Assembly (NCBI GenBank): GCA_017547805.1
Contig: JAFYOR010000068.1
Coordinates: 1 to 61,118 of the forward strand
Direction of reading: 5' to 3'
Origin: Clostridia bacterium
Lineage (GTDB): Bacteria > Bacillota > Clostridia > Christensenellales > Aristaeellaceae
DNA length: 61,118 nt
Both the position numbers and the translations under genes were made by a program. The notes beneath the pieces are model-generated. The model was not told the origin of the DNA, searched no databases, and saw only the letters and a list, made by a program, of their open reading frames with translations. Shown one piece after another: positions 1 through 61,118 of this stretch. Each line of letters opens with the position of its first letter. Within the stretch, counting starts at the first letter, position 1.

Positions 1-795
1 CTTCATCCAGATGCCCTCGGACCAGACCAGCATTTCGCCGCCGTAGAACATGGACAGAGCGTCGTCGGTCTTCTTGGAGGTGTAGCCGTCGTCATGCAGA
101 GCCTTGATGGTCTCAAAGGCCTTCGCCATGGCTTCCTTATCCAGCGCCGGCGCGATGCCGTCGTCGGTCAGCTTGTGGCCTTCAGCCAGCTGAGCGTAGT
201 AGCACAGCATCTGAGCGCGCATCCAGCCCAGGTTGGTGATGCCGCCTTCCCAGCCAGCAGCACGAGCCTTATCGCCAATGGCGCGAATCTCGTCGAAGGT
301 GATGTAGCCATCAGCCACGAACTCGTTCAGATCGTACTTGTCGAACAGGTCCTTGTTGATGTAGGTGACGTAGCCGTGGACGTCCAGCGGGATGCCGTAC
401 TGCTCGTCATCGATGGTGGACTTGACCCAAGCGGCCTGGTTGTAGTTCTCAGCCTTGATGCCGGCCTCGGCGACGAGGTCCAGATCATAGGAGTAGAGCA
501 TTTCCTGAGCAACGAAGTTCGGGATGCGCTCGATGTGGATAACGCAGACATCCGGGATGTCGGTGCCGGTCTGGACGGCCAGCGGGATCTTCTGATAGAG
601 GTCGTCAGCGGTCATCGGGGTGTGGTTAACGATGACTTCGTCCTGAGACGCGTTGAACGCATCGACCATGCCCTGCATGACCGCGCCGTCGCCGCCGGTG
701 AAGACGGACCAGTAGTTGATTTCGGTGGCAGCCATCGCGGAAGCCGCAGTCAGCAGCAGCACGAGGGACAGCACGAGAGCCAGAGTTTTCTTCAT
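1..795 (-). CDS. ABC transporter sugar-binding protein (CUT1 type), 3' part cut by window edge
   Basis: The first 265 codons are present and the reading frame runs off the left edge without a stop. The start ATG at 793-795 follows a good AGGAGG site. The first 23 residues are a signal peptide (KKT, then a Leu-rich core) ending SAMA-A, with no lipobox cysteine. The mature part begins EINYWSVFTGGDGAVMQGMV, typical of family 1 extracellular solute-binding proteins of CUT1 importers, and continues with the usual lobe pattern (FNASQDEV, TDIPDVCVIH, YGIPLDVHGYVTYINKDLFDKY). The expected role is capture of an oligosaccharide outside the membrane for permeases beyond the window. It lies downstream of the GH2 gene on the same strand, so the GH2 product may act on what this importer brings in. 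The family call is firm; the ligand is unknown. Confidence 0.88.
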   Translation of the reverse strand, partial: MKKTLALVLSLVLLLTAASAMAATEINYWSVFTGGDGAVMQGMVDAFNASQDEVIVNHTPMTADDLYQKIPLAVQTGTDIPDVCVIHIERIPNFVAQEMLYSYDLDLVAEAGIKAENYNQAAWVKSTIDDEQYGIPLDVHGYVTYINKDLFDKYDLNEFVADGYITFDEIRAIGDKARAAGWEGGITNLGWMRAQMLCYYAQLAEGHKLTDDGIAPALDKEAMAKAFETIKALHDDGYTSKKTDDALSMFYGGEMLVWSEGIWMK

Positions 796-817
796 AGAGA
801 AATTCCTCCTTTTTATT

Positions 818-845
818 TTATACCGCCAAACTTACGACGGTATAA
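818..845 (-). promoter_or_regulatory. Stem-loop in front of the solute-binding protein gene
   Basis: An 8-bp perfect inverted repeat (TTATACCG / CGGTATAA, 12-nt loop) sits just upstream of the ribosome binding site of the binding-protein gene. It could be an mRNA hairpin that stabilises or tunes the transcript, or an operator. No U-run follows, so it is not a terminator. Confidence 0.35.
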
Positions 846-950
846 TTACATCTTTATCGGGCACATTCAGGGCTGCGCCGCCTGCCCTTTCGCTTCACGC
901 TCACGCCTTTCACGTTCGCGCCGCTCGCGCCAGGCGCGGGCGATGAAGCC

Positions 951-2768
951 TCAAACCAGCTGGTTGGTGCGGCCCGGCGCGGTCTGGTTGATCTCGCGCA
1001 CGCGCGCAACGTCCATCTTCGGCTGACGCTCCGGAGAGAGCAGACCGTTGATTTCCTGCATGACGTCGGTCAGCTGGGTGTAGCAGTAGCCCTGGCAGTA
1101 CGGAATCTCGCGCACGCCGTCGGTCACGCCCTTGAAGCGCTCGAAGAACGCCTCTTCGTCGGTCACCTTGCCGTGGTAGCCCCAGGTCTGCATGCCGCCC
1201 ATTTCGCCCTGAATACCGATGTTCTGGAAGGCGATGCCGCCGTACTCGGTGACAAGGAACGCCTCCGCGCCGGTCGGGATCTCGCTGTCGCAGTAGCAGG
1301 GACGCCAGTCGCAGCCGTGCAGCTCGACCTCTTCGCGGTCGGCGAAGTGGTTGGCGATCATTTCCTTGGTATCCGCGTAGTCATGCAGACCGCAGATATC
1401 GGTGGTCACCTGCTCCCAGCCGTCGTTGGCGGAGCAAAGACGGGTACCGTCGGCCGCCTTGGTCAGGTGGTAGAGCATACGGCCGGCCGCCTGCTGGCGC
1501 TTGTCGCTGTAGATCTGGCGCACGCCCCAGCTCTCGTTGAGCGGGACCCAGGTGATGATGGAAGGATGGTTGAAGTCGCGCTCGATGAACTCAAGCATCG
1601 TATCGGCGAGGTTACGCACGGTCTCCTCGGTGTAGTCATACGGGCTCGGGAGCTCGCCCCAAACCAGCACGCCCATCTTGTCCGCCCAGTAGTAGTAGCG
1701 CGGATCCTCGAGCTTCTGATGCTTGCGCGCGCCGTTGTAGCCAAAGTCAAGGGTGTACTGCAGGTCGAGCTTGATCGCCTCGTCGCTGGGCGGGGTGATG
1801 TTGCTGTCCGGCCAGTAGCCCTGATCCAGAATCAGCTTCTGGTAGAGCGGGCTGTTGTTCAGGTAGATGCGGCCGTCGCGGCGCTCGATCTTGCGCATGC
1901 CGAAATAGGTGTCAACCTTGTCAACGACCTTGCCGCCCTTAAGCAGGGTCACGGTCAGGTCGTAGAGGTTCGGGCAGCCCGGCGCCCAGACCTTGATCGG
2001 GTCGAGGTCGCCCTTGACGATCATATCGACCGGGACGCGAACGCTGCGGTCATCGACGCTGACCTTCACGGTGCGCTTAACCTTGCCTTCAAAGGAATAG
2101 ACCAGTTCAAGCTCAAGGGTCTCCTGCGGACGCTTATCCAGCGCAATCTCCGCGGTGAACATGTGGCGGTCGTAATCCGGCGTCACATGGATGAACTTCA
2201 TGCCGTACTCGCCCACGGCCTCCATGTAGACCGTCTGCCAGATTCCGGAAACCGGGGTATACCAGCAGCCCATCAAGCCGCGGTCCCAATACTGCTTGCC
2301 GCGCGGCTGGGTGCAGTCCGGATCATCCTGGACGCGCACGCACAGATCGTTTTCACCTTCCACGAGCGCGTTGGTCACGTCGATAGCAAACGGGGTGTAG
2401 CCGCCCTTGTGGCCGCCCACGCGCACGCCGTTGACGTACACATCGCACTCAAAGTCCACCGCGCCAAAGCGCAGCAGGATGCGCCTGCCCTGCATCTCGG
2501 CAGGAACGGTGAAGCTGCGGCGATACCAGATCACCGGATGGATTTCGTCCGTCGGGCCAAGGCCGGACGCCTTGGTCTGGTAGGCGAAGGGAACGGTGAT
2601 TTCAAGCGGAAGTGCGTAGCCCGGCTTCATCCAGCCTTCGCGCGCACCCTTATCCTCGTCGTCAAAGGCAAACTGCCACACGCCGTTGAGATTAAGGAAC
2701 GTGTCGCGGACAAAATCGGGTCTGGGATGCTCCGGACGGGGGATCGCGTTAAGCTTTTCGCAGCACAT
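951..2768 (-). CDS. Glycoside hydrolase family 2 protein (beta-galactosidase/beta-glucuronidase-like)
   Basis: 605 residues with no signal peptide, so cytoplasmic. The order is the usual GH2 one: an N-terminal sugar-binding jelly roll (about 15-190, including FLNLNGVWQFAFDD and RRSFTVP), an immunoglobulin-like domain (about 190-295) and a TIM barrel. The catalytic acid/base is Glu412 in PLNESW and the nucleophile is Glu508 in VTEYGG. It is shorter than the large LacZ enzymes and resembles the compact GH2 type common in gut Clostridia. The start ATG follows AGGAGG by 8 nt. A sugar-binding protein gene lies downstream on the same strand. Its promoter region holds a 27-bp inverted repeat overlapping the putative -35. 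The frame stays open for 27 charged codons after the UGA stop. The exact substrate cannot be read from sequence. Confidence 0.9.
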   Translation of the reverse strand: MCCEKLNAIPRPEHPRPDFVRDTFLNLNGVWQFAFDDEDKGAREGWMKPGYALPLEITVPFAYQTKASGLGPTDEIHPVIWYRRSFTVPAEMQGRRILLRFGAVDFECDVYVNGVRVGGHKGGYTPFAIDVTNALVEGENDLCVRVQDDPDCTQPRGKQYWDRGLMGCWYTPVSGIWQTVYMEAVGEYGMKFIHVTPDYDRHMFTAEIALDKRPQETLELELVYSFEGKVKRTVKVSVDDRSVRVPVDMIVKGDLDPIKVWAPGCPNLYDLTVTLLKGGKVVDKVDTYFGMRKIERRDGRIYLNNSPLYQKLILDQGYWPDSNITPPSDEAIKLDLQYTLDFGYNGARKHQKLEDPRYYYWADKMGVLVWGELPSPYDYTEETVRNLADTMLEFIERDFNHPSIITWVPLNESWGVRQIYSDKRQQAAGRMLYHLTKAADGTRLCSANDGWEQVTTDICGLHDYADTKEMIANHFADREEVELHGCDWRPCYCDSEIPTGAEAFLVTEYGGIAFQNIGIQGEMGGMQTWGYHGKVTDEEAFFERFKGVTDGVREIPYCQGYCYTQLTDVMQEINGLLSPERQPKMDVARVREINQTAPGRTNQLV

Positions 2769-2780
2769 GGGAACGCCCTC

Positions 2781-2841
2781 CTGATCAATGTGAATTATTT
2801 GTAGTGAGCTTCAGTTTTGTTCCAACATGATTGGAACAAAA
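2781..2841 (-). promoter_or_regulatory. Putative promoter and 27-bp operator of the GH2 gene
   Basis: Positions 2815-2841 hold an 11-bp perfect inverted repeat (TTTTGTTCCAA / TTGGAACAAAA around a 5-nt spacer). On the minus strand a TTGGAA -35 lies inside the downstream arm, followed after 16 nt by a weak TACAAA -10. A protein bound to the repeat would cover the -35, as expected for repression. The next 18 bp (2838-2855) are also a perfect GC-centred palindrome. Confidence 0.5.
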
Positions 2842-2898
2842 GCGGGCCCGCTTTTCTCAAAAAAAAGGATCGTAATTTCCTCATTTCGCCATGACATA

Positions 2899-2949
2899 CA
2901 AAAAAGTCCCGGCGATTTTGATACATCAAGTATATCAACGCCGGGACTT
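2899..2949 (-). terminator. Rho-independent terminator after the alpha-mannosidase/ArsR operon
   Basis: An 11-bp GC-rich stem (arms 2904-2914 and 2939-2949; AAGTCCCGGCG pairs with its complement) is followed on the minus strand by a run of six T. The loop contains a further TTGATA/TATCAA pairing. It separates the regulator gene (stop at 3020) from the GH2 promoter. Confidence 0.85.
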
Positions 2950-3019
2950 CTTGTCAATCTTTTTTCATTTTTACACAAAACCCAAACCTTTTCTTTGGAT
3001 ACGTGCAAATATCTTGTAA

Positions 3020-3988
3020 TTATCCTCCCGAATCTTCCTGCATATCGGCGAGGTGATAACCGATCCGCAAAACGATTCCTTGTGGATAATCCCCGAAATT
3101 CTCTCCAAAGAGATTGATTCCACCCAAATTTCGTGCGTCCTCAGGCACCTCAATACGCACCGAGACATACGCTTCGCTTTCCAGATCCAACGCATCAATG
3201 TCCACATCTGAAATGCGCTCGTTTTCAAGGAAGCTGCCCTCTTTTGTCACACGCCACGTCTTAAGGAAGCCAAACTGTGTATTGAGCTCCGGCCACCACG
3301 CCGGCGTGATGCGTCCATGCCTGCCGCCGCAATCGCACGGCGACGTCCAGATGCCCAGTCTCTTGTCATTGATGGACACGGCAATGTCGCTCTTCCACGG
3401 ATCGCAATGCATCGGCGCTTCCGAGCAGGCTTCAAAGGATATTTCCATCCATTCCACATCCATCTTGTCCATCTGCGGGCAGGAAAAGCGGTACTCCAGC
3501 GCGCCCTGCCGAAACCAGATCAGCTGGGCGGCAAAGCGTCCCGTGACATAGAATCCCGTAGGATCGTCCATGTCGCAGATGTACGCATTATCCCCGACAA
3601 TCCCGCAGGTGGGTTCAATGCCCTCCGCGATGGAATAGCCGCCGATGGGCATCGCAAGCGTAAGGATGTTTTCATCCTGTCCCTCTTCCGGCATCAGCGA
3701 AAGCGCGATGGTATCCGTCTTTCGGCTGCAGATTTTCATCGCGCCGCGCGTACCCGGCTGGATTTCCGTCATGATCAGTCCGGCTTCCTCCAGCGTCTTG
3801 ACCGCCAGCGCGGCGGAAGACATCGGAATATCCAGTTTCTGCGCCAGTTCGCCCACGTTCATACTCCCATCGCCCAACGCCCGCATGATCCGGATGCGCA
3901 CGGGCGACGCCAGCGCATGCGCCAGCCTGCAAAGCTCATCCGGCTCGTCGATGCTCAGTTCCATGTGCTTTCCGCGAATATCGTTCAT
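3020..3988 (-). CDS. ArsR-type winged-helix regulator with large C-terminal domain
   Basis: 322 residues. Residues about 10-85 form an ArsR-like winged helix (LASPVRIRIMRALGDGSMNV, then the recognition helix region SSAALAVKTLEEAGLI). The remaining 235 residues are not a known ArsR extension to me; alternating hydrophobic strands and many aromatic residues (WWPELNTQFGFLKTW) suggest a beta-rich, possibly sugar-sensing domain. The ATG at 3986-3988 lies 7 nt after AGGAG; the GTG codon just before it is the alternative start. The gene begins 13 nt after the stop of the GH38 mannosidase, so the two are co-transcribed. The likely role is a mannoside-responsive regulator of the operon. The DNA-binding fold is clear; the ligand idea is inference. 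Confidence 0.82.
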   Translation of the reverse strand: MNDIRGKHMELSIDEPDELCRLAHALASPVRIRIMRALGDGSMNVGELAQKLDIPMSSAALAVKTLEEAGLIMTEIQPGTRGAMKICSRKTDTIALSLMPEEGQDENILTLAMPIGGYSIAEGIEPTCGIVGDNAYICDMDDPTGFYVTGRFAAQLIWFRQGALEYRFSCPQMDKMDVEWMEISFEACSEAPMHCDPWKSDIAVSINDKRLGIWTSPCDCGGRHGRITPAWWPELNTQFGFLKTWRVTKEGSFLENERISDVDIDALDLESEAYVSVRIEVPEDARNLGGINLFGENFGDYPQGIVLRIGYHLADMQEDSGG

Positions 3989-4001
3989 CACCGTTCTCCT
4001 G

Positions 4002-7000
4002 TTACTTCACCATCAGCGTCACAATCTCATAGGGTTTGAGTTCAAGCTCAACCACGCCGCCATCAAATGCGGCAGCCGCCTGCTTTTCCTCCATCATCGA
4101 AGCCGTCCAGACTGCCTTCGCCTCAAAGCCGAGCGTGAGCGTAACCCTGGTGCGCTGTCCGAAGCATTCGTAAAGGCGGATGACCGTCTCTTCTCCGTCA
4201 AGTGCGCGCTTGACCGTCTCCACGATCACGTTTTCCTTGTCTGCGCTGACGAACGGAGTCTGCGTAGCCGCCGCGCCCAATCCGCCCGCCGCTGTCACCG
4301 GGATATTCATCTGATATGCCATGCGCGGCGTATTCGCGCTTCGCCAGTCGCCTTCATGCGGCAGGAGGGAATAGGTAAAGACGTGCTCCTCCTGATCCGC
4401 ATCGGGATTGGGCTCGGTGGAGCTCTTGAGGAGCGTGAGCGCCATGCCGTTTTCATCCGCGCTGTGACCATACTTGCAGTCGTTCATCAGGCTCAAGCCG
4501 TAGTCGCCCTCCGAGATATCCATCCACTTGTGCGCGCAGACCTCAAAGCGAGCCGCGTCCCACGACGTGTTTCTGTGCGTCGGGCGCTTAACGTTGCCGA
4601 ACTGGATGTCGTATGTCGCTTCATTGGCGAAAATATCCGCCGGGAAATGCGCCTTGAGCAGGTAATGCGGTTCCTTCCAATCGACCCACGTTTCAAAATC
4701 GATCCGGGGAATCTCTCTGTAGAAGACGATGTGCTGCACGATCTCAGAGCGGTTGAAGCGGTAATGGCAGCGGATCTTCGTCATCACCGGGCCGCTTTCC
4801 ACCACCTGCGCGCCGATCAGTTCATTGACCTCCCAGCTGCGCTCGTCGTAGTAGATGTTGATGTCCCACGCGTCGTAATTGTGCGGACGGTTTTCATAGC
4901 AGACGATGCGGTTGAGCGCCTGACCGCCTTTAACCAGCTCCCTGCCCCGGCGCTTGTCAACAAGGGACACGATGCGCATCGCCTCGTCGAATTCGCCGGA
5001 GAAATACGGCGTGTCAAACCGTACCGTCGTCACATGCATCGCGCCGTCCTGCGCATCGCCACAGACAAACCACACAGGCGTCGCGCCCATCGGCGCAAGC
5101 CCCCTGACAAAGGCGCATGCGCCCTTTTCAAGGTGCTGCACGGGATAGCAGTTTCCCTGCGCATCCCGCAGCGCCGTCACCGCCGCCGGCGCGTCAAAAT
5201 ACACCAGATCATCGCGCCTGTTCGAAAGCGAATTGTACAGCAGCAGATCGCCGCCGAACTTTGCCCCGAGCGCCGCAAACGCCTCCGCCTTCAGCGCGCC
5301 GATCTCCCCTTCCAGCTGCGCATACATCTCTGCGGAATCGTCGTACACCTTCTTGATGGAGGAGCCCGGCAGAATATCGTGGAACTGCAGCGTCAGCATC
5401 CTGCGCCAGATGGAGCGCAGCGCGTCGTTGGGGTATTCAAGGCCCGTTTCCCTGCGCGCCATTTCGCGCCAGAGCTCCGTTTCGCGCAGCGCAATCTCCG
5501 TCTTACGGTTGCTGCGCTTGTTGCGGGCCATCGCCGTGTAGGTGCCGCGGTGATATTCAAGGTACAGCTCGCCGCTCCACTTGGGCAGGCGCTTGTTTCC
5601 CTCAACGCGCTTTTCAAGCGACTGGAAGAACTCCGACGGGAACACCTGCCTGACGGCAGGAATGCCCTGCACCGGGTTCGCCATACGCCGCGCGTTTTCA
5701 ATCATCCAGTCCGTCGGACCGCCGCCGCCGTCGCCATAGCCGTAGCTGACGAGGAAATGGTTGTCCACGCCCTTCTGCTGAAAGCGCTGCCAGCCGCCCT
5801 TGACCTGCATGGGCGCGATCATCGCGTTATAGGTCGTGAAGTATGCCAGATCCTCATGCTTTTCATACGTACCGCCGCCCGCATAATCGCGCGCGGGCGT
5901 AAAGTGCGTGAGCACCTCGCTGCCGTCGATACCCTTCCAGCGGAAGGTGTCGTAGGGCGAGAGATTGTATTCGCTCCAGGAGAGCTTGCTGGTGAAGAAA
6001 TAATCAATGCCGCTCTTTTTGAGAATCTGCGGCAGCGCCGCGCTGTAGCCGAAAACATCCGGCAGCCAGAGAATCCTGGAGCGGCGGCCAAACTCCTTTG
6101 CGAAAAACTCATTGCCGTAGAGCAGCTGGCGCACCAGCGATTCGCCGCCGGTCACGTTGCAGTCCGCCTCCACCCACATGCCGCCTTCCGGCTCCCAGCG
6201 CCCCTGCGCGACTGCCTCGCGTATGCGCTCAAAGAGCTCGGGCTGATCCTCCTTGACGAACTGATACAGCTGCGCCTGCGAGGACATGAACTTAAACTCC
6301 GGGTAGCGCTCCATGAGGCTGAGCATCGTGGCAAACGAGCGCACCGCTTTATGCCGCGTCTGATACAGATCCCACAGCCACGCCACGTCGATGTGCGTAT
6401 GACCGACGATGTCGGCATACGCCTCGGGCGTGAGCTCGGCAAGCGGCTCATAGTAATGCACGCGCAGGTATTCGCGCGCCGCCGCGATGGACGCATGGAA
6501 CGCCTCGCTGTGCGGATTGCGCAGATCCAGCAGATTGAGCGCATCGCTCAGGACATACAGCGCCGTTTCCCGGCTGCGGCAGCCCTCGTTTTCCAGCAGC
6601 ACCGCCTGATAGATGACGTCCAGATCGTACACCAGCTGCTCGACATCCGCGCATACGTCGTTCATGCGCAGGAGCATCTGGGGCGGCGTCAGGTTGCGCG
6701 GGCCATGGTTGGGCCATTCGCAGTTGGCGTAGCCCTGCAGGAAAATGTCGTACTCCCTGCCCGGTTCCGCCTGCTCCGTGAGCACGAGCGCAGTATGCTG
6801 GGTGTCAAAGGCCTGCTCAATGCGTCCGTTGACCCAGACAACAAACTGTGGGTTAACCGCCTCCCACTGCCCCTCGCGTCCGGTGACGATGGACAGCACC
6901 GCTTTTCCGCAGAAATCCTGCGGAATGACGGCCTTCACGCAGAAATCCATCCAGTCGTGCGCCCGGTCGTGGCCCCATGTGCCGCCGTTGGCAAAGGGCT

Positions 7001-7124
7001 GCATCGTTTCTTCCCCGCGGACAGCAGCGTAGATCTCCTCAACCGGTACGCTTGTCCTGACGATCATTTCCTTTAAGACCTGAATCATGCGCCTTGCGCG
7101 CGCATCCAGCTGATGAATCTGCAT
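4002..7124 (-). CDS. Alpha-mannosidase, glycoside hydrolase family 38
   Basis: 1040 residues, the usual size for bacterial GH38. An N-terminal beta domain (about 1-225) precedes the catalytic barrel. The zinc-binding motif GHTHIDVAWLW lies at about 241-251 (His and Asp ligands) and the nucleophile Asp is near 356 in WLPDVFGYSAALPQI. A central helical region (NKRSNRKTEIALRETELW) and C-terminal beta-sandwich domains follow. It removes terminal alpha-mannose from N-glycan or mannan fragments by a retaining, metal-dependent mechanism. There is no signal peptide, so it acts in the cytoplasm. The chosen ATG at 7122-7124 follows AAAGGTGG by 7 nt; an in-frame ATG nine codons upstream would include that site. 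It forms an operon with the downstream ArsR-type regulator, behind a TATAAT promoter at about 7169. Confidence 0.93.
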   Translation of the reverse strand: MQIHQLDARARRMIQVLKEMIVRTSVPVEEIYAAVRGEETMQPFANGGTWGHDRAHDWMDFCVKAVIPQDFCGKAVLSIVTGREGQWEAVNPQFVVWVNGRIEQAFDTQHTALVLTEQAEPGREYDIFLQGYANCEWPNHGPRNLTPPQMLLRMNDVCADVEQLVYDLDVIYQAVLLENEGCRSRETALYVLSDALNLLDLRNPHSEAFHASIAAAREYLRVHYYEPLAELTPEAYADIVGHTHIDVAWLWDLYQTRHKAVRSFATMLSLMERYPEFKFMSSQAQLYQFVKEDQPELFERIREAVAQGRWEPEGGMWVEADCNVTGGESLVRQLLYGNEFFAKEFGRRSRILWLPDVFGYSAALPQILKKSGIDYFFTSKLSWSEYNLSPYDTFRWKGIDGSEVLTHFTPARDYAGGGTYEKHEDLAYFTTYNAMIAPMQVKGGWQRFQQKGVDNHFLVSYGYGDGGGGPTDWMIENARRMANPVQGIPAVRQVFPSEFFQSLEKRVEGNKRLPKWSGELYLEYHRGTYTAMARNKRSNRKTEIALRETELWREMARRETGLEYPNDALRSIWRRMLTLQFHDILPGSSIKKVYDDSAEMYAQLEGEIGALKAEAFAALGAKFGGDLLLYNSLSNRRDDLVYFDAPAAVTALRDAQGNCYPVQHLEKGACAFVRGLAPMGATPVWFVCGDAQDGAMHVTTVRFDTPYFSGEFDEAMRIVSLVDKRRGRELVKGGQALNRIVCYENRPHNYDAWDINIYYDERSWEVNELIGAQVVESGPVMTKIRCHYRFNRSEIVQHIVFYREIPRIDFETWVDWKEPHYLLKAHFPADIFANEATYDIQFGNVKRPTHRNTSWDAARFEVCAHKWMDISEGDYGLSLMNDCKYGHSADENGMALTLLKSSTEPNPDADQEEHVFTYSLLPHEGDWRSANTPRMAYQMNIPVTAAGGLGAAATQTPFVSADKENVIVETVKRALDGEETVIRLYECFGQRTRVTLTLGFEAKAVWTASMMEEKQAAAAFDGGVVELELKPYEIVTLMVK

Positions 7125-7168
7125 ATGTCGCCCACCTTTCCGTGTATGCACAAAAGGATATTTTCCTG

Positions 7169-7198
7169 ATTATACCATACGCCGCAAAGACGCATCAA
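7169..7198 (-). promoter_or_regulatory. Sigma-A promoter of the mannosidase operon
   Basis: On the minus strand TTGATG is followed after 18 nt by a perfect TATAAT (7169-7174), which is also preceded by TGG (extended -10). It lies about 45 nt upstream of the mannosidase start. Confidence 0.7.
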
Positions 7199-7254
7199 TC
7201 CTTCAAACGACAAGTCTCTTTAAGCTGCGCGAAGCGATGAAGGGTCAAGGGGTT

Positions 7255-7420
7255 CTGATTTATCTGAACTGGGACGGGAGTGAATGACAGCCCAGTGGGC
7301 TGTCAGAGCCGTCCTGACCGACGAGCGTCGAGCGAGGAGAAAAATCCCTTGTCAGGGTTTGGGGCAGACGCCCCAACGTTCCCCCACGGGCAGTGCCCGC
7401 CCCACAGCCGAAACACACTG
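7255..7420. repeat. Structured, repeat-like intergenic element
   Basis: The roughly 390-bp gap between the mannosidase promoter and the CoA-disulfide reductase gene holds no convincing gene. It contains three ordered hairpins. The first is nested: an outer GGACGG/CCGTCC stem (7272-7277 with 7309-7314) encloses GACAGCCC/GGGCTGTC (7286-7293 with 7297-7304). The second is TTGGGGC/GCCCCAA (7359-7365 with 7370-7376). The third is CGGGC/GCCCG (7387-7391 with 7395-7399). The composition and layout remind me of dispersed intergenic repeats in Clostridia genomes, from memory only. No second copy is visible in this window. Confidence 0.4.
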
Positions 7421-7475
7421 CAATCATCGTTCCGTTTTCAGACGCGGCCGATTATTTTGCGCAATAATCCGCAAG

Positions 7476-7500
7476 AAAAAAGGAGGAGCAACGCTCCTCC
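7476..7500 (-). terminator. Terminator of the thioredoxin-rhodanese-CoADR operon
   Basis: The GGAGGAGC/GCTCCTCC stem (7482-7489 with 7493-7500, 3-nt loop) is followed on the minus strand by a run of T. It lies 14 nt after the CoADR stop codon. Confidence 0.88.
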
Positions 7501-7514
7501 AAAGTATCTCATAT

Positions 7515-9206
7515 TCACTTCTCCATCCCGCACGCCGCCGCTTCCCGGCTCATCCTGCGGTCGTTCATCACCGCATCATAGAACCTGAAGCCGCCCGCGA
7601 AATTGTAGCTTTCAAACCCAACCCCCGCCAGAATGCGCGACGCGATATAGCTCCTCAGCCCGCTCTGGCAGATGACGTATACCGGCTTGCCCGGCTCAAT
7701 CTCATCAATCCGTTCGCGCAGGCTATCCACAGGAATGTTGATAAACCCGTCCACATGCCCGCGCGCGTATTCGCCCGGCGTGCGCGTATCCAGCAGCGTC
7801 ACGCTGCCGTCGCGCGGCAGGGCGTCGGCTTCTTCCACAAACCACTGGCGCAGATCGCCGTTTCTGATGTTGTCGATCATGAAGCCCGCCATGTTCACCG
7901 GATCCTTCGCGGATGCATACGGCGGCGCATAGGCCAGATCCAGCTCCTTGAGCGATACAGCGTCAAGCCCGGCGAAAATCGCCGCCGCAATGACGTCGAT
8001 GCGCTTGTCCACACCGTCGAAGCCTATGATCTGCGCGCCGAGCAGGCGGAACGTCTTCTTTTCAAAGACGACCTTCATCGTCATCACCCTGCCGCCGGGA
8101 TAATACCCCGCATGGCTCATCGGCGAGAGGATCACCTTGTCCGCGTCGATGCCGGCGCGTCGGGCCGCCGTCTCGCTCACGCCCGTGCAGGCCGCCGTCA
8201 TGTCAAAAAGCTTGAGAATGCTGCTGCCGTAGGACGCGCGATAGCGGCTGTCCCGGCCGCAGATGTTGTCCGCCGCAATGCGGCCCTGCTTGTTCGCCGG
8301 TCCGGCGAGGGAAATCATCGTTTCTTCTCCGGTCACGCCGTTCTTTACCTGAACAGCGTCGCCCACGGCGTAGATATCCGGATCCGACGTCTGCATGCGC
8401 TCGTCCACGGCGATGCTGCCGCGCACGCCGAGCGTAAGCCCTGCCTTCGCCGCCAGCGCACTTTCCGGGAAAACGCCGATGGCCATCACCGCCATATCCG
8501 CATGCAGCGTGCCTGCGCGGTCGGTGATCACGTCGATGCCGTTCTGCGTTTCGCCAAAGCCCTGCACAGCCGTGCCCAGCCGGAGTTTCACGCCATGGCT
8601 GCGCAGCTGCGTGTGGATCAGCACCGCCATCTCTGGATCAAACGGCGTCATCAGCTGATCAAGCAGCTGAACGATGGTCACGTCCATGCCCAGCGCGCGC
8701 AGGTTTTCCGCCATCTCCAGCCCGATGAAGCCGCCGCCCACGACGACAGCCGACTTGACCGGATGCTCCGCGATAAACCGCTTGATGGCAAAGGTATCTT
8801 CCACCGTGCGCAGGGTAAAAAGGCGCTTCGCGTTCACGCCGGGCAGATTGGGCACGACGGGTTTTGCGCCGGGCGCGAGGAGAAGCTTGTCGTAGCTTTC
8901 CTCAAACTCCTCGCCGGTTTCAAGATTGCGGACGGCAACCGTCTTTTTCTGCGGATGGATGGCCGTCACCTCGTGACGCACCTTCACGTTCACGCGGAAG
9001 CGCCTGAAAAAGCTTTCCGGCGTCTGCAGCGTCAATTCCTCCGCGTCCTCGATCTCGCCGCCGATGTAATACGGCAGGCCGCAGTTGGCGTAGGACATAT
9101 AGCCCGAACGCTCAAAGACCTGAATTTCCGCCTGCTCGTCAAGCCTGCGGATTCTTGCCGCAGCCGTTGCGCCGCCGGCAACGCCGCCCACAATCACAAC
9201 CTTCAT
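7515..9206 (-). CDS. FAD-dependent CoA-disulfide reductase fused to a rhodanese domain
   Basis: 563 residues. Residues 1-445 are a pyridine nucleotide-disulfide oxidoreductase: the FAD-binding motif GGVAGGATAAAR at the N-terminus, the single active-site Cys42 in SYANCGLPYY (the position typical of CoA-disulfide reductases), an NAD(P)H-binding VVVGGGFIGLEMAE and the second FAD motif DIYAVGDA. The C-terminal rhodanese domain (about 460-555) has its active-site Cys513 in CQSGLRS. Family members reduce CoA disulfide, CoA persulfide or polysulfide, with the rhodanese passing sulfane sulfur. The start is MKVVIVGG, one base after the stop of the upstream rhodanese gene, which indicates translational coupling. 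It is the last gene of the thioredoxin-rhodanese-CoADR operon. The expected role is cytoplasmic thiol and persulfide homeostasis. Confidence 0.93.
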   Translation of the reverse strand: MKVVIVGGVAGGATAAARIRRLDEQAEIQVFERSGYMSYANCGLPYYIGGEIEDAEELTLQTPESFFRRFRVNVKVRHEVTAIHPQKKTVAVRNLETGEEFEESYDKLLLAPGAKPVVPNLPGVNAKRLFTLRTVEDTFAIKRFIAEHPVKSAVVVGGGFIGLEMAENLRALGMDVTIVQLLDQLMTPFDPEMAVLIHTQLRSHGVKLRLGTAVQGFGETQNGIDVITDRAGTLHADMAVMAIGVFPESALAAKAGLTLGVRGSIAVDERMQTSDPDIYAVGDAVQVKNGVTGEETMISLAGPANKQGRIAADNICGRDSRYRASYGSSILKLFDMTAACTGVSETAARRAGIDADKVILSPMSHAGYYPGGRVMTMKVVFEKKTFRLLGAQIIGFDGVDKRIDVIAAAIFAGLDAVSLKELDLAYAPPYASAKDPVNMAGFMIDNIRNGDLRQWFVEEADALPRDGSVTLLDTRTPGEYARGHVDGFINIPVDSLRERIDEIEPGKPVYVICQSGLRSYIASRILAGVGFESYNFAGGFRFYDAVMNDRRMSREAAACGMEK

Positions 9207-9207
9207 C

Positions 9208-9528
9208 TCAGGAGACCACCCTTCCGCGATAGGCGGCAATGCCGCCGATATTTCTGACGTTCACATACCCCATCTGCCTGAGCAGGCCTGCCGCCGTGCG
9301 GCTTCTCGCGCCGCTGGCACAGTAGACAAACAGCGGGGTACGTTTATTGTCCGTCACTTCGCTCACTTTGTCAATGGTCTGCAGGGGAAGGTTTTTGCTG
9401 CCGGGGATATGCCCCTGCCGGTATTCTTCCTGCGTACGCACATCCAGCAGCACCGCCTGCGGCTGCACGTCGTATTCTTCCAGTCCGCGGTTGATATCCA
9501 CAGGCCGGATCAAATCAAGGAAGCTCAT
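9208..9528 (-). CDS. Single-domain rhodanese (sulfurtransferase)
   Basis: 106 residues, one rhodanese domain. The aspartate-containing strand VLLDVRTQEEYRQGHIPGS and the active-site loop CASGARS (Cys70) are both intact. Such proteins accept sulfane sulfur as a cysteine persulfide and hand it to a thiol such as thioredoxin or CoA. It is the middle gene of a three-gene operon, 11 nt after thioredoxin and one base before the CoADR-rhodanese fusion, so the three probably handle the same persulfide intermediates. No signal peptide, so cytoplasmic. Confidence 0.93.
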   Translation of the reverse strand: MSFLDLIRPVDINRGLEEYDVQPQAVLLDVRTQEEYRQGHIPGSKNLPLQTIDKVSEVTDNKRTPLFVYCASGARSRTAAGLLRQMGYVNVRNIGGIAAYRGRVVS

Positions 9529-9539
9529 GTGATCCCTCC

Positions 9540-9845
9540 TTACAGCATCTCAAGGATGCGCACCTTGGGCTTTGCGCCCACGGACTTGCTGACCACCTTG
9601 CCTTCCCGGATAACCGCCAGCATCGGGATGCTCATCACGCCGAACTGCTGCGCGAGTTCGGGCTGCTCGTCCACATTGACCTTGCCCACCAGCACATCCG
9701 GACGCTCCTGAGCGATCTCGTCGATGACCGGCGCAATCATGCGGCACGGACCGCACCACGGCGCCCAGAAATCCAGCATCACAGGCTTCTTCGCCTCCAT
9801 CACCATTTCCTGGAAATTCGCTCGATTGATATGCATCACAGACAT
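9540..9845 (-). CDS. trxA: Thioredoxin
   Basis: 101 residues, normal thioredoxin length. The active site is FWAPWCGPCRMIAPV (Cys31 and Cys34), and the cis-proline is in MSIPML. It is a cytoplasmic disulfide reductant. The start follows AGGAGG by 8 nt. As first gene of an operon with two rhodanese-containing enzymes, it may serve persulfide reduction rather than be the general housekeeping thioredoxin; the symbol marks the family only. Transcription probably begins at a promoter at 9916-9944 controlled by the divergent Crp/Fnr protein. Confidence 0.94.
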   Translation of the reverse strand: MSVMHINRANFQEMVMEAKKPVMLDFWAPWCGPCRMIAPVIDEIAQERPDVLVGKVNVDEQPELAQQFGVMSIPMLAVIREGKVVSKSVGAKPKVRILEML

Positions 9846-9915
9846 CGCTTGATCCTCCTGTCTTTTGTTGCGTATTTTCCGGCGGACACCGTATTGTCCG
9901 TCTCTTTATGGTTGT

Positions 9916-9957
9916 ATCATACCGCGATAAAGCAGCTTTGTCGGTGATAAAATCACC
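9916..9957 (-). promoter_or_regulatory. Thioredoxin operon promoter with Crp/Fnr-type operator near -41
   Basis: On the minus strand a TATGAT -10 (9916-9921) lies 17 nt after CCGACA (9939-9944). A perfect 15-bp palindrome GGTGAT-AAA-ATCACC (9943-9957) overlaps that -35; its centre is about 41 bp upstream of the expected start, the class II activator position. GTGA/TCAC half-sites are those read by Crp-type recognition helices, and the divergent regulator has the matching Arg-Glu...Arg pattern. Confidence 0.6.
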
Positions 9958-9960
9958 AAA

Positions 9961-9989
9961 TTGACATTCTTCTCATCCCGGTTTATACT
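9961..9989 (+). promoter_or_regulatory. Sigma-A promoter of the Crp/Fnr regulator gene
   Basis: A consensus TTGACA (9961-9966), 17-nt spacer and TATACT (9984-9989) lie just upstream of the regulator. The 15-bp palindrome ends 3 bp before this -35, so the same bound protein could control both directions. Confidence 0.8.
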
Positions 9990-10012
9990 TCCTGACAGAA
10001 GGAGGCGCCATT

Positions 10013-10675
10013 ATGGACTTTTCGCAGGTTTTTCCGATTTTCAGCAAGCTGACCGATGAACAACAGGCCCGGATTTTATCCGTATGCCAGCAAAGCCGGG
10101 TTCGCGCGGGAACCATGCTGCACGACGGAAGCCCCGAATGCATGGGGCTGATCTTCGTGCGCAGCGGACAGCTCCGCGCGTACATGCTCTCCGAAGAGGG
10201 ACGCGAAATCACCATTTCCCGTTTTTTTGAGCGGGACGTCTGTTTGTTCTCCGCTTCCTGCGTGATGCCCAATATGCAGTTTGACATCTTCATCACAGCG
10301 GAAAAAGACAGCGAGCTCTACATCCTCCCCGCATGTCTTTACAAAAACCTGATGGATGAATCCCTCGCTGTCGCCAACTACTCCTGCGACCTGATTTCCC
10401 ATCACTTTTCCGAGCTGGTCTGGCTGATGGAGCAGATCATGTGGAAGAAGTTTGACGCGCGGCTGGCGCAGTTCCTGCTCAATGAGCGTTTGCTGGAAGG
10501 CACGGACGCGCTGGTGATCACCCACGATAAAATCGCCAACCACATGGGCACGGCGCGCGAGGTCGTCACGCGCATGCTGCGCTATTTCCAGAGCGAAAAC
10601 ATGGTCAGCCTCACGCGCGGCACGGTCAAGATCACGGACGCCAAGGCGCTTGCCGCCGTTGCGGGAGAAGCATAA
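10013..10675 (+). CDS. Crp/Fnr-family transcriptional regulator
   Basis: 220 residues. The N-terminal cyclic-nucleotide-binding-like beta barrel spans about 10-125 and a helix-turn-helix about 150-212. The recognition helix region HMGTAREVVTRMLRYF keeps Arg182, Glu183 and Arg187 in the spacing Crp uses to read GTGA. It does not have the four-cysteine pattern of the oxygen sensor Fnr, although several cysteines lie in the sensor domain (Cys77 and Cys83 among them). The gene is divergent from the thioredoxin-rhodanese-CoADR operon with one shared palindrome, so it most likely activates that operon in response to redox or sulfane sulfur stress; the signal is inferred. It has its own consensus promoter and a terminator. 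Confidence 0.92.
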   Translation: MDFSQVFPIFSKLTDEQQARILSVCQQSRVRAGTMLHDGSPECMGLIFVRSGQLRAYMLSEEGREITISRFFERDVCLFSASCVMPNMQFDIFITAEKDSELYILPACLYKNLMDESLAVANYSCDLISHHFSELVWLMEQIMWKKFDARLAQFLLNERLLEGTDALVITHDKIANHMGTAREVVTRMLRYFQSENMVSLTRGTVKITDAKALAAVAGEA

Positions 10676-10694
10676 ACGATTGATTTTGAGATGC

Positions 10695-10726
10695 AAAAAA
10701 CGCTAGTCTTTCGACTAGCGTTTTTT
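10695..10726. terminator. Bidirectional terminator between the Crp/Fnr gene and the FMN/TSCPD gene
   Basis: ACGCTAGT/ACTAGCGT stem flanked by A6 on the left and T6 on the right. It serves the plus-strand regulator and the minus-strand FMN-binding gene that converge here. Confidence 0.92.
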
Positions 10727-10772
10727 GTGTGTACGATTCAGATACGGATATGAATCCGTTGATCTGCGTGCA

Positions 10773-11486
10773 TTAGTGCTGAACGGTGCAGCCGTCGCAC
10801 AGGGTGCCGTTCATCAGCGCCTTGGCAGCCTTCAGGGCCTCGGCCAGCTGGTCCGGGCAGGAGTCAACGCCAGTGGCGCTGCCGGAGCACTGGATGCCAT
10901 CCAGGCGGGCGATGCACTCGTCAACGGTCAGGCCCTTGCACAGCGCGCCGAAGGCGTCGGAGGTGCCGTGGCAGCCGCCGTAAACGCGGACGTCCCAAAC
11001 GGTCATGTCCGGCTCGTAGATCGCGAAGCAGATGTACTCAGAGCAGACGTTGATGTTGACGTAGTTGAAGTAGTGGAACTTGTTCTTGATGAGCTTCTCG
11101 GTGATGCGCATGCAGACCGGCAGCACGACGACGGACTTGTCTTCGTAGCCCATGCCAGCGGCGTCCAGACCAGCCTTGGTCACGGCGTCAGCCACAGCGG
11201 CGGTGAAGCCGACGGTGGTGTAGGTCGCGCCGGCGATGTTGTCAACGGCCAGGGACTGGGTGTCGATGATCTGCTTGGTCAGGGTCTCGATGGCGACGCC
11301 GCCGATGGACGGGGTCTCATCGTTGGTGCCCATAGCGATGGCTTCGATCTTGCCATCGGTCACGGTGACGTTGACGGTCAGCGGCTTGAAGCCCTCGCCA
11401 ACACCTTCAAAAGTCTCGGCCATCGCCGCGACGGCGCACAGCATCAGCACGAGCGCGAGGCAAATGCTAACAATCTTCTTAGACAT
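10773..11486 (-). CDS. Secreted FMN-binding domain/TSCPD-domain fusion protein, copy 1
   Basis: 237 residues. A signal peptide (1-23, ending AMA-E) precedes an FMN-binding domain (about 30-110: TVNVTVTDGKIEAI, NDETPSIGG, then DNIAGATYT). Asp82 to Thr88 fits the flavin-transferase motif, so Thr88 may carry covalent FMN attached by an ApbE enzyme encoded elsewhere. The C-terminal half (about 135-225) resembles the TSCPD domain found at the end of B12-dependent ribonucleotide reductase: CSEYICFAIYEPD, VRVYGGCHGTSDAFGALC, GIQCSG and DSCPDQLAEAL. It ends with a CDGC motif. Ten cysteines lie outside the signal peptide. It is the second gene of a two-gene operon after the Tat-TSCPD gene. An extracytoplasmic electron-transfer role is inferred. 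Copy 2 is at 13056-13757. Confidence 0.78.
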   Translation of the reverse strand: MSKKIVSICLALVLMLCAVAAMAETFEGVGEGFKPLTVNVTVTDGKIEAIAMGTNDETPSIGGVAIETLTKQIIDTQSLAVDNIAGATYTTVGFTAAVADAVTKAGLDAAGMGYEDKSVVVLPVCMRITEKLIKNKFHYFNYVNINVCSEYICFAIYEPDMTVWDVRVYGGCHGTSDAFGALCKGLTVDECIARLDGIQCSGSATGVDSCPDQLAEALKAAKALMNGTLCDGCTVQH

Positions 11487-11554
11487 AGCAGGTAATCTCC
11501 TTACATTCAGTTGTTTTGTTTGAAAAATCAGACAATCAGGGGAATTCCTTCGGA

Positions 11555-12058
11555 TCAGACGTTAGCACAGGTGCCGGCTTCGCAGCCCGGGCAGGGAGTG
11601 CCGTGGATGATCATCAGCGCCTGCTGCAGGCCCAGCGCCAGCTGGTCAGCGCAGGAGGAACCGGACTGCTTGTTGCGGCAGACCAGGCCCAGAACGGTGG
11701 CGATGATCTCGGAAGCCGGACGGCCTTCGCTCATCGCGGCAATGCCCTTGCAGCCGCCTTCGCAGCCGCCTTCGTACTTGATGTTCTTGACATACTCTTC
11801 CTTGCCAACGATGTCGAACACGACATTCTTGGAGCAGGAACGGCCGTCGGTGGTGAACTTGAAGGTGCGCACGCCCTCAGCAGACGGAGCGAGCTCCTCA
11901 ATCAGCTTGCAGGGAGCAGCATTCGGCTTCCACGCGAACGGGATCTTCTCTTCTTCAGCAACGACCATCACCGGGGACAGAGCGGTCATCGCGGCGACGC
12001 CGGCGCCCAGCTTCAGGGTGTTCCTGAGGAAGTCGCGGCGAGTCTGGGTGTTCTTCAT
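11555..12058 (-). CDS. Tat-exported, cysteine-rich TSCPD-domain protein, copy 1
   Basis: 167 residues. The N-terminus MKNTQTRRDFLRNTLKLGAG is a classical twin-arginine signal, ending near Ala34. The mature part has a TSCPD-type domain (about 65-150): DGRSCSKNVVFDIV, YEGGCEGGCKGIAAMSEG, GLVCRN and SGSSCADQLALGL, followed by a CPGC motif and one more cysteine. Nine cysteines are present in all. Tat export moves folded proteins and often signals a bound metal or cofactor. The ATG at 12056-12058 follows GGAGG. It is the first gene of the operon with the FMN/TSCPD fusion, divergent from a response regulator. The function is unknown; thiol redox relay or metal binding are the likely options. Copy 2 is at 13825-14334. 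Confidence 0.8.
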   Translation of the reverse strand: MKNTQTRRDFLRNTLKLGAGVAAMTALSPVMVVAEEEKIPFAWKPNAAPCKLIEELAPSAEGVRTFKFTTDGRSCSKNVVFDIVGKEEYVKNIKYEGGCEGGCKGIAAMSEGRPASEIIATVLGLVCRNKQSGSSCADQLALGLQQALMIIHGTPCPGCEAGTCANV

Positions 12059-12065
12059 AATGGTA

Positions 12066-12160
12066 TCTCCTCCATCACTTTTTTGATACGTCGTCATCAT
12101 AGGCGCCTAAAATTGACGCAGACGCCCCTTGCGATCATATCCTTGTGAAGATAATAACAA
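12066..12160 (-). promoter_or_regulatory. Conserved leader/promoter element of TSCPD operon, copy 1
   Basis: This 95-nt stretch differs at only two positions from 14343-14437. On the minus strand it holds a TATGAT -10 (12134-12139) with no good -35, which suggests an activator, then a 5' leader with a hairpin (12102-12108 with 12120-12126) and the GGAGG site. The base change inside the hairpin arm turns a pair into a U-G wobble, so pairing is kept. Confidence 0.6.
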
Positions 12161-12167
12161 CCATATG

Positions 12168-12229
12168 TGACATTTTTTTGACATTTCAGGCACGTAATAG
12201 TGACATCTGTGGCGGAGCTGTGTTATAAT
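12168..12229 (+). promoter_or_regulatory. Response regulator 1 promoter with three phased TGACAT repeats
   Basis: GTGACA (12200-12205), an 18-nt spacer and a perfect TATAAT (12224-12229) precede the regulator gene. TGACAT occurs at 12168, 12179 and 12201, i.e. 11 and 22 bp apart, on one face of the helix. Phased direct repeats are how OmpR-type regulators bind, so autoregulation is likely. Confidence 0.6.
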
Positions 12230-12259
12230 CGCCACACTTTATAGCGCAAGGAGACATGT

Positions 12260-12958
12260 ATGGAGCATATTCTGATCGCTGATGATGATCCAAAAATCGC
12301 GGCTATTATCAGCGAGTTTGTCAAAAGTCATGGATATATTCCCGAAATTGCCTATGACGGCAGGCAAGCGTTAGAAATGTTTGCCAAGAGGGACTACTCC
12401 GCCATTCTGCTGGACGTGATGATGCCCCATATGAACGGCTTTGTGGTCTGCCGGGAAATTCGTCGCACTTCAAATGTTCCTATCATCATGATCACCGCCC
12501 GCGGCGAAGACTTTGAGCGAATCATGGGGCTGGATACGGGCGCAGACGATTATATTGTCAAGCCCTTCTCCGGCGAGGAAGTCATGGCACGCCTGCGCGC
12601 AATCCGCCGCCGCGTCCTGCCGACGGAATGCACCCCATCTGCCCGCCTGATGACATTCGGCAACCTGACCATCGACGTGAGCAACGTGCAGGTTTTCATC
12701 GACGAGAAGCCGCTTTCTCTGACCAAGAAGGAACTGGAGATCCTTTTCACATTGACCGAAAACGTCGGCAAGCTCTTTTCAAGAGATATGCTCCTGAATA
12801 TCGTTTGGGGATACGATTATTATGGAGACAGCCGCACAGTGGATACGCATATCAAGCGCCTGCGCGCAAAACTGGACGTCTTTGATCATCCCGACTGGCA
12901 GATCAAGACCGTTTGGGGGCTGGGATACCGTTTTGAAATCACAGACAACAAAGAATAA
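12260..12958 (+). CDS. OmpR-family response regulator, copy 1 (no adjacent kinase)
   Basis: 232 residues. The receiver domain (1-118) has the acidic pair Asp8-Asp9, phospho-acceptor Asp52 in LLDVMMP, and Lys101 in DYIVKPF. The C-terminal winged helix (about 130-228) has LTKKELEILFTL, RDMLLNIVWGYDYYGDSRTVD and the wing GLGYRFE. It controls transcription when phosphorylated by a partner kinase. It is divergent from the copy 1 TSCPD operon and no kinase gene follows it, while the very similar regulator at 14553 is coupled to one. It is probably phosphorylated by that kinase or has become independent. An own promoter and a terminator flank it. Confidence 0.94.
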   Translation: MEHILIADDDPKIAAIISEFVKSHGYIPEIAYDGRQALEMFAKRDYSAILLDVMMPHMNGFVVCREIRRTSNVPIIMITARGEDFERIMGLDTGADDYIVKPFSGEEVMARLRAIRRRVLPTECTPSARLMTFGNLTIDVSNVQVFIDEKPLSLTKKELEILFTLTENVGKLFSRDMLLNIVWGYDYYGDSRTVDTHIKRLRAKLDVFDHPDWQIKTVWGLGYRFEITDNKE

Positions 12959-12989
12959 ATCGAAAGAGCACGCTTTTTTTCGTAAAACA

Positions 12990-13017
12990 AAAGAGATCCC
13001 CTTTCGAGGATCTCTTT
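12990..13017. terminator. Bidirectional terminator between response regulator 1 and FMN/TSCPD copy 2
   Basis: AAAGAGATCC/GGATCTCTTT stem with an 8-nt loop; T-rich sequence follows on both strands. It serves the converging genes ending at 12958 and 13056. Confidence 0.85.
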
Positions 13018-13055
13018 CGTTTTCAGAAGTTATCTAACATTAATCCCGCCGAGGA

Positions 13056-13757
13056 TTAGTGCTCGATGGTGCAGCCGTCGCACAGGGTGCCCAGGATCTT
13101 CGCCTTGGCAACCTTCAGGCCCTGAGCAGTCTGGTCCGGGCAAGAGGTGTAGCCGGAGCACTCGATGCCTTCCAGGCGGGCGATGCACTCGTCAACGGTC
13201 AGGCCCTTGCACAGAGCGCCAAACGCGTCGGAGGTGCCGTGGCAGCCGCCGTAAACGCGGACGTCCCAAACGGTCATGTCCGGTTCGTAGATCGCGAACA
13301 TGATGTACTCGGAGCAGACGTCAACCGGAGTGAACTTGAAGTAGTGGAACTTGTTCTTGAGCAGCAGCTCTTCGATGCGCATGCAAGCCGGCAGAACGAC
13401 GACGGTGTTGTCGACGTAGCCCATGGCAGCGGCGTCCAGACCAGCCTTGGTCACGGCGTCAGCCACAGCGGCGGTGAAGCCATTGGTGGTGTAGGTCGCG
13501 CCGGCGATGTTGTCAACGGCCAGGGACTGGGTCTCCAGGATCTTCGCGGTCAGGGTCTCGATGGCAGCGCCGCCGATGGACGGGGTCTCATCGTTGGTGC
13601 CCATGGCGATGGCTTCGATCTTGCCATCGGTAATGGTGACGTTGACGGTCAGCGGCTTGAAGCCCTCGCCGACGCCCTCAAAGGTTTCCGCCATAGCGGC
13701 GACAGCGCACAGAACCAGCATCAGCGCCAGGCAAATGCTAATAATCTTCTTAGACAT
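13056..13757 (-). CDS. Secreted FMN-binding domain/TSCPD-domain fusion protein, copy 2
   Basis: 233 residues, colinear with copy 1: signal peptide 1-23, FMN-binding domain with Asp82 to Thr88 in DNIAGAT, TSCPD-like region with VRVYGGCHGTSDAFGALC and TSCPDQTAQGL, and a terminal CDGC. The TSCPD signature itself is written out literally here (residues 204-208). Nine cysteines lie outside the signal peptide; relative to copy 1 it lacks Cys153. The first 120 residues are almost identical to copy 1, while the region around 125-145 and the tail have diverged, so the copies may differ in partner. It follows Tat-TSCPD copy 2 by 67 nt and is presumably co-transcribed with it. Confidence 0.78.
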   Translation of the reverse strand: MSKKIISICLALMLVLCAVAAMAETFEGVGEGFKPLTVNVTITDGKIEAIAMGTNDETPSIGGAAIETLTAKILETQSLAVDNIAGATYTTNGFTAAVADAVTKAGLDAAAMGYVDNTVVVLPACMRIEELLLKNKFHYFKFTPVDVCSEYIMFAIYEPDMTVWDVRVYGGCHGTSDAFGALCKGLTVDECIARLEGIECSGYTSCPDQTAQGLKVAKAKILGTLCDGCTIEH

Positions 13758-13824
13758 AGCAGGTAATCTCCTTACGTTATGTTGTTTTTGAAAAAAATCA
13801 GACTGTCAGGGAATTACACGAAAA

Positions 13825-14334
13825 TTAGGCGTTGACGCAGGTGGTGCCTTCGCAGCCCGGGCAACCGGTGCCACGGACGATCTTCAGCGCCTGCTGCAGG
13901 CCGAGGGCCAGCTGATCGGCGCAGGAAGAACCGGACGCCTTGTTGCGGCAGACCAGGCCCAGCACGGTGGCGATGATCTCGGAAGCCGGACGGCCCTCAG
14001 ACATAGCAGCGATGCCCTTGGTGCCGCCAGTGCAGCCGCCTTCATAAACGATGTTCTTAACGATCTCTTCCTTCTCGACGAGGTCAAACACGACGCTCTT
14101 GGAGCAGGAACGACCGTCGGTGGTGAACTTGAAGGAACGGACGCCCTCAGCAGCCGGAGCGAGCTCCTCGATCAGCTGGCAGGGAGCAGCGTTCGGCACC
14201 CAAGCGAAGGGAACCTTCTCAACTTCTTCAGCGACAGCGCCCATCACCGGGGCAAGAGCGGTCATCGCGGCGACGCCAGCGCCCAGCTTCAGGGAGTTCC
14301 TGAGGAAGTCGCGGCGAGTCTGGATGTTCTTCAT
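13825..14334 (-). CDS. Tat-exported, cysteine-rich TSCPD-domain protein, copy 2
   Basis: 169 residues. The twin-arginine signal MKNIQTRRDFLRNSLKLGAG is nearly the same as in copy 1. The domain cysteines are kept (GRSCSK, EGGC, GLVCRN, SGSSCADQ, CPGC), but EGGCEGGC of copy 1 is EGGCTGGT here, so one cysteine of a CxxxC pair is lost. That is the most interesting difference between the copies if the pair binds metal or forms a disulfide. The start at 14332-14334 follows GGAGG. It is the first gene of operon copy 2, divergent from the response regulator at 14553. Function unknown. Confidence 0.8.
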   Translation of the reverse strand: MKNIQTRRDFLRNSLKLGAGVAAMTALAPVMGAVAEEVEKVPFAWVPNAAPCQLIEELAPAAEGVRSFKFTTDGRSCSKSVVFDLVEKEEIVKNIVYEGGCTGGTKGIAAMSEGRPASEIIATVLGLVCRNKASGSSCADQLALGLQQALKIVRGTGCPGCEGTTCVNA

Positions 14335-14342
14335 AATGGTAT

Positions 14343-14437
14343 TCTCCTCCATCACTTTTTTGATACGTCGTCATCATAGGCGTCTAAAATTGACGCAGAC
14401 GCCCCTTTCGATCATATCCTTGTGAAGATAATAACAA
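14343..14437 (-). promoter_or_regulatory. Conserved leader/promoter element of TSCPD operon, copy 2
   Basis: Matches 12066-12160 at 93 of 95 positions. The leader hairpin has a perfect 7-bp stem here (14379-14385 with 14397-14403). The upstream flanks of the two copies are unrelated, so conservation stops sharply at the end of this element. Confidence 0.6.
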
Positions 14438-14506
14438 ATATTTATGTTTATTATTTGTTTTTTTGCGTTCTTTTGTATGGTATTCAAGCCGTGTATGTGT
14501 TGTGTA

Positions 14507-14515
14507 TGCTATAAT
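14507..14515 (+). promoter_or_regulatory. Extended -10 promoter of response regulator 2
   Basis: TGC directly precedes a perfect TATAAT (14510-14515), giving an extended -10. There is no good -35. The phased TGACAT repeats of copy 1 are absent, so the two regulators are probably controlled differently. Confidence 0.55.
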
Positions 14516-14552
14516 TAAGTCACAATCTGCACACATATAAGGAGTTACCATT

Positions 14553-15254
14553 GTGGATAGAATCCTGATTGCCGACGACAATCTTCAGATCACGAAAATC
14601 ATCAGCGAATTTGTCAAAGCCGCCGGCTTTGATCCCGTGATTGCATCCAATGGCAGGGAAGCCTTGGATCTGTTTCATAAGGAAAAATTCGCTGTCATCC
14701 TGCTGGACGTCATGATGCCCCAAATGGACGGCTTTGCCCTCTGCCGGGAAATCCGCCGCACTTCCAGTGTCCCCATCATCATGATTACCGCCCGCGGCGA
14801 GGATTTTGAGCGCGTGATGGGGCTGGATATCGGCGCGGACGATTACATCGTCAAGCCCTTCTCGGGCGAGGAAGTCATGGCCCGCATCCGCGCCATCCTG
14901 CGCAGGATCGACCGTTCCTCCAGCCTGTCGATGACCCGCCGCCAGCTCACCATCGGCAGCCTGTTCATCGATCTGGACGACGCCCGCGTGACCATCGACG
15001 GTCAAAGCATCCAGCTGACGAAGAAGGAGCTGGAAATCCTTTACACCCTTGCCGAAAACAGCGAAAAACTCTTTTCGCGCGAGGTGCTTTTGAGCAGCCT
15101 CTGGGGCTACGATTACTACGGCGACAGCCGCACGGTGGACAGCCACGTTAAGCGCCTTCGTGCAAAGCTGGACGCCGTTCCCCATCCCGACTGGCAGATC
15201 AAAACCGTCTGGGGGCTGGGATACAAATTCGAGGTGACTGCGTTTGAAGAATAA
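14553..15254 (+). CDS. OmpR-family response regulator, copy 2
   Basis: 233 residues, same architecture as the regulator at 12260: Asp52 as phospho-acceptor, Lys101 and a winged helix with LTKKELEILYTLAENSEKLF. It starts with GTG, 8 nt after AAGGAG. The histidine kinase gene begins inside its last codons (11-nt overlap), so they form a coupled two-component pair. It is divergent from TSCPD operon copy 2, which is its most likely target together with copy 1, because the target leaders are nearly identical. Confidence 0.95.
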   Translation: MDRILIADDNLQITKIISEFVKAAGFDPVIASNGREALDLFHKEKFAVILLDVMMPQMDGFALCREIRRTSSVPIIMITARGEDFERVMGLDIGADDYIVKPFSGEEVMARIRAILRRIDRSSSLSMTRRQLTIGSLFIDLDDARVTIDGQSIQLTKKELEILYTLAENSEKLFSREVLLSSLWGYDYYGDSRTVDSHVKRLRAKLDAVPHPDWQIKTVWGLGYKFEVTAFEE

Positions 15255-16701
15255 AATCGCAAAGCGTCTAACACTGTATTTTATTTCCGTCCTTTTGGTC
15301 TTTGCATTGATTGCCGGCTCGCTGTTTTCTCTGATGTTCGCCCGGCATACCGCCGACGTCACCGCCAAAGACATGCGCGAGCACGCTGAATCCATCGCCG
15401 CAACGCTCTCCCACTTTATCGCCAACTACGTTCAGGGAGAATGTCAGGGCGGCGGTTTCAAGTCCTATACGCGCTTCATCGCTGACGCCGCCACGGGCGA
15501 CCTGTTCCTGTTTGACCAGAACTACGGACCGGTGACGCTGGGCGAAATGGCGCTGCCGGATACGGACCTGCCCGAAGGTGCAGCGGCGCTGATCGACAGG
15601 GTATACGAAGAAAACGACGTCATCAGCGAATCGTTTTCCACATCCCTTTTCCATGCCGACAACCTGATCGCCGGCGCGCCCATCCACGACAAGGACGGCA
15701 ATGTGCTCTATGCGCTCCTGCTCTGCTCGCCCGCCGGCAGCATCGATCATGCGCAGCAGGATACCGTCTATATCCTCGCCGCTTGTCTTAGCATCGCCGG
15801 TATTCTGGGCGTCATCGTTTCCGATATTCTCTCTCATCGATTCGTCACCCCGCTCAACCGCATGATGGACACGACGACGCAGCTGACGCAGGGCAACTAC
15901 GACGCAAAGACGAACGTCCGGCAGAACGATGAAATCGGCACCCTCGCCCGGCATATCGACACCCTCGCGCAGGAGCTCGCCGCGGCAGAAAAGGAACGCA
16001 GTCAGCTCGAGCAGATGCGTCAGGACTTCTTTTCCGACATCTCCCACGAGCTTCGCACCCCGATCGCCGTGCTCAAGGGGAATGCAGAACTGCTTCAAAG
16101 CGGCATTATCACCGAGCCCGCCAAGCTGCAGTCCGCATACGACCAGCTCAGCGCCGACGCCACCCACATCCAGCATCTGGTCAACGACCTGCTGGAGCTG
16201 ACGCGGCTGCAGAACCCCCATTTTACCATCGATATGGCCGTCATCAACCTGCCCGACGTCCTTTCCGACACGGTGCGCTCCATGCGTCAGGCAGCGCAGA
16301 AAAAGCAGATTACCCTTCAGCTTGAAAGTCCGGTCAGCCTGTACCCCGTGCTGGGCGATTACGGCAGGCTGCGCCAGCTGATGATCGTTCTTCTGGATAA
16401 CGCCATCAAATTCTCTCCCGAGCAGTCCGTCATCCGCATCATCGTCACGCCGGACGGCGAGCGCTGTGCGGTATCCGTCGTCGATCAGGGAACGGGGATT
16501 GAGCCGCAGGCGCTTGAACACATCTTTGACCGCTATTTCCACAGCCGCTCCCGCCACAATGCCGGCGGCTCCGGTCTGGGCCTGCCCATCGCCAAGGAAA
16601 TCGCGCTGCGCCATAATCTTGACTTCACCTGCACAAGCGAGGTCGGCAAGGGCACCTGCTTTACCCTCGTCTTTGTCAGGCAGGAACCGCAGGAGGAGTG
16701 A
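15244..16701 (+). CDS. Membrane sensor histidine kinase with HAMP domain
   Basis: 485 residues starting with TTG inside the regulator gene. Transmembrane helices lie at about 11-32 and 174-195, enclosing an extracytoplasmic sensor domain of about 140 residues that holds two cysteines (Cys67 in GECQGG and Cys161). A HAMP linker (about 196-248), a HisKA domain with His268 in DISHELRTP, and a HATPase domain (LLDNAIKFSP, DQGTGI, GGSGLGLPIAKE) follow. It should phosphorylate the upstream regulator. Because the controlled genes encode exported thiol and flavin proteins, a redox signal outside the cell is possible and the external cysteines may matter; that is inference. A terminator at 16782 closes the operon. 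Confidence 0.94.
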   Translation: MKNKIAKRLTLYFISVLLVFALIAGSLFSLMFARHTADVTAKDMREHAESIAATLSHFIANYVQGECQGGGFKSYTRFIADAATGDLFLFDQNYGPVTLGEMALPDTDLPEGAAALIDRVYEENDVISESFSTSLFHADNLIAGAPIHDKDGNVLYALLLCSPAGSIDHAQQDTVYILAACLSIAGILGVIVSDILSHRFVTPLNRMMDTTTQLTQGNYDAKTNVRQNDEIGTLARHIDTLAQELAAAEKERSQLEQMRQDFFSDISHELRTPIAVLKGNAELLQSGIITEPAKLQSAYDQLSADATHIQHLVNDLLELTRLQNPHFTIDMAVINLPDVLSDTVRSMRQAAQKKQITLQLESPVSLYPVLGDYGRLRQLMIVLLDNAIKFSPEQSVIRIIVTPDGERCAVSVVDQGTGIEPQALEHIFDRYFHSRSRHNAGGSGLGLPIAKEIALRHNLDFTCTSEVGKGTCFTLVFVRQEPQEE

Positions 16702-16781
16702 TTCCCCCCGCCGGATGCATACTCCGCAAAGAACGAGCCGCACCCGCACATCCGGAATATCGCGCAATTCCCATAACGAAA

Positions 16782-16830
16782 ACAGCCTCCCGTCTGCAGC
16801 ATGCTGCAAACGGGAGGCTGTCTGTGTTTT
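16782..16830. terminator. Bidirectional terminator after the kinase and the GH39 gene
   Basis: A 12-bp stem, ACAGCCTCCCGT with its complement (16782-16793 and 16810-16821), encloses a loop with an internal CTGCAGCATGCTGCA-type pairing. T-rich sequence follows on both strands. Confidence 0.85.
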
Positions 16831-16834
16831 CCGA

Positions 16835-18334
16835 TCAATAATGCTCCATATACCAGCGGTAATCGTATCCGTATTCCGTCTGCGGACGGTATGGCCTGAT
16901 GACAAAATGCGCCACGGCATTGCGCGAAAGGCGCAGCTGCGCCGGCTCTCCCTTTGCCAGCAGACGCGAAGCATGCGCCGGCTGCGCCGCAGCGCGCAGG
17001 AAAGCAAGCTCATCGCCGCTCAGGCTCTGCGGCTCGCCCATCTCATGCCAGACCCTGAGCGGATTGCAGCAGTCTTCATCCACCATCCGCACAAGGAGCG
17101 TGCGTTCCTCCGCCTCCTCAAGCGCGATGGAGACGAGCAGATCGTCCTTGTCCTCCCGGCAGAGGTTCCAGCATACGCCCTCGATGCTTCCATCCTCATT
17201 GCGCACAAGCACGGCATGCTCATCGCGGTAGACGGGCGTTCCCTTCAGGCGGTTAAAGAAGGCAAACGTCCAGAGCGTCGGCTTGGGAATCAGTCCGCCG
17301 GCAACCATGCCGAATCCGCCGTGGAACGGGCGCGGCGGCACGCCCAGCTCCTCAAACACATCGCCGAACGTCCAGTAGGAATAGCTTGCCGCGACATCGC
17401 CAAGGCAGGCAAGCAGCCCGGCAATATAGGCGGCATTCAGGTTCGTGTCGTGAATCGGGCACAGCGGATTATAGGACGTGTTGAACTCCGTGATATGCAT
17501 CGGCATGCCCCGGTATTCCTCATAGCTGTCGATGATCTCGCGCGTGCGCTTCATCTCTTCATAGGTATAGGAAACCGGACACATTTCGTGATAGGTGTAG
17601 CGCCCGGATCTGATCGTCTGCTGGCCCATATAGGCATGGCGCGTCACAAAATCCAGCGGCACGTTTTCATCCCGGCAGAAGCGAAGGAAATCATCCACCC
17701 ACTCCTGCGATCCCGTTCCGCCGCAGATTGCCGGACCGCCCACGCGCATTTCGGGCAGCACATCCTTGACAGCCGCCGCCGTGACCGCATACAGGCGCAG
17801 ATACTTTTCCTTGTCCGCGTTCTCCCAGAAGCCGGGCAGATTCGGCTCGTTCCATACCTCGCACGGCCAGAGCGCCACTTCCTCGCGGCCGTAGCGATTC
17901 GCCAGATGCGCGATCGTCGCCCGGACCAACGCCGCCCATTTTCCCTCATCCGCCGGCGGGGTCGTGTTGCCCTCCCAGTAAAAGATCGTCTGCTTGCCCG
18001 AAGCCATCGCCTTGGGCATGAAACCCAGCTCAAGGAAGGGACGGATGCCCCGCTTCAGATACTGATCAACCACGCGGTCAAGGTAGGTGAAATTGTAGTA
18101 TTCATGCTGCACGCCCTGCTCGTCCGTATACGGCTGATAAATCGCCATGTCGTCGCAGAACAGACCGTGACCGCGGATGAAGGAAAAGCCCGCCTGCTGC
18201 TGAACGTAGGTCAGCTCATCGAGGTATTCCTGATGCAGCGCAAGCCCCATGCGTCCGGTTCCCACGCAATACGCGGCGTTGTTGCAAAACTGTGCGCGGC
18301 TGTTCTGGTCAAGCGTAATTGAGATCTGCGTCAT
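16835..18334 (-). CDS. Beta-xylosidase-like glycoside hydrolase family 39
   Basis: 499 residues, the normal length for GH39 xylosidases. The acid/base is Glu163 in EVWNEPNLPGFW and the nucleophile Glu283 in ITEFNTSY, positions close to those of characterised GH39 beta-xylosidases. A C-terminal beta-sandwich follows the barrel. There is no signal peptide, so it would release xylose from imported xylo-oligosaccharides in the cytoplasm. Its ATG overlaps the TGA of the upstream metallo-beta-lactamase-fold gene (ATGA), so the two are translationally coupled. GH43, GH10 and an esterase on the opposite strand support xylan as substrate. Confidence 0.9.
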   Translation of the reverse strand: MTQISITLDQNSRAQFCNNAAYCVGTGRMGLALHQEYLDELTYVQQQAGFSFIRGHGLFCDDMAIYQPYTDEQGVQHEYYNFTYLDRVVDQYLKRGIRPFLELGFMPKAMASGKQTIFYWEGNTTPPADEGKWAALVRATIAHLANRYGREEVALWPCEVWNEPNLPGFWENADKEKYLRLYAVTAAAVKDVLPEMRVGGPAICGGTGSQEWVDDFLRFCRDENVPLDFVTRHAYMGQQTIRSGRYTYHEMCPVSYTYEEMKRTREIIDSYEEYRGMPMHITEFNTSYNPLCPIHDTNLNAAYIAGLLACLGDVAASYSYWTFGDVFEELGVPPRPFHGGFGMVAGGLIPKPTLWTFAFFNRLKGTPVYRDEHAVLVRNEDGSIEGVCWNLCREDKDDLLVSIALEEAEERTLLVRMVDEDCCNPLRVWHEMGEPQSLSGDELAFLRAAAQPAHASRLLAKGEPAQLRLSRNAVAHFVIRPYRPQTEYGYDYRWYMEHY

Positions 18335-19128
18335 GGCTGTTCCTCCCTGCGGGCAAAGCCCGTTTTTCCAAAGTCAAACACAAACTGCTGCCCCGGCGCC
18401 GGCTCAGCCTCGCGCGTATCCAGCGAAAAGCCCATCTGAACCTTTTTCGCGCTGCAAAGCGCTTCATCCGTCAGCCCAAGGACGAACGCTTCCATCTCGC
18501 TGCGCGGATACAGCGCCTCCCGGTGCGGACAGAGCACATGCTCAAAGGGCAGCTCAAGCAACGCTCGCACATTGCCGCGGTATTCCTGCGCCGCAAGCGC
18601 CTCCTCAAAGAACAGCCACGTGCAGGGGTTCCAGTCATCCCCCGTGAGCAGCAGCTTCCTTTCCGGCACATAGACGACGGCGCTGCCGGGCGTATGTCCC
18701 GGACAAAGGCGGATCTGCGCCGTCATGCCGCCAAGGCTGATCGCCCCCTCCTTTGCCGCCGCCGGCAGGGGAATATCCTTATCGGCGTAATCCGCAGCAG
18801 CTGTCTCGGGCGCCTGCGCGGCAATCCGCAGCCTTCTCTCCCTGTCCGTATAAACCGAAAAAAACGGGATGTCCTGTGAAAACATCATCGTCTTTTCAAA
18901 CCACATCGCGCCAAGCGCATGATCGTGATGCGCATGGGTCAGCAGCACCTGCGGCGCAAAGGGCGTCAGCGTGCGGACGAATTCCGCCGTATTCTCCAGC
19001 CCGTACCCCGTATCCACGAGCAGCGCGCCGTCACTTCCCGCCAGCAACGTCATATATACGCCCAGCGCATCCCGGATGTGAAAGACGCCGGGCAAAACCT
19101 CTCTTGCCGTCAATCCGCTCACATGCAT
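18331..19128 (-). CDS. Metallo-beta-lactamase-fold hydrolase coupled to GH39
   Basis: 265 residues. The metal-binding motif THAHHDHALG, the later metal ligands in CPGHTPGS and TGDDWNP, and the final His in CPHRE are present, so a binuclear-metal MBL-fold enzyme is expected. It is cytoplasmic. Such proteins hydrolyse esters, thioesters or lactones; the substrate is not visible here. Coupling to GH39 in a xylan region suggests a sugar-derived ester or lactone, as inference. The ATG at 19126-19128 sits only 2-4 nt from GGAGG; a GTG two codons later has better spacing and could be the true start. Confidence 0.85.
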   Translation of the reverse strand: MHVSGLTAREVLPGVFHIRDALGVYMTLLAGSDGALLVDTGYGLENTAEFVRTLTPFAPQVLLTHAHHDHALGAMWFEKTMMFSQDIPFFSVYTDRERRLRIAAQAPETAAADYADKDIPLPAAAKEGAISLGGMTAQIRLCPGHTPGSAVVYVPERKLLLTGDDWNPCTWLFFEEALAAQEYRGNVRALLELPFEHVLCPHREALYPRSEMEAFVLGLTDEALCSAKKVQMGFSLDTREAEPAPGQQFVFDFGKTGFARREEQP

Positions 19129-19217
19129 CCCCTCCGTTTTCTGCCTTCTATGTTCTGTCCGAAAGGCCTGTTTTCCTGTCGACGGCGCGCGCTTCCTTCC
19201 GCTCCGGGAGTTTTTCC

Positions 19218-19257
19218 TTGTGAGCCCTGCGCACACATGGTATAATGATAATATCAT
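19218..19257 (+). promoter_or_regulatory. Promoter of the GH43-GH10-esterase operon with overlapping palindrome
   Basis: TTGTGA (19218-19223), 17 nt, then TATAAT (19241-19246) preceded by TGG. A 13-bp palindrome ATGATA-A-TATCAT (19245-19257) overlaps the end of the -10 and the expected start point, a position suited to a repressor that might also affect the divergent MBL/GH39 operon. Confidence 0.6.
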
Positions 19258-19296
19258 ACATAATCACACATCCTTCTGCCCAAAGGAGTTGATTCC

Positions 19297-20718
19297 ATGA
19301 ACAGCAAGCAGCTGGTCAACCCGTATCTCCCGTCCTGGGAGTACATTCCCGATGGCGAACCCTATGTCTTTGACGGAAGGGTTTATGTATTTGGCTCCCA
19401 CGACCGTTTCAACGGCTGGGTCTATTGCCAGAATGACTATGTCTGCTGGTCCGCGCCGGTTGATGATCTGGGCAGCTGGCGCTATGAGGGCGTCATCTAC
19501 CGCAAGGAACAGGACCCCCGCAACGCCGACGGACACATGTGCCTGTACGCGCCGGACGTGACAAAGGGTCCGGACGGACGCTATTACCTGTATTACGTCC
19601 TTGACAAGGTCAGCGTGGTCAGCGTCGCCGTATGCGACACGCCCGCCGGACAATACGAATTCTACGGCTACGTGCACGATGAAAACGGCGGATTGCTGGG
19701 CGAACGCCCGGGCGACGAACCGCAGTTTGACCCGGGCGTCCTGACCGAAGGCGACCTGACGTACATGTACACGGGTTTCTGCTGGGGGCACGACGCCTCC
19801 CGTCACGGCCCGATGGCCACCGTCCTTGGCCCCGATATGCTCACCATCGTCAGGGAGCCCGTCTTCATCGCCCCCAGCGGCCCCTACAGCAAGGGCAGCG
19901 GCTACGAGGGACACGAGTTCTTTGAGGCGTCCTCCATCCGCAAAAAGGACGGAAAATACTATTTCATTTATTCCTCCGTGCTCTTCTGCGAGCTGTGCTA
20001 TGCCGTGAGCGATCATCCGACGGAAGGCTTTGCCTACGGCGGCGTGATCGTCAGCAACAACGATACCGGCATCGCCGCCTATAAACCCGCGCACAAGCCC
20101 ATGTACTACGGCGGCAACAACCACGGCAGCATGGTGCAAATCGACGGCAAATGGTATATCTTCTATCACCGTCATACCAACGGCACCAACTTTTCCCGTC
20201 AGGGCTGCGTGGAACGGATCCATTTCCGCGAGGACGGCAGCATCATTCAGGCGGAAATGACCTCCTGCGCCGGACGGGAAACCCCGCTGCACGGCGAGGG
20301 CGAGTATCCGGCATACATCGCCTGTCATCTGCTGGCGCGGGACGAGGAAGCCTATGTCGACGGCACCAGCGGCTGGATGGACTGCCGCTTCCCCAAAATC
20401 ACGCAGGAAGGCGGCGACGGGGACGAGAATCCCGGCTATGTCTGCAACCTGCGCGACGGCGCGATGGCCGGCTTCAGGTATTTTGATCTGAAGGGCGTCA
20501 AGGCCGTCTCGGTGAAGACCCGCTGCTACGCCGACGGCTTTGTCGCGGTCAAGACCGCATGGGACGGCGAAGCGCTGTGCCGCATTCCCGTACACTACGC
20601 CAACGTCTGGACGACCGGCACGGCCCAATGCGCGCTGCCCGACGGCGTGCATGCGCTGTATTTCGCCTTTGAGGGCGAGGGCTCGCTGTCCCTTGGTTCC
20701 TTCACGCTGCACGTATAA
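19297..20718 (+). CDS. Glycoside hydrolase family 43 protein with C-terminal CBM6-like domain
   Basis: 473 residues. The five-bladed propeller is recognisable by Asp19 in YIPDGEPYVFDG (general base), Asp87 in YAPDVTKGPDGRYYLYY (pKa-modulating Asp) and Glu210 in EFFEASSIRK (general acid). Residues about 335-473 form a beta-sandwich ending in a CBM6-like pattern (FRYFDLKGVKAVSVKTR to LSLGSFTLHV). Likely activity is beta-xylosidase or alpha-arabinofuranosidase on imported arabinoxylan fragments; there is no signal peptide. First gene of an operon with GH10 (27-nt gap) and a carboxylesterase. Confidence 0.9.
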   Translation: MNSKQLVNPYLPSWEYIPDGEPYVFDGRVYVFGSHDRFNGWVYCQNDYVCWSAPVDDLGSWRYEGVIYRKEQDPRNADGHMCLYAPDVTKGPDGRYYLYYVLDKVSVVSVAVCDTPAGQYEFYGYVHDENGGLLGERPGDEPQFDPGVLTEGDLTYMYTGFCWGHDASRHGPMATVLGPDMLTIVREPVFIAPSGPYSKGSGYEGHEFFEASSIRKKDGKYYFIYSSVLFCELCYAVSDHPTEGFAYGGVIVSNNDTGIAAYKPAHKPMYYGGNNHGSMVQIDGKWYIFYHRHTNGTNFSRQGCVERIHFREDGSIIQAEMTSCAGRETPLHGEGEYPAYIACHLLARDEEAYVDGTSGWMDCRFPKITQEGGDGDENPGYVCNLRDGAMAGFRYFDLKGVKAVSVKTRCYADGFVAVKTAWDGEALCRIPVHYANVWTTGTAQCALPDGVHALYFAFEGEGSLSLGSFTLHV

Positions 20719-20745
20719 CCCGCGACTGCCAAAGGAGGCATCCTC

Positions 20746-21969
20746 ATGGGGGACCGTCTTTCTCACCGCCGTTCACGCTGCACCGTAACCCTGCGCGATG
20801 CGCAGGGGCTGCCTGTCCGCGGGCAGGTCGTCCGCGCGAATCTGATCCGCCACGAATTCCTCTTCGGCTGCGGCATCTTCTGGCTGGCAGATCTGCTCAG
20901 CCCGGAGACGACGCCCGCGCGCAAGGCCGTGCTTGAAACGTATTGGGAAGCGTGGAGCGAGCTGTTTAACTACGGCACGCTGCCCTTTTATCAGGGCATG
21001 TATGAACCGCAGGAGGGCGTGACCCGGCAGGAAAGCACGCTGCGCGCAGCGCGTTTCCTGCACGAGCGCGGCATCACCCTCAAGGGACATCCCCTCTGCT
21101 GGCACACGGTTTCCGCACGCTGGCTGCTCAAAAAGGGCAACGACGCCGTGCTTGAAAACCAGCTCGCGCGCATCCGCCGGGAAGTCGGCGCGTTCCATGA
21201 ATACATCTCCCTCTGGGACGTGATCAACGAAGTCGTGATCATGCCCGATTTTGATAAGGAAGACAACGCCATCACGCGCCTTTGTCAGGAAATGGGACGC
21301 GTGCCGCTGGTCAAGGCCGTCTTTGACGAGGCAAAGCGGGCCGACCCGGACGCCACGCTGCTCCTCAACGACTTCAACACATCGGAAAGCTACCGCCAGC
21401 TCATCGCGGATTGCCTTGACGCAGGCGTCCCGATCGATGTCATCGGCATCCAGTCCCACCAGCATCAGGGCTTCTGGGGCACGGACAAGCTCAGCGAGGT
21501 GCTCAGCCGCTTCGCTTCCTTCGGCATACCCATCCACTTTACCGAAAACACATTTGTCTCCGGCGACCTGATGCCCCCGCACATTGTCGACCTCAACGAC
21601 TGGCAGGTGCCTTCCTGGCCGACCACCCCCGCCGGCGAAGACCGTCAGGCGCGCGATCTGCTCGCCATGCTCGATACGCTCTTTGCCCATCCGCTGGTGG
21701 AAGCCTTCACCAACTGGGACTTTACCGACGGCGCATGGCTGGGCGCGCCGTCCGGCCTTGTGCGGCTTGACGGCAGCAGAAAGCCCGCCTTTGACGCATT
21801 CAGGGAGCGCATCACGAAGGACTGGCATACCAGCGTGACGCTCATGACCGACGAAAACGGACAGATTGTTCTGCATGGCTTCCGGGGCGAATACGCGCTT
21901 GAATGCCTCGGCAAAACGGCTTGTGTCACGCTTTCAAAGGACTGCCGCGAGCAGACGGTCACGCTGTAA
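20746..21969 (+). CDS. Intracellular endo-xylanase, glycoside hydrolase family 10
   Basis: 407 residues without a signal peptide. The acid/base is Glu162 in LWDVINEVV and the nucleophile Glu267 in IHFTENTF; GHPLCWHT is also typical for GH10. Short beta-strand segments flank the barrel at both ends. It resembles cytoplasmic GH10 enzymes that trim imported short, decorated xylo-oligosaccharides. It lies between GH43 and a carboxylesterase, all with good ribosome binding sites. A different, secreted GH10 enzyme is encoded at 42725. Confidence 0.9.
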   Translation: MGDRLSHRRSRCTVTLRDAQGLPVRGQVVRANLIRHEFLFGCGIFWLADLLSPETTPARKAVLETYWEAWSELFNYGTLPFYQGMYEPQEGVTRQESTLRAARFLHERGITLKGHPLCWHTVSARWLLKKGNDAVLENQLARIRREVGAFHEYISLWDVINEVVIMPDFDKEDNAITRLCQEMGRVPLVKAVFDEAKRADPDATLLLNDFNTSESYRQLIADCLDAGVPIDVIGIQSHQHQGFWGTDKLSEVLSRFASFGIPIHFTENTFVSGDLMPPHIVDLNDWQVPSWPTTPAGEDRQARDLLAMLDTLFAHPLVEAFTNWDFTDGAWLGAPSGLVRLDGSRKPAFDAFRERITKDWHTSVTLMTDENGQIVLHGFRGEYALECLGKTACVTLSKDCREQTVTL

Positions 21970-22002
21970 GCGCGGCATTGATCACATCAGGGAGGGATAC
22001 GC

Positions 22003-23514
22003 ATGATCCGCAGAGTCCGGACAGAAAACGGCTGGGTGCGCGGCCTGCCTGCCGCCGATCCCAGAATCACCAGCTACAAGGGAATTCCCTTTGCCGCCAA
22101 GCCCATCGGAGAAAACCGCTGGCGCGCGCCGCAGCCCTGTCCCGATTGGGAGGGCGAGCTGTTTGCCGCCGACTTTGCGCCCATTCCCATGCAGGCGCTG
22201 TGCGCCGGGGATCCGAAAACGGACATCTACGCCCGGGAATGGCACGTCAATCCCACCCTGACGATGAGCGAAGACTGCCTGTATCTCAACATCTGGGCGC
22301 CTGCGGACGGGCGCAGGGATATGCCGGTCTTTGTCTGGTATTTCGGCGGCGGGCTGCAGGTGGGCAATACCGCCGAAATGGAATTCGACGGCGAGCGCAT
22401 CGCCCGCCGCGGCATCGTCGTGGTCACGGTCGCCTATCGCCTCAACGCCTTCGGTTTCCTCTGCCATCCGGACATCACCGCGCAATCGCCGCACGCGCCG
22501 GCAAACTTCGGTTTCCTCGATCAGCAGTTCGCTACCCGCTGGGTCAGGCGCAACATCTCGGCATTCGGCGGCAATCCCGACAACATCACCATCGGCGGAC
22601 AGTCTGCAGGCGGCATGAGCGTCCTTGCCCAGATGACCAGCCCGCAGAATGAAGGCCTGTTTCAGCGCGCCATCGTGCAAAGCGGCGCGTTTGCCTCGCC
22701 CTATAACCGCCCGTTCGGCCTTGGGCCGCGCACGCTCAGGGAGGCCGAGGCGCAGGGCGTCCGCTTCTTTGAGGCGCTCGGCGTCAAAACGCTTGAAGAA
22801 GCCCGCGCGCTTGACGCGCAGACGATTGAAAACATGTCCCTGTCATGGCCCTGGGGCTGCTGGCGCGAGGCCATCGACGGCGTGTTCAGCACGTATTCAA
22901 GCGCCGACTGGTTCCTGCATGCGGACAGGATTCACTGCCCCCTGCTCCTTGGACAAACTTCCGATGAATTTACCGAAACGCCCGCGGCAGACAGCGCGCA
23001 GGCGCTTGCCGCGCTCGCCCGCGAATGCTTCCCCGGAGACGAAGCGCGCTTCCTCGCCTGCTTTTCTTCCCCCGCCTCGCAAGAAACCATCGCGCGGGAC
23101 GGCTGCGTGCACACCATCGCTCTGGCCATCCGCTGCGCTGCGCGCATGAATGAAAAGCTCGTCGATGCGCCTCCGCTTTACGCGTACAATTTCGACGCGG
23201 ACATCCCCGGCTGGGATCATCCCGGCACGTTCCATTCGGTTGATCTGTGGTTCTTCTTTGAAACGCTGGCCAAGTGCTGGCGTCCCTTCACCGGCACGCA
23301 CTACGACCTCGCGCGGCAGATGTGCGATTACTGGGCGAACTTCATGCGTACCGGCGATCCGAACGGCACGGGCAGCCACGGCGAAACGCTGCCCGCATGG
23401 CCTGCGCTTCATCCCGACGCGCCGGCGCGCATGGTCTTTGCCGGGGACGCCCGGGCGCAGGCATGGCCCCTGAGCGCACTGGAGGATGTTCTGGTCGACC
23501 GAATCACCCTGTGA
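22003..23514 (+). CDS. Type B carboxylesterase
   Basis: 503 residues. The nucleophile is Ser201 in GGQSAGGMS, the oxyanion-hole region is WYFGGGLQVG, EDCLYLNIW is the usual N-terminal signature, and the catalytic His is probably in GTFHSVDLWF. No signal peptide. As third gene of the GH43-GH10 operon it most likely removes acetyl or feruloyl esters from imported xylan fragments; that substrate is inferred from context because the type B family is broad. No clear terminator follows. Confidence 0.88.
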   Translation: MIRRVRTENGWVRGLPAADPRITSYKGIPFAAKPIGENRWRAPQPCPDWEGELFAADFAPIPMQALCAGDPKTDIYAREWHVNPTLTMSEDCLYLNIWAPADGRRDMPVFVWYFGGGLQVGNTAEMEFDGERIARRGIVVVTVAYRLNAFGFLCHPDITAQSPHAPANFGFLDQQFATRWVRRNISAFGGNPDNITIGGQSAGGMSVLAQMTSPQNEGLFQRAIVQSGAFASPYNRPFGLGPRTLREAEAQGVRFFEALGVKTLEEARALDAQTIENMSLSWPWGCWREAIDGVFSTYSSADWFLHADRIHCPLLLGQTSDEFTETPAADSAQALAALARECFPGDEARFLACFSSPASQETIARDGCVHTIALAIRCAARMNEKLVDAPPLYAYNFDADIPGWDHPGTFHSVDLWFFFETLAKCWRPFTGTHYDLARQMCDYWANFMRTGDPNGTGSHGETLPAWPALHPDAPARMVFAGDARAQAWPLSALEDVLVDRITL

Positions 23515-23554
23515 CGGTGCAAAACCATGCTCCATGTATTTCCGGCGCTATTGA

Positions 23555-23583
23555 TTGCATTATCTGCGTTTATTGTGTATAAT
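23555..23583 (+). promoter_or_regulatory. Promoter of the pssA-psd operon
   Basis: TTGCAT (23555-23560), 17 nt, TATAAT (23578-23583). The surrounding sequence is AT-rich compared with its neighbours. Confidence 0.55.
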
Positions 23584-23692
23584 GTTTTATAATCTTTATA
23601 TGCACTTCTCAAGCTTATGAAGACCCGCTTCCTTTCCGTTGAATCGCAGGCGTTTCTTGCGGCACATCAGCAAAAGAAAAGGAGTTTTCTCC

Positions 23693-24391
23693 ATGATTCA
23701 TTTTCTCGGCGTATATGATTACACCGTCATCCTCACATATATGAGCCTTGTTTCCTCCCTGTTCGGCATCACGCAGGCCATCCACGCCGACTATAAGACA
23801 GCCATTTTCTGTCTGGCGTTTTCCGGCATCTGCGATGCGTTTGACGGCCGCGTGGCGCGCAGCAAGAAGAACCGCACGGAGGATGAAAAGAATTTCGGCA
23901 TCCAGCTGGATTCCCTGTGCGATGTGATCTGTTTTGGCGTCTTCCCGGCGGTCATCTGCTATCTGCTGGGCATGCGCGGCATGCTCGGTCTTTCCATCGT
24001 GTTTTTCTACTGCATCTGCGCGGTCATCCGTCTTGCGTTTTTCAACGTCATCGAGGGCAAGCGCCAGCAGGTGGAAGGCGGCTGCAACAAGACCTACCGC
24101 GGCCTGCCCGTCACCTCCATCGCCTTCATCCTCCCCCTCACCTTCTGGATTCAGTTCCTGATCCCGGATAAAGCCTTCCTTGTGCTGCTTCATGTGGTGA
24201 TGCTGCTCGTCGGCTTCCTCTTTATTCTGGATTTCCCGCTCAAGAAGCCTGATCTCAAGGGCATTCTCGCCGTCACCTTCATCACGCTGTTCACCGTGGG
24301 CATCATCTTCATGTACACCCGCTTCAAGCTTCCGCCGCCCACGGAGGAAGGCAGCCCGATTTTTGAGGAAATCATGGAGGTTGTCGAGTGA
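23693..24391 (+). CDS. pssA: CDP-diacylglycerol-serine O-phosphatidyltransferase
   Basis: 232 residues, an integral membrane enzyme with about six hydrophobic segments. The CDP-alcohol phosphatidyltransferase motif is intact: CDAFDGRVAR, then G...D...D in FGIQLDSLCDV. It makes phosphatidylserine from CDP-diacylglycerol and serine. The ATG at 23693 follows AAGGAG; the open frame upstream lacks a start with a ribosome site. Its stop overlaps the GTG start of psd by 4 nt (GTGA), so the two steps to phosphatidylethanolamine are made together. This is a housekeeping unit between glycan loci. Confidence 0.93.
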   Translation: MIHFLGVYDYTVILTYMSLVSSLFGITQAIHADYKTAIFCLAFSGICDAFDGRVARSKKNRTEDEKNFGIQLDSLCDVICFGVFPAVICYLLGMRGMLGLSIVFFYCICAVIRLAFFNVIEGKRQQVEGGCNKTYRGLPVTSIAFILPLTFWIQFLIPDKAFLVLLHVVMLLVGFLFILDFPLKKPDLKGILAVTFITLFTVGIIFMYTRFKLPPPTEEGSPIFEEIMEVVE

Positions 24392-25260
24392 AAAAGCTGC
24401 GCGACGGAACGCTGCTCAGCGAAGAAAACGGTCAGGACAGGCTGCTTGGCGCGCTCTACGGCAACGCGGCGGGTCGGCTGCTCCTCAAGCCCCTGACAGC
24501 GCCCTTCCTTTCCCGGCTCGCCGGGCGTCTGCTCTCCACAAAAGCCTCCTGCGTGCTGATTGATCCCTTTATCCGCAGAAACGGCATTGACATGTCCCTC
24601 TTTGAAAGCGTGCGCTATGGCAGCTACAACGAGTTTTTCGCCCGGAAAATCCGGGCGGACGCGCGTCCGATGGACCGCAATCCCCGGCATCTGATCAGCC
24701 CGTGCGACAGCAAGCTGACCGTCCTGCCCATCACGCCCGACGCACGCTTCACGATCAAACACACGCCGTATACCGTCGCTTCGCTCCTGAAAAACGACGG
24801 ACTTGCAGCGCAGTATGCCGGCGGCTATGCGCTGATCTTCCGCCTGACGGTCGATGATTATCACCGCTACTGCTTCCCGGAGGATGCGGTCAAGGGCGAG
24901 TATGTGCGCATTCCCGGCAGGCTTCACACCGTCAATCCCATTGCCAACGACTACTTCCCCATCTACAAGGAAAACGCGAGGGAATACTGCGTCCTGAATA
25001 CCAAAGTCTTCGGCGATCTGGTGATGATGGAGGTCGGCGCGCTGCTGGTTGGAAAAATCGTTAACCACCCGGGCAAGGCGCAGGTGGTGCGCGGCGAGGA
25101 AAAGGGCTACTTCCAGTTCGGCGGTTCCACCGTCGTGCTGCTTGTCAAGGCCGGCTGCGCCGCCATCGACCCGGATATCCTTGAAAACTCCCGCGAAGGC
25201 ATCGAAACCGTCGTCAAATTCGGCGAAAAGATCGGCTGCGCAGAAAACGAATCTAAATAA
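24388..25260 (+). CDS. psd: Phosphatidylserine decarboxylase proenzyme
   Basis: 290 residues, start GTG. The self-cleavage site is GGST (residues 245-248), a variant of the usual LGST; Ser247 becomes the pyruvoyl group. Asp107 in SPCDSKL and His159 in DDYHRYC match the catalytic residues of the family. It converts phosphatidylserine to phosphatidylethanolamine at the membrane. Coupled to pssA by a 4-nt overlap and followed by a strong terminator. Confidence 0.93.
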   Translation: MKKLRDGTLLSEENGQDRLLGALYGNAAGRLLLKPLTAPFLSRLAGRLLSTKASCVLIDPFIRRNGIDMSLFESVRYGSYNEFFARKIRADARPMDRNPRHLISPCDSKLTVLPITPDARFTIKHTPYTVASLLKNDGLAAQYAGGYALIFRLTVDDYHRYCFPEDAVKGEYVRIPGRLHTVNPIANDYFPIYKENAREYCVLNTKVFGDLVMMEVGALLVGKIVNHPGKAQVVRGEEKGYFQFGGSTVVLLVKAGCAAIDPDILENSREGIETVVKFGEKIGCAENESK

Positions 25261-25306
25261 AACAGGCGACCGCTTGAATGCGCTTCAAGCGGTCGCCTGT
25301 TTTTTG
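25261..25306. terminator. Bidirectional terminator after psd
   Basis: An 18-bp perfect stem (25261-25278 with 25284-25301) with a 5-nt loop, then T6 on the plus strand and TTTTATTT on the minus strand, serving psd and possibly the converging GH2 gene. Confidence 0.92.
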
Positions 25307-25401
25307 TTATGTAAATCTTATCTCAGAATATCGGTCTCGTGCGCAAAAGATAGAGATTTACCGCATTTTTCGGCGATGCCTCCGGCAGCATGCCGGTTTG
25401 T

Positions 25402-27696
25402 TTACTCCGGCTTTTTGATGCGGTTGAGCGTTCTGTTCATCGCCAGCAGCTCTTCCTTTGTAAAGGAAACGTCCATCATCCCCACCATGCTCGTCATGCG
25501 AAGGACGGTGAAGCTTGAAACCATGCGCCGGATCTGTTTGAGTTCCTTTTTGCCAAAGGACATCTTCATGCCGGTGCTCCTGCGCTTTTCCCTTTTTTTC
25601 TTTTGCCCTTCAGGCTTTTCCTTGCCCATCATCTTGCGAACGAGCTTGAGCATCAGCCCCGCAAAGAACAGCTTGCCGCGCAGGGTCTTCATGATATCGC
25701 CCAGCTTGTCGTTGAGCGAGAAGTATCCCTCCACCGGCGTGATGTCAAACCAGTTGAGCACAGCGCCCTGCTCGCGCAGGATGTAATCCATGTTCATCGT
25801 TTCCACCCTGCGGATGAAGCTCTCATCGCGGTACGCGCCGGCGACGGCAAGCAGCGCGGTTTCCCCATCGTTGGGCACGTCAAAGCGGAAGAAATGATCC
25901 GGCGCGCTCTTCTTTCCAAGGGATACGCCGTTTGCAAAGAGCTCCACCTCCGGGAGGTTTGAATACACCGTCACCTTCGTCACACTCTCCACGCGGTCGA
26001 CATAGCGCTTTGAGCAGATATGCACGAAGGGCTCGTCGCTCAGCCACGCTTTGTAGGCATAGAAGGCGTCCTTCTTGTACTTGCGGTCAAAGGTGACGAG
26101 TCCCTTGTGGTTCTGTCCGTTTTCGCCGCCCTCCGCGCGGGCATCCGCGCCGAAGTCGAACATGTTCCACACATGCGTCGCCCAGAGATACGGACGGCTG
26201 AAGAGCTGCTTGATCAGCTCTTCGTGATAATACGCCTGATACTCCTCGGAATAGTCGCCCTGCTGCGGATTGGAATTGTGCCAGTTGAGCGCCTCGCAGC
26301 CGTATTCCGAGCAGCCGATGGGCCTGTTGGGATAGCTGGCGTGGAATTCGTCAAACCACGGACCGTTCATGTCCGTGTCGCCGCCATACCAGCCAAAGTA
26401 ATGATTATAGGACACGACGTCCGCCAGATGCACAATCTCCTCGTCGGCGCTGCACATGGTGATGCACGCCAGCGTCGTCAGGCGGTGGCGGTCCATCTCG
26501 TGGCAAAGATCGTTGAGCAGGCGGTGATTCTCAAGCAGGTCCGGATCCTTCGCGCCGGCCATGGTGATCTCGTTGGAAAGACCCCAGACGACGATGGAGG
26601 GATGATTGTAGTTCTGCACGATCAGCTCGCGCATCTGCTGCAGGGTGTTTTCCCGTCCATCCGGCATATGGCGGGAGATATACGGAATCTCCGCCCAGAC
26701 GATCATGCCGCGCTCGTCGCACAGGTCGTAGAAATACTGGTCATGCTGGTAATGCGCGAGGCGGATGGTGTTGGCGCCAACCTCGCAGATCAGATCCATG
26801 TCCTCCCTGTGATGCTCGGGCAGGAGCGCATTGCCGATGCCCAGCCGATCCTGATGGCGGCTGACGCCGCGCAGCGGATATTCCCTGCCGTTGAGGATAA
26901 AGCCCCGCTCGGGATCGATTTCGTAGCTGCGGCAGCCAAAGCGCGCCGTCACCCGGTCAAGCGTCTCGCCCCCGCGCTGAATGACCGCCTCGGCGGTATA
27001 CAGGTAGGGATCCTTCACACCGTCCCACAGATGTGCCTGACGGATCGTCACCTCCGCCCGGCCGTCCACCGCCGTCTGCTGCGCGACGGCGTTCTCCTGC
27101 GCGTCAAGCACCGTAAAGCGGATTTCATCGCCCGCCTGAAGCCCCGCCGCATACGCAGCGAGCTCCACCACCGCGTCCCCGCCCCGGATGACCGCCGCCG
27201 CGGTCAGGCCGCAGCCGCCGTAATAGGCGAGGTCGAAATGGGTTTCCCCGACGGCGATGACGTTCACATCCCGGTAAAGTCCGCCGTAGAACGTGAAGTC
27301 CGCCACCTGCGGATAGACATGCTCGTTGGCAGCATTGTCAACGATGATGGCCAGACAGTTTTCCTGTTCAAGCGCCTGCGTCAGCTCCACGCGCCAGGTG
27401 GAGTATCCGCCGTCGTGGTGGGCAAGCTTTTTTCCGTTCAGATACACATCCGCCGAGGAATTCGCGCCGTTGATTTCCAGATAGTACTTGTCTCCCTGCG
27501 GCAGCTCCTGTGCAAGGAGTTTCCTGACATAGCAGCAGGAGCCGCGGAAATAATCGTTGCCGCCGTCCTGACCGTCCTGTGCATTCCATGTGTGCGGAAG
27601 ATCGATGCGCTCTCCTGCGCAGTCAGGGGTGTCCGGCGCCTGTGCCGTGTCCTTGATAAACAGCCACCCGCTGTTGATATTGAGTATCGCTTTCAT
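25402..27696 (-). CDS. Glycoside hydrolase family 2 beta-galactosidase-like enzyme
   Basis: 764 residues, cytoplasmic. Jelly roll (about 8-155), Ig-like domain (about 155-260), TIM barrel with acid/base Glu376 in WGLSNEITM and nucleophile Glu464 in IGCSEYGCEA, then further beta domains. The last 100 residues, after about 660, are an unusual basic, Met- and Lys-rich tail (GKEKPEGQKKKREKRR) with helical character that GH2 enzymes normally lack. The start follows AAGGAG by 7 nt. It lies 83 nt downstream of the secreted GH5 gene on the same strand, so they may share a transcript and substrate (a beta-mannan or beta-glucan is possible). Substrate unproven. Confidence 0.88.
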   Translation of the reverse strand: MKAILNINSGWLFIKDTAQAPDTPDCAGERIDLPHTWNAQDGQDGGNDYFRGSCCYVRKLLAQELPQGDKYYLEINGANSSADVYLNGKKLAHHDGGYSTWRVELTQALEQENCLAIIVDNAANEHVYPQVADFTFYGGLYRDVNVIAVGETHFDLAYYGGCGLTAAAVIRGGDAVVELAAYAAGLQAGDEIRFTVLDAQENAVAQQTAVDGRAEVTIRQAHLWDGVKDPYLYTAEAVIQRGGETLDRVTARFGCRSYEIDPERGFILNGREYPLRGVSRHQDRLGIGNALLPEHHREDMDLICEVGANTIRLAHYQHDQYFYDLCDERGMIVWAEIPYISRHMPDGRENTLQQMRELIVQNYNHPSIVVWGLSNEITMAGAKDPDLLENHRLLNDLCHEMDRHRLTTLACITMCSADEEIVHLADVVSYNHYFGWYGGDTDMNGPWFDEFHASYPNRPIGCSEYGCEALNWHNSNPQQGDYSEEYQAYYHEELIKQLFSRPYLWATHVWNMFDFGADARAEGGENGQNHKGLVTFDRKYKKDAFYAYKAWLSDEPFVHICSKRYVDRVESVTKVTVYSNLPEVELFANGVSLGKKSAPDHFFRFDVPNDGETALLAVAGAYRDESFIRRVETMNMDYILREQGAVLNWFDITPVEGYFSLNDKLGDIMKTLRGKLFFAGLMLKLVRKMMGKEKPEGQKKKREKRRSTGMKMSFGKKELKQIRRMVSSFTVLRMTSMVGMMDVSFTKEELLAMNRTLNRIKKPE

Positions 27697-27779
27697 GGTG
27701 ATTCTCCTTATAAAGGGAGCATCCGCCTTGCACGGACGCCCCCGGTATATCTTCCTGTGTGATGACAGCGCAAAGACGC

Positions 27780-28994
27780 TTACTCCCTGGGCGTGATGCG
27801 GTCAAATCCGGCGTACTTCATCAGCGCCTCCACCAGTTCCGGCGCCGGCCAGCTCAGGTTCTTTCTGTCAAAGAGGCCAAAGCGCTCGCCGCTTCCGGAG
27901 AAGATGTTGTTGTCCCACCAGCAGCAGGCAAAGCCGCGCGCGCTGGCCGCCGCGACATAGTACGCAGCGAACTCGACGCGGTCCTGCAGGTTGCCGTCCT
28001 TTTCCATCGCGCCGAACTCGCCGATGACCACCGGGATGCCGTTGGCGACAAACTTCTTGTACAGATCGTTCATGAAATTGGCAATCTCCCGCGTCTGGGA
28101 AGCGCTGATGGCGCTGAAGGAGCGCGTGCCGGGCATTTCCAGCGCGAAGGAATACGGCGTATACGCATGGGCAGAAATGATGATGCGGTTATCCGCCGTG
28201 TCCTCGGGCACACGGAAATAGGAAGCCGCTTCAAAGGCGGGCGCCGCGCAGTAGCCCGGCACCATCAGATAGCGCTGCGCGTTGTTCCCGCCCGATGCGC
28301 GCACTGTGTCCACAAACACCTGATTGAGCCGGTTAATGCACTCCGCCGCCGCAACGCCGCGCGGCTCCTTGCCGCTGAACCACCATTCGATGTCCGTGCC
28401 CTTGAGGCGCGGCTCGTTGAGGGATTCAAAGATCAGATGCTCGTCATAGGCGGCAAAGCGCTCGCTCAGCTGCGTCCAGATGGCGTGCACATAACGTTCC
28501 GACGTCTCCTGATGCTCGTCAGAGGGATACATGAAGCCCTTTTCGTTGTCGTGATGGATATTGAGGATGACGTACATATCGCAGTCAATCGCCCAGTCAA
28601 CGACCTCCTGCACGCGGTCAAGCCACCGCTTGCTGATGACAAAGTCCTCGCCGGAAACGTGGTTATGCCAGCTGACGGGCAGGCGCAGGGTGTTAAAGCC
28701 GGCCGCCTTGACCGCCTGAATCATCTCCTTCGTCGTCTTCACGCCGCACCACAGGCTTTCGATGTTCATTTCATCGCCGGTGTAGCTGTCGTGCGTGGCG
28801 TCAAACGTGTTGCCAAGATTCCATCCGATCCTCATGTCCTGAACAAAGGCCATCGCTTCGTTCTGCGGCACCTTGAACTGCAGAATATGGCTCATATCGG
28901 GAATCATCACATTTCCTCCTTCTTGCGCGATGCACGCCGCGGTCATCATCATCCACAGCAGAAGCGCGGTCATCAGTATACACAGCCGTCTCAT
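27780..28994 (-). CDS. Secreted endoglucanase/endomannanase-like glycoside hydrolase family 5
   Basis: 404 residues. The N-terminal signal sequence (RRLCILMTALLLWMMMTAAC) could be cleaved as a lipoprotein at TAAC or by signal peptidase I. The barrel has MRIGWNLGNTFDA, RLPVSWHNH, acid/base Glu194 in ESLNEPRL and nucleophile Glu326 in VVIGEFGAM. Polymer cutting outside the cell is expected (cellulose, beta-glucan or mannan). The ATG at 28992-28994 follows GGAGG. It has its own extended -10 promoter, divergent from the large transport locus at 29241. Confidence 0.9.
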   Translation of the reverse strand: MRRLCILMTALLLWMMMTAACIAQEGGNVMIPDMSHILQFKVPQNEAMAFVQDMRIGWNLGNTFDATHDSYTGDEMNIESLWCGVKTTKEMIQAVKAAGFNTLRLPVSWHNHVSGEDFVISKRWLDRVQEVVDWAIDCDMYVILNIHHDNEKGFMYPSDEHQETSERYVHAIWTQLSERFAAYDEHLIFESLNEPRLKGTDIEWWFSGKEPRGVAAAECINRLNQVFVDTVRASGGNNAQRYLMVPGYCAAPAFEAASYFRVPEDTADNRIIISAHAYTPYSFALEMPGTRSFSAISASQTREIANFMNDLYKKFVANGIPVVIGEFGAMEKDGNLQDRVEFAAYYVAAASARGFACCWWDNNIFSGSGERFGLFDRKNLSWPAPELVEALMKYAGFDRITPRE

Positions 28995-29026
28995 CGTCTC
29001 TCCTCCGTGCACAATTGATTGGCATA

Positions 29027-29055
29027 ATTGTATCACATTCCATTCTTATTGAAAA
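29027..29055 (-). promoter_or_regulatory. Promoter of the GH5 gene
   Basis: On the minus strand TTTTCA is followed after 17 nt by TACAAT (29027-29032) with an upstream TGA (extended -10), about 35 nt from the GH5 start. Confidence 0.55.
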
Positions 29056-29094
29056 TATACGCGCGTTGTTTTTTATTCAATGACGACAAATTTA

Positions 29095-29148
29095 ATTACG
29101 TAATATTATTACATAATCATTGACGGCATCCTCGATATGCCGTAAAAT
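29095..29148 (+). promoter_or_regulatory. Promoter and 23-bp palindrome upstream of the large transport locus
   Basis: TTGACG (29120-29125), 17 nt, TAAAAT (29143-29148). Just upstream, 29095-29117 is an AT-only palindrome centred on GTAAT-ATT-ATTAC with one mismatch. This is a natural activator position for a regulator not encoded nearby. Confidence 0.55.
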
Positions 29149-29240
29149 AATTTATAACAAAGTATGAGACCGTGTTCAACCGCGTATGAATATGCATCAT
29201 TTTATAGCAGACGGAACCGTCTCCGTCGGAAAGGCAGATT

Positions 29241-32141
29241 ATGTTGAAAAAGCTCCGCCGTCCTCTGCTGATCCTGCTCATTGCAGCCGCTGTCATCGCG
29301 CTGATCTATTTTACCAGCCGCGGCAGCCAATCCTTCCATGGAAAATACGAAGGCGTCGATCTGACCGCAGACGTATCGGGCATCGGCCGCAGCAACACCT
29401 ACGACCGGTATCTCGCCGCTCATTCGTCCGTTCCCAGCGGCACTGCGCCTGTCAGCGTGAGCATGACGGAATTTGAAGGCGGCGGCGAACTGTGCCAAGA
29501 GGAAGACGGCACGCCGTACGTTCTGCATCACGACGGCGAAACGATCACCTGGCGCGTCAGCGTACCGCAGGCGGGCATGTACAGCATCCGCCTTGACTAC
29601 GCGGGCACGCCCTCCCGCGGCGTGGATATAGAGCGCGAGCTGCTCATCAACGGCGAGCTCCCCTTTGCCGGCGCGTCCTCCCTGCGCTTTTTCCGCCTGT
29701 GGACGGACGAGGGCGAGGTGCGCAAGGACAACCAGGGCAACGATATCCGCCCCTCTCAGATTGAAGTATACGACTGGCAGCAGGTCTTCTGTCAGGACGA
29801 CATGGGCTACGTCAGCGAGCCGTATATGTTCTACTTCCCGCAGGGAGAAAGCACGCTGACCCTGCGCGCCGTCAACGAGCCGATGGCCCTGCGCGCCATC
29901 ACGCTCACCCCGGTTGAAAAAACCCCGGACTACGCCGCCTACCGCGCCGCCCAGCCGGACGCTAAGATGTCCGCACAGGCGCTGGCATGGCAGCAGGTCA
30001 TTCAGGGCGAGGACGCCGTCCTGCGCTCCACGCCTTCCCTTTACGCGCGTTACGACCGTTCCTCCCCGGCAACCGTGCCCAACAGCCTGACCAACACCGT
30101 GCTCAACTACATCGGCGGCGATCCGTGGAACAGCGCCGGCCAGTGGATCCAGTGGGAGGTCGAGGTGCCGGAGGACGGCTTCTACACCCTTTCCATCAAG
30201 GCGCGTCAGGCGTATCAGCGCGGCGCGGTTTCCTGCCGCAGCCTTTATATCGACGGCGAAATCCCCTTTGAAGAGGTGCGCCAGATATCCTTTGGCTACA
30301 ACACCGCGTGGAATATGAACACGCTGAGCGACGAAAGCGGAACGCCCTACGAGTTTTATCTGACCAAGGGCAAACACAGCATCCGCCTGCAGGCGATGCT
30401 GGGCGACATGGGACCGATCCTGCGGGAGCTGGAGGACAGCATCTACCGCCTGAACCTGATGTACCGCAAGCTGCTCGTGCTTGTGGGCGTCAACCCGGAC
30501 CGCTTCCGCGACTACAACCTGAGCAAGGTCTATCCTGAAGTGCTTGAAGCGATGGATCTTGAAAGCAAACGCCTGTACAAGATCGTCGACGACACCGTCG
30601 CCATCACCGGACAAAAGAGCGACCGCGCCGCCGTGGCGCAGACGCTCGCCGTACAGCTGGAGCAGTTCGTCAATCACAACGAGCGCATCACCCAGTCCTT
30701 CGTCAACTTCAAGGACAACATCACCAGCCTTGGCACGGCGATGCAGAACATGTCCGAAACGAAGCTGGACATCGACATGATCATCGTCAGCGGCGCTGAG
30801 GCAACGCTGCCCAAGGTGCGCGACGGCGTGATTGAAAAGCTCATCCACGAGGCGCGCTCCTGCATCGCGTCCTACTTTGTCGATTACAACGCACTGGGCG
30901 ACGTATATGACGAGAGCGTGGGCGACGATCTGCTGGAAGTGTGGATCGTCACCGGCCGCGACCAGAGCACCGTGCTCAAGACGATGGTCGACGACATGTT
31001 CACCGCCGTGGAGACGCAGGGACGCATCAAGGTCAACGTCAAGCTCGTTCTGGCCGACACGCTGCTCACCGCCGTCGTCGCGGGCAACGGCCCGGACGTC
31101 GTGCTCTCTGTGAGCTCCTGGTTCCCGGTCAACTACGCCATGCGCAATGCCGTAGAGGATCTTACCCAGTTTGAAGACTTTGAAGAGGTCGTCAAGCCCT
31201 TCAAGCAGAGCGCGCTCACCGCGCTTGAATACGACGGCGGCATCTACGCCCTGCCCGAGACGCAGGAATTCCCCGTCCTCTTCTATCGTGAGGACGTGCT
31301 TGATGAGCTCGGGCTCACTCCGCCGGAAACATGGGACGAGCTGATCGCCATGCTGCCCACCATTCAGGGCAGCAACCTCTCCGTCGGCGTTCCCTATCCG
31401 GACATCACGACGCTGGACATGTCCGTGCTCAACTCCCTCATCTATCAGAACGGCGGCGCCATCTACGATGAAGAGGGCAAGCGCACGATGATCGACGAGG
31501 AAAGCGGCGTTACCGCTTTCAAGCGCTATACCTCGCTGTATAACGACTACGGTCTGCCCACGATCTATGACTTTGTCAGCCGCTTCCGCTCGGGCGAGAT
31601 GCCCATGGGCGTGGCCAATTACAGCACGTACAACACGCTGATGGTTTCCGCGCCGGAAATCCGCAACCTCTGGAACTTCACCCTCTTCCCCGGCACACAG
31701 CGGGAAGACGGAAGCATCGATCATTCCGTGCACGCGCAGGGACTGTGCTGCATGATGATCGCCACCGACAATGAAAAGGTGAAGCAGAACGCATGGGAAT
31801 TCATGCGCTGGTGGGTGCGCGAGGACACGCAGACGCGCTTTGGCCGCGAAATTGAAAGCATTCTGGGTTCCTCCGCGCGCTATACCACCGCCAACACCGA
31901 TGCGCTCAAGCAGCTGGCGTGGAGCGGCGAACACCTTGCCGTGCTGCAGGCGCAGATGGAGGAAACAGTCGGCTTCCGCGAAATCGCCGGCGGCTATTCC
32001 ACCACGCGCCACATGACCAACGCCATCCGCCGCGTAACCAACAATAAGGAGGATCCGCGCGAAACGCTTCTGACCTATTCGCGCACGATCAACGACGAGA
32101 TCACCGTCAAGCGCAAAGAATTCAACCTTCCGGTTGACTGA
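29241..32141 (+). CDS. Membrane-anchored solute-binding protein with N-terminal carbohydrate-binding-like domains
   Basis: 966 residues, about twice the length of a normal sugar-binding protein. Residues 7-27 are an uncleaved hydrophobic anchor. Two beta-sandwich domains follow (about 70-215 and 255-395), each with CBM6/35-like features: WRVSVPQAGMYSIRLDYAG and WEVEVPEDGFYTLSIKAR, LLINGELPF and LYIDGEIPF. A helical segment (about 400-515) leads to a family 1 solute-binding domain (about 545-960: DLLEVWIVTGRDQSTVLKTM, GIYALPETQEFPVLFYRED, FMRWWVREDTQTRFGREIES). The combination suggests a protein that holds a polymer and passes fragments to the permeases encoded right after it. Domain assignments are from pattern; the ligand is unknown. 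Confidence 0.82.
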   Translation: MLKKLRRPLLILLIAAAVIALIYFTSRGSQSFHGKYEGVDLTADVSGIGRSNTYDRYLAAHSSVPSGTAPVSVSMTEFEGGGELCQEEDGTPYVLHHDGETITWRVSVPQAGMYSIRLDYAGTPSRGVDIERELLINGELPFAGASSLRFFRLWTDEGEVRKDNQGNDIRPSQIEVYDWQQVFCQDDMGYVSEPYMFYFPQGESTLTLRAVNEPMALRAITLTPVEKTPDYAAYRAAQPDAKMSAQALAWQQVIQGEDAVLRSTPSLYARYDRSSPATVPNSLTNTVLNYIGGDPWNSAGQWIQWEVEVPEDGFYTLSIKARQAYQRGAVSCRSLYIDGEIPFEEVRQISFGYNTAWNMNTLSDESGTPYEFYLTKGKHSIRLQAMLGDMGPILRELEDSIYRLNLMYRKLLVLVGVNPDRFRDYNLSKVYPEVLEAMDLESKRLYKIVDDTVAITGQKSDRAAVAQTLAVQLEQFVNHNERITQSFVNFKDNITSLGTAMQNMSETKLDIDMIIVSGAEATLPKVRDGVIEKLIHEARSCIASYFVDYNALGDVYDESVGDDLLEVWIVTGRDQSTVLKTMVDDMFTAVETQGRIKVNVKLVLADTLLTAVVAGNGPDVVLSVSSWFPVNYAMRNAVEDLTQFEDFEEVVKPFKQSALTALEYDGGIYALPETQEFPVLFYREDVLDELGLTPPETWDELIAMLPTIQGSNLSVGVPYPDITTLDMSVLNSLIYQNGGAIYDEEGKRTMIDEESGVTAFKRYTSLYNDYGLPTIYDFVSRFRSGEMPMGVANYSTYNTLMVSAPEIRNLWNFTLFPGTQREDGSIDHSVHAQGLCCMMIATDNEKVKQNAWEFMRWWVREDTQTRFGREIESILGSSARYTTANTDALKQLAWSGEHLAVLQAQMEETVGFREIAGGYSTTRHMTNAIRRVTNNKEDPRETLLTYSRTINDEITVKRKEFNLPVD

Positions 32142-32162
32142 TCGGGAAAGGAGGAATGCCCT

Positions 32163-33101
32163 ATGACGCAGCTGCTCAGACGATACGCAGACATGAAAAA
32201 GGAACACCTGCACGACGGCCTTAAAAAGGCGTGGAAGATGCGGACGTGCTATCTGTTCCTTCTGCCCTATGCCGCGCTGTTTTTCACCTTCTTCATCCTG
32301 CCCATCGCGTCGTCCATCTTCTACAGCTTTACCTATTTCAATATTCTGGAACCGCCGCGCTTCATCGGCCTTCAGAACTACATCAACCTGATCCTGCAGG
32401 ACGAGGTCTTCCTGACCGCGGTCAAGAACACGTTCGTCATCGCGGTCATCACCGGCCCCATCGGCTACATCCTCTCCTTCCTGTTCGCATGGTTCATCAA
32501 CGAACTGCCGCGTTGGATCCGCACCGTCGCCGTCGTCGTGTTCTATGCCCCGTCCATTGCGGGCAACGCCTTCTTCATCTTCTCCATCATCTTCCGCGGC
32601 GACGCCTATGGCTATCTCAACTCGTTCCTGCTGCAGTTCGGCCTGATCGATGCGCCGCTGCTGTTCCTGCTGGATCCCAAGTACATCCTGCCGGTCATCA
32701 TCGTGGTCATTCTGTGGATGAGCATGGGCACGGGCTTCCTTTCCTTCGTCGCCGGATTGCAGGGCGTTGACCGCAGCATGTATGAAGCCGGCTACGTCGA
32801 CGGCATCCGCAACCGCTGGCAGGAGCTCTACTTCATCACCCTGCCCAGCATGAAGCCGATGCTCCTCTTCGGCGCGGTCATGTCCATCACCACCGCCTTT
32901 AACGTCTGCGACGTGCCGCGCGCGCTGGCCGGCTATCCCAGCACGGATTACGCCGCCCGCACCATCGTCACTCATCTGTTTGACTACGGCTTTTCCCGCT
33001 TTGAAATGGGCTATGCCTCGGCCATCGCCACTGTGCTGTTCCTGGTGATGATCCTGTGCAACAAGGCCATTCAATCGATTCTCAGGAAGGTGGGCACATG
33101 A
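32163..33101 (+). CDS. CUT1 ABC transporter permease (LplB type)
   Basis: 312 residues with six transmembrane helices; the first is YLFLLPYAALFFTFFILPIA. The EAA loop that docks the ATPase reads EAGYVDGIRNRWQELYFITL. It starts 21 nt after the solute-binding protein with an AAAGGAGG site and its stop overlaps the next permease gene (ATGA). With that gene it forms the heterodimeric channel of a sugar importer. No ATPase is encoded nearby. Confidence 0.92.
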   Translation: MTQLLRRYADMKKEHLHDGLKKAWKMRTCYLFLLPYAALFFTFFILPIASSIFYSFTYFNILEPPRFIGLQNYINLILQDEVFLTAVKNTFVIAVITGPIGYILSFLFAWFINELPRWIRTVAVVVFYAPSIAGNAFFIFSIIFRGDAYGYLNSFLLQFGLIDAPLLFLLDPKYILPVIIVVILWMSMGTGFLSFVAGLQGVDRSMYEAGYVDGIRNRWQELYFITLPSMKPMLLFGAVMSITTAFNVCDVPRALAGYPSTDYAARTIVTHLFDYGFSRFEMGYASAIATVLFLVMILCNKAIQSILRKVGT

Positions 33102-34273
33102 GTATGAATCAACACAGCAGCATGCCCACGGGCGGCCGCAGGCCGCTGACCCGCGCGGAACGAAAGCGCCTGATTGCGGCGCAGGAAAAGCGCAGCCGCA
33201 GAAAACTCCTCATCACCGCCGCCATCATCTTTGCGCTGCTGGCGGTCGGCTTCCTCTTTTCCAGCATTCAGATTGACCGCATCGGCGCCTACAACCAGCA
33301 GGTGCAGGACGGTCTGATCGAGGGCACCGTCAACAACGATATCTCCGTGTATATGTTCGTGCGCGTGATCGTCATCGCGCTTGCCGCAGTGCTCGCGCTG
33401 TATCTGCTGGTCCGGCTCATCAATCCCAAGCGCCGCAAGCCCAACCGCAGCTTCTGGGGCGATCTGTTCATCTATTCGATCATGCTGCTCTTCGCTGCCG
33501 CGATGGCTTTCCCGCTGGTTTTCTCCGTCGCCTCGTCCTTAAAGCCGCTGGACGAGCTCTTCCGCTTTCCCCCGCGCGTATTTCCGCAGCACATGACGCT
33601 GGATAACTATCTGGATCTGCTCGTCGTGCTGGGACAAAGCTGGGTGCCGTTCTCCCGCTATCTGATGAACACCGTGTTCATCACCTTCGTGGGTACGCTG
33701 GGACACGTGATGATCGCCTCGATGGCGGCGTTCGTGCTGGCGAAATACGACTTCCCCGGCGGTAAGTTCTTCTTCAGCGTCGTCGTCACCGCGCTCATGT
33801 TCTCCGGCTATGTCACCGGCATCCCCAACTACATCATCATGAGCCGCATGAACATGATCGATACCTACTGGGCCGTTCTCCTGCCGGCGTTCGCCGCGCC
33901 GATCGGCCTGTTCCTGATGAAGCAGTTCATGGAGGGCATCCCGGACGCGCTGATCGAAGCGGCCGAAATCGACGGCGCCAGCCAGATGCGCATCTTTCTG
34001 AGCATCGTGATGCCCAACGTCAAGCCCGCATGGCTGACGATCATCATCTTCTCCGTTCAGAACCTTTGGAACACCAACGCCGCCACCGTCATCTATTCGG
34101 AAAACAAAAAGACGCTGGTTTACGCGCTGCAGCAGATTCAGGCCGGCGGCATCGCCCGAACCGGTCTGGCGGCAGCCGTCACCGTCATCGTGATGGTGGT
34201 GCCCATCACCATTTTCATCCTGTCCCAAAGCCAGATTCTTGAAACAATGGCCAGCTCCGGCATCAAGGACTAA
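33098..34273 (+). CDS. CUT1 ABC transporter permease with N-terminal two-helix extension
   Basis: 391 residues, about 100 longer than usual. Residues about 28-48 and 80-100 are two extra hydrophobic helices (KLLITAAIIFALLAVGFLF; VIVIALAAVLALYLLVRLI) separated by a short external segment, before the normal six-helix permease (from about 110). The EAA loop is EAAEIDGASQMRIFLSIVMP. The start ATG overlaps the stop of the previous permease. The extension is basic at its start (RRPLTRAERKRLIAAQEKRS) and might interact with another membrane protein of this locus, such as the YIP1-family protein; that is speculation. Confidence 0.88.
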   Translation: MSMNQHSSMPTGGRRPLTRAERKRLIAAQEKRSRRKLLITAAIIFALLAVGFLFSSIQIDRIGAYNQQVQDGLIEGTVNNDISVYMFVRVIVIALAAVLALYLLVRLINPKRRKPNRSFWGDLFIYSIMLLFAAAMAFPLVFSVASSLKPLDELFRFPPRVFPQHMTLDNYLDLLVVLGQSWVPFSRYLMNTVFITFVGTLGHVMIASMAAFVLAKYDFPGGKFFFSVVVTALMFSGYVTGIPNYIIMSRMNMIDTYWAVLLPAFAAPIGLFLMKQFMEGIPDALIEAAEIDGASQMRIFLSIVMPNVKPAWLTIIIFSVQNLWNTNAATVIYSENKKTLVYALQQIQAGGIARTGLAAAVTVIVMVVPITIFILSQSQILETMASSGIKD

Positions 34274-34306
34274 GGCAAGGCACATGAACAGACAGGAGGA
34301 AATGCC

Positions 34307-35809
34307 ATGAAAACGATCATCCGACTCATTTCGCTTCTTCTGCTCCTCGCGCTGCCATGCGCCGCGCTGGCAGCCAAGGACGGATATCACACCTCGTACA
34401 CCTATAACTATGACTACTGGGGCGACATCCGCGAATCGCCCGACGCCTATAAGGTCAATCAGGTGCTCTACAGCAGCACGCTCGGTCTTGAAACGCCCAT
34501 GCGCCGGCCGCAGAGCCTGTTCGTGCGCGGCAATATGCTTTACGTCTGCGATACCGGCAACAACCGGATTCTGGAGATCGCGCGCGAAGGCGATGTGTTC
34601 ACCCTTGTGCGCATCATCGATTCCGTCAGCGGCACGACGCCGTCCACCTTCAACAGCCCCAGCGACGTCGCCGTGGATGAAGAAGGCTGTCTCTACGTCT
34701 GCGACACGCAGAACAACCGCGTGATCAAGATGGACGCCCAGCTCAATTTCATCCGCGAATACACCAAGCCGGACGACTCCACTTTCGACCAGAACCTCAG
34801 CTTCCTGCCGCGCCGTCTGGCGGTTGATTCCTCCGGCCGCGTGTTCGTGCTGGCCACCAACGTCAACAAGGGCATCATCAAGTACGACACCGACGGCAGC
34901 TTCACCGGCTTCACCGGCGCCAATCCCGTCTCCGTGAGCATGTGGGATTACGTGTGGAAGATGTTCTTCACCACAAAAGCCCAGCGCGCCCAGCAGGAAT
35001 CCTTTGTTCCCACGGAATACGAAAACATCTGCATCGACAAGGAAGGCTTCCTCTTTGCCACCAACACCAACTTTGAGGAATACGACCTGCTTGTCGACGG
35101 CGCCAAGCCCATCCGCCGCCTGAACAGCATCGGCAACGACATTCTCATCAAGAACGACCATTACGCGCCTGTGGGCGACCTGCAGTGGGTGGAGCAAAGC
35201 ATCGACAAGGGTCCCTCCAAGTTCAAGGATATTACCGTCTTTGACAACGGCGTATACGTCGCCTTTGACCGCACGCGCGGCCGTCTCTTCGGCTACGATC
35301 CGCAGGGCATCATGCTCTGGGCCTTCGGCAACAAGGACAACAGCGCCGGCTCGTTCCTCGCCCCCGTCTCCCTTGAGCATATGGGACAGGACCTTCTGGC
35401 GCTGGATGAAAACGGCGCAAGCATCACCGTCTTCTCCGTCACGCAGTACGGCAGCCTGATTTACGAGGCGCTTGACCAGTATCTCACCGGTCAATACGAC
35501 GAATCCGCCGACACATGGAGCGAAGTGCTCCGCTTCAATGCCAATTACTCTCCGGCATATGTGGGCATGGGCCGCGCCATGATGCGCCAGGAGAACTACG
35601 GCGAGGCGATGGACTATTTCAAGATGGCATTTGACCGGGAAAACTACGGCCGCGCCTACCGCTATTTCCGCAAGGAACTCGTCGAGGACAACATCGTCAT
35701 CCTTGCCGTCGGCGTGGCGGCGCTGCTGATTGTGCCGCTCATTCTGGGCGGCGTGAAGGGTATGAAGAGGGAGGTGGAAGAGCATGAACGCAAGAAGCAC
35801 CGGCGATAA
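34307..35809 (+). CDS. NHL-repeat beta-propeller protein with C-terminal TPR and membrane anchor
   Basis: 500 residues. Signal sequence 1-22 (ending ALA-A), then NHL-type repeats: VRGNMLYVCDTGNNRILEI, EEGCLYVCDTQNNRVIKM, DSSGRVFVLATNVNKGIIKY, and weaker ones to about 375. A TPR-like helical pair follows (about 385-450: YSPAYVGMGRAMMRQENYG), then a transmembrane helix (about 463-482) and a basic tail. The likely topology is a propeller outside the cell held by the C-terminal helix. NHL propellers bind proteins or glycans. It lies between transporter genes and overlaps the YIP1-family gene by 26 nt. It may be a scaffold for the transporter or glycan; function not known. Confidence 0.8.
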   Translation: MKTIIRLISLLLLLALPCAALAAKDGYHTSYTYNYDYWGDIRESPDAYKVNQVLYSSTLGLETPMRRPQSLFVRGNMLYVCDTGNNRILEIAREGDVFTLVRIIDSVSGTTPSTFNSPSDVAVDEEGCLYVCDTQNNRVIKMDAQLNFIREYTKPDDSTFDQNLSFLPRRLAVDSSGRVFVLATNVNKGIIKYDTDGSFTGFTGANPVSVSMWDYVWKMFFTTKAQRAQQESFVPTEYENICIDKEGFLFATNTNFEEYDLLVDGAKPIRRLNSIGNDILIKNDHYAPVGDLQWVEQSIDKGPSKFKDITVFDNGVYVAFDRTRGRLFGYDPQGIMLWAFGNKDNSAGSFLAPVSLEHMGQDLLALDENGASITVFSVTQYGSLIYEALDQYLTGQYDESADTWSEVLRFNANYSPAYVGMGRAMMRQENYGEAMDYFKMAFDRENYGRAYRYFRKELVEDNIVILAVGVAALLIVPLILGGVKGMKREVEEHERKKHRR

Positions 35810-36458
35810 GCGCAGCATGCCGCAGGGGATGAGCAGGTATCTTGATTCCATCCGCTATGCGTGGCACGTCATCTTCCGCCCGTTTGACGGCTTCTGGGAT
35901 CTGGTGCACGAGCGGCGCGGAACGCTTGCCGCGGCGCACACGTTCCTTTTCCTCTTCCTGCTCACCCGCATCCTCAAGCTGATGTTCACGAATTTCCAGT
36001 TCATCGACGTCCCGCTGCAGTATATCAATATCTATGAGCAGTGCTTCTCCCTGCTGATTCCCTTCCTCATCCTGTGCCTGTCCAACTGGTGCCTGTCCAC
36101 CCTGTTTGACGGCAAAGGACATTTCCGGGATATCTACATGGCGATGTGCTACGCGCTCGTTCCGTACATCCTCATCCAGCTGCCGATGATCCTCGTGAGC
36201 AACATGATCTCCTTTGACGAAGCCGCCTACTACAGCGTCATGATCAGCATCTCCATCCTCTGGAGCGGCTATCTGGTGTTTGTCGGCCTGCTGGAAATCC
36301 ACGACTACACGCCGCTCAAGACGCTGATCTTCATCGGCGCAACGATCTTCGGCGCGATGGTCATTCTGTTCCTGATTCTCGTATTCTTCAGCCTGCTCAG
36401 CGATGCGCTGGCGTTCTTCATCTCCCTGTATCGCGAAATCGCGTTCAGGCTGTACTGA
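35784..36458 (+). CDS. YIP1-family integral membrane protein
   Basis: 224 residues with about five transmembrane helices (for example TFLFLFLLTRILKLMF, LLIPFLILCLSNWCLSTLF, MCYALVPYILIQLPMILV). The pattern (polar N-terminus, DGFWDLVHERRGTL, then the helices) is that of bacterial YIP1-family proteins. These are seen beside sugar transporters in other Bacillota, from memory, but have no defined role. The gene overlaps the end of the NHL gene and is followed after 13 nt by the large DUF5696-like gene, so a single membrane assembly is possible. Confidence 0.75.
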   Translation: MNARSTGDKRSMPQGMSRYLDSIRYAWHVIFRPFDGFWDLVHERRGTLAAAHTFLFLFLLTRILKLMFTNFQFIDVPLQYINIYEQCFSLLIPFLILCLSNWCLSTLFDGKGHFRDIYMAMCYALVPYILIQLPMILVSNMISFDEAAYYSVMISISILWSGYLVFVGLLEIHDYTPLKTLIFIGATIFGAMVILFLILVFFSLLSDALAFFISLYREIAFRLY

Positions 36459-36471
36459 GGAGGGATCAATC

Positions 36472-39060
36472 ATGCGCAAGAAAAAAAGCTGGTTTGGCAT
36501 CCTGTTCCCGTGGCTGCTTTGTGCCGCCCTCCTCGCCGCGCTCGTCTTCTTTGTGCTCATTCCGCTGTATGCGCCGCAGGCCGGCTCCGAGCTGCCCGCG
36601 CCGGTGATCTCTTTCTATGACGGCGGCAAGAAGCCCTATGTCATGGAAAACGAGCATCTTCTCTTTGAGCTGGATCCCAAGACCACGCAGTTCACCCTGA
36701 CGGAAAAGGCGAGCGGCCGCGTCTGGCGATCCAACCCGGAAAACGCCGCTGCCGACGAAAAGGCAAAGAACAGCGCAGCCAACCGCGGCGTGCTGCAGTC
36801 GACGCTGGTCGTCACCTATTCCTCCGCCGACGGCGTCATCGACTACAACAACTACCAGTACGGCATTGAAAACGGCAACTACCTCATCGAGCCGCAGGAG
36901 GACGGTTCCATCGACGTCATCTATTCCATCGGCAAGATCGAAAAGACCTACATGTTGCCCACCGCCATCACGGTGGAACGGTTTGAAAAGTTCACCGGCG
37001 AAATGGCCAAAGCCAAAGCCAGCCGCGTCAAGAAGGTCTACACGCAATACACGCCGGAAAAGGTCGCCGCCATGAAGGAGGATGAGCGGACCGCGCTGCT
37101 GGCGCTCTACCCCGAAGCCGCCAACCAGCCGCTCTATGTGCTCATCGCCAGCACGAAGGAAAGCAACAAGGAATCCATCGCGGAGATCTTCGCCGCCGCC
37201 GGCTACACGCAGGAAGACTACGACTTTGACATGCAGCTGGTCGCCGGCAGGGCGGAGAGCACCAATCCCGTCTTCAACGTCACCATTTCCTATGCGCTTG
37301 ACGGGGAGGATTTCCTCGTTGAGGTGCCCTACGACAGCATCCGCTGCCGCACGGAGTATCCTATTACCCACTTGACCGTGCTGCCCATGTTCGGCGCAGC
37401 CGGCGCTCAGGAAGAGGGCTTCATGCTCGTGCCGGACGGCGGCGGCGCGCTGATCCGCTACAACAACGGCAAGCTCAACCAGAATAGCTATTTTGCCAAC
37501 ATGTACGGCTGGGATTACGCCATGGCCCGCAACGAGGTCGTCAGCGAAACCAAGTGCGCCTTCCCCGTCTTCGGCATGACGGGCGGCGGCGGTTCCTTCC
37601 TGTGCATTCTGGAGGGCGCAGCTTCCTACGCCGGCATTCAGGCGGATATTTCCATGCGCTACAACAGCTATAACTGGGCGTGCGCGAAATACCACGTCCT
37701 GCATAGCGACCGCTATAACGTATCCGCCAAGACCGAGCGTCTGGTGTATATGTTCGAAAAGGAAATCCCGGAGGATACCATCTCCCAGCGCTACCGCTTC
37801 GTCGACAGCGACGACTACGCGGACATGGCCGTGGCCTACGGCGACTACCTGCGCGAAACGACGCCGGAATATGCCGACGCCCTCAGCGGGGAAATGCCCG
37901 TATCCGTGGAGCTGGTCGGCGCCATCGACAAAACCGTGGTCAAGCTGGGCATGCCGGTGGATTCCATCGTCCCTGTGACCACCTTCAAGGAGGCGCAGGA
38001 GATCCTCAATGCGCTTGACGGCATGGCTGCCGGAAACCTCAGCGTGCGCATGGCGGGCTGGGCCAACGGCGGCGTGACGCAGACAGCGCTGACAAAGGTC
38101 AAGCCTGTTCGCCAGATCGGCGGCGGCAAGGGCATGGACGCGCTGATCGAAAGCGCCAATGCGCTGGGCATTCCGCTCTGTTTTGATGGCATCTCCTGCT
38201 TTGTCTACGACAGCGGTCTGCTGGAGGGCTTCATCCCCTTCCGCGATGCAGCGCGCTACACCACGCGCGAGCAGGTGGATATCCAGCCCTATTCCATCAT
38301 CACCTATCAGCCGGAGCACTGGCGCGACTTCTTCTATCTGGTCAAGCCCGAATACGCAAAGACCGGCGCTGACAACCTGATCGCCGCGCTGGAGAAAAAG
38401 AACGCGTCGGGCGTCGCCTTCCGCGATATCGGCTCCCTGCTCAGCGGCGACTACAACCCAAGAAACACCACCACCCGCGAGCAGGTCAAGCAGATGAACA
38501 TCGACACGCTGGTCAAGGCGCGCGATTCCATCGGTTACGTCATGATCCGCGAAGGCTTTGACTATGCCGCGCCCTATGCCGATCTGATCACGGACATGGA
38601 GCTCGCCGGCGCTGGCTATTCCATTCTGGATGAAGCCGTTCCCTTCTATCAGATTGCGCTGCACGGCGCAGTCCAGTATACCGGCAAGCCGCTGAATCTC
38701 GCCCGGGACTTCACGCAGGAGCTGCTGCGCTGCGCGGAATACGGCGCGGGATTGAACTTCACGTTCATGGCGGAGGATACGAAGGTCCTTCAGGACACCG
38801 TCCATTCCGGCTACTACGGCGCCTCCTACGCCCAGTGGAAGAACGAGGCGGCGGAGCTGATCGCCAGCTACCAAAGCGTGATGTCCGGCTTGAACAGCGT
38901 GCGCATCACCGGGCATGAGGTGCTTGCAAGCGGCGTGCGCATGACCGTCTATGAAAACGGCGCGCGTGTTTTCGTCAACTACACCCAGCAGGATTATGCG
39001 GCGGACGGCGTCACCGTCCCAGCCCGCAGCTATCTCGTGACAGGAGGTGACGCGCAGTGA
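36472..39060 (+). CDS. Large membrane-anchored DUF5696-like protein, possible glycoside hydrolase
   Basis: 862 residues. An N-terminal anchor (about 9-32) is followed by a beta-rich region (about 40-385: ENEHLLFELDPKTTQFTLTE, ASGRVWRSNPEN, LVPDGGGALIRYNNGK) and a region from about 480 to 790 that looks like a TIM barrel. Motifs there include GIPLCFDGISCF, VAFRDIGSLLSGDYN, SIGYVMIREGFDYAAPYADL and YSILDEAVPFYQIALHG. I match it from memory to DUF5696 proteins that occur with YIP1, NHL and CUT1 genes. The layout recalls GH101/GH129-type enzymes, so an uncharacterised cell-surface hydrolase is a fair guess; Asp and Glu of the last two motifs are candidate catalytic residues. The GTG of the next permease overlaps its stop (GTGA). 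Confidence 0.7.
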   Translation: MRKKKSWFGILFPWLLCAALLAALVFFVLIPLYAPQAGSELPAPVISFYDGGKKPYVMENEHLLFELDPKTTQFTLTEKASGRVWRSNPENAAADEKAKNSAANRGVLQSTLVVTYSSADGVIDYNNYQYGIENGNYLIEPQEDGSIDVIYSIGKIEKTYMLPTAITVERFEKFTGEMAKAKASRVKKVYTQYTPEKVAAMKEDERTALLALYPEAANQPLYVLIASTKESNKESIAEIFAAAGYTQEDYDFDMQLVAGRAESTNPVFNVTISYALDGEDFLVEVPYDSIRCRTEYPITHLTVLPMFGAAGAQEEGFMLVPDGGGALIRYNNGKLNQNSYFANMYGWDYAMARNEVVSETKCAFPVFGMTGGGGSFLCILEGAASYAGIQADISMRYNSYNWACAKYHVLHSDRYNVSAKTERLVYMFEKEIPEDTISQRYRFVDSDDYADMAVAYGDYLRETTPEYADALSGEMPVSVELVGAIDKTVVKLGMPVDSIVPVTTFKEAQEILNALDGMAAGNLSVRMAGWANGGVTQTALTKVKPVRQIGGGKGMDALIESANALGIPLCFDGISCFVYDSGLLEGFIPFRDAARYTTREQVDIQPYSIITYQPEHWRDFFYLVKPEYAKTGADNLIAALEKKNASGVAFRDIGSLLSGDYNPRNTTTREQVKQMNIDTLVKARDSIGYVMIREGFDYAAPYADLITDMELAGAGYSILDEAVPFYQIALHGAVQYTGKPLNLARDFTQELLRCAEYGAGLNFTFMAEDTKVLQDTVHSGYYGASYAQWKNEAAELIASYQSVMSGLNSVRITGHEVLASGVRMTVYENGARVFVNYTQQDYAADGVTVPARSYLVTGGDAQ

Positions 39061-40034
39061 CCAATGCCCCGCTCAATGCGCCCCGCCGCGGGCAGTGGAC
39101 GTTCACGGAATCCATCTGCATGTTTATCCCCGGCACCTCCTTTTACAAAACCATGCGCGCGCGCAACGCGCGCCGCGGCGTGCTGTTCATTCTGCCGTTC
39201 ATCACCGGCTTCCTGGTCTTCATGCTGCGTCCGCTGCTGCAGTCGCTCGTCATGAGTATGAGCAGCATCAACATCTCGCAGACCGACTGGCCCTTCGTGG
39301 GACTGGAAAACTACAAGTACGCGCTGAGCGTCGATCCGTATTTCAACCAGTATCTTGTCGAGGAGATTCCGCGCATGGCAATCAACGCCGTGGCGACGCT
39401 GGTTATTTCCTTCGTCATCGCGGTCATCCTCAATCAGGAATTCAAGGGCAGAACGCTGGCGCGCGCCATCTTCTTCCTGCCGGTGATTCTCGCCTCGGGC
39501 GTTCTGCCGGGCATTGAATCCCAGAATGAATTCTACAACATGATGCAGGGTCTTGCGCAGGAGGTCGCCAACGCCTCCGGCGTGGATCTCTCCGCCGCGC
39601 TTGAGGATCTGCTCACCGTGTCCGGCATCGGCGGCGGCCTGTTTGACATCCTGTTCACCATGATCGATTCGGTTTACGACATCGTCATGGCCAGCGGCAT
39701 TCAGATCATCGTCTTCCTCTCCGGTCTTCAGGCCATCTCCCCCTCGCTGTACGAGGCGGCGGATGTGGAAGGCTGCACGGCGTGGGAATCCTTCTGGAAG
39801 ATCACCTTCCCGATGGTCAGCCCGCTTTTGCTGGTCAACTGCATCTATACCATCATCGACTTCTTCATGAAGAACGATAACCGCGTGATGGAGCGCATCA
39901 ACGAGGTCATGTACAGCCAGTTCCGCTTCGGCGAAAGCTCCGCCATGAGCTGGATCTACTTCGGCATCGCGCTGCTCTTCATCGCCGTCAGCGCCTTCAT
40001 CATTTCCAAGGGGGTGCACTACTATGAAGACTGA
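39057..40034 (+). CDS. CUT1 ABC transporter permease with long external loop
   Basis: 325 residues, start GTG overlapping the previous stop. Six helices, first VLFILPFITGFLVFMLRPLL, EAA loop EAADVEGCTAWESFWKITFP. Between helices 3 and 4 there is an insert of about 60 residues (ESQNEFYNMMQGLAQEVANA and onward) predicted to be outside; ordinary CUT1 permeases have a short loop here. It overlaps the partner permease gene by 11 nt. Together they are the second permease pair of the locus. Confidence 0.88.
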   Translation: MTNAPLNAPRRGQWTFTESICMFIPGTSFYKTMRARNARRGVLFILPFITGFLVFMLRPLLQSLVMSMSSINISQTDWPFVGLENYKYALSVDPYFNQYLVEEIPRMAINAVATLVISFVIAVILNQEFKGRTLARAIFFLPVILASGVLPGIESQNEFYNMMQGLAQEVANASGVDLSAALEDLLTVSGIGGGLFDILFTMIDSVYDIVMASGIQIIVFLSGLQAISPSLYEAADVEGCTAWESFWKITFPMVSPLLLVNCIYTIIDFFMKNDNRVMERINEVMYSQFRFGESSAMSWIYFGIALLFIAVSAFIISKGVHYYED

Positions 40035-41037
40035 TTCCATGCACAAGCCCGCCGGAAAATCCTTCCGCGAGCGCAACCGGCAGGCCGGCGGCTATCTGCT
40101 CGTTTCCAGGGCGAAAAGGATCACCGTTTCCGTCCTTCGCGCGCTGCTGCTCTTCGGTCTGTGCTTCATGATCATTCAGCCCCTGCTCATGCGTTTTGGC
40201 ACGAGCCTGATGCCGGAGAAGGATCTTTACGATTCCACCGTCGTTCTCCTGCCCAGAACGCCGACGCTGGACAACTACCGCATCGTGCTGACGCTGACGA
40301 ACTTCCCGACCTCGATGTTCAATACCCTGTGGACGTCGCTGCTGGTTTCCGTGTTTCAGGTGGCCTCCTGCACGCTGGTCGCCTACGGCTTCGCCCGCTA
40401 CGATTTCCCGCTCAAGAAATTCTGGTTCGGCTGCGTAGTCGCGCTGATCGTCATCCCGCCCCAGACCATCGCCACGGCGCTGTATATGAATTTCCAGCGC
40501 TTTGACATCTTCGGCATCTTCGAAGCGATACTGGGCAAGCCGCTGAATCTCCACGGCTCGCTCTCCCCGTATCTGCTGATGAGCATGACCTGCATGGGCC
40601 TGAAGAACGGGCTGTACATCTACATGCTGCGTCAGTTCTTCCGCGGCATCCCAAGATCCCTTGAAGAGGCGGCGTACGTGGACGGCTGCGGCACGCTGCA
40701 CACGTTTGTGCGCATCATGCTGCCGGGCGCAATGCCCACGATCATGAGCTGCTTCCTCTTCTCGTTTGTGTGGCAGTGGACGGACCTGTTCTATACCCGC
40801 AATTTCCTCGCCACCTCCGCGCGTCCGATCTTCTCCACCGAGCTTTCCACGATCGTCTCGCGCATGAGCCGCTACTTCTCCTCCGACGCCAGCAAGCCCA
40901 TCATCGTGCCGGCAGGACGCCAGCAGCAGCTCATTTCCATCGGTGTACTCATCTGCTGCATTCCGCTGATCATCCTTTACGTCTTCACGCAGCGCACATT
41001 CGTCAAGAGCATCATGCTTTCCGGTACAAAAGAGTAA
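40024..41037 (+). CDS. CUT1 ABC transporter permease (MalG type)
   Basis: 337 residues with six helices; the EAA loop is EEAAYVDGCGTLHTFVRIML. It forms the channel with the permease at 39057. The substrate-binding protein for this pair is probably the one at 41176, which has its own promoter in the 138-nt gap. The ATPase must come from elsewhere. Confidence 0.91.
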   Translation: MKTDSMHKPAGKSFRERNRQAGGYLLVSRAKRITVSVLRALLLFGLCFMIIQPLLMRFGTSLMPEKDLYDSTVVLLPRTPTLDNYRIVLTLTNFPTSMFNTLWTSLLVSVFQVASCTLVAYGFARYDFPLKKFWFGCVVALIVIPPQTIATALYMNFQRFDIFGIFEAILGKPLNLHGSLSPYLLMSMTCMGLKNGLYIYMLRQFFRGIPRSLEEAAYVDGCGTLHTFVRIMLPGAMPTIMSCFLFSFVWQWTDLFYTRNFLATSARPIFSTELSTIVSRMSRYFSSDASKPIIVPAGRQQQLISIGVLICCIPLIILYVFTQRTFVKSIMLSGTKE

Positions 41038-41054
41038 TTTTTACTAGAATTCTC

Positions 41055-41083
41055 TTGATATTTTAGTTAGGAAACATTATAAT
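41055..41083 (+). promoter_or_regulatory. Strong internal promoter of the second solute-binding protein
   Basis: TTGATA (41055-41060), 17 nt, perfect TATAAT (41078-41083). It allows the binding protein to be made in excess over the permeases, a common arrangement for importers. Confidence 0.8.
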
Positions 41084-41175
41084 ATAACCAAGTCTTCGGC
41101 GTTCTGTATTTGCATCTGTATGTATGCGGGTCGACAAAAGCATACATGTGGAAATAAATCATGGAGGGAAAATCT

Positions 41176-42531
41176 ATGAAGAAACTGTTTTCTCTGCTCC
41201 TGGCCGTCATGATGCTTTGCATGAGCTTCGCCGCTCTTGCTGAAGTGCCGGAAGGCTATCCCGAGATCAAAGAAGGCGTCGACCTTGGCGGCGCTGAAGT
41301 CTTCATCTACGACTACTGGACCGCCAGCGCTGACCGCAAGGCCGAACCGAACGAAGAAGAGCAGGCCCAGTATGACTACCGCGACTGGATCGAGGCGACC
41401 TACAACTGCAAGATCACCCAGATCCAGAAGGGCGACTGGACAACCAATGTTCAGGAGCTCATCAACTTCTGTACCGCTCCGGACGGCACCCTGTGCCTGT
41501 TCATCCTGCCGCCGGATTTCGTCGGCACCCCGATGGCCAATAACCTCTTCGCCGACTGGTCCAAGACCGACCTGATCGACCTGACCGCGGACAAGTGGAA
41601 CGCTTCCACCGTCGGCTTCATGACCAAGGCGGGCGGCGTCTACGGCGTTGCGACCGGCAACTCCGAGCCGCGTCAGTGCCTGTTCTTCAACAAGCGCGTG
41701 CTTGAAGAAGCCGGCATCGACTGGGAGACCATCTATGACATGCAGGCCGAAGGCACCTGGACCTGGGCTGCGTTTGAAGACATGCTCAAGCAGATCAACA
41801 AGGATACCGACAACGATGGCATCCTTGACATCTATGGCATGACCGGCAACAACAGCGACCTGTACCTCATGGGCGCGTTCTCCAACGGCGGCACCTTCTT
41901 CGCCTTTGACGAAGCGGGCAAGCTGACCATCACCGCGAACAGCGACGAGACCCTCGAAGGCCTCGCCTGGGCGAAGGAAATCTGGGCCAACTACGGCTAT
42001 CAGCAGCCGGCTGACGGTTCCTGGGATTACTTCAAGGATGCCTGGAAGCAGGGCTTCTGCGGCTTCTACATGTATCAGACCTACGGCGGCTTCAACGACA
42101 ACTCCGAAATGGCCGACATGGCTGACGAGTGGGGCTGCGTTGCTTTCCCGATGGGCCCGAAGGGCACGACCTATCTGAGCGTTACCAGCGACAACGTCAC
42201 CGTCATCCCGAACGTGTATGATGACGAGACCGTCGGCAAGCTGGCCCTGATCTATGATCTGTGGACCAATGCGACCCCGGGCTACGACGATGAATTCGGC
42301 TGGATCGGCAACAAGTACAACTTCACCGACGATCGCGCTGTTGACGAGACCTACGCCATGCTGCGCGAGCCGGAGCACTGTGCCTCCAACGCCGTCCTGT
42401 ACATCGGCTCCCTGAACGACGTTCTGGGCAGCCCGCTGCTCTGGCAGCTCGGCGGCGCCACCCCGCAGGAGCTGGTCGAAGCGGCCACCCCGGCCTGGCA
42501 GGCTCTGTGCGACACCTTCAACGCGAACTGA
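41176..42531 (+). CDS. ABC transporter sugar-binding protein
   Basis: 451 residues. Signal peptide MKKLFSLLLAVMMLCMSFAA ends ALA-E without a usable lipobox. The mature part is a family 1 solute-binding protein (ADRKAEPNEEEQAQYDYRDW, GVYGVATGNSEPRQCLFFNK, TWTWAAFEDMLKQINKDTDN), rich in Trp and Tyr as expected for sugar binding. The ATG at 41176 lies 7 nt after GGAGGG; an in-frame ATG five codons upstream contains that site and is less likely. It follows the permease pair at 39057-41037 and has its own promoter. Ligand unknown, perhaps a xylan fragment because a secreted GH10 follows. Confidence 0.92.
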   Translation: MKKLFSLLLAVMMLCMSFAALAEVPEGYPEIKEGVDLGGAEVFIYDYWTASADRKAEPNEEEQAQYDYRDWIEATYNCKITQIQKGDWTTNVQELINFCTAPDGTLCLFILPPDFVGTPMANNLFADWSKTDLIDLTADKWNASTVGFMTKAGGVYGVATGNSEPRQCLFFNKRVLEEAGIDWETIYDMQAEGTWTWAAFEDMLKQINKDTDNDGILDIYGMTGNNSDLYLMGAFSNGGTFFAFDEAGKLTITANSDETLEGLAWAKEIWANYGYQQPADGSWDYFKDAWKQGFCGFYMYQTYGGFNDNSEMADMADEWGCVAFPMGPKGTTYLSVTSDNVTVIPNVYDDETVGKLALIYDLWTNATPGYDDEFGWIGNKYNFTDDRAVDETYAMLREPEHCASNAVLYIGSLNDVLGSPLLWQLGGATPQELVEAATPAWQALCDTFNAN

Positions 42532-42665
42532 TCTTCGCCTGAACGGCTGATCGCCATATAGCAAAACCGGCATGCTGCCGGCGGCATCACCGACAAAAGC
42601 ACAGCAAGTCTCCATCTTTCGCGCACGAGGCCGATATTCTGAGATAAGATTTGCATAACAAAACC

Positions 42666-42695
42666 GGCCGCTGTGCTCATGCACAGCGGCCTTTC
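42666..42695 (+). terminator. Terminator after the second solute-binding protein
   Basis: GGCCGCTGTGC/GCACAGCGGCC stem with TCAT loop, then TTTCTT. It separates the transport locus from the GH10 gene, which begins 30 nt later. Confidence 0.85.
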
Positions 42696-42724
42696 TTGAA
42701 CATCCACCCACGGAGGACGATGAA

Positions 42725-44248
42725 ATGCGCAAACTCCTGCTCCTTGTGCTGATCCTTTTCCCCCTGCTTCTTTTCACAAACGCCATCTGCGAGGAAAACG
42801 CCGTGCTGTATCAATCAGATTTTTCATCCGGCAGCGACGGATGGTACGCCCGTTCCACGGGCGGCGCGCGCCTGAAGACCACGCAGGACGGCACGCTTGC
42901 CATCACAGGCCGCAGCGACAACTGGCATTCTCCCGGCCGTGATTTTGCACTCGCGCAGGGCGTGCGCTATGAACTGAGCGTGCAGGTGCGCCAAAGCGAA
43001 AAGGCGCAGGCGAGGTTCATGTTTTCCGTCGCCCACAGCCTCGGCGGCTTTGAAAGCTATGAGAACCTCGGCTCCGCCACCGTCAAAAAGGACGAGTGGA
43101 CGACAATCACCGGCTCCTACACCGCCGGACTGTTCGACCGCTTCGTACTCTATGTCGAAACAAGCGACGCCCCGTCCGCCGGCTTTGAAATCCGCGATTT
43201 CCGCGTCACCTCCGCCGAGCTGGTCTTCGCCGAGGAGGAAACCATTCCTGCACTCAAGGACGTTTACGCCGGTCGCTTTGACTTTGGCACCGCCGTTACC
43301 TTCTCCGAGCTCTTCAACGCCGAGCGCATGGCCTTCTACGCCAGCCAGTTCAACATCATGACCCCGGGCAACGAGATGAAGCCTGACTATATCCTCGACG
43401 TATTCAAGAGCGCACAGCTGGCAAAAACCGACGAAACCGCCGCTGCCGTCCGCTTTGACTCCGTGAAGCCGCTGCTGGACTACGCCAAGGTCAACGGCAT
43501 CAAGGTGCACGGTCACGTGCTCGTCTGGCATCAGCAAACGCCCGAAGCGTTCTTCCACGAGGGTTACAGCCCGGCAAAGCCGCTCGTCAGCCGCGAGGTG
43601 CTGCTCGCCCGGCTTGACAACTATGTCAAGAACATCATGACATACCTCGATGAAAACTATCCCGGCGTCGTCGTATCCTGGGACGTGGTCAACGAAGCGA
43701 TCGACGACGGCAGCGGAAAACTGCGCGATTCCAAGTGGCTGACGATCGTAGGCGAAGACTACGTCGCCCGCGCGTTTGAAATCGCCAGACGCCACGCGCC
43801 GGAGGGCACGCTCCTCTTCTACAACGACTACAACACCGCGATCCTTATCAAACAGATGGGCATCCTCAACCTCCTCAAAGAACTGATCCCCGAGGGCAAC
43901 ATCGACGGATACGGCTTCCAGATGCACCACGACGTATCCTTCCCCTCGACGATGCAGATTGCCGAGTCCGTGCGCCGGATTGCCGAAACGGGCCTCAAAC
44001 TGCGCGTGAGCGAGCTGGATGTCACTATCCCCGATATGAGCGAGGAAAGCTACGCCCGGCAGGCAAAGATGTACGCACAGATCATGAACACGCTGGAGCT
44101 TTACAAGGATCAGCTGCTCGCCGTTCAGGTCTGGGGTGTGACGGACGACCTGAGCTGGCGCGCCTCGCAGTATCCGCTGCTCTTTGACGGCAAGGCGCAG
44201 CCCAAGCCCGCGTTCTGGGCCGTCGTCGATCCTTCCAGTTCACTGTAA
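42725..44248 (+). CDS. Secreted endo-beta-1,4-xylanase, GH10 with N-terminal CBM
   Basis: 507 residues. The signal peptide (1-21) is followed by a carbohydrate-binding beta-sandwich of CBM4/9/22 type (about 27-168: YQSDFSSGSDGWYARSTGG, GRDFALAQGVRYELSVQVRQ, FEIRDFRVT) and a GH10 barrel (about 175-505) with acid/base Glu324 in SWDVVNEAIDD and nucleophile Glu430 in RVSELDVTI. HGHVLVWHQQTPEAFF is the family signature. It cuts xylan outside the cell; products would enter through nearby importers and be processed by the cytoplasmic GH10, GH39, GH43 and esterase at 16835-23514. Its start follows GGAGG. Confidence 0.95.
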   Translation: MRKLLLLVLILFPLLLFTNAICEENAVLYQSDFSSGSDGWYARSTGGARLKTTQDGTLAITGRSDNWHSPGRDFALAQGVRYELSVQVRQSEKAQARFMFSVAHSLGGFESYENLGSATVKKDEWTTITGSYTAGLFDRFVLYVETSDAPSAGFEIRDFRVTSAELVFAEEETIPALKDVYAGRFDFGTAVTFSELFNAERMAFYASQFNIMTPGNEMKPDYILDVFKSAQLAKTDETAAAVRFDSVKPLLDYAKVNGIKVHGHVLVWHQQTPEAFFHEGYSPAKPLVSREVLLARLDNYVKNIMTYLDENYPGVVVSWDVVNEAIDDGSGKLRDSKWLTIVGEDYVARAFEIARRHAPEGTLLFYNDYNTAILIKQMGILNLLKELIPEGNIDGYGFQMHHDVSFPSTMQIAESVRRIAETGLKLRVSELDVTIPDMSEESYARQAKMYAQIMNTLELYKDQLLAVQVWGVTDDLSWRASQYPLLFDGKAQPKPAFWAVVDPSSSL

Positions 44249-44365
44249 ACTGCGCTGCTGTACCCGCAAAAAAGCGCGCAGTGCGCGCCCCCGCTTCCGC
44301 CCAAGTCTGCATAATATGCAGCATGGCGCACGCGAGCGATTTCGCGCAATTTCCCATGCAGCAAA

Positions 44366-44410
44366 AAACGCCCCTGTACCGCGCAGCAGCGCTGTACAGG
44401 GGCGTTTCTG
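44366..44410. terminator. Bidirectional terminator between GH10 and pgmB
   Basis: AAACGCCCCTGTAC (44366-44379) pairs with 44394-44407. T-rich sequence follows on both strands, so it ends both converging transcripts. Confidence 0.9.
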
Positions 44411-44459
44411 TTTATGCTTGTGAGCGTCCTTCCGTCATACTGCGGACCGGCTGCAGCGT

Positions 44460-45101
44460 TTACGCCCTTGCAATGCCAACCAGATCGGCAAAGCTGCCAA
44501 GATGCCACGTCGCGCGCGGATCATCCTTCGCATCGCCCATCGCCGCACAGTCAAAACCGCCGGCAACAGCCGCCTCCACACCCGCCTTCGCGTCCTCCAC
44601 GACGAGGCAGACGGACGGATCAAGGCCGATCATCTCCGCCGCCTTGAGGAAGACCTCCGGATGCGGCTTGGAATGGGTGATGCAGTTACCGTCGGCAATC
44701 GCATCAAAGAAGCTGCCCAGACCGATGCGGTCAAGAATAAAGGGAGTATTCTTGCTGGAAGAGCCGATGGCCAGCTTAAGACCCATGGCGCGCAGCGCGC
44801 AGAGCGTGTCCTTCACCTCGGCGGAAAGATCCTTTTCGCCCATCTCGCCCAGCAGCTGGCGGTAGAGATCATTCTTCTCGGTGGCAAAGGCAATCTTCTC
44901 CTCCTGAGAATAGGAAACCGGGCTCTTTTCCAGCACGACTTCCAGGCTTTCCATGCGGCTGACCCCGCGCTGACGGTTGTTGTCTTCGCGGCCAAAGGGG
45001 ATGTTCAGGCGGTCGGCAAGCGCCTTCCACGCAAGATAGTGATATTCGTCGGTGGAGCAGATGACGCCATCCAGATCAAAGATAATGCCTGCGTATTTCA
45101 T
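44460..45101 (-). CDS. pgmB: Beta-phosphoglucomutase
   Basis: 213 residues, HAD superfamily. FDLDGVICSTDEYHYLAWKA carries the nucleophile and acid/base Asp pair, GSSSKNTPFIL motif II, and VVEDAKAGVEAA the metal-binding acidic motif. It turns beta-glucose-1-phosphate into glucose-6-phosphate. It is the last gene of the operon that encodes two GH65 phosphorylases, which make exactly that substrate. The start MKYAGII at 45099-45101 has AGGAG at 9 nt; an ATG two codons earlier is too close to that site. Confidence 0.95.
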   Translation of the reverse strand: MKYAGIIFDLDGVICSTDEYHYLAWKALADRLNIPFGREDNNRQRGVSRMESLEVVLEKSPVSYSQEEKIAFATEKNDLYRQLLGEMGEKDLSAEVKDTLCALRAMGLKLAIGSSSKNTPFILDRIGLGSFFDAIADGNCITHSKPHPEVFLKAAEMIGLDPSVCLVVEDAKAGVEAAVAGGFDCAAMGDAKDDPRATWHLGSFADLVGIARA

Positions 45102-45123
45102 ATTCATTCTCTCCTGTATAGGT

Positions 45124-47385
45124 TTATTCTTCAATAGAAAGCATGCGCGGTGCGCCGCGGTCAAGGATGGTGATGCTTTCGCCTTTGAGCAGCTTGTAAT
45201 GAACGCCCTCGCCGCTCACGCGCACCTGAATCAGCCTGCCGTGCGCCCAGACGCTGAATCCGTATCCCTTGAGCTGATCAGGCAGAATCGGATCAAAGGA
45301 AACGGTCTCCCGGCTGACCTTCATTCCGCCAAAGCCGGTTACCACGCACACCCACGTGCCCGCCATGTTCGCCATGTGCAGGCCGTCGCGCGTGTTGCCG
45401 TGCGTATCGTCAAGGTCAAGGCGCGCCGTCTCGCTGAAGTAGTCGTATGCCTTGCGCGTATCGCCGATGCGGCTGGCCACCGCGCTGAACGCCGCCATGG
45501 ACAGAGAAGAATCGTGCGTGGTCACGCTGTCGTAGAAGCGGAACGCCGTTTCCTTCTCCTCCTTCGTGAACAGATCCGGCAGCAGCAGCATCGCCAGCAC
45601 CGTATCCGCCTGCTTGCAAATCTGATGGCGATAGATGACCAGCGGATGATAATGCAGAAGCAGCGGGAAATTCTCCTTTGGGATAGAGGAAAGCGGCCAC
45701 GGCTTTCTGTCCATAAAGCCGTCGTCCTGCCAGACGAGGCCGGTTGCCTCATCGCGCGGTACGTAGATATTCTGCGCAGCCTTGCGCCATTCCTGCGCTT
45801 CATTTTCACGCAGCGCAATTTTTTCCTTCAGCGCGGCGTACTTTTCAGGCGCTTTTTTGCGCATAAGGTCGAGCGCATCGGCGGCAAAGGCCATGTTCGT
45901 CGCCGCCATGAGGTTGGTGTAGGCATTGTTGTTCACCAGCGCGTTGTACTCGTCCGGACCGGTCACCTCGTTGATGCAGAACTTTCCGCCCTTGCGCGCA
46001 TGATAGAAGCCCAGATCCAGATACAGCCGCGCCGTCTCGCAGACGATCTCCGCGCCCATGTCGTAAAGGAACGCATGGTCGCCCGTCGCCTCCCAGTAGC
46101 GCTTGACGGCAAAAGCGATATCCGCGTTGATATGCACCTGCGCGGTTCCCGCCGGATAATAGGCGCTGGCTTCGCGTCCGTTGATCGTGCGCCACGGGTA
46201 GAGCGCACCGGTATCATGGCCCATCTCCCGGGCGCGCTCGCGCGCGAAGGGCAGGATCGAGTAGCGGTATTCAAGCAGCGCGCGTGCGATTTCCGGCGCG
46301 ACATGCAGAAACATCGGGAAGATGTACGTTTCCGTATCCCAGAAATAATGGCCTTCGTAGCCCTCGCCTGTCAGGCCCTTGGCGGCGATGTTGGTCACGC
46401 CGTCGCGTCCTGCGCTCTGCAGCAGGTGATACATGTTAAAGCGAAGCCCCTGCAGCAGCAGATCGTCGCCCTCGACAAAGATGCCGCTGGATTCCCAAAA
46501 ACGCGCCATATACGCTTGCTGCTGCGCCTTCAGCGCGTCAAAGCCGATCGCTGCCGCTTCATTGGCATAGGAAAGCGCGTCGCTGAGCGCCTTTTCTTCC
46601 TCTTCCTGCGCGGCATTGGCATAAGCGATGATCTTGCACAGCGTGATCGTCTGCGCGCCAAGCTGCGCGTCAAAAATCCTGCGCACGGCATATCCGTCAT
46701 GATCGGTCATTTCCTGCGCGGCGCCTTCGCAGGTGCAGTGCATCGCACAGGCGACGGCGAGATGCGTATGTCCGGTGTGCTGGCTCATGCCAAGCGTCTC
46801 GCCATCCGCGCCCATCACCGGCGCAGAGAGCACGCGACCCTTGAGTCCGCTGCCCACGCGCGGATCATCAACGCACACGAGATTCGTTACATCGCCGGAA
46901 ATCTCCGCAGAAAGGCGCACGCTGCACGGCGTGTTTGCGCTGATCTGCCAGCGGATCGCCGCCGCATGCATATGATCAAAGCTGACAAGACGCTCGGAGC
47001 GCAGCGTCAGCTCGCCCCCGTCAATGGCATACACCGTCTCGCGCGTGAGCAAACCTGTGCGCATATTCAGCGTGCGGCTGGTCTTCACCGCCTGATCGGC
47101 ATACAGGCGCACGCCGTTTGCATACAGCGCAATATTCTGGGACGCGGTGACGTTGAGCATCGTCTGGCTTTCCTCGGCATAGCCATAGGCGATCTCGCCG
47201 TAACGGATTTTCTCCGTCTCGTGAAAGCCGTTGATGTAGCATCCGTCAACGCCCATCGGGCGGCTCATACCCTCTTCGTAATTGCCGCGCCAGCCGATGT
47301 AGCCGTTGCCCAGAGAAAAGAGCGATTCTTCCGGCGCGGCGCTCTTCGCGTCAAAGCCTTCCCTGTAAAGAATCCACGGATTCAT
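45124..47385 (-). CDS. GH65 disaccharide phosphorylase, copy nearest pgmB
   Basis: 753 residues, the usual size of maltose/kojibiose/trehalose phosphorylases. N-terminal beta-sandwich (SLFSLGNGYIGWRGNYEEG), helical linker and an (alpha/alpha)6 barrel with YFWDTETYIFPMFL and general acid Glu479 in EVTGPDEYNALVNNNAYTN. It splits an alpha-glucoside with phosphate to beta-glucose-1-phosphate, used by PgmB encoded 22 nt downstream. Its start overlaps the GH36 stop (ATGA). The linkage specificity cannot be read reliably; the other GH65 at 49176 has a different insertion, so the two probably take different disaccharides. Confidence 0.93.
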   Translation of the reverse strand: MNPWILYREGFDAKSAAPEESLFSLGNGYIGWRGNYEEGMSRPMGVDGCYINGFHETEKIRYGEIAYGYAEESQTMLNVTASQNIALYANGVRLYADQAVKTSRTLNMRTGLLTRETVYAIDGGELTLRSERLVSFDHMHAAAIRWQISANTPCSVRLSAEISGDVTNLVCVDDPRVGSGLKGRVLSAPVMGADGETLGMSQHTGHTHLAVACAMHCTCEGAAQEMTDHDGYAVRRIFDAQLGAQTITLCKIIAYANAAQEEEEKALSDALSYANEAAAIGFDALKAQQQAYMARFWESSGIFVEGDDLLLQGLRFNMYHLLQSAGRDGVTNIAAKGLTGEGYEGHYFWDTETYIFPMFLHVAPEIARALLEYRYSILPFARERAREMGHDTGALYPWRTINGREASAYYPAGTAQVHINADIAFAVKRYWEATGDHAFLYDMGAEIVCETARLYLDLGFYHARKGGKFCINEVTGPDEYNALVNNNAYTNLMAATNMAFAADALDLMRKKAPEKYAALKEKIALRENEAQEWRKAAQNIYVPRDEATGLVWQDDGFMDRKPWPLSSIPKENFPLLLHYHPLVIYRHQICKQADTVLAMLLLPDLFTKEEKETAFRFYDSVTTHDSSLSMAAFSAVASRIGDTRKAYDYFSETARLDLDDTHGNTRDGLHMANMAGTWVCVVTGFGGMKVSRETVSFDPILPDQLKGYGFSVWAHGRLIQVRVSGEGVHYKLLKGESITILDRGAPRMLSIEE

Positions 47386-49052
47386 ATAGAGGATTCCTCC
47401 TGATTGTTTTCTTTTGATGATGGTCGGTCGATGATCTGTATCCTCGCGCCGCGGGCATCATAGGTAAGCCGCGCAGCGCGGCATTCGCCTCTGAGCTCGC
47501 AGACGCAGCCTTCCCCAGAAAAGGGCACGCAGCGTCCGTCGTCCGTTCGGTTTGTGCGCAGCGGCGGCGCCGTCAACAGGCAAACATGCCCTTCGCGGAT
47601 GATCGGCGCGATTTCTTTGCGGTATCGCGCGATCATCGCCGCAATCTCCCCGCGCTGCGCCTTTGTCATTCCCGCAAGATCCCGGGAAAACCCGAAGGGA
47701 TGGAGCATCGCCGCGCCGGCGTGGACGGCCAGCTTTTCATGCGCAAGCGGCGGGAAAGCATGGATGCCGTCCGCATAGGCACGCGTCTGCGACCACGCCC
47801 AGTGAAGCAGCCGCCCCGGCGGAAGAAAGCACAGCCACAGAAATGCCTGCAGGCTGTGATCGCTCTCGTCCGGATCGGAAAGAAAGCTGACATCCGTATG
47901 GGCAAGCATCGTCAGATCCAGCCGCATGCCGCCGGAGGCGCAGTTTTCGATGATCAGCTTGGGATATCTGTCGCGCAGCTCGTCAAGCAGCGCTGTGTAA
48001 CCTTTCATGTGCGCCCATTGCCCCATGCCGCTTTGATGCCCGTGATCCGCGCGGTCGCAGCCAAAGCCGGGATCGACATTGAAATCGAGCTTGAGGTAAT
48101 CGGCGTGTGTTTCTTCAACCAGCCGGGAGATTTCGCCAAGCAGCCATTCTCTCGCCCCCTGCGCGCCGAGGCACAGGAAGCTCTGCGGCAGGCCGTCCCT
48201 GCGCTTCGCCTCCCACTCGGGATGCGCCTTCCTCAGGATGCTCTCCTCGCCCATGCCTTCCGGCTCAAGCCAGAGACCGAATTTCATACCCAGATCGTGA
48301 ATCTGCTGCGAAAGCCACCTGAGTCCGTGCGGGAATCGTTCAGGATTCACCCGCTGCCAATCGCCGCGCAGCTTCGTCCAGTCGGCATTCTTCCCTGGTT
48401 CGCCAAACCATCCCGCGTCCAGCACGACCAGATCAATGCCCATTTTCTTCGCTGCCCGGGCGTTTTCAAGGACGATTTCTTCCGTCACCTCGGCGTCTTC
48501 ATAGCGCCACCAGTGGTTGAAGCTCACGATGGACGCATCCATCCGCGACGGCGGCAGCGTCCTCTGCAGATGGCGGCATACCGCCGCACAGAGCGCGCCA
48601 TAGCTTTTGTCCTGCGCGCACAGCGCCGCGCCGGCGTCTATCCTTTCTCCCGGTACAAGCTCGCCGCTGAGCATTTGCGCATCGTAAGAAAAAACCACCG
48701 TTCCTTCCGCAGTCATCTTCAGCCGCCAGTTACCAAACGTCTCAAGCGCATAAAAACGCCACACGCCGCGCTTTTCCCGGATGAATGCCCAAGGCGCCCA
48801 GCCTTTGCACGCGCGTCCGCTTGTGACGGCGATCTCCGTTCCGGCTGCCGCCTGCCACACGGGCGTCATTTCCCGTCCCCAGTCGCTGCGAAAGACGAGC
48901 GCCATCGCCCCTTCCGGATCAAAACGACCGATCTGCGCAGAAAGACCTGCGAACGCCTGAGGCGTTTCCCCATCGTTTTCAAGGGCAAAGCAAAGGCGGG
49001 AAAGCTGTGCATCTTCCTGCCGATAATCAGTTCTGCTGATGATTGGCTGCAT
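47382..49052 (-). CDS. Alpha-galactosidase-like glycoside hydrolase family 36
   Basis: 556 residues, shorter than the 730-residue Gram-positive AgaA type and closer to compact GH36 enzymes. N-terminal beta domain, then barrel motifs VVLDAGWFGEPGKN, GLWLEPEGM, nucleophile Asp323 in YLKLDFN, IIENCASGG, and acid/base Asp393 in LSDPDESDHS. Removes alpha-galactose from raffinose-type or galactomannan oligosaccharides; some GH36 members have other alpha-glycosidase activities. Cytoplasmic. Translationally coupled to the GH65 gene downstream (ATGA), which suggests that trimming by GH36 exposes the disaccharide for phosphorolysis. Confidence 0.92.
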   Translation of the reverse strand: MQPIISRTDYRQEDAQLSRLCFALENDGETPQAFAGLSAQIGRFDPEGAMALVFRSDWGREMTPVWQAAAGTEIAVTSGRACKGWAPWAFIREKRGVWRFYALETFGNWRLKMTAEGTVVFSYDAQMLSGELVPGERIDAGAALCAQDKSYGALCAAVCRHLQRTLPPSRMDASIVSFNHWWRYEDAEVTEEIVLENARAAKKMGIDLVVLDAGWFGEPGKNADWTKLRGDWQRVNPERFPHGLRWLSQQIHDLGMKFGLWLEPEGMGEESILRKAHPEWEAKRRDGLPQSFLCLGAQGAREWLLGEISRLVEETHADYLKLDFNVDPGFGCDRADHGHQSGMGQWAHMKGYTALLDELRDRYPKLIIENCASGGMRLDLTMLAHTDVSFLSDPDESDHSLQAFLWLCFLPPGRLLHWAWSQTRAYADGIHAFPPLAHEKLAVHAGAAMLHPFGFSRDLAGMTKAQRGEIAAMIARYRKEIAPIIREGHVCLLTAPPLRTNRTDDGRCVPFSGEGCVCELRGECRAARLTYDARGARIQIIDRPSSKENNQEESSI

Positions 49053-49175
49053 ACATAGCCCTCCCGCCGGATGATTCGGGTATTGGTGATATTCTCCTTG
49101 TGCAGAGCGCCCGCCGCAGCCGCAGCCGCTTGATGCCGTTTTGCTTTGCCGGCGATGCTCCTGTCGGGATGCCGT

Positions 49176-51512
49176 TTAAGCCTTCACGGTTTCGCCCGGC
49201 TTGATTTCCACATTCTCGCCGCAAAGCACGACGTTCACGGTCTTCTCGCCCGCGTTGGTGAGGCTCACGCCCGCCTTCGTCGCGGCAAGGCGCAGCGTCT
49301 GACCGCGCCAGACGACCGGCAGCTCAAGGCTGTTCCAGTTTTCCGGCAGGCGGGGAGAAACATGCAGCGCATCGCCGACCACGCGAACACCGCCAAAGCC
49401 ATACACCGCGCACTGCCAGATGCCGCCCATGGAGGCGGTGTGCACACCCATATCGCTGGTGGTCATCGCGCCGCCGAGGTCGATATTGCCGCAGCCGATA
49501 AAGAAATCATATGCGGTCTTATCCTCATGCAGGTCCGCCGCGAGCACGCAGTGCGTGGACTTGCTCAGCGAGGAATCGTGCAGCGTGCGGGACTCGTAGA
49601 AATAGTAGTTCTTCGTCTTGAGCTCCTTGGAAAGCAGATCGTCGCGCAGCAGCAGCAGCACAAGCGTATCCGCCTGCTTATGCACCTGGAAGGTGCCGAT
49701 CTGATCCTGATTGTAATCGTTGTAGATCGTGCCCACGACGGACGCCTGCTTATAGGGGGTCAGGTCGATGTGCTTGAGGTTCATGTAGCCGTCAAACTGG
49801 GGAATAATGCCATTCTCGTCCGGCTGGGGCAGATAGAGGTTTGCAAGCACATGGGCGATCTTTTCCTTCGCCGCCGCAAAGTCAAGCTGCGCGTTCAGGC
49901 GCTCATAGGCTTCGCCGCCGCGTGCGGTCAGCGCTTCAATCGCCTTGAGGCCCAGCTCCATGTTGTAGGCCGCCATGTAGTTGGTGTAGGCGTTGTTGTC
50001 CACATGCTCCTTGTACTCGTCCGGTCCGATAACCCCGAGAATCTCGTACTTGCCCTTCTCCTCGCTGAAGGTCGGGCGGCTGGCCCAGAAACGCGCGGTG
50101 TCAATCAGGATCTCGTAGCCGCACTCGTCCATGAAGTCCTGATCGCCGGTGACGGCAAAATACTGCGCCACACCGAAGGCAACGTCGGCGGTGATGTGCT
50201 GCTCGATGATGCCGGTGAGAATCTTGATCGGCTTGCCGGTGACGATATCGGCCGCGCCCCACAGCGGAGTCACCTCGCCGTCGTCAATCCACGCTGCCTC
50301 CCACGGATACATCGCGCCCTCGTAGCCGTTTTCAGCGGCCTTTTTGCGCGCGCCGTACAGCCCGCGATAGCGATAGGTCAGCAGCGTGCGGGCAGCCTCC
50401 GGCTGGGTGAGGGTGAAATAGGGAAGGATGAAGATCTCGGTATCCCAGAAGGAGTGACCCTTGTAGCCTTCGCCGGTCATGCCCTTGGCGCCGATGCCCA
50501 CGCGGCTGTCGTCCTTCTTGATCATGATGTTCAAGTGATACAGCGCAAAGCGCAGCGTCAGCTGGTCAAAAGGACGCTTGGAGTCGATCTTCACGTCCGC
50601 CGCGCTCCACAGCTTCGCCCACTTTTCGCAGCTCGCCTCAAAGAGCTTGTCATAGCCCGCTTCCATCGCTGCCTTGACGAAGGAAAGGCCGTCTTCAAGC
50701 GCAAGCTCAGCCGCATTGTCAAGGCCATGGTAAGCCAGATCGCGGGACGTGGTCACAGCGGTCAGCTTGGTGACGCTCAGGGTCTGTCCCTGCTTGACCT
50801 CAAAGCCGGCCTTCATCGCCATGTAGCGGCGGTCGATGATCGGCAGACGCTTGCCCTGCGCGTTTTCGCCGTCAATCTGATAGCAATGCGCGCTGTGCAG
50901 GCAGCAGGTGACGCCGCTCTGAATCGTTTTGGCGCTCATGCGCAGGATGGTGTTGTCAAAAATGCGCTTGTCGCCGTCAAGAAAATGCTGGCTTCCGCCG
51001 GAGGTCACGCGGCCGTCGATGCCGCTGACGACGGTTATGTCCGCATCGCCGTCAAGCGCGGTGATCTGCGCCTTCAGGCCGAGGATATGCTCATTGTCCA
51101 TGGAAGCAAAACGGGTGAAGCACAGCGCAAAACGGCGGCCGTCCGGATGCGTCCACGTGAGGGTGCGCCTGACCTCGCCGGTGCGAAGATCCAGCATGCG
51201 CAGATAGTCCTTCGTGTTGTGCGCGTCCATCGCAAAGCGCACGCCGTCCACGAAGAACTCAAGGTTCGTCACGTCCGGCAGGTTCGGCAGCTCGGTCACT
51301 TCATTGGGCGCAAAGCTGTTGAACGTGCCGGTGACCAGCAGGTCGCGCGTCTGGCCGACATAGCGCTCTTCCAATGCGGCGCGCTGACCGAGATAGCCGT
51401 TGCCGGAACAGAAAATCGCCTCGCACTTGCCCTGATAAGCCGGCTCAAATGCGGTTTCTGCAACGAGCCAGTTTTCATTTTCATTCGTACCGAGATCGTA
51501 TTTCATGATCAT
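49176..51512 (-). CDS. GH65 disaccharide phosphorylase, second copy in the operon
   Basis: 778 residues. Same fold order as the GH65 at 45124: FCSGNGYLGQRAALEE, HSFWDTEIFILPYF and general acid Glu499 in IGPDEYKEHVDNNAYTNYMA. It has an extra segment before the substrate loop (DIVTGKPIKILTGIIEQHI) that I associate with kojibiose- or nigerose-type phosphorylases rather than maltose phosphorylase; this is a weak guide. Start ATG at 51510-51512, 9 nt after GGGAG. The product would be beta-glucose-1-phosphate for PgmB. No signal peptide. Confidence 0.92.
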   Translation of the reverse strand: MIMKYDLGTNENENWLVAETAFEPAYQGKCEAIFCSGNGYLGQRAALEERYVGQTRDLLVTGTFNSFAPNEVTELPNLPDVTNLEFFVDGVRFAMDAHNTKDYLRMLDLRTGEVRRTLTWTHPDGRRFALCFTRFASMDNEHILGLKAQITALDGDADITVVSGIDGRVTSGGSQHFLDGDKRIFDNTILRMSAKTIQSGVTCCLHSAHCYQIDGENAQGKRLPIIDRRYMAMKAGFEVKQGQTLSVTKLTAVTTSRDLAYHGLDNAAELALEDGLSFVKAAMEAGYDKLFEASCEKWAKLWSAADVKIDSKRPFDQLTLRFALYHLNIMIKKDDSRVGIGAKGMTGEGYKGHSFWDTEIFILPYFTLTQPEAARTLLTYRYRGLYGARKKAAENGYEGAMYPWEAAWIDDGEVTPLWGAADIVTGKPIKILTGIIEQHITADVAFGVAQYFAVTGDQDFMDECGYEILIDTARFWASRPTFSEEKGKYEILGVIGPDEYKEHVDNNAYTNYMAAYNMELGLKAIEALTARGGEAYERLNAQLDFAAAKEKIAHVLANLYLPQPDENGIIPQFDGYMNLKHIDLTPYKQASVVGTIYNDYNQDQIGTFQVHKQADTLVLLLLRDDLLSKELKTKNYYFYESRTLHDSSLSKSTHCVLAADLHEDKTAYDFFIGCGNIDLGGAMTTSDMGVHTASMGGIWQCAVYGFGGVRVVGDALHVSPRLPENWNSLELPVVWRGQTLRLAATKAGVSLTNAGEKTVNVVLCGENVEIKPGETVKA

Positions 51513-51569
51513 GGTGTCTGTCTCCCTTATTGTAATATGGGGATTTGCTCTATTCAAGCCGTGCTGCCC

Positions 51570-53744
51570 TCACGCAAGGGTCTGCACAGACTCGTTTTCT
51601 TCATAGATGATGCGCACGCGAAGCCCCGGCGTGCCGGAAACGTTCACGCATGTCTTTTCGCCCTCCCGGCGGATATGCACGGTGATTTCTCCATCCAGCA
51701 CGCGCACGCGGGAAAGCGTCACATCCCGCCACCTCTGCGGAAGGCACGGACGGATGACAACCTCGCCCTTCGCCGCGTCCGGCTGGATGCCCAGCATGTG
51801 CCGCACAACCGGCGTGAAGAGCGCATAGGCCGTCCATGCCTGCACGACGCAGCCGTAATCCGGCGACATCTCCGCAAACTGTCCGGGGCCGACCATGCCA
51901 AACGTTGCGCACATCCTGTCAAGCAGCTCAAGCGCGCGGTCGGCATAGCCGTAGCGCGCCTGCGCCACCGCCATGGCGCCGGTGGAGATGGTCATCGTCT
52001 GATCCTGACGCAGGACGTTCAGATACATGCCCCACGGACCGATGTAATCCGGCGTATGCATATTGCTAAGCGCGGCTGCCGCCTTGTCCTCGGGGGCAAT
52101 GCCCGCCTCCATGGGCGTGTTCTGAATCCAGTTCTTGTTGATAATGAAGCCGGTTTCTCCGCTGCCGAGCGCGGCCTTTTTCTCTACCATCGCGTCAAAC
52201 GCAGCGCCAGCCGCCTCGTTGCGGCTGTCGCCCCGGCGAAAGAGGATGTTCTCCCGGCAGGATCGCACAAACTCAGGGCTGGCGCAGGCGTCGCAGTAAA
52301 GCCCCGCCTCTTCATCCCACAGGATGGTATTGACGGCATTCACGCAGAACGCATGCTTTTCCCGCGCCTGCTCTTCGCCCGGCACATCGCCCGCCAGCGC
52401 GAGGAAGTCCGCAAAGCAGCCCCAAGCCTGCGCGGTATACACGGCGGTGTCGATCATCTCGGCGCTCAGCCCTGCGATTTCGATGATACCGTAGCCGCTG
52501 GGGAAGCCGTCCCCGTCCGCGTCCATCGCATCAAGCCACTGCATGGACTTGCGAAGCAGCGGCAAAAGCGACAGCACAAAGGCTTCATCCCCCGTCCAGC
52601 GCCAGTAATGCCACACGGCGGTGACAAAGTGCGCCGTCTCCTGCGTATTGCCGGGGTTGGGACAAAGGCCATACGGCGTGATTTCGTGGACGATTCTGCC
52701 GTTGCCGTCGTTGACCCTTGCAGAATAGTCCGCCAGCAGCGCAAGCGTCTGTCTGGCAAGGTCGTATTGGCCAGCGCACAGGAGGCCCTGTATCGTATAG
52801 CAGCTGTCGCAGCCAAACCACCATGGATACTCCGGCAGACCGGCAGCAATCGCGCGGCCGTATTCGCCCGCGTTGACCGTCAGCCAGTCGCAGTGTACCT
52901 TCACCCAGTCAAAGATGGTTTCAAACCGCTCGTCCCCTACCCTCAGGGCGCTTTGAGCGGTCATTTCTGCAAAGCGTGCTTTCTTTTCGCTTTCAAAGTC
53001 CTTCCCGCCTGTGAGGGCGGCAAGATTGTCCTCCGCGTCGCTTTCGCTCACCGCGGAGCCGGTCAGATAGAAGGTCAGCGCCCATTCGCCGTACCCCCCG
53101 ATCGTTTTATCATAGCTCATGGAAACGGACGTGCCCTGTCCGCTGGTTTTCTGCGGACCGAAGAGCTCTCCGGTTTGAACCCTGTCCGGCCTCTCGCCGC
53201 AGCGGATTGCCGCATGCCAGGGATTCTTCTCGTCCTTCGCGCGGAAGGTCAGCGTGTTTTCATCCCACGCGCCGACGTCCTTTCCGTCCTCGCGCGCCTT
53301 GGCGTCCAGCGTGAACCACACAGGATACAGCTCCGTGCGCGCAAGGAACTCCGCCTGCACGCGGCGCGGACGGTCACTGCGGTTCGCAAAGCGATAGGTA
53401 ACCACCAGTCCCTTCGCGTCATCCGGCGCAATCTGCTCACGAACGATCTTGACGCTTGTATGGCCAAGGTTGCTCATGTATTCAAAGCGGTCGCCCCACG
53501 GCGCAATTTCATAGCGGTCTGCAATGATCCACGTGTTCACATTGTCCGCATCTTGATCGAAAAAACGCAGCCAGAAGCCGTCAAGCACCTTGATGGGATG
53601 CATCCACAGTCCGCCCATCTCCCGCTCGCTGTGATGGCCGAAGTCGGGAAAGAGGCCGTCTGTTGTGCCGATGAGCTTGGCATGCTCGCTGGCGCAGATG
53701 GACTTGGGGAAGGTTGCATTGGTTTTGACGCTGAGCTTTGACAT
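51570..53744 (-). CDS. Debranching-enzyme-like (alpha/alpha)6 glycosidase, family not assigned
   Basis: 724 residues. An N-terminal beta-sandwich (about 1-260: HHSEREMGGLWMHPIKVLDG, WIIADRYEIAPWGDRFEYM) and an (alpha/alpha)6 barrel (about 275-640) with LPEYPWWFGCDSCYTIQGLL, NDGNGRIVHEITPYG, DADGDGFPSGYG and VGPGQFAEMSPDYGCVVQAW. The layout matches bacterial amylo-alpha-1,6-glucosidase / GDE-like proteins but I cannot place it in a numbered GH family. First enzyme gene behind its own TTGACA/TATCAT promoter, followed by GH65, GH36, GH65 and pgmB. It probably cuts an alpha-linked oligosaccharide before the phosphorylases act. The start ATG at 53742-53744 follows GGAGGG by 7 nt. Confidence 0.75.
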   Translation of the reverse strand: MSKLSVKTNATFPKSICASEHAKLIGTTDGLFPDFGHHSEREMGGLWMHPIKVLDGFWLRFFDQDADNVNTWIIADRYEIAPWGDRFEYMSNLGHTSVKIVREQIAPDDAKGLVVTYRFANRSDRPRRVQAEFLARTELYPVWFTLDAKAREDGKDVGAWDENTLTFRAKDEKNPWHAAIRCGERPDRVQTGELFGPQKTSGQGTSVSMSYDKTIGGYGEWALTFYLTGSAVSESDAEDNLAALTGGKDFESEKKARFAEMTAQSALRVGDERFETIFDWVKVHCDWLTVNAGEYGRAIAAGLPEYPWWFGCDSCYTIQGLLCAGQYDLARQTLALLADYSARVNDGNGRIVHEITPYGLCPNPGNTQETAHFVTAVWHYWRWTGDEAFVLSLLPLLRKSMQWLDAMDADGDGFPSGYGIIEIAGLSAEMIDTAVYTAQAWGCFADFLALAGDVPGEEQAREKHAFCVNAVNTILWDEEAGLYCDACASPEFVRSCRENILFRRGDSRNEAAGAAFDAMVEKKAALGSGETGFIINKNWIQNTPMEAGIAPEDKAAAALSNMHTPDYIGPWGMYLNVLRQDQTMTISTGAMAVAQARYGYADRALELLDRMCATFGMVGPGQFAEMSPDYGCVVQAWTAYALFTPVVRHMLGIQPDAAKGEVVIRPCLPQRWRDVTLSRVRVLDGEITVHIRREGEKTCVNVSGTPGLRVRIIYEENESVQTLA

Positions 53745-53788
53745 ATCCGATCCCTCCATGACCCGTTTTTCACTAATGGGACTGCGTG

Positions 53789-53817
53789 ATGATATCGCCT
53801 TTGGATGGTTCTGTCAA
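53789..53817 (-). promoter_or_regulatory. Promoter of the GDE-like/GH65/GH36/GH65/pgmB operon
   Basis: On the minus strand a consensus TTGACA (53812-53817), 17 nt, then TATCAT (53789-53794), about 45 nt before the first enzyme gene. Confidence 0.75.
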
Positions 53818-53872
53818 TTCGGAAAAAAAGGTGTAAAACCTTTGTCATCTTGAACAAACGCCCTGCATCGCT

Positions 53873-53906
53873 TTGTTTTCCGGCGGCGTTGACCGCCGGA
53901 AAACAA
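53873..53906. other. 14-bp perfect stem-loop between permease and enzyme genes
   Basis: TTGTTTTCCGGCGG pairs with 53893-53906 around a 6-nt loop. It lies just after the permease stop codon. The U-rich stretch is in the wrong arm for a classical terminator in either direction, so transcript processing or stabilisation is more likely. Confidence 0.5.
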
Positions 53907-53926
53907 GGCAGCATGCAAAAGAGTGC

Positions 53927-54790
53927 TTAGCCCTTGGTGCCGGAAGAAATGGAGATGCCGTCGATGATGTAGTCCTGAGCCAGGAAGAAGATGACCAGGA
54001 TCGGCAGCATGACCAGCACCGTCGCCGCCATGAGCAGGTTCCACTGGCTGGTGTACAGGCCCTTGAAGAAGCTCAGACCCAGAGACAGCGTGTACTTGTT
54101 GGCGTCGTAGAGATAGATCAGCGGACCGTTGAAGTCGTTCCACGTACCCATGAAGGTGAAGACGGTGATGGCGGTAAGGACGGGCTTGCACATCGGCAGC
54201 ATGATCGTCGTGAAGATGCGCACCGGATCCGCGCCGTCAATGGTCGCCGCTTCGTCAAAGTCCTTGGGAATGCCGCTCATGTAGGAGCGCAGGAGGAAGA
54301 CGTTGTAGCCGCTGGTGGCGAAGAACGCCGGAACAGTCAGCGGGAGGTAGGTGTTGATCCATCCGATTTCGCGGTAAAGCAGGAACTGCGGAATCATCGT
54401 AACCTGTCCCGGAATCATCATCGTCGCCAGCAGGATCAGGAACCAGACGCGCTTACCCTTGAAATTGAAGCGGGCAAAGCCATAGGCGACAACCGCGCAG
54501 GACAGCACCTGACCGATGACGTTGGGCACGACGATCTTCATCGTGTTGCCCAGATACAGGAAGAAATCGATCGATGTGACAGCCTTGTAGAAGTTATTCC
54601 AGACGAGAACCGACGGGAAGAACTTGCCGTTATACACTTCGCCGTCGGGCTTGAGCGCCATGCAGATCGTCCAGACGAGCGGAATAAGCACAACAACGCT
54701 CAGACCAAAGAGCAGCGCCATCGCCAGATAGCGGCCAATCTTGCCGGCGGTCGTTTCCTTACGGGGATTGATCTTTTCAGCTTTAGTCAT
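53927..54790 (-). CDS. CUT1 ABC transporter permease (MalG type)
   Basis: 287 residues with six helices; first YLAMALLFGLSVVVLIPLVW. EAA loop EAATIDGADPVRIFTTIMLP. The ATG at 54788-54790 follows AAGGAGG by 8 nt; an upstream ATG overlaps that site and is rejected. Partner of the permease at 54808 (17-nt gap) and the binding protein at 55851. Probably imports the alpha-linked oligosaccharide used by the downstream GH65/GH36 enzymes. Confidence 0.93.
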   Translation of the reverse strand: MTKAEKINPRKETTAGKIGRYLAMALLFGLSVVVLIPLVWTICMALKPDGEVYNGKFFPSVLVWNNFYKAVTSIDFFLYLGNTMKIVVPNVIGQVLSCAVVAYGFARFNFKGKRVWFLILLATMMIPGQVTMIPQFLLYREIGWINTYLPLTVPAFFATSGYNVFLLRSYMSGIPKDFDEAATIDGADPVRIFTTIMLPMCKPVLTAITVFTFMGTWNDFNGPLIYLYDANKYTLSLGLSFFKGLYTSQWNLLMAATVLVMLPILVIFFLAQDYIIDGISISSGTKG

Positions 54791-54807
54791 CCTGATTTCC
54801 TCCTTTC

Positions 54808-55731
54808 TCAAATCTTATCGTCGCTGCTGGCGTAAACCCACAGCGCGGAGGACTTGATCGTCAGCATGGTGAAGAACATGATGATGATGAACATGATCCA
54901 CGCCAGCGCGGATGCATAGCCCATCTTGAGCTCCTTGTACGCCTTGACGTACAGATAGAGATTATAGAAGAGGGTGGAGTTGAGCGGGCCGCCCTCAGTC
55001 ATGACGAAAGCCTGAGTAAAGTACTGGAAGGAACCGATGATCGCCATGACGACGTTGAAGAAGATGGTCATGGAAATCATGGGCAGGGTGATCTTGAAGA
55101 AGCGCTGGAAGGCGTTTGCGCCGTCGATTTCAGCAGCTTCGTAGAGCTCCTCGCTCACGCCCTGCAGACCGGAAAGGTAGATGATCATCGTATTGCCGAT
55201 ACCCCAAACGCCCATGAGGATCAGGCCATAGAGCGCGGTTTTGGGGGTATTGAGCCATGCCGGACCCTTGATGCCCAGGAGCTTGAGACCCTGGTTGATC
55301 AGTCCCTCCTTGCCCAGAATCTGCGCCCAGATCATGGAGGTGGCGATGGTCGGAATGATGCTCGGCAGGAAGAAGATCAGGCGGAAAGTGCGCATGAACT
55401 TAATGCGCATATTGAGCAGCATCGCAATGAGCAGCGACGTGATCTGATAAAACGGAATGGAAATCAGGCAGAAACGGAAGGTGACTTCCAGCGCCTTATA
55501 AAACTTTTTGTCGGCAAAGATCTTGGTGTAGTTCTTGGTGCCGATGAATTCAATGGTCGAAAGACCAGTAACGATGTCCCACTTGCAGAAGGACAGCATC
55601 AGCGAAAACGCCATCGGAATCAGCGTAAACGCGAACAAACCGATCAGCCAGGGCATGATAAACGCATAGCCATAACGGTTCTGGCGCGCCTCGATGGAGT
55701 CTGCCCTGTGCTTGGCGGCAGCTTTTGCCAT
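54808..55731 (-). CDS. CUT1 ABC transporter permease (MalF/UgpA type)
   Basis: 307 residues with six helices; first YAFIMPWLIGLFAFTLIPMA. EAA loop EAAEIDGANAFQRFFKITLP. Start ATG at 55729-55731, 9 nt after GGAGG. It follows the binding-protein gene after a 119-nt gap that contains a perfect 15-bp hairpin, expected to lower permease expression relative to the binding protein. Confidence 0.93.
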   Translation of the reverse strand: MAKAAAKHRADSIEARQNRYGYAFIMPWLIGLFAFTLIPMAFSLMLSFCKWDIVTGLSTIEFIGTKNYTKIFADKKFYKALEVTFRFCLISIPFYQITSLLIAMLLNMRIKFMRTFRLIFFLPSIIPTIATSMIWAQILGKEGLINQGLKLLGIKGPAWLNTPKTALYGLILMGVWGIGNTMIIYLSGLQGVSEELYEAAEIDGANAFQRFFKITLPMISMTIFFNVVMAIIGSFQYFTQAFVMTEGGPLNSTLFYNLYLYVKAYKELKMGYASALAWIMFIIIMFFTMLTIKSSALWVYASSDDKI

Positions 55732-55779
55732 GGATTTTCCCCTCCCTCGAATCCGTGAATGGACCGTGTCTTGTTTTGT

Positions 55780-55818
55780 GACAAAATCGGGCCGGAACGA
55801 GCTGTTCCGGCCCGATTT
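55780..55818 (-). terminator. Strong hairpin between binding protein and permease genes (partial terminator)
   Basis: A perfect 15-bp stem (55784-55798 with 55804-55818, loop of 5) is followed on the minus strand by TTTTGTC. There is no obvious new promoter downstream of it, so it probably acts as a leaky terminator or 3' stabiliser that gives more binding protein than permease. Confidence 0.75.
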
Positions 55819-55850
55819 AAGAATCAAGCGGTATGAAGTTTCAGGTTGAA

Positions 55851-57095
55851 TTACTCAGCCATCTTCTCGGCGACTTCCGCAACGGCGTCCTCGAGGATCT
55901 CCTCGACGGTGCCATCGGCAAACTGCAGGCGCTCAAAAGCGGTTCTGAACGCGCCGACAGCCGGGTTGCCGATCTTGCCGCGCAGGCCAGCCGGCTGCAC
56001 AGCGTAGTTCAGGCTCTCCAGGATGCCCATGTTGGCCTCGCCGTAGTTCGCCTTCATCTCCTCCAGCAGAGCGTCAGAGGTCGGCAGAGCGGCAGTGTAC
56101 TGGGCGCGCAGCGCAGCGCACTCGGAGCCGGACAGCGCCTTGATGACTTCCCAGGCAGCAGCCGGGTTCTTGCAGTTCTTGCTGACGGCGAACGCGGAGG
56201 CGCACAGGTAGTTGGCGTGGTTGCCCGGAACAACGGCGGTGCCGTAGTTGCAGCCGGAGTTCTCGAAGGTCGCCTTATCCCAGGCGCCGGAGATGGTCAT
56301 GGCGAGCTTGCCGTTGATGAGCATCGCGGAAGCGGAGCCGAAGGTGTCCTGATCGGCGGCGTCCGGAGAGATGCGGTCCTCGCCGATGGAGAAATTCACA
56401 TACTCCTGCAGAGCAGCGGCCATCTCCGGGCTGTTGAGGTAGCCCTCAACGGCGGTGCAGTCCTCATTGACGATATCAAGGCCCTTGGAGGTGAAGTAGG
56501 TCAGCGCAGCGTACTCCCAGCTCTGAGCGTTGAAGCCGAAGCACTCGTAGTTGCCCTTCTCGTCCTTCACGGTCATCTTCTTGGCGGCCGCGATGGCGTC
56601 GTCCCAGGTCCAGTCAGCGGTCGGATACTCGACGCCGTACTTATCGAACACGTCCTTGTTATAGAACAGGCACAGCGGGTTGTAGTCGCGAACGAAGTAG
56701 TACTGCTCGCCGCCGATGTTGCCGAAGTTATACAGGGCGGTGTTCATCTCGTTGACCCACTCGGTGTCCTTGGCGATGAACTCGTTCATGGACAGCGGCA
56801 TGTTGACGCCGACCCACTTGTAGAAGTCGCCTTCGCCGGAAGCGAAGATGTCGTAGCCGTCGCCGGAGGAGAAGGAAGTCAGCAGGCGGTCGCCGTAGCC
56901 ATCGCCCGGGACAACGTCAGCGATGACTTCGATGTCGTCATGCTCGGCGTTGAACTTCTCGATCATCTGCATCTCAGCGTCGTTCGCGGACACTTCGCCC
57001 CACCAGGTGATGCGGATGGTGGTCTTTTCCGCGCAGGCCAGCACAGACATGCACACGAGGGCCAGGCACAGAACCAGCAGAACCAGTTTCTTCAT
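55851..57095 (-). CDS. ABC transporter sugar-binding protein
   Basis: 414 residues. The signal peptide (1-21) ends SVLACAEK; this could be processed as a lipoprotein at Cys20 (VLAC is a weak lipobox) or by signal peptidase I after ACA. The mature protein is a family 1 solute-binding protein: TIRITWWGEVSANDAEMQMI, DIEVIADVVPGDGYGDRLL, YFVRDYNPLCLFYNKDVFDK and a C-terminal helical lobe. It works with the two permeases downstream and is preceded by two LacI-type palindromes and the LacI-family gene, so it is the controlled first gene of the transport operon. Confidence 0.93.
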   Translation of the reverse strand: MKKLVLLVLCLALVCMSVLACAEKTTIRITWWGEVSANDAEMQMIEKFNAEHDDIEVIADVVPGDGYGDRLLTSFSSGDGYDIFASGEGDFYKWVGVNMPLSMNEFIAKDTEWVNEMNTALYNFGNIGGEQYYFVRDYNPLCLFYNKDVFDKYGVEYPTADWTWDDAIAAAKKMTVKDEKGNYECFGFNAQSWEYAALTYFTSKGLDIVNEDCTAVEGYLNSPEMAAALQEYVNFSIGEDRISPDAADQDTFGSASAMLINGKLAMTISGAWDKATFENSGCNYGTAVVPGNHANYLCASAFAVSKNCKNPAAAWEVIKALSGSECAALRAQYTAALPTSDALLEEMKANYGEANMGILESLNYAVQPAGLRGKIGNPAVGAFRTAFERLQFADGTVEEILEDAVAEVAEKMAE

Positions 57096-57125
57096 AAGGG
57101 TAGCCTCCTAAAAAGATTTTTTATT

Positions 57126-57149
57126 GCAAAAACACCGGCGGTGTTTTTG
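57126..57149 (-). terminator. Hairpin between the LacI gene and the binding-protein gene
   Basis: CAAAAACACC pairs with GGTGTTTTTG (57127-57136 with 57140-57149). The short GC stem followed by T5 looks like a terminator on either strand. On the minus strand it would lie in the leader of the binding-protein gene, so attenuation is an alternative reading. Confidence 0.5.
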
Positions 57150-57175
57150 AAACCGAAAGAAGGGATTGAACTGCC

Positions 57176-57234
57176 GCGAAAACGTTTTTGCAGTTCGGAA
57201 ATGTTTTGCCGGTTTTCGCAAAAACGTTTTTGCG
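57176..57234 (-). promoter_or_regulatory. Two LacI-type operators upstream of the binding-protein gene
   Basis: 57217-57234 is a perfect 18-bp palindrome, CGCAAAAACGTTTTTGCG. 57176-57191 is a related site with one mismatch (GCGAAAACGTTTTTGC). Their centres are about 42 bp apart, four helical turns. The central CG is typical of LacI/GalR operators. I could not find a convincing -10 here. Confidence 0.7.
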
Positions 57235-57282
57235 ATCCGGCAAAATCTTCACCGCTGCGCATCCTCATGCCTTGCGGTGAGA

Positions 57283-58308
57283 TTATCTGTTCAAATCCTG
57301 CACGCTTTCGCGCAGCACCACATCGTATGGCAGAACCCTGTGCCCGCCATGACACCGGCCATTCATGATCTCGTGAAGCATTTCGGCAGCAGCATAGCCG
57401 ATTTCCAGGCGGTCCTGCTCAACCGTGCTGAGCGTCGGCACCGTCACATCGCACAGGTGAAGGCCGTCAAAGCCCATCAGGGATATATCCTGCGGAATGG
57501 AGATCCCGCATTCACGCAGCGCCCGCATCACGCCCAGCGCCATGATGTCGCTGAAGCAGAAAATCGCGGTCGGACGTTTCTTTTTCTTCGCCTTAAAATA
57601 GATCAGCGCTTTTTCATACGCGACTTCCGCGCTGAAGTCGCAGTACAGCCGGGTCAGCTCCGTCAGGCGCATACCCCGGTTTTCCAGCGCGTCCTGCACG
57701 CCCTGCATGCGCACGGTATTGACGTCCGCATTCTTTTTGCCGGCGATGATGAGAATGTCCTTATGCCCCATCTCCATCAGCGTTTCCATCGCCTCGCAGG
57801 CTGCTGCGCGGTTGTCGATGGATACCCAGCCAGCCTTGTCGCTGTCCACCGGAATGTCGATAGCAACGCTGGGGATATCCGAGCTGATCAAATCCATCAG
57901 ATAAGGATCATCCACCGTCATCCCGCTGACGATCGCACCGGAGATGCTGTGCAGGCGGCAAAACTCCGTGTAGCTCTGCTGACGTTCGCTTTGCTGATCC
58001 AGCGCGTAGATCGCCAGCTCCAGCTGATTCTTGGTGGTGTATCGCAGAATGCCCTGCAAAAGCAGGTACATGAGGTTATCCTTGCTGTTTCCCTCCAGCA
58101 GACCGGAAATGATCAGCGCGAGGTTGGGCGGACGCTTGGCGGAAAGATTGCGCGCGCTGACGTTTCGCACGTAGCCAAGCTCCTGCGCCGCCTCCATGAT
58201 GCGGCGTTTGGTTTCCGGAAGGATATCGGGATAGTCGTTGAGCGCGCGCGATACCGTGCCGTTGGTGACGCCGGCCTTTCTGGCTACGTCAGCAATCGTC
58301 ACTGCCAT
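57283..58308 (-). CDS. LacI-family transcriptional regulator
   Basis: 341 residues. N-terminal helix-turn-helix and hinge (TIADVARKAGVTNGTVSRAL, YVRNVSARNLSAKRPP), then the periplasmic-binding-like sensor domain (about 60-341) with FCFSDIMALGVMRALRECG and ISLMGFDG. The start follows AGGAGG by 7 nt. It lies directly upstream of the importer operon on the same strand. Matching AAAAACGTTTTT operators occur between it and the binding-protein gene and just downstream of its own promoter, so it represses the importer and itself. The inducer is probably the imported alpha-linked oligosaccharide. Confidence 0.94.
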   Translation of the reverse strand: MAVTIADVARKAGVTNGTVSRALNDYPDILPETKRRIMEAAQELGYVRNVSARNLSAKRPPNLALIISGLLEGNSKDNLMYLLLQGILRYTTKNQLELAIYALDQQSERQQSYTEFCRLHSISGAIVSGMTVDDPYLMDLISSDIPSVAIDIPVDSDKAGWVSIDNRAAACEAMETLMEMGHKDILIIAGKKNADVNTVRMQGVQDALENRGMRLTELTRLYCDFSAEVAYEKALIYFKAKKKKRPTAIFCFSDIMALGVMRALRECGISIPQDISLMGFDGLHLCDVTVPTLSTVEQDRLEIGYAAAEMLHEIMNGRCHGGHRVLPYDVVLRESVQDLNR

Positions 58309-58351
58309 GCGCCCGCCTCCTTTTCCCGTTCCGCCGAGGCGGTTTTCTATT

Positions 58352-58415
58352 GAAAAACGTTCGCAAAAACGTTTTTGTGTCTTATGCGCTCATTATATCA
58401 CCTTTTTACAAAAAG
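58352..58415 (-). promoter_or_regulatory. LacI gene promoter with autoregulatory operator
   Basis: On the minus strand TTTACT, 16 nt, TATAAT (58392-58397) preceded by TGA. A palindrome CAAAAACGTTTTTG (58364-58377) lies at about +8 to +21 and a second half-site GAACGTTTTTC follows. This is the same operator as at 57217, in a roadblock position. Confidence 0.7.
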
Positions 58416-58490
58416 TAAAGATCCATCCGACAAATTCAGAAACTTTTTTCTCCGTTTTCCGCACTTCTGCTTTCTTCCGTTTGGAAACCC

Positions 58491-58499
58491 TGCTATAAT
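58491..58499 (+). promoter_or_regulatory. Extended -10 promoter of the GH3 gene
   Basis: TGC-TATAAT (58491-58499) lies 30 nt upstream of the GH3 start. No good -35 is present. The nearest LacI-type operator is more than 110 bp upstream, so control by that regulator is uncertain. Confidence 0.65.
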
Positions 58500-58529
58500 A
58501 CCTCCATCAACGCTTTGGAGGAATCCGCA

Positions 58530-60620
58530 ATGACCAGCACCGCGCTTAAGACCCTTCTGCAGGCGATGACACTTGAGGAAAAAGCCGCTCAGCTTGCTCA
58601 GATCCCCATGTCCGCCTGTCTCGGCGGCGTGAGCGAACCGACAGGGCCGATGACCGCGCTGAACCTTACCCCAGAAAGCATCGCCCTTTGCGGCAGCCTC
58701 ATCGCCGACGGGCCGCTGGACGCGCCGTCCTACGCTGCTGTCGTGCGCGCGCTGACAAACGCCCACCCGCATCACATTCCTCCCATCGTCATGAAGGATG
58801 TCATCCACGGACACAGAACCATGTTCCCCATCCCGCTGGCCATCGGCGCGACGTTTGATGAACGCTTTGCAAGCCGCATGGCGCGCTGCGGCGCAAGGGA
58901 GGCGGCCGCCATGGGCGCGCATGTAACCTTTTCCCCGATGGTGGACGTGGTGCGCGATCCTCGCTGGGGCCGTGTCATGGAAAGCCCGGGTGAATCCCCC
59001 ACGCTTTGCGCCGCCATGGGCGCAGCGATGGTCAAGGGCACGCGAAACGGCGATCCTTCCCATCCGGACAGCCTCGCCGCCTGCATCAAGCACTATGCCG
59101 GCTACGGCCTTTCTCAGGCGGGGCAGGAGTATTCCCCCATCGATGTGAGCCGCACGGAGCTTTTCAACACCTATTTCCCGCCATTTGAGGCATGCGTCAA
59201 AGCCGGCGCCGATCTGGTGATGCCGGCATTTGTCGGCGTAGACCGCGTTCCCTGCGTATGCAATGGCTGGATGCTCAAAGACATCCTGCGCGGGCGCATG
59301 GGCTTTGAAGGCGTCACCATCTCCGACTGGGATGACCCCGGTCAGCTGCGCAACCACGGCGTCGCCGCCGACCTGAAGGAAGCGGCAAGGCTCTGCATGG
59401 AGGGCGGGCTTGACATGGATATGATGTCCTTTGCCTATCTGCCTCATCTGGCACAGCTGGTGCGCGAGGGAGAAATCAGCGAGCAGCTGATTGACGAAGC
59501 CTGCCTGCGCGTGCTGGAACTGAAAAACAAGCTCGGCCTCTTTGAAACCCCGGTCAGGAACGACAGCGCGGCCTATCAGCAAGCCGTTTTATCCGATCCT
59601 GAGACGAAGAAGGCCGCCTTTGAAGCCGCAGCAGCATCCTGCGTGCTGCTCAAGAACGAGAATGTGTTGCCCCTGCGCCCCGGCGCAAAGGCCGCGCTGG
59701 TGGGCGATCATGCCGACTCCCGCGCGATCCTCGGCGGATGGACGCTGGATGCGGACCGGTCATCGACCAGAACGCTTTTTGAAAGCTTTGCATCCGATCC
59801 CCGCATAACGCTCACCACGCCAGGCGACGCCGACGTGATCCTCTTTGCCTGCGGCGAGCGCGAGCAGGACACCGGCGAAGGCCAGAGCAAAACCCGTCCG
59901 CAGCTGACCGGCGCGCAGATGGATGAACTGTCCCGCCTGAGCGCGCTGGGCAAGCCCGTCGTGCTGCTGCTCTTCTGCGGAAGGCCGCTGATTCTGACAA
60001 AGGCCGAGCCGCTTTGCAGCGCCATTCTCAACTGCTGGTTCCCCGGCAGCGAAGGCGCGGATGCCATCCGCGCGCTGGTGATGGGCGATCAGTCTCCAAG
60101 CGGTCACCTGAGCATGACCTTCCCGCGCGCCATCGGTCAGATTCCGCTGCATCACGACCGGCTCAGCGGCGCACGTCCCCACCTTGACGGAGAGAATTAC
60201 TTCAACCGCTACATTGATGAAAGCAGCGCTCCGCTTTATCCCTTTGGTTACGGCCTGAGCTACACGAGCTTCGCGCTTGACAGCAAAGTTGTCAAGCAAA
60301 CGCTTTGCGCCGGCTCTCCGGCTGTGATCAGGACACAGGTCACCAACACCGGCAGCTGCAGCGGCGCCGCGGTGCTTCAGGTGTACGCCCATTTAAGAAA
60401 GAGTCCGCTCATTCGTCCCATGCGCCAGCTGATCGCCTTCAGGCGGGTTGAGCTGGCGCCGCAGGAAACTGCGGAAATCGAATTTGAACTGACACAGGAG
60501 ATGCTCATGCTCTACGATGCCGACGGATGCGGTGTCGCGCCGGAAGGCATCTGCGATCTGGCGGTGGGCATGGACGCCGACGCGCCCTTTGCACAGCATA
60601 TCCTGTGCATTCGCGGCTGA
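58530..60620 (+). CDS. Glycoside hydrolase family 3 (beta-glucosidase/beta-xylosidase type)
   Basis: 696 residues. TIM barrel (about 1-330) with VMKDVIHGHRTMFPIPLAIG, RDPRWGRVMESPGE, KHYAGYGLS and nucleophile Asp266 in VTISDWDDPGQ, then the alpha/beta sandwich (about 370-560: SCVLLKNENVLPL, YPFGYGLSYTSF) and a fibronectin III-like C-terminal domain. No signal peptide. It removes beta-linked glucose or xylose from imported fragments. The ATG at 58530 follows GGAGG by 7 nt. Divergent from the LacI gene and followed by kduI behind a separate promoter. Confidence 0.92.
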   Translation: MTSTALKTLLQAMTLEEKAAQLAQIPMSACLGGVSEPTGPMTALNLTPESIALCGSLIADGPLDAPSYAAVVRALTNAHPHHIPPIVMKDVIHGHRTMFPIPLAIGATFDERFASRMARCGAREAAAMGAHVTFSPMVDVVRDPRWGRVMESPGESPTLCAAMGAAMVKGTRNGDPSHPDSLAACIKHYAGYGLSQAGQEYSPIDVSRTELFNTYFPPFEACVKAGADLVMPAFVGVDRVPCVCNGWMLKDILRGRMGFEGVTISDWDDPGQLRNHGVAADLKEAARLCMEGGLDMDMMSFAYLPHLAQLVREGEISEQLIDEACLRVLELKNKLGLFETPVRNDSAAYQQAVLSDPETKKAAFEAAAASCVLLKNENVLPLRPGAKAALVGDHADSRAILGGWTLDADRSSTRTLFESFASDPRITLTTPGDADVILFACGEREQDTGEGQSKTRPQLTGAQMDELSRLSALGKPVVLLLFCGRPLILTKAEPLCSAILNCWFPGSEGADAIRALVMGDQSPSGHLSMTFPRAIGQIPLHHDRLSGARPHLDGENYFNRYIDESSAPLYPFGYGLSYTSFALDSKVVKQTLCAGSPAVIRTQVTNTGSCSGAAVLQVYAHLRKSPLIRPMRQLIAFRRVELAPQETAEIEFELTQEMLMLYDADGCGVAPEGICDLAVGMDADAPFAQHILCIRG

Positions 60621-60637
60621 CGATTCTGCGCGTGCAA

Positions 60638-60666
60638 TTGACACCCACCCGGCGCAAGATTATAAT
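60638..60666 (+). promoter_or_regulatory. Consensus sigma-A promoter of kduI
   Basis: TTGACA (60638-60643), 17 nt, TATAAT (60661-60666): a full consensus. The 5' leader is about 95 nt. Confidence 0.88.
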
Positions 60667-60767
60667 TGAGATTGACAATCGTCCGGGCATCTGAACATGT
60701 TCTGCGTTTGATCCAGTACCCATTCGCATATATCATGCTGTTAAAGCAAATTGAGGAGGTTTTTTCC

Positions 60768-61118
60768 ATGCAGCTCACCGTTCGTCAGCCGTCCGCAGCG
60801 CTGGACGCCAAGCACTACACCACCGACCGCCTTCGCAGCGAATATGTCATCGAGACCATCTTTGAGGCGGATGAGGCCGTGTTCACCTATTCCCACTTTG
60901 ACCGCATCATCGCCGGCGGCGTGATGCCGGTGACCAAGGCCGTTGAGCTCGTCGGCTGCAAGGAGCTGTGCTCCGACACCTTCCTTGAGCGCCGCGAGAT
61001 GGGCGTCATCAACATCGGCGGCAAGGGCCGCATCACCGTCGACGGCGTCGTCTACGACCTCAAGCAGTACGATGGTCTTTATGTCGGCATGGGCGCGAAG
61101 GAAATCAAGATGGAGAGC
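60768..61118 (+). CDS. kduI: 5-keto-4-deoxyuronate isomerase, 3' part cut by window edge
   Basis: The first 117 codons are present. MQLTVRQPSAALDAKHYTTD, YSHFDRIIAGGVMPVTKAVE, TFLERREMGVINIGGKGRIT and YVGMGAKEIKMES match KduI closely along the whole visible length. KduI isomerises 5-keto-4-deoxyuronate to 3-deoxy-glycero-hexodiulosonate (DKII) in the breakdown of pectin or other unsaturated uronides. The start follows GAGGAGG by 9 nt. It marks the start of a uronate pathway that continues beyond the window. The enzyme is a cytoplasmic cupin with a metal site further downstream. Confidence 0.95.
   Translation, partial: MQLTVRQPSAALDAKHYTTDRLRSEYVIETIFEADEAVFTYSHFDRIIAGGVMPVTKAVELVGCKELCSDTFLERREMGVINIGGKGRITVDGVVYDLKQYDGLYVGMGAKEIKMES

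Follow-up and report, generated by a model that had tools for sequence, protein, structure and literature searches.

The window, the whole 61,118-nucleotide stretch of DNA analysed here, carries at positions 10773–16701 two tandem cassettes, each consisting of a gene for a Tat-signal TSCPD protein (T) and a gene for a predicted secreted FMN_bind-TSCPD fusion (F), and each divergent from a gene for an OmpR-type response regulator (RR). A membrane sensor kinase gene (HK) lies directly after RR2 only, and cassette 1 is without a kinase of its own. All seven genes were found at the positions given by a first-pass annotation, and its description of a duplicated T-F operon divergent from an OmpR-type regulator, with the second regulator followed by a membrane kinase, holds for both the genes and their domains. 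The features are as follows:

10773..11486, minus strand: F1, with a predicted Sec-type signal peptide (by eye), FMN_bind at residues 34–102, TSCPD at residues 143–221 and a C-terminal CDGC
11223..11243, minus strand: flavinylation-like motif of F1, D82-N-I-A-G-A-T88, with Thr88 the predicted point of FMN attachment (position computed from the F alignment)
11555..12058, minus strand: T1, cysteine-rich, with a Tat signal (TRRDFLRN) as well as TSCPD; its reading frame stays open as far as 12100
12142..12160, minus strand: operator-like box TTGTTATTATCTTCACAAG, ~84 bp upstream of T1
12200..12229, plus strand: sigma-70-like promoter before RR1, with 11 of 12 consensus bases and TG before the second hexamer
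12260..12958, plus strand: RR1, OmpR-type response regulator with no adjacent kinase
13056..13757, minus strand: F2, predicted secreted FMN_bind-TSCPD fusion
13494..13514, minus strand: flavinylation-like motif of F2, D-N-I-A-G-A-T (position computed from the F alignment)
13825..14334, minus strand: T2, Tat-signal TSCPD protein
14419..14437, minus strand: operator-like box upstream of T2, with the same letters as the T1 box
14553..15254, plus strand: RR2, OmpR-type response regulator
15244..16701, plus strand: HK, membrane sensor kinase (HAMP, HisKA, HATPase_c), with GECQGGGFKSYTRF in the part before HAMP

Sigma-70-like sites in this region are near the chance level (4 counted versus 3.1 by chance).

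The two copies are 84% identical for F and 84–85% for T, and only 66–67% for the regulators. Between species, dS is 0.18–0.45 for F and T versus 1.0–1.3 for regulators and kinases. Because dS is low between species too, gene conversion is rejected as the main cause of the low dS between F and T copies, although it may make some contribution, and codon bias fits better. Of the two, F shows an extreme bias and T a strong but lesser one: against 109 background genes chosen by a heuristic picker, F1 and F2 rank lowest in ENC, below S12, S7 and EF-G (the latter two named by eye). An enolase gene of G135, which is expected to be highly expressed, has an ENC of 45.6. Codon bias of this kind suggests that F and T are abundant proteins.

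Export signals and the predicted flavin site of F

The TSCPD profile PF12637 matches T and F of both cassettes at 48.5–60.4 bits (E 2e-16 to 1e-12), well above its curated cut-off of 22.8 bits; a profile search of both proteins had been proposed as a check, and the outcome that would have spoken against the first-pass annotation, no TSCPD match, did not occur. FMN_bind (PF04205) is found in F1 (E 7e-11) and F2 (E 3e-12). The Tat-signal model TIGR01409 (cut-off 16.7 bits) matches T1 at 19.0 bits and T2 at 17.3 bits, the T1 query for this and the Pfam scans being without its first two residues, and the genome has one TatC match, so that T is a predicted Tat substrate. All four proteins score 50.4–64.2 bits with TIGR03905, below its cut-off of 67.7 bits. 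The small TSCPD proteins of that family have the same domain and the same four cysteines as F and T, but are mostly 80–90 residues long and have no signal peptide by eye.

With E 1.5e-18, the F profile finds 8p2b, a domain whose structure with covalent FMN has been solved (PMC10339131). The motif DNIAGAT of F1 and F2 fits the flavinylation motif DxxxGAT taken from that source, but not [S/T]GA[S/T], as it has A in place of S/T. Among 11 F proteins, the motif G is replaced by Q in three. These departures could indicate that FMN_bind and TSCPD are merely structural or substrate-binding folds, to which flavin is never attached. We regard this as very improbable, since ten of the 11 keep the motif Asp (the other has Glu) and all end the motif with Ala-Thr, F is close to a covalent-FMN structure, and the genome has one ApbE match (1.3e-57), on a contig other than the window's. 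Together, motif, relative and ApbE make covalent flavin on F likely, in agreement with the first-pass view that the exported pair includes an FMN-binding domain able to carry it.

F resembles the ApbE-dependent extracytosolic flavinylated proteins (NqrC/RnfG type, and multi-FMN proteins such as CbFMN4) in its FMN_bind domain, its DxxxGAT-like motif, its predicted signal peptide and the genomic ApbE. It differs from them in being fused to a cysteine domain and in usually having its own two-component genes; moreover, neither apbE nor a membrane electron donor was seen in the T-F cassette. Pfam gave no membrane electron-transfer component among the seven cassette proteins and three neighbours (other loci were read by eye), in contrast to the flavinylated transmembrane systems (NapH-, MsrQ-, PepSY-, DsbD- and NQR/RNF-like), where such a component is co-encoded. 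In the eLife 2021 survey of flavinylated systems (PMC8238504), the main text does not use the word TSCPD (0 occurrences).

TSCPD cysteines and a profile link to IscU/NifU

The four TSCPD cysteines of F are invariant in 11 of 11 proteins, and seven cysteines of T in 10 of 10. A CxxC follows the domain in all ten T proteins and in eight of the 11 F proteins. In the clade of loci L085 and L087, T is without the first TSCPD cysteine and F without the C-terminal CxxC.

Profile comparison links TSCPD to the IscU/NifU iron-sulfur scaffold domains, a link that is new here. A profile of standalone TSCPDs (built from 66 of the 77 loci left after removal of three F-like ones from 80) matches NifU_N with a probability of 92.6 and a score of 41.6 in local alignment, whereas the best of 60 column shuffles scores 18.7 and the reversed control 15.2. 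The local alignment omits the first cysteine; in global alignment (hhalign) the three active-site cysteines are paired. When 7,416 ORFs are ranked with the TSCPD profile, the first 40 non-TSCPD matches are NifU proteins; the reverse ranking is a weaker test, because the loci with NifU had been chosen for that gene and also supplied the NifU profile. The link rests on the standalone TSCPDs: profiles of T alone and of F alone, with 10–11 rows each, fail to reach NifU_N (probability 1.4 and 3.7), and addition of the F and T rows to the TSCPD profile lowers the probability to 87.4 (local) and 52.8 (global). The Pfam NifU_N model gave no match in F or T (E up to 1), nor, with HMMER filters on and E up to 10, in ten standalone TSCPDs. 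The LplA C-terminal domain was rejected as the closest relative, its match being weaker (probability 42.7 over 18 columns; 14 of 20 loci used); weak Pfam matches to LplA occur in three of ten standalone TSCPDs, as they do for ribosomal L22.

The profile link spans most of the TSCPD domain. Relative to the IscU/SufU/NifU N-terminal scaffold, TSCPD is shorter, is missing the N-terminal part, has the Asp of the CGD motif replaced and has an extra cysteine, and the TSCPD proteins F and T carry export signals. Given the link, TSCPD can be tested for iron, sulfide or zinc on its four cysteines. The T-F cassette lends itself to such assays because export route, flavin and regulation are combined there. 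TSCPD proteins occur at hundreds of places at least in a scan of named genomes, many of them from gut and rumen (80 of the loci were taken further), yet in the literature searched only two papers use the word, neither having it as its title subject.

Conservation and proposed regulation of the gene pair

The draft genome (83% complete) has seven TSCPD and ten FMN_bind profile matches, and contains a third complete T-F cassette, with regulator and kinase, on another contig. Family genomes were searched for F (200) and for T (308), and 398 genomes across the phylum for F; only the best matches of each search are listed, and loci other than those of the window were for the most part judged by eye. 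Among the matches listed from the 200 family genomes, T adjoins F in eight of the nine with a full-length F; in the ninth, F begins at a contig edge. The gene pair is thus kept together in relatives, a further check that had been proposed, and in view of this conservation and the third cassette, chance or artefact is rejected as the source of the pairing. Some Clostridia have up to three copies of the gene set, often beside their own regulator genes. A mobile element was also rejected: none of 14 matching plasmid records covers 80% of F, none of nine pattern matches of F in viral contigs was confirmed, neither F1 nor T1 matches a PHROG, and a near-identity plasmid search with positions 9900–16800 found nothing.

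The first-pass annotation placed the genes under two-component control, which stands in part. Both regulators have Response_reg and Trans_reg_C, and the kinase HAMP, HisKA and HATPase_c (Pfam), as in OmpR-type two-component systems. The 19-base box has only three matches in the genome, all upstream of a T, and none when the pattern is read backwards; we infer that it is the site through which the regulator switches the genes. Two-component genes are usual at T-F loci but not universal, as RR2 and HK have no match in the 19.5-kb T-F loci L085 and L087; the box was not found at T in L084, L085 and L087. The kinase motif G-x-C-x-GGGF is present in six of six cassette kinases and absent from a paralogue, a pattern only suggestive of redox or metal sensing.

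Among the 25 best NCBIfam models for each regulator and the kinase, no cut-off is reached. The top regulator models are MtrA-type (RR1 213 bits, RR2 225 bits), and the heavy-metal model cztR/silR/copR scores lower (163 and 168 bits). These scores speak against metal capture or reduction, in which the TSCPD cysteines would serve as wall-space ligands of iron, zinc or a soft metal, the flavin would reduce the metal or its carrier and the kinase would sense the metal; nor is a transporter common to the loci read (by eye), a TauE-like gene adjoining F in L080 only. On the other hand, IscU-like proteins bind zinc and iron, T has its invariant cysteines, and the codon bias suggests bulk amounts, as needed for a buffer. 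Zinc and IscU stability are the subject of PMC4243993, and colocalization of flavinylation and iron-transporter genes is reported in the eLife survey (PMC8238504). On balance we consider this reading rather unlikely.

Proposed function and related systems

The cassettes may represent a previously undescribed extracytoplasmic module for redox or metal chemistry. Our preferred reading, to which we assign a probability of about 0.45, is that T and F are exported, probably very abundant proteins that work as a redox pair of flavin and cysteines (metal or Fe-S) under regulation of their own. T would fold in the cytoplasm, where its IscU-like TSCPD cysteines would probably acquire a metal or Fe-S centre, and be exported via Tat; F would be exported via Sec, and ApbE would then attach FMN to Thr88 outside the membrane. 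F and T, which have the TSCPD domain in common, probably associate, and their association would let flavin and cysteine/metal centre exchange electrons with each other and with an outside partner, much as the first-pass annotation had supposed for flavin and thiols or a bound metal. The kinase would read an envelope signal via its cysteine-containing sensor, and the regulator would turn on T-F through the box ~80–85 bp upstream of T. If true, the extracytoplasmic flavinylated systems known so far would gain a class that couples flavin with cysteine/metal; the earlier statement that no system of such composition had been described agrees with the literature searched, where none was found.

A more specific version, possible but doubtful, is an extracytoplasmic IscU-like system, in which T would hold metal or Fe-S on an exported scaffold-type domain, F would combine the same domain with covalent flavin, the kinase with its Cys-Gly motif would be dedicated to the pair, and TSCPD as a whole would belong to the IscU/SufE superfamily as a shortened branch with four cysteines. 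Such a system would be the first known to us.

The cysteines might instead cycle as disulfides or carry sulfur, with the flavin oxidising or reducing them, as SufU and IscU accept persulfide. We judge such a thiol/disulfide or persulfide module unlikely. The CxxC after the domain favours it, but is missing from three of the 11 F proteins. Likewise, a thioredoxin-rhodanese-CoA-disulfide reductase cluster (thioredoxin by eye) adjoins cassette 1, but is unmatched in the available stretches of ten other loci, nine of which have T or full-length F; linkage to these neighbours and to the Crp gene is rejected on the same comparison. Also in its favour, the genome encodes a C_GCAxxG_C_C-FMN_bind fusion (L010:1486-2424) with a twin-arginine start by eye. 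Like the T-F pair, this fusion brings FMN_bind and a cysteine domain together in a single design for export, the differences being that its cysteine domain is of another kind and that it is a single protein.

Composition and distribution of the cassettes

The two tandem cassettes at 10773-16701 each comprise a Tat-signal TSCPD protein (T), a secreted FMN_bind-TSCPD fusion (F) and a divergent OmpR-type response regulator (RR), numbered here by copy.

Genes of the two cassettes
10773-11486, minus strand: F1, cassette 1, after T1
11555-12058, minus strand: T1, cassette 1, precedes F1
12260-12958: RR1, OmpR-type regulator, divergent from T1
13056-13757, minus strand: F2, cassette 2, after T2
13825-14334, minus strand: T2, cassette 2, precedes F2
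14553-15254: RR2, OmpR-type regulator, divergent from T2
15244-16701: membrane sensor kinase, directly after RR2

All four exported proteins (T1, T2, F1 and F2) contain a TSCPD domain above the Pfam cut-off, as the first-pass annotation had proposed. FMN_bind is found in F1 and F2, and the regulators and kinase show the Pfam domains expected of their kind; in the window a kinase is present behind RR2 only, with none behind RR1. T1 and T2 exceed the cut-off of the Tat model TIGR01409, while the F N-terminus reads, by eye, as an ordinary Sec-type signal that lacks a lipobox. We consider the cassette parts and their gene linkage to be real (probability about 0.95).

A separate contig of the source genome (a 2.67 Mb draft, 83% complete) carries a third cassette, in which regulator and kinase diverge from T-F. 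Full-length F occurs in at least nine of 200 family genomes, source genome included (F profile search, best matches listed), and the remaining family matches listed cover the FMN_bind part or the TSCPD part alone; phylum-wide (398 genomes), full-length F is found in the source genome alone among the matches listed. T directly adjoins F in eight of the nine genomes. In the ninth, G068, F sits at the contig edge, starting from base 13, and F itself is all that the T profile matches in that genome. Among the matches listed for the T profile in 308 family genomes, full-length T occurs in the same eight genomes, G608 adds a contig-edge fragment, and the others span the TSCPD part only. Besides two F loci, apparently those of G096 and G136, the matches listed in a scan of named genomes consist of an F remnant in G090 and of the TSCPD part, the latter mostly in proteins of 80-90 aa. 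The apparent remnant (locus L092:9998-10288, G090:C8) is an F-like TSCPD end that keeps the C-terminal CxxC, with no FMN_bind in frame.

Regulator and kinase lie next to T-F in window copy 2 and in loci L008, L080, L081, L083 and L084, and window copy 1 has a regulator without a kinase. Neither gene was matched near T-F in L085 and L087, nor in the ~1.4 kb past T, up to the contig end, in L082. On this pattern, T-F is the core of the cassette, and the two-component genes are a frequent but optional partner.

Predicted flavin site and TSCPD cysteines

F1 and F2 share the motif D-N-I-A-G-A-T. Flavin attachment motifs are given in two papers, as DxxxGAT and Dxx[S/T]GA[S/T]-like (PMC10339131) and as [S/T]GA[S/T] (PMC8238504). 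Of 11 F proteins, all keep the final Ala-Thr and ten the Asp, and three have Gln in place of Gly. The solved structure nearest to F is 8p2b (E 1.5e-18), domain 1 of CbFMN4, which has FMN bound to Thr67 (PMC10339131). The source genome has one match to ApbE, the FMN-attaching enzyme, on a different contig from the window. Taken together, the motif, the likeness to 8p2b and the ApbE match make it likely that F carries attached FMN.

All four TSCPD cysteines are invariant in the 11 F proteins; in T, seven cysteines are invariant (10/10), and the first TSCPD cysteine is retained in 8/10. No solved structure matches T significantly: the iron-sulfur scaffold NifU (8ztq) has an E of 0.73, and three ribosomal L23 and two further sequences rank above it. 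Profile comparison brings the domain closer to this scaffold. In hhalign, profiles of 66 standalone TSCPDs and 60 NifU_N sequences align over 74 columns (probability 92.6, score 41.6, P 4.7e-7), compared with scores of 18.7 for the best of 60 column shuffles, 15.2 for the reversed profile, and 20.8 and 15.8 for the FMN_bind and receiver profiles. The probability is 83.5-91.8 in 20 half-samples, and drops to 87.4 when F and T rows are added; the global alignment yields 83.0 without and 52.8 with the added rows. Of the four TSCPD cysteines, all but the third are paired in the global alignment with the three scaffold cysteines, which correspond to E. coli IscU Cys37, Cys63 and Cys106. In hmmsearch against 7,416 ORFs, every one of the first 40 non-TSCPD matches of the TSCPD profile is a NifU protein (best E 4.7e-4), and TSCPDs make up 60 of the first 80 non-NifU matches of the NifU profile. 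Alignments of T only and F only fail to reach NifU_N (probabilities 1.4 and 3.7), and the Pfam NifU_N model matches neither F, T nor the standalone TSCPDs tested. That the TSCPD domain holds an Fe-S cluster or a metal in the manner of IscU is a tentative suggestion, less likely than not, and electron exchange between the flavin and cysteine or metal centres has slightly less than an even chance. A possible larger point concerns the TSCPD fold. Separately, weak NifU_N matches (approximately profile positions 37-96, E ~1e-5 to 6e-4) occur at G000:C46:968-1141 of the source genome and at like places in many relatives, in open frames mostly of 200-270 aa, and might represent a further IscU-like family.

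Literature searches found no treatment of the TSCPD domain together with FMN-binding, and TSCPD was absent from the 15 papers listed, of 110 matching, for a search with NifU and IscU. In the literature searched, TSCPD occurs in two papers, one on health records and the other, judged by its title, on methanol oxidation in Desulfofundulus, which mentions it once. The main text of the eLife flavinylation survey (PMC8238504) contains "TSCPD" 0 times, and that of the mSystems flavinylation paper contains "cysteine" and "fused" 0 times. T-F would belong with the known flavinylated extracytoplasmic redox proteins, as a new form.

The source genome has 10 FMN_bind matches, three of which are F. By Pfam, the other seven include four FAD_binding_2 fusions, a C_GCAxxG_C_C fusion that begins with a twin-arginine motif, one protein with SH3 and zinc-ribbon matches, and one with FMN_bind alone; none resembles the short RnfG/NqrC subunit, in this draft genome and with a Pfam set that has no model naming one. 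The cell therefore seems to use further exported flavoproteins, and one of these (L010:1486-2424, G000:C98) would again combine cysteines with a flavin: it has what looks by eye like a twin-arginine start, and contains C_GCAxxG_C_C and C-terminal FMN_bind domains. Adjoining cassette 1, at 7515-9845 and 10013-10675, are a CoA-disulfide reductase-rhodanese fusion, a single rhodanese and a thioredoxin (minus strand), with a Crp/Fnr-type regulator as their neighbour; none of the other loci compared has a match to this cluster.

Probable control, and codon usage

The aligned upstream regions of T contain a conserved block. Its 19-mer, TTGTTATTMTCTTMACRAG, occurs three times in the source genome at up to 2 mismatches, each time ~84 bp upstream of a T, and the backward-read pattern occurs 0 times; in the window there are 2 matches at up to 3 mismatches, versus 0.04 expected. 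The box also lies upstream of T in L080, L081, L082 and L083 (0-1 mismatches), and was not found in L084, L085 and L087 even at up to 3 mismatches. The regulator presumably binds this box, and T-F is fairly likely to be controlled by the neighbouring regulators. In L082 (11517-11535), T-F of G096 retains the box, yet no regulator is matched in the ~1.4 kb before the contig end, so that it is perhaps regulated from elsewhere. The cassette kinases carry G-x-C-x-GGGF-[KR]-[SA]-Y-x-RF ahead of HAMP (6/6), a motif absent from a paralogous kinase in L081.

ENC values are 25-33 for F and T versus 36-49 for the cassette regulators and kinases. In a background set of 109 genes that itself contains F and T, the lowest two values belong to F1 and F2, which fall below S12 (31.7), S7 (31.0) and EF-G (29.7) from the source genome. 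The bias of T is milder, with ENC 29.3 and 31.0, or 34.4 and 31.8 when the starts are extended. Between copies or species, dS is 0.18-0.53 for F and T and 1.0-2.2 for regulators and kinases. This pattern probably reflects high expression of F and T, although an enolase gene of G135 (ENC 45.6) is a counter-example to a simple expression reading. Codon bias is similarly strong in two other genes of the window, at 55851-57095 (ENC 25.9) and 41161-42531 (ENC 29.5), both of which begin with what resembles a signal peptide; the former, by eye, could encode a solute-binding protein.
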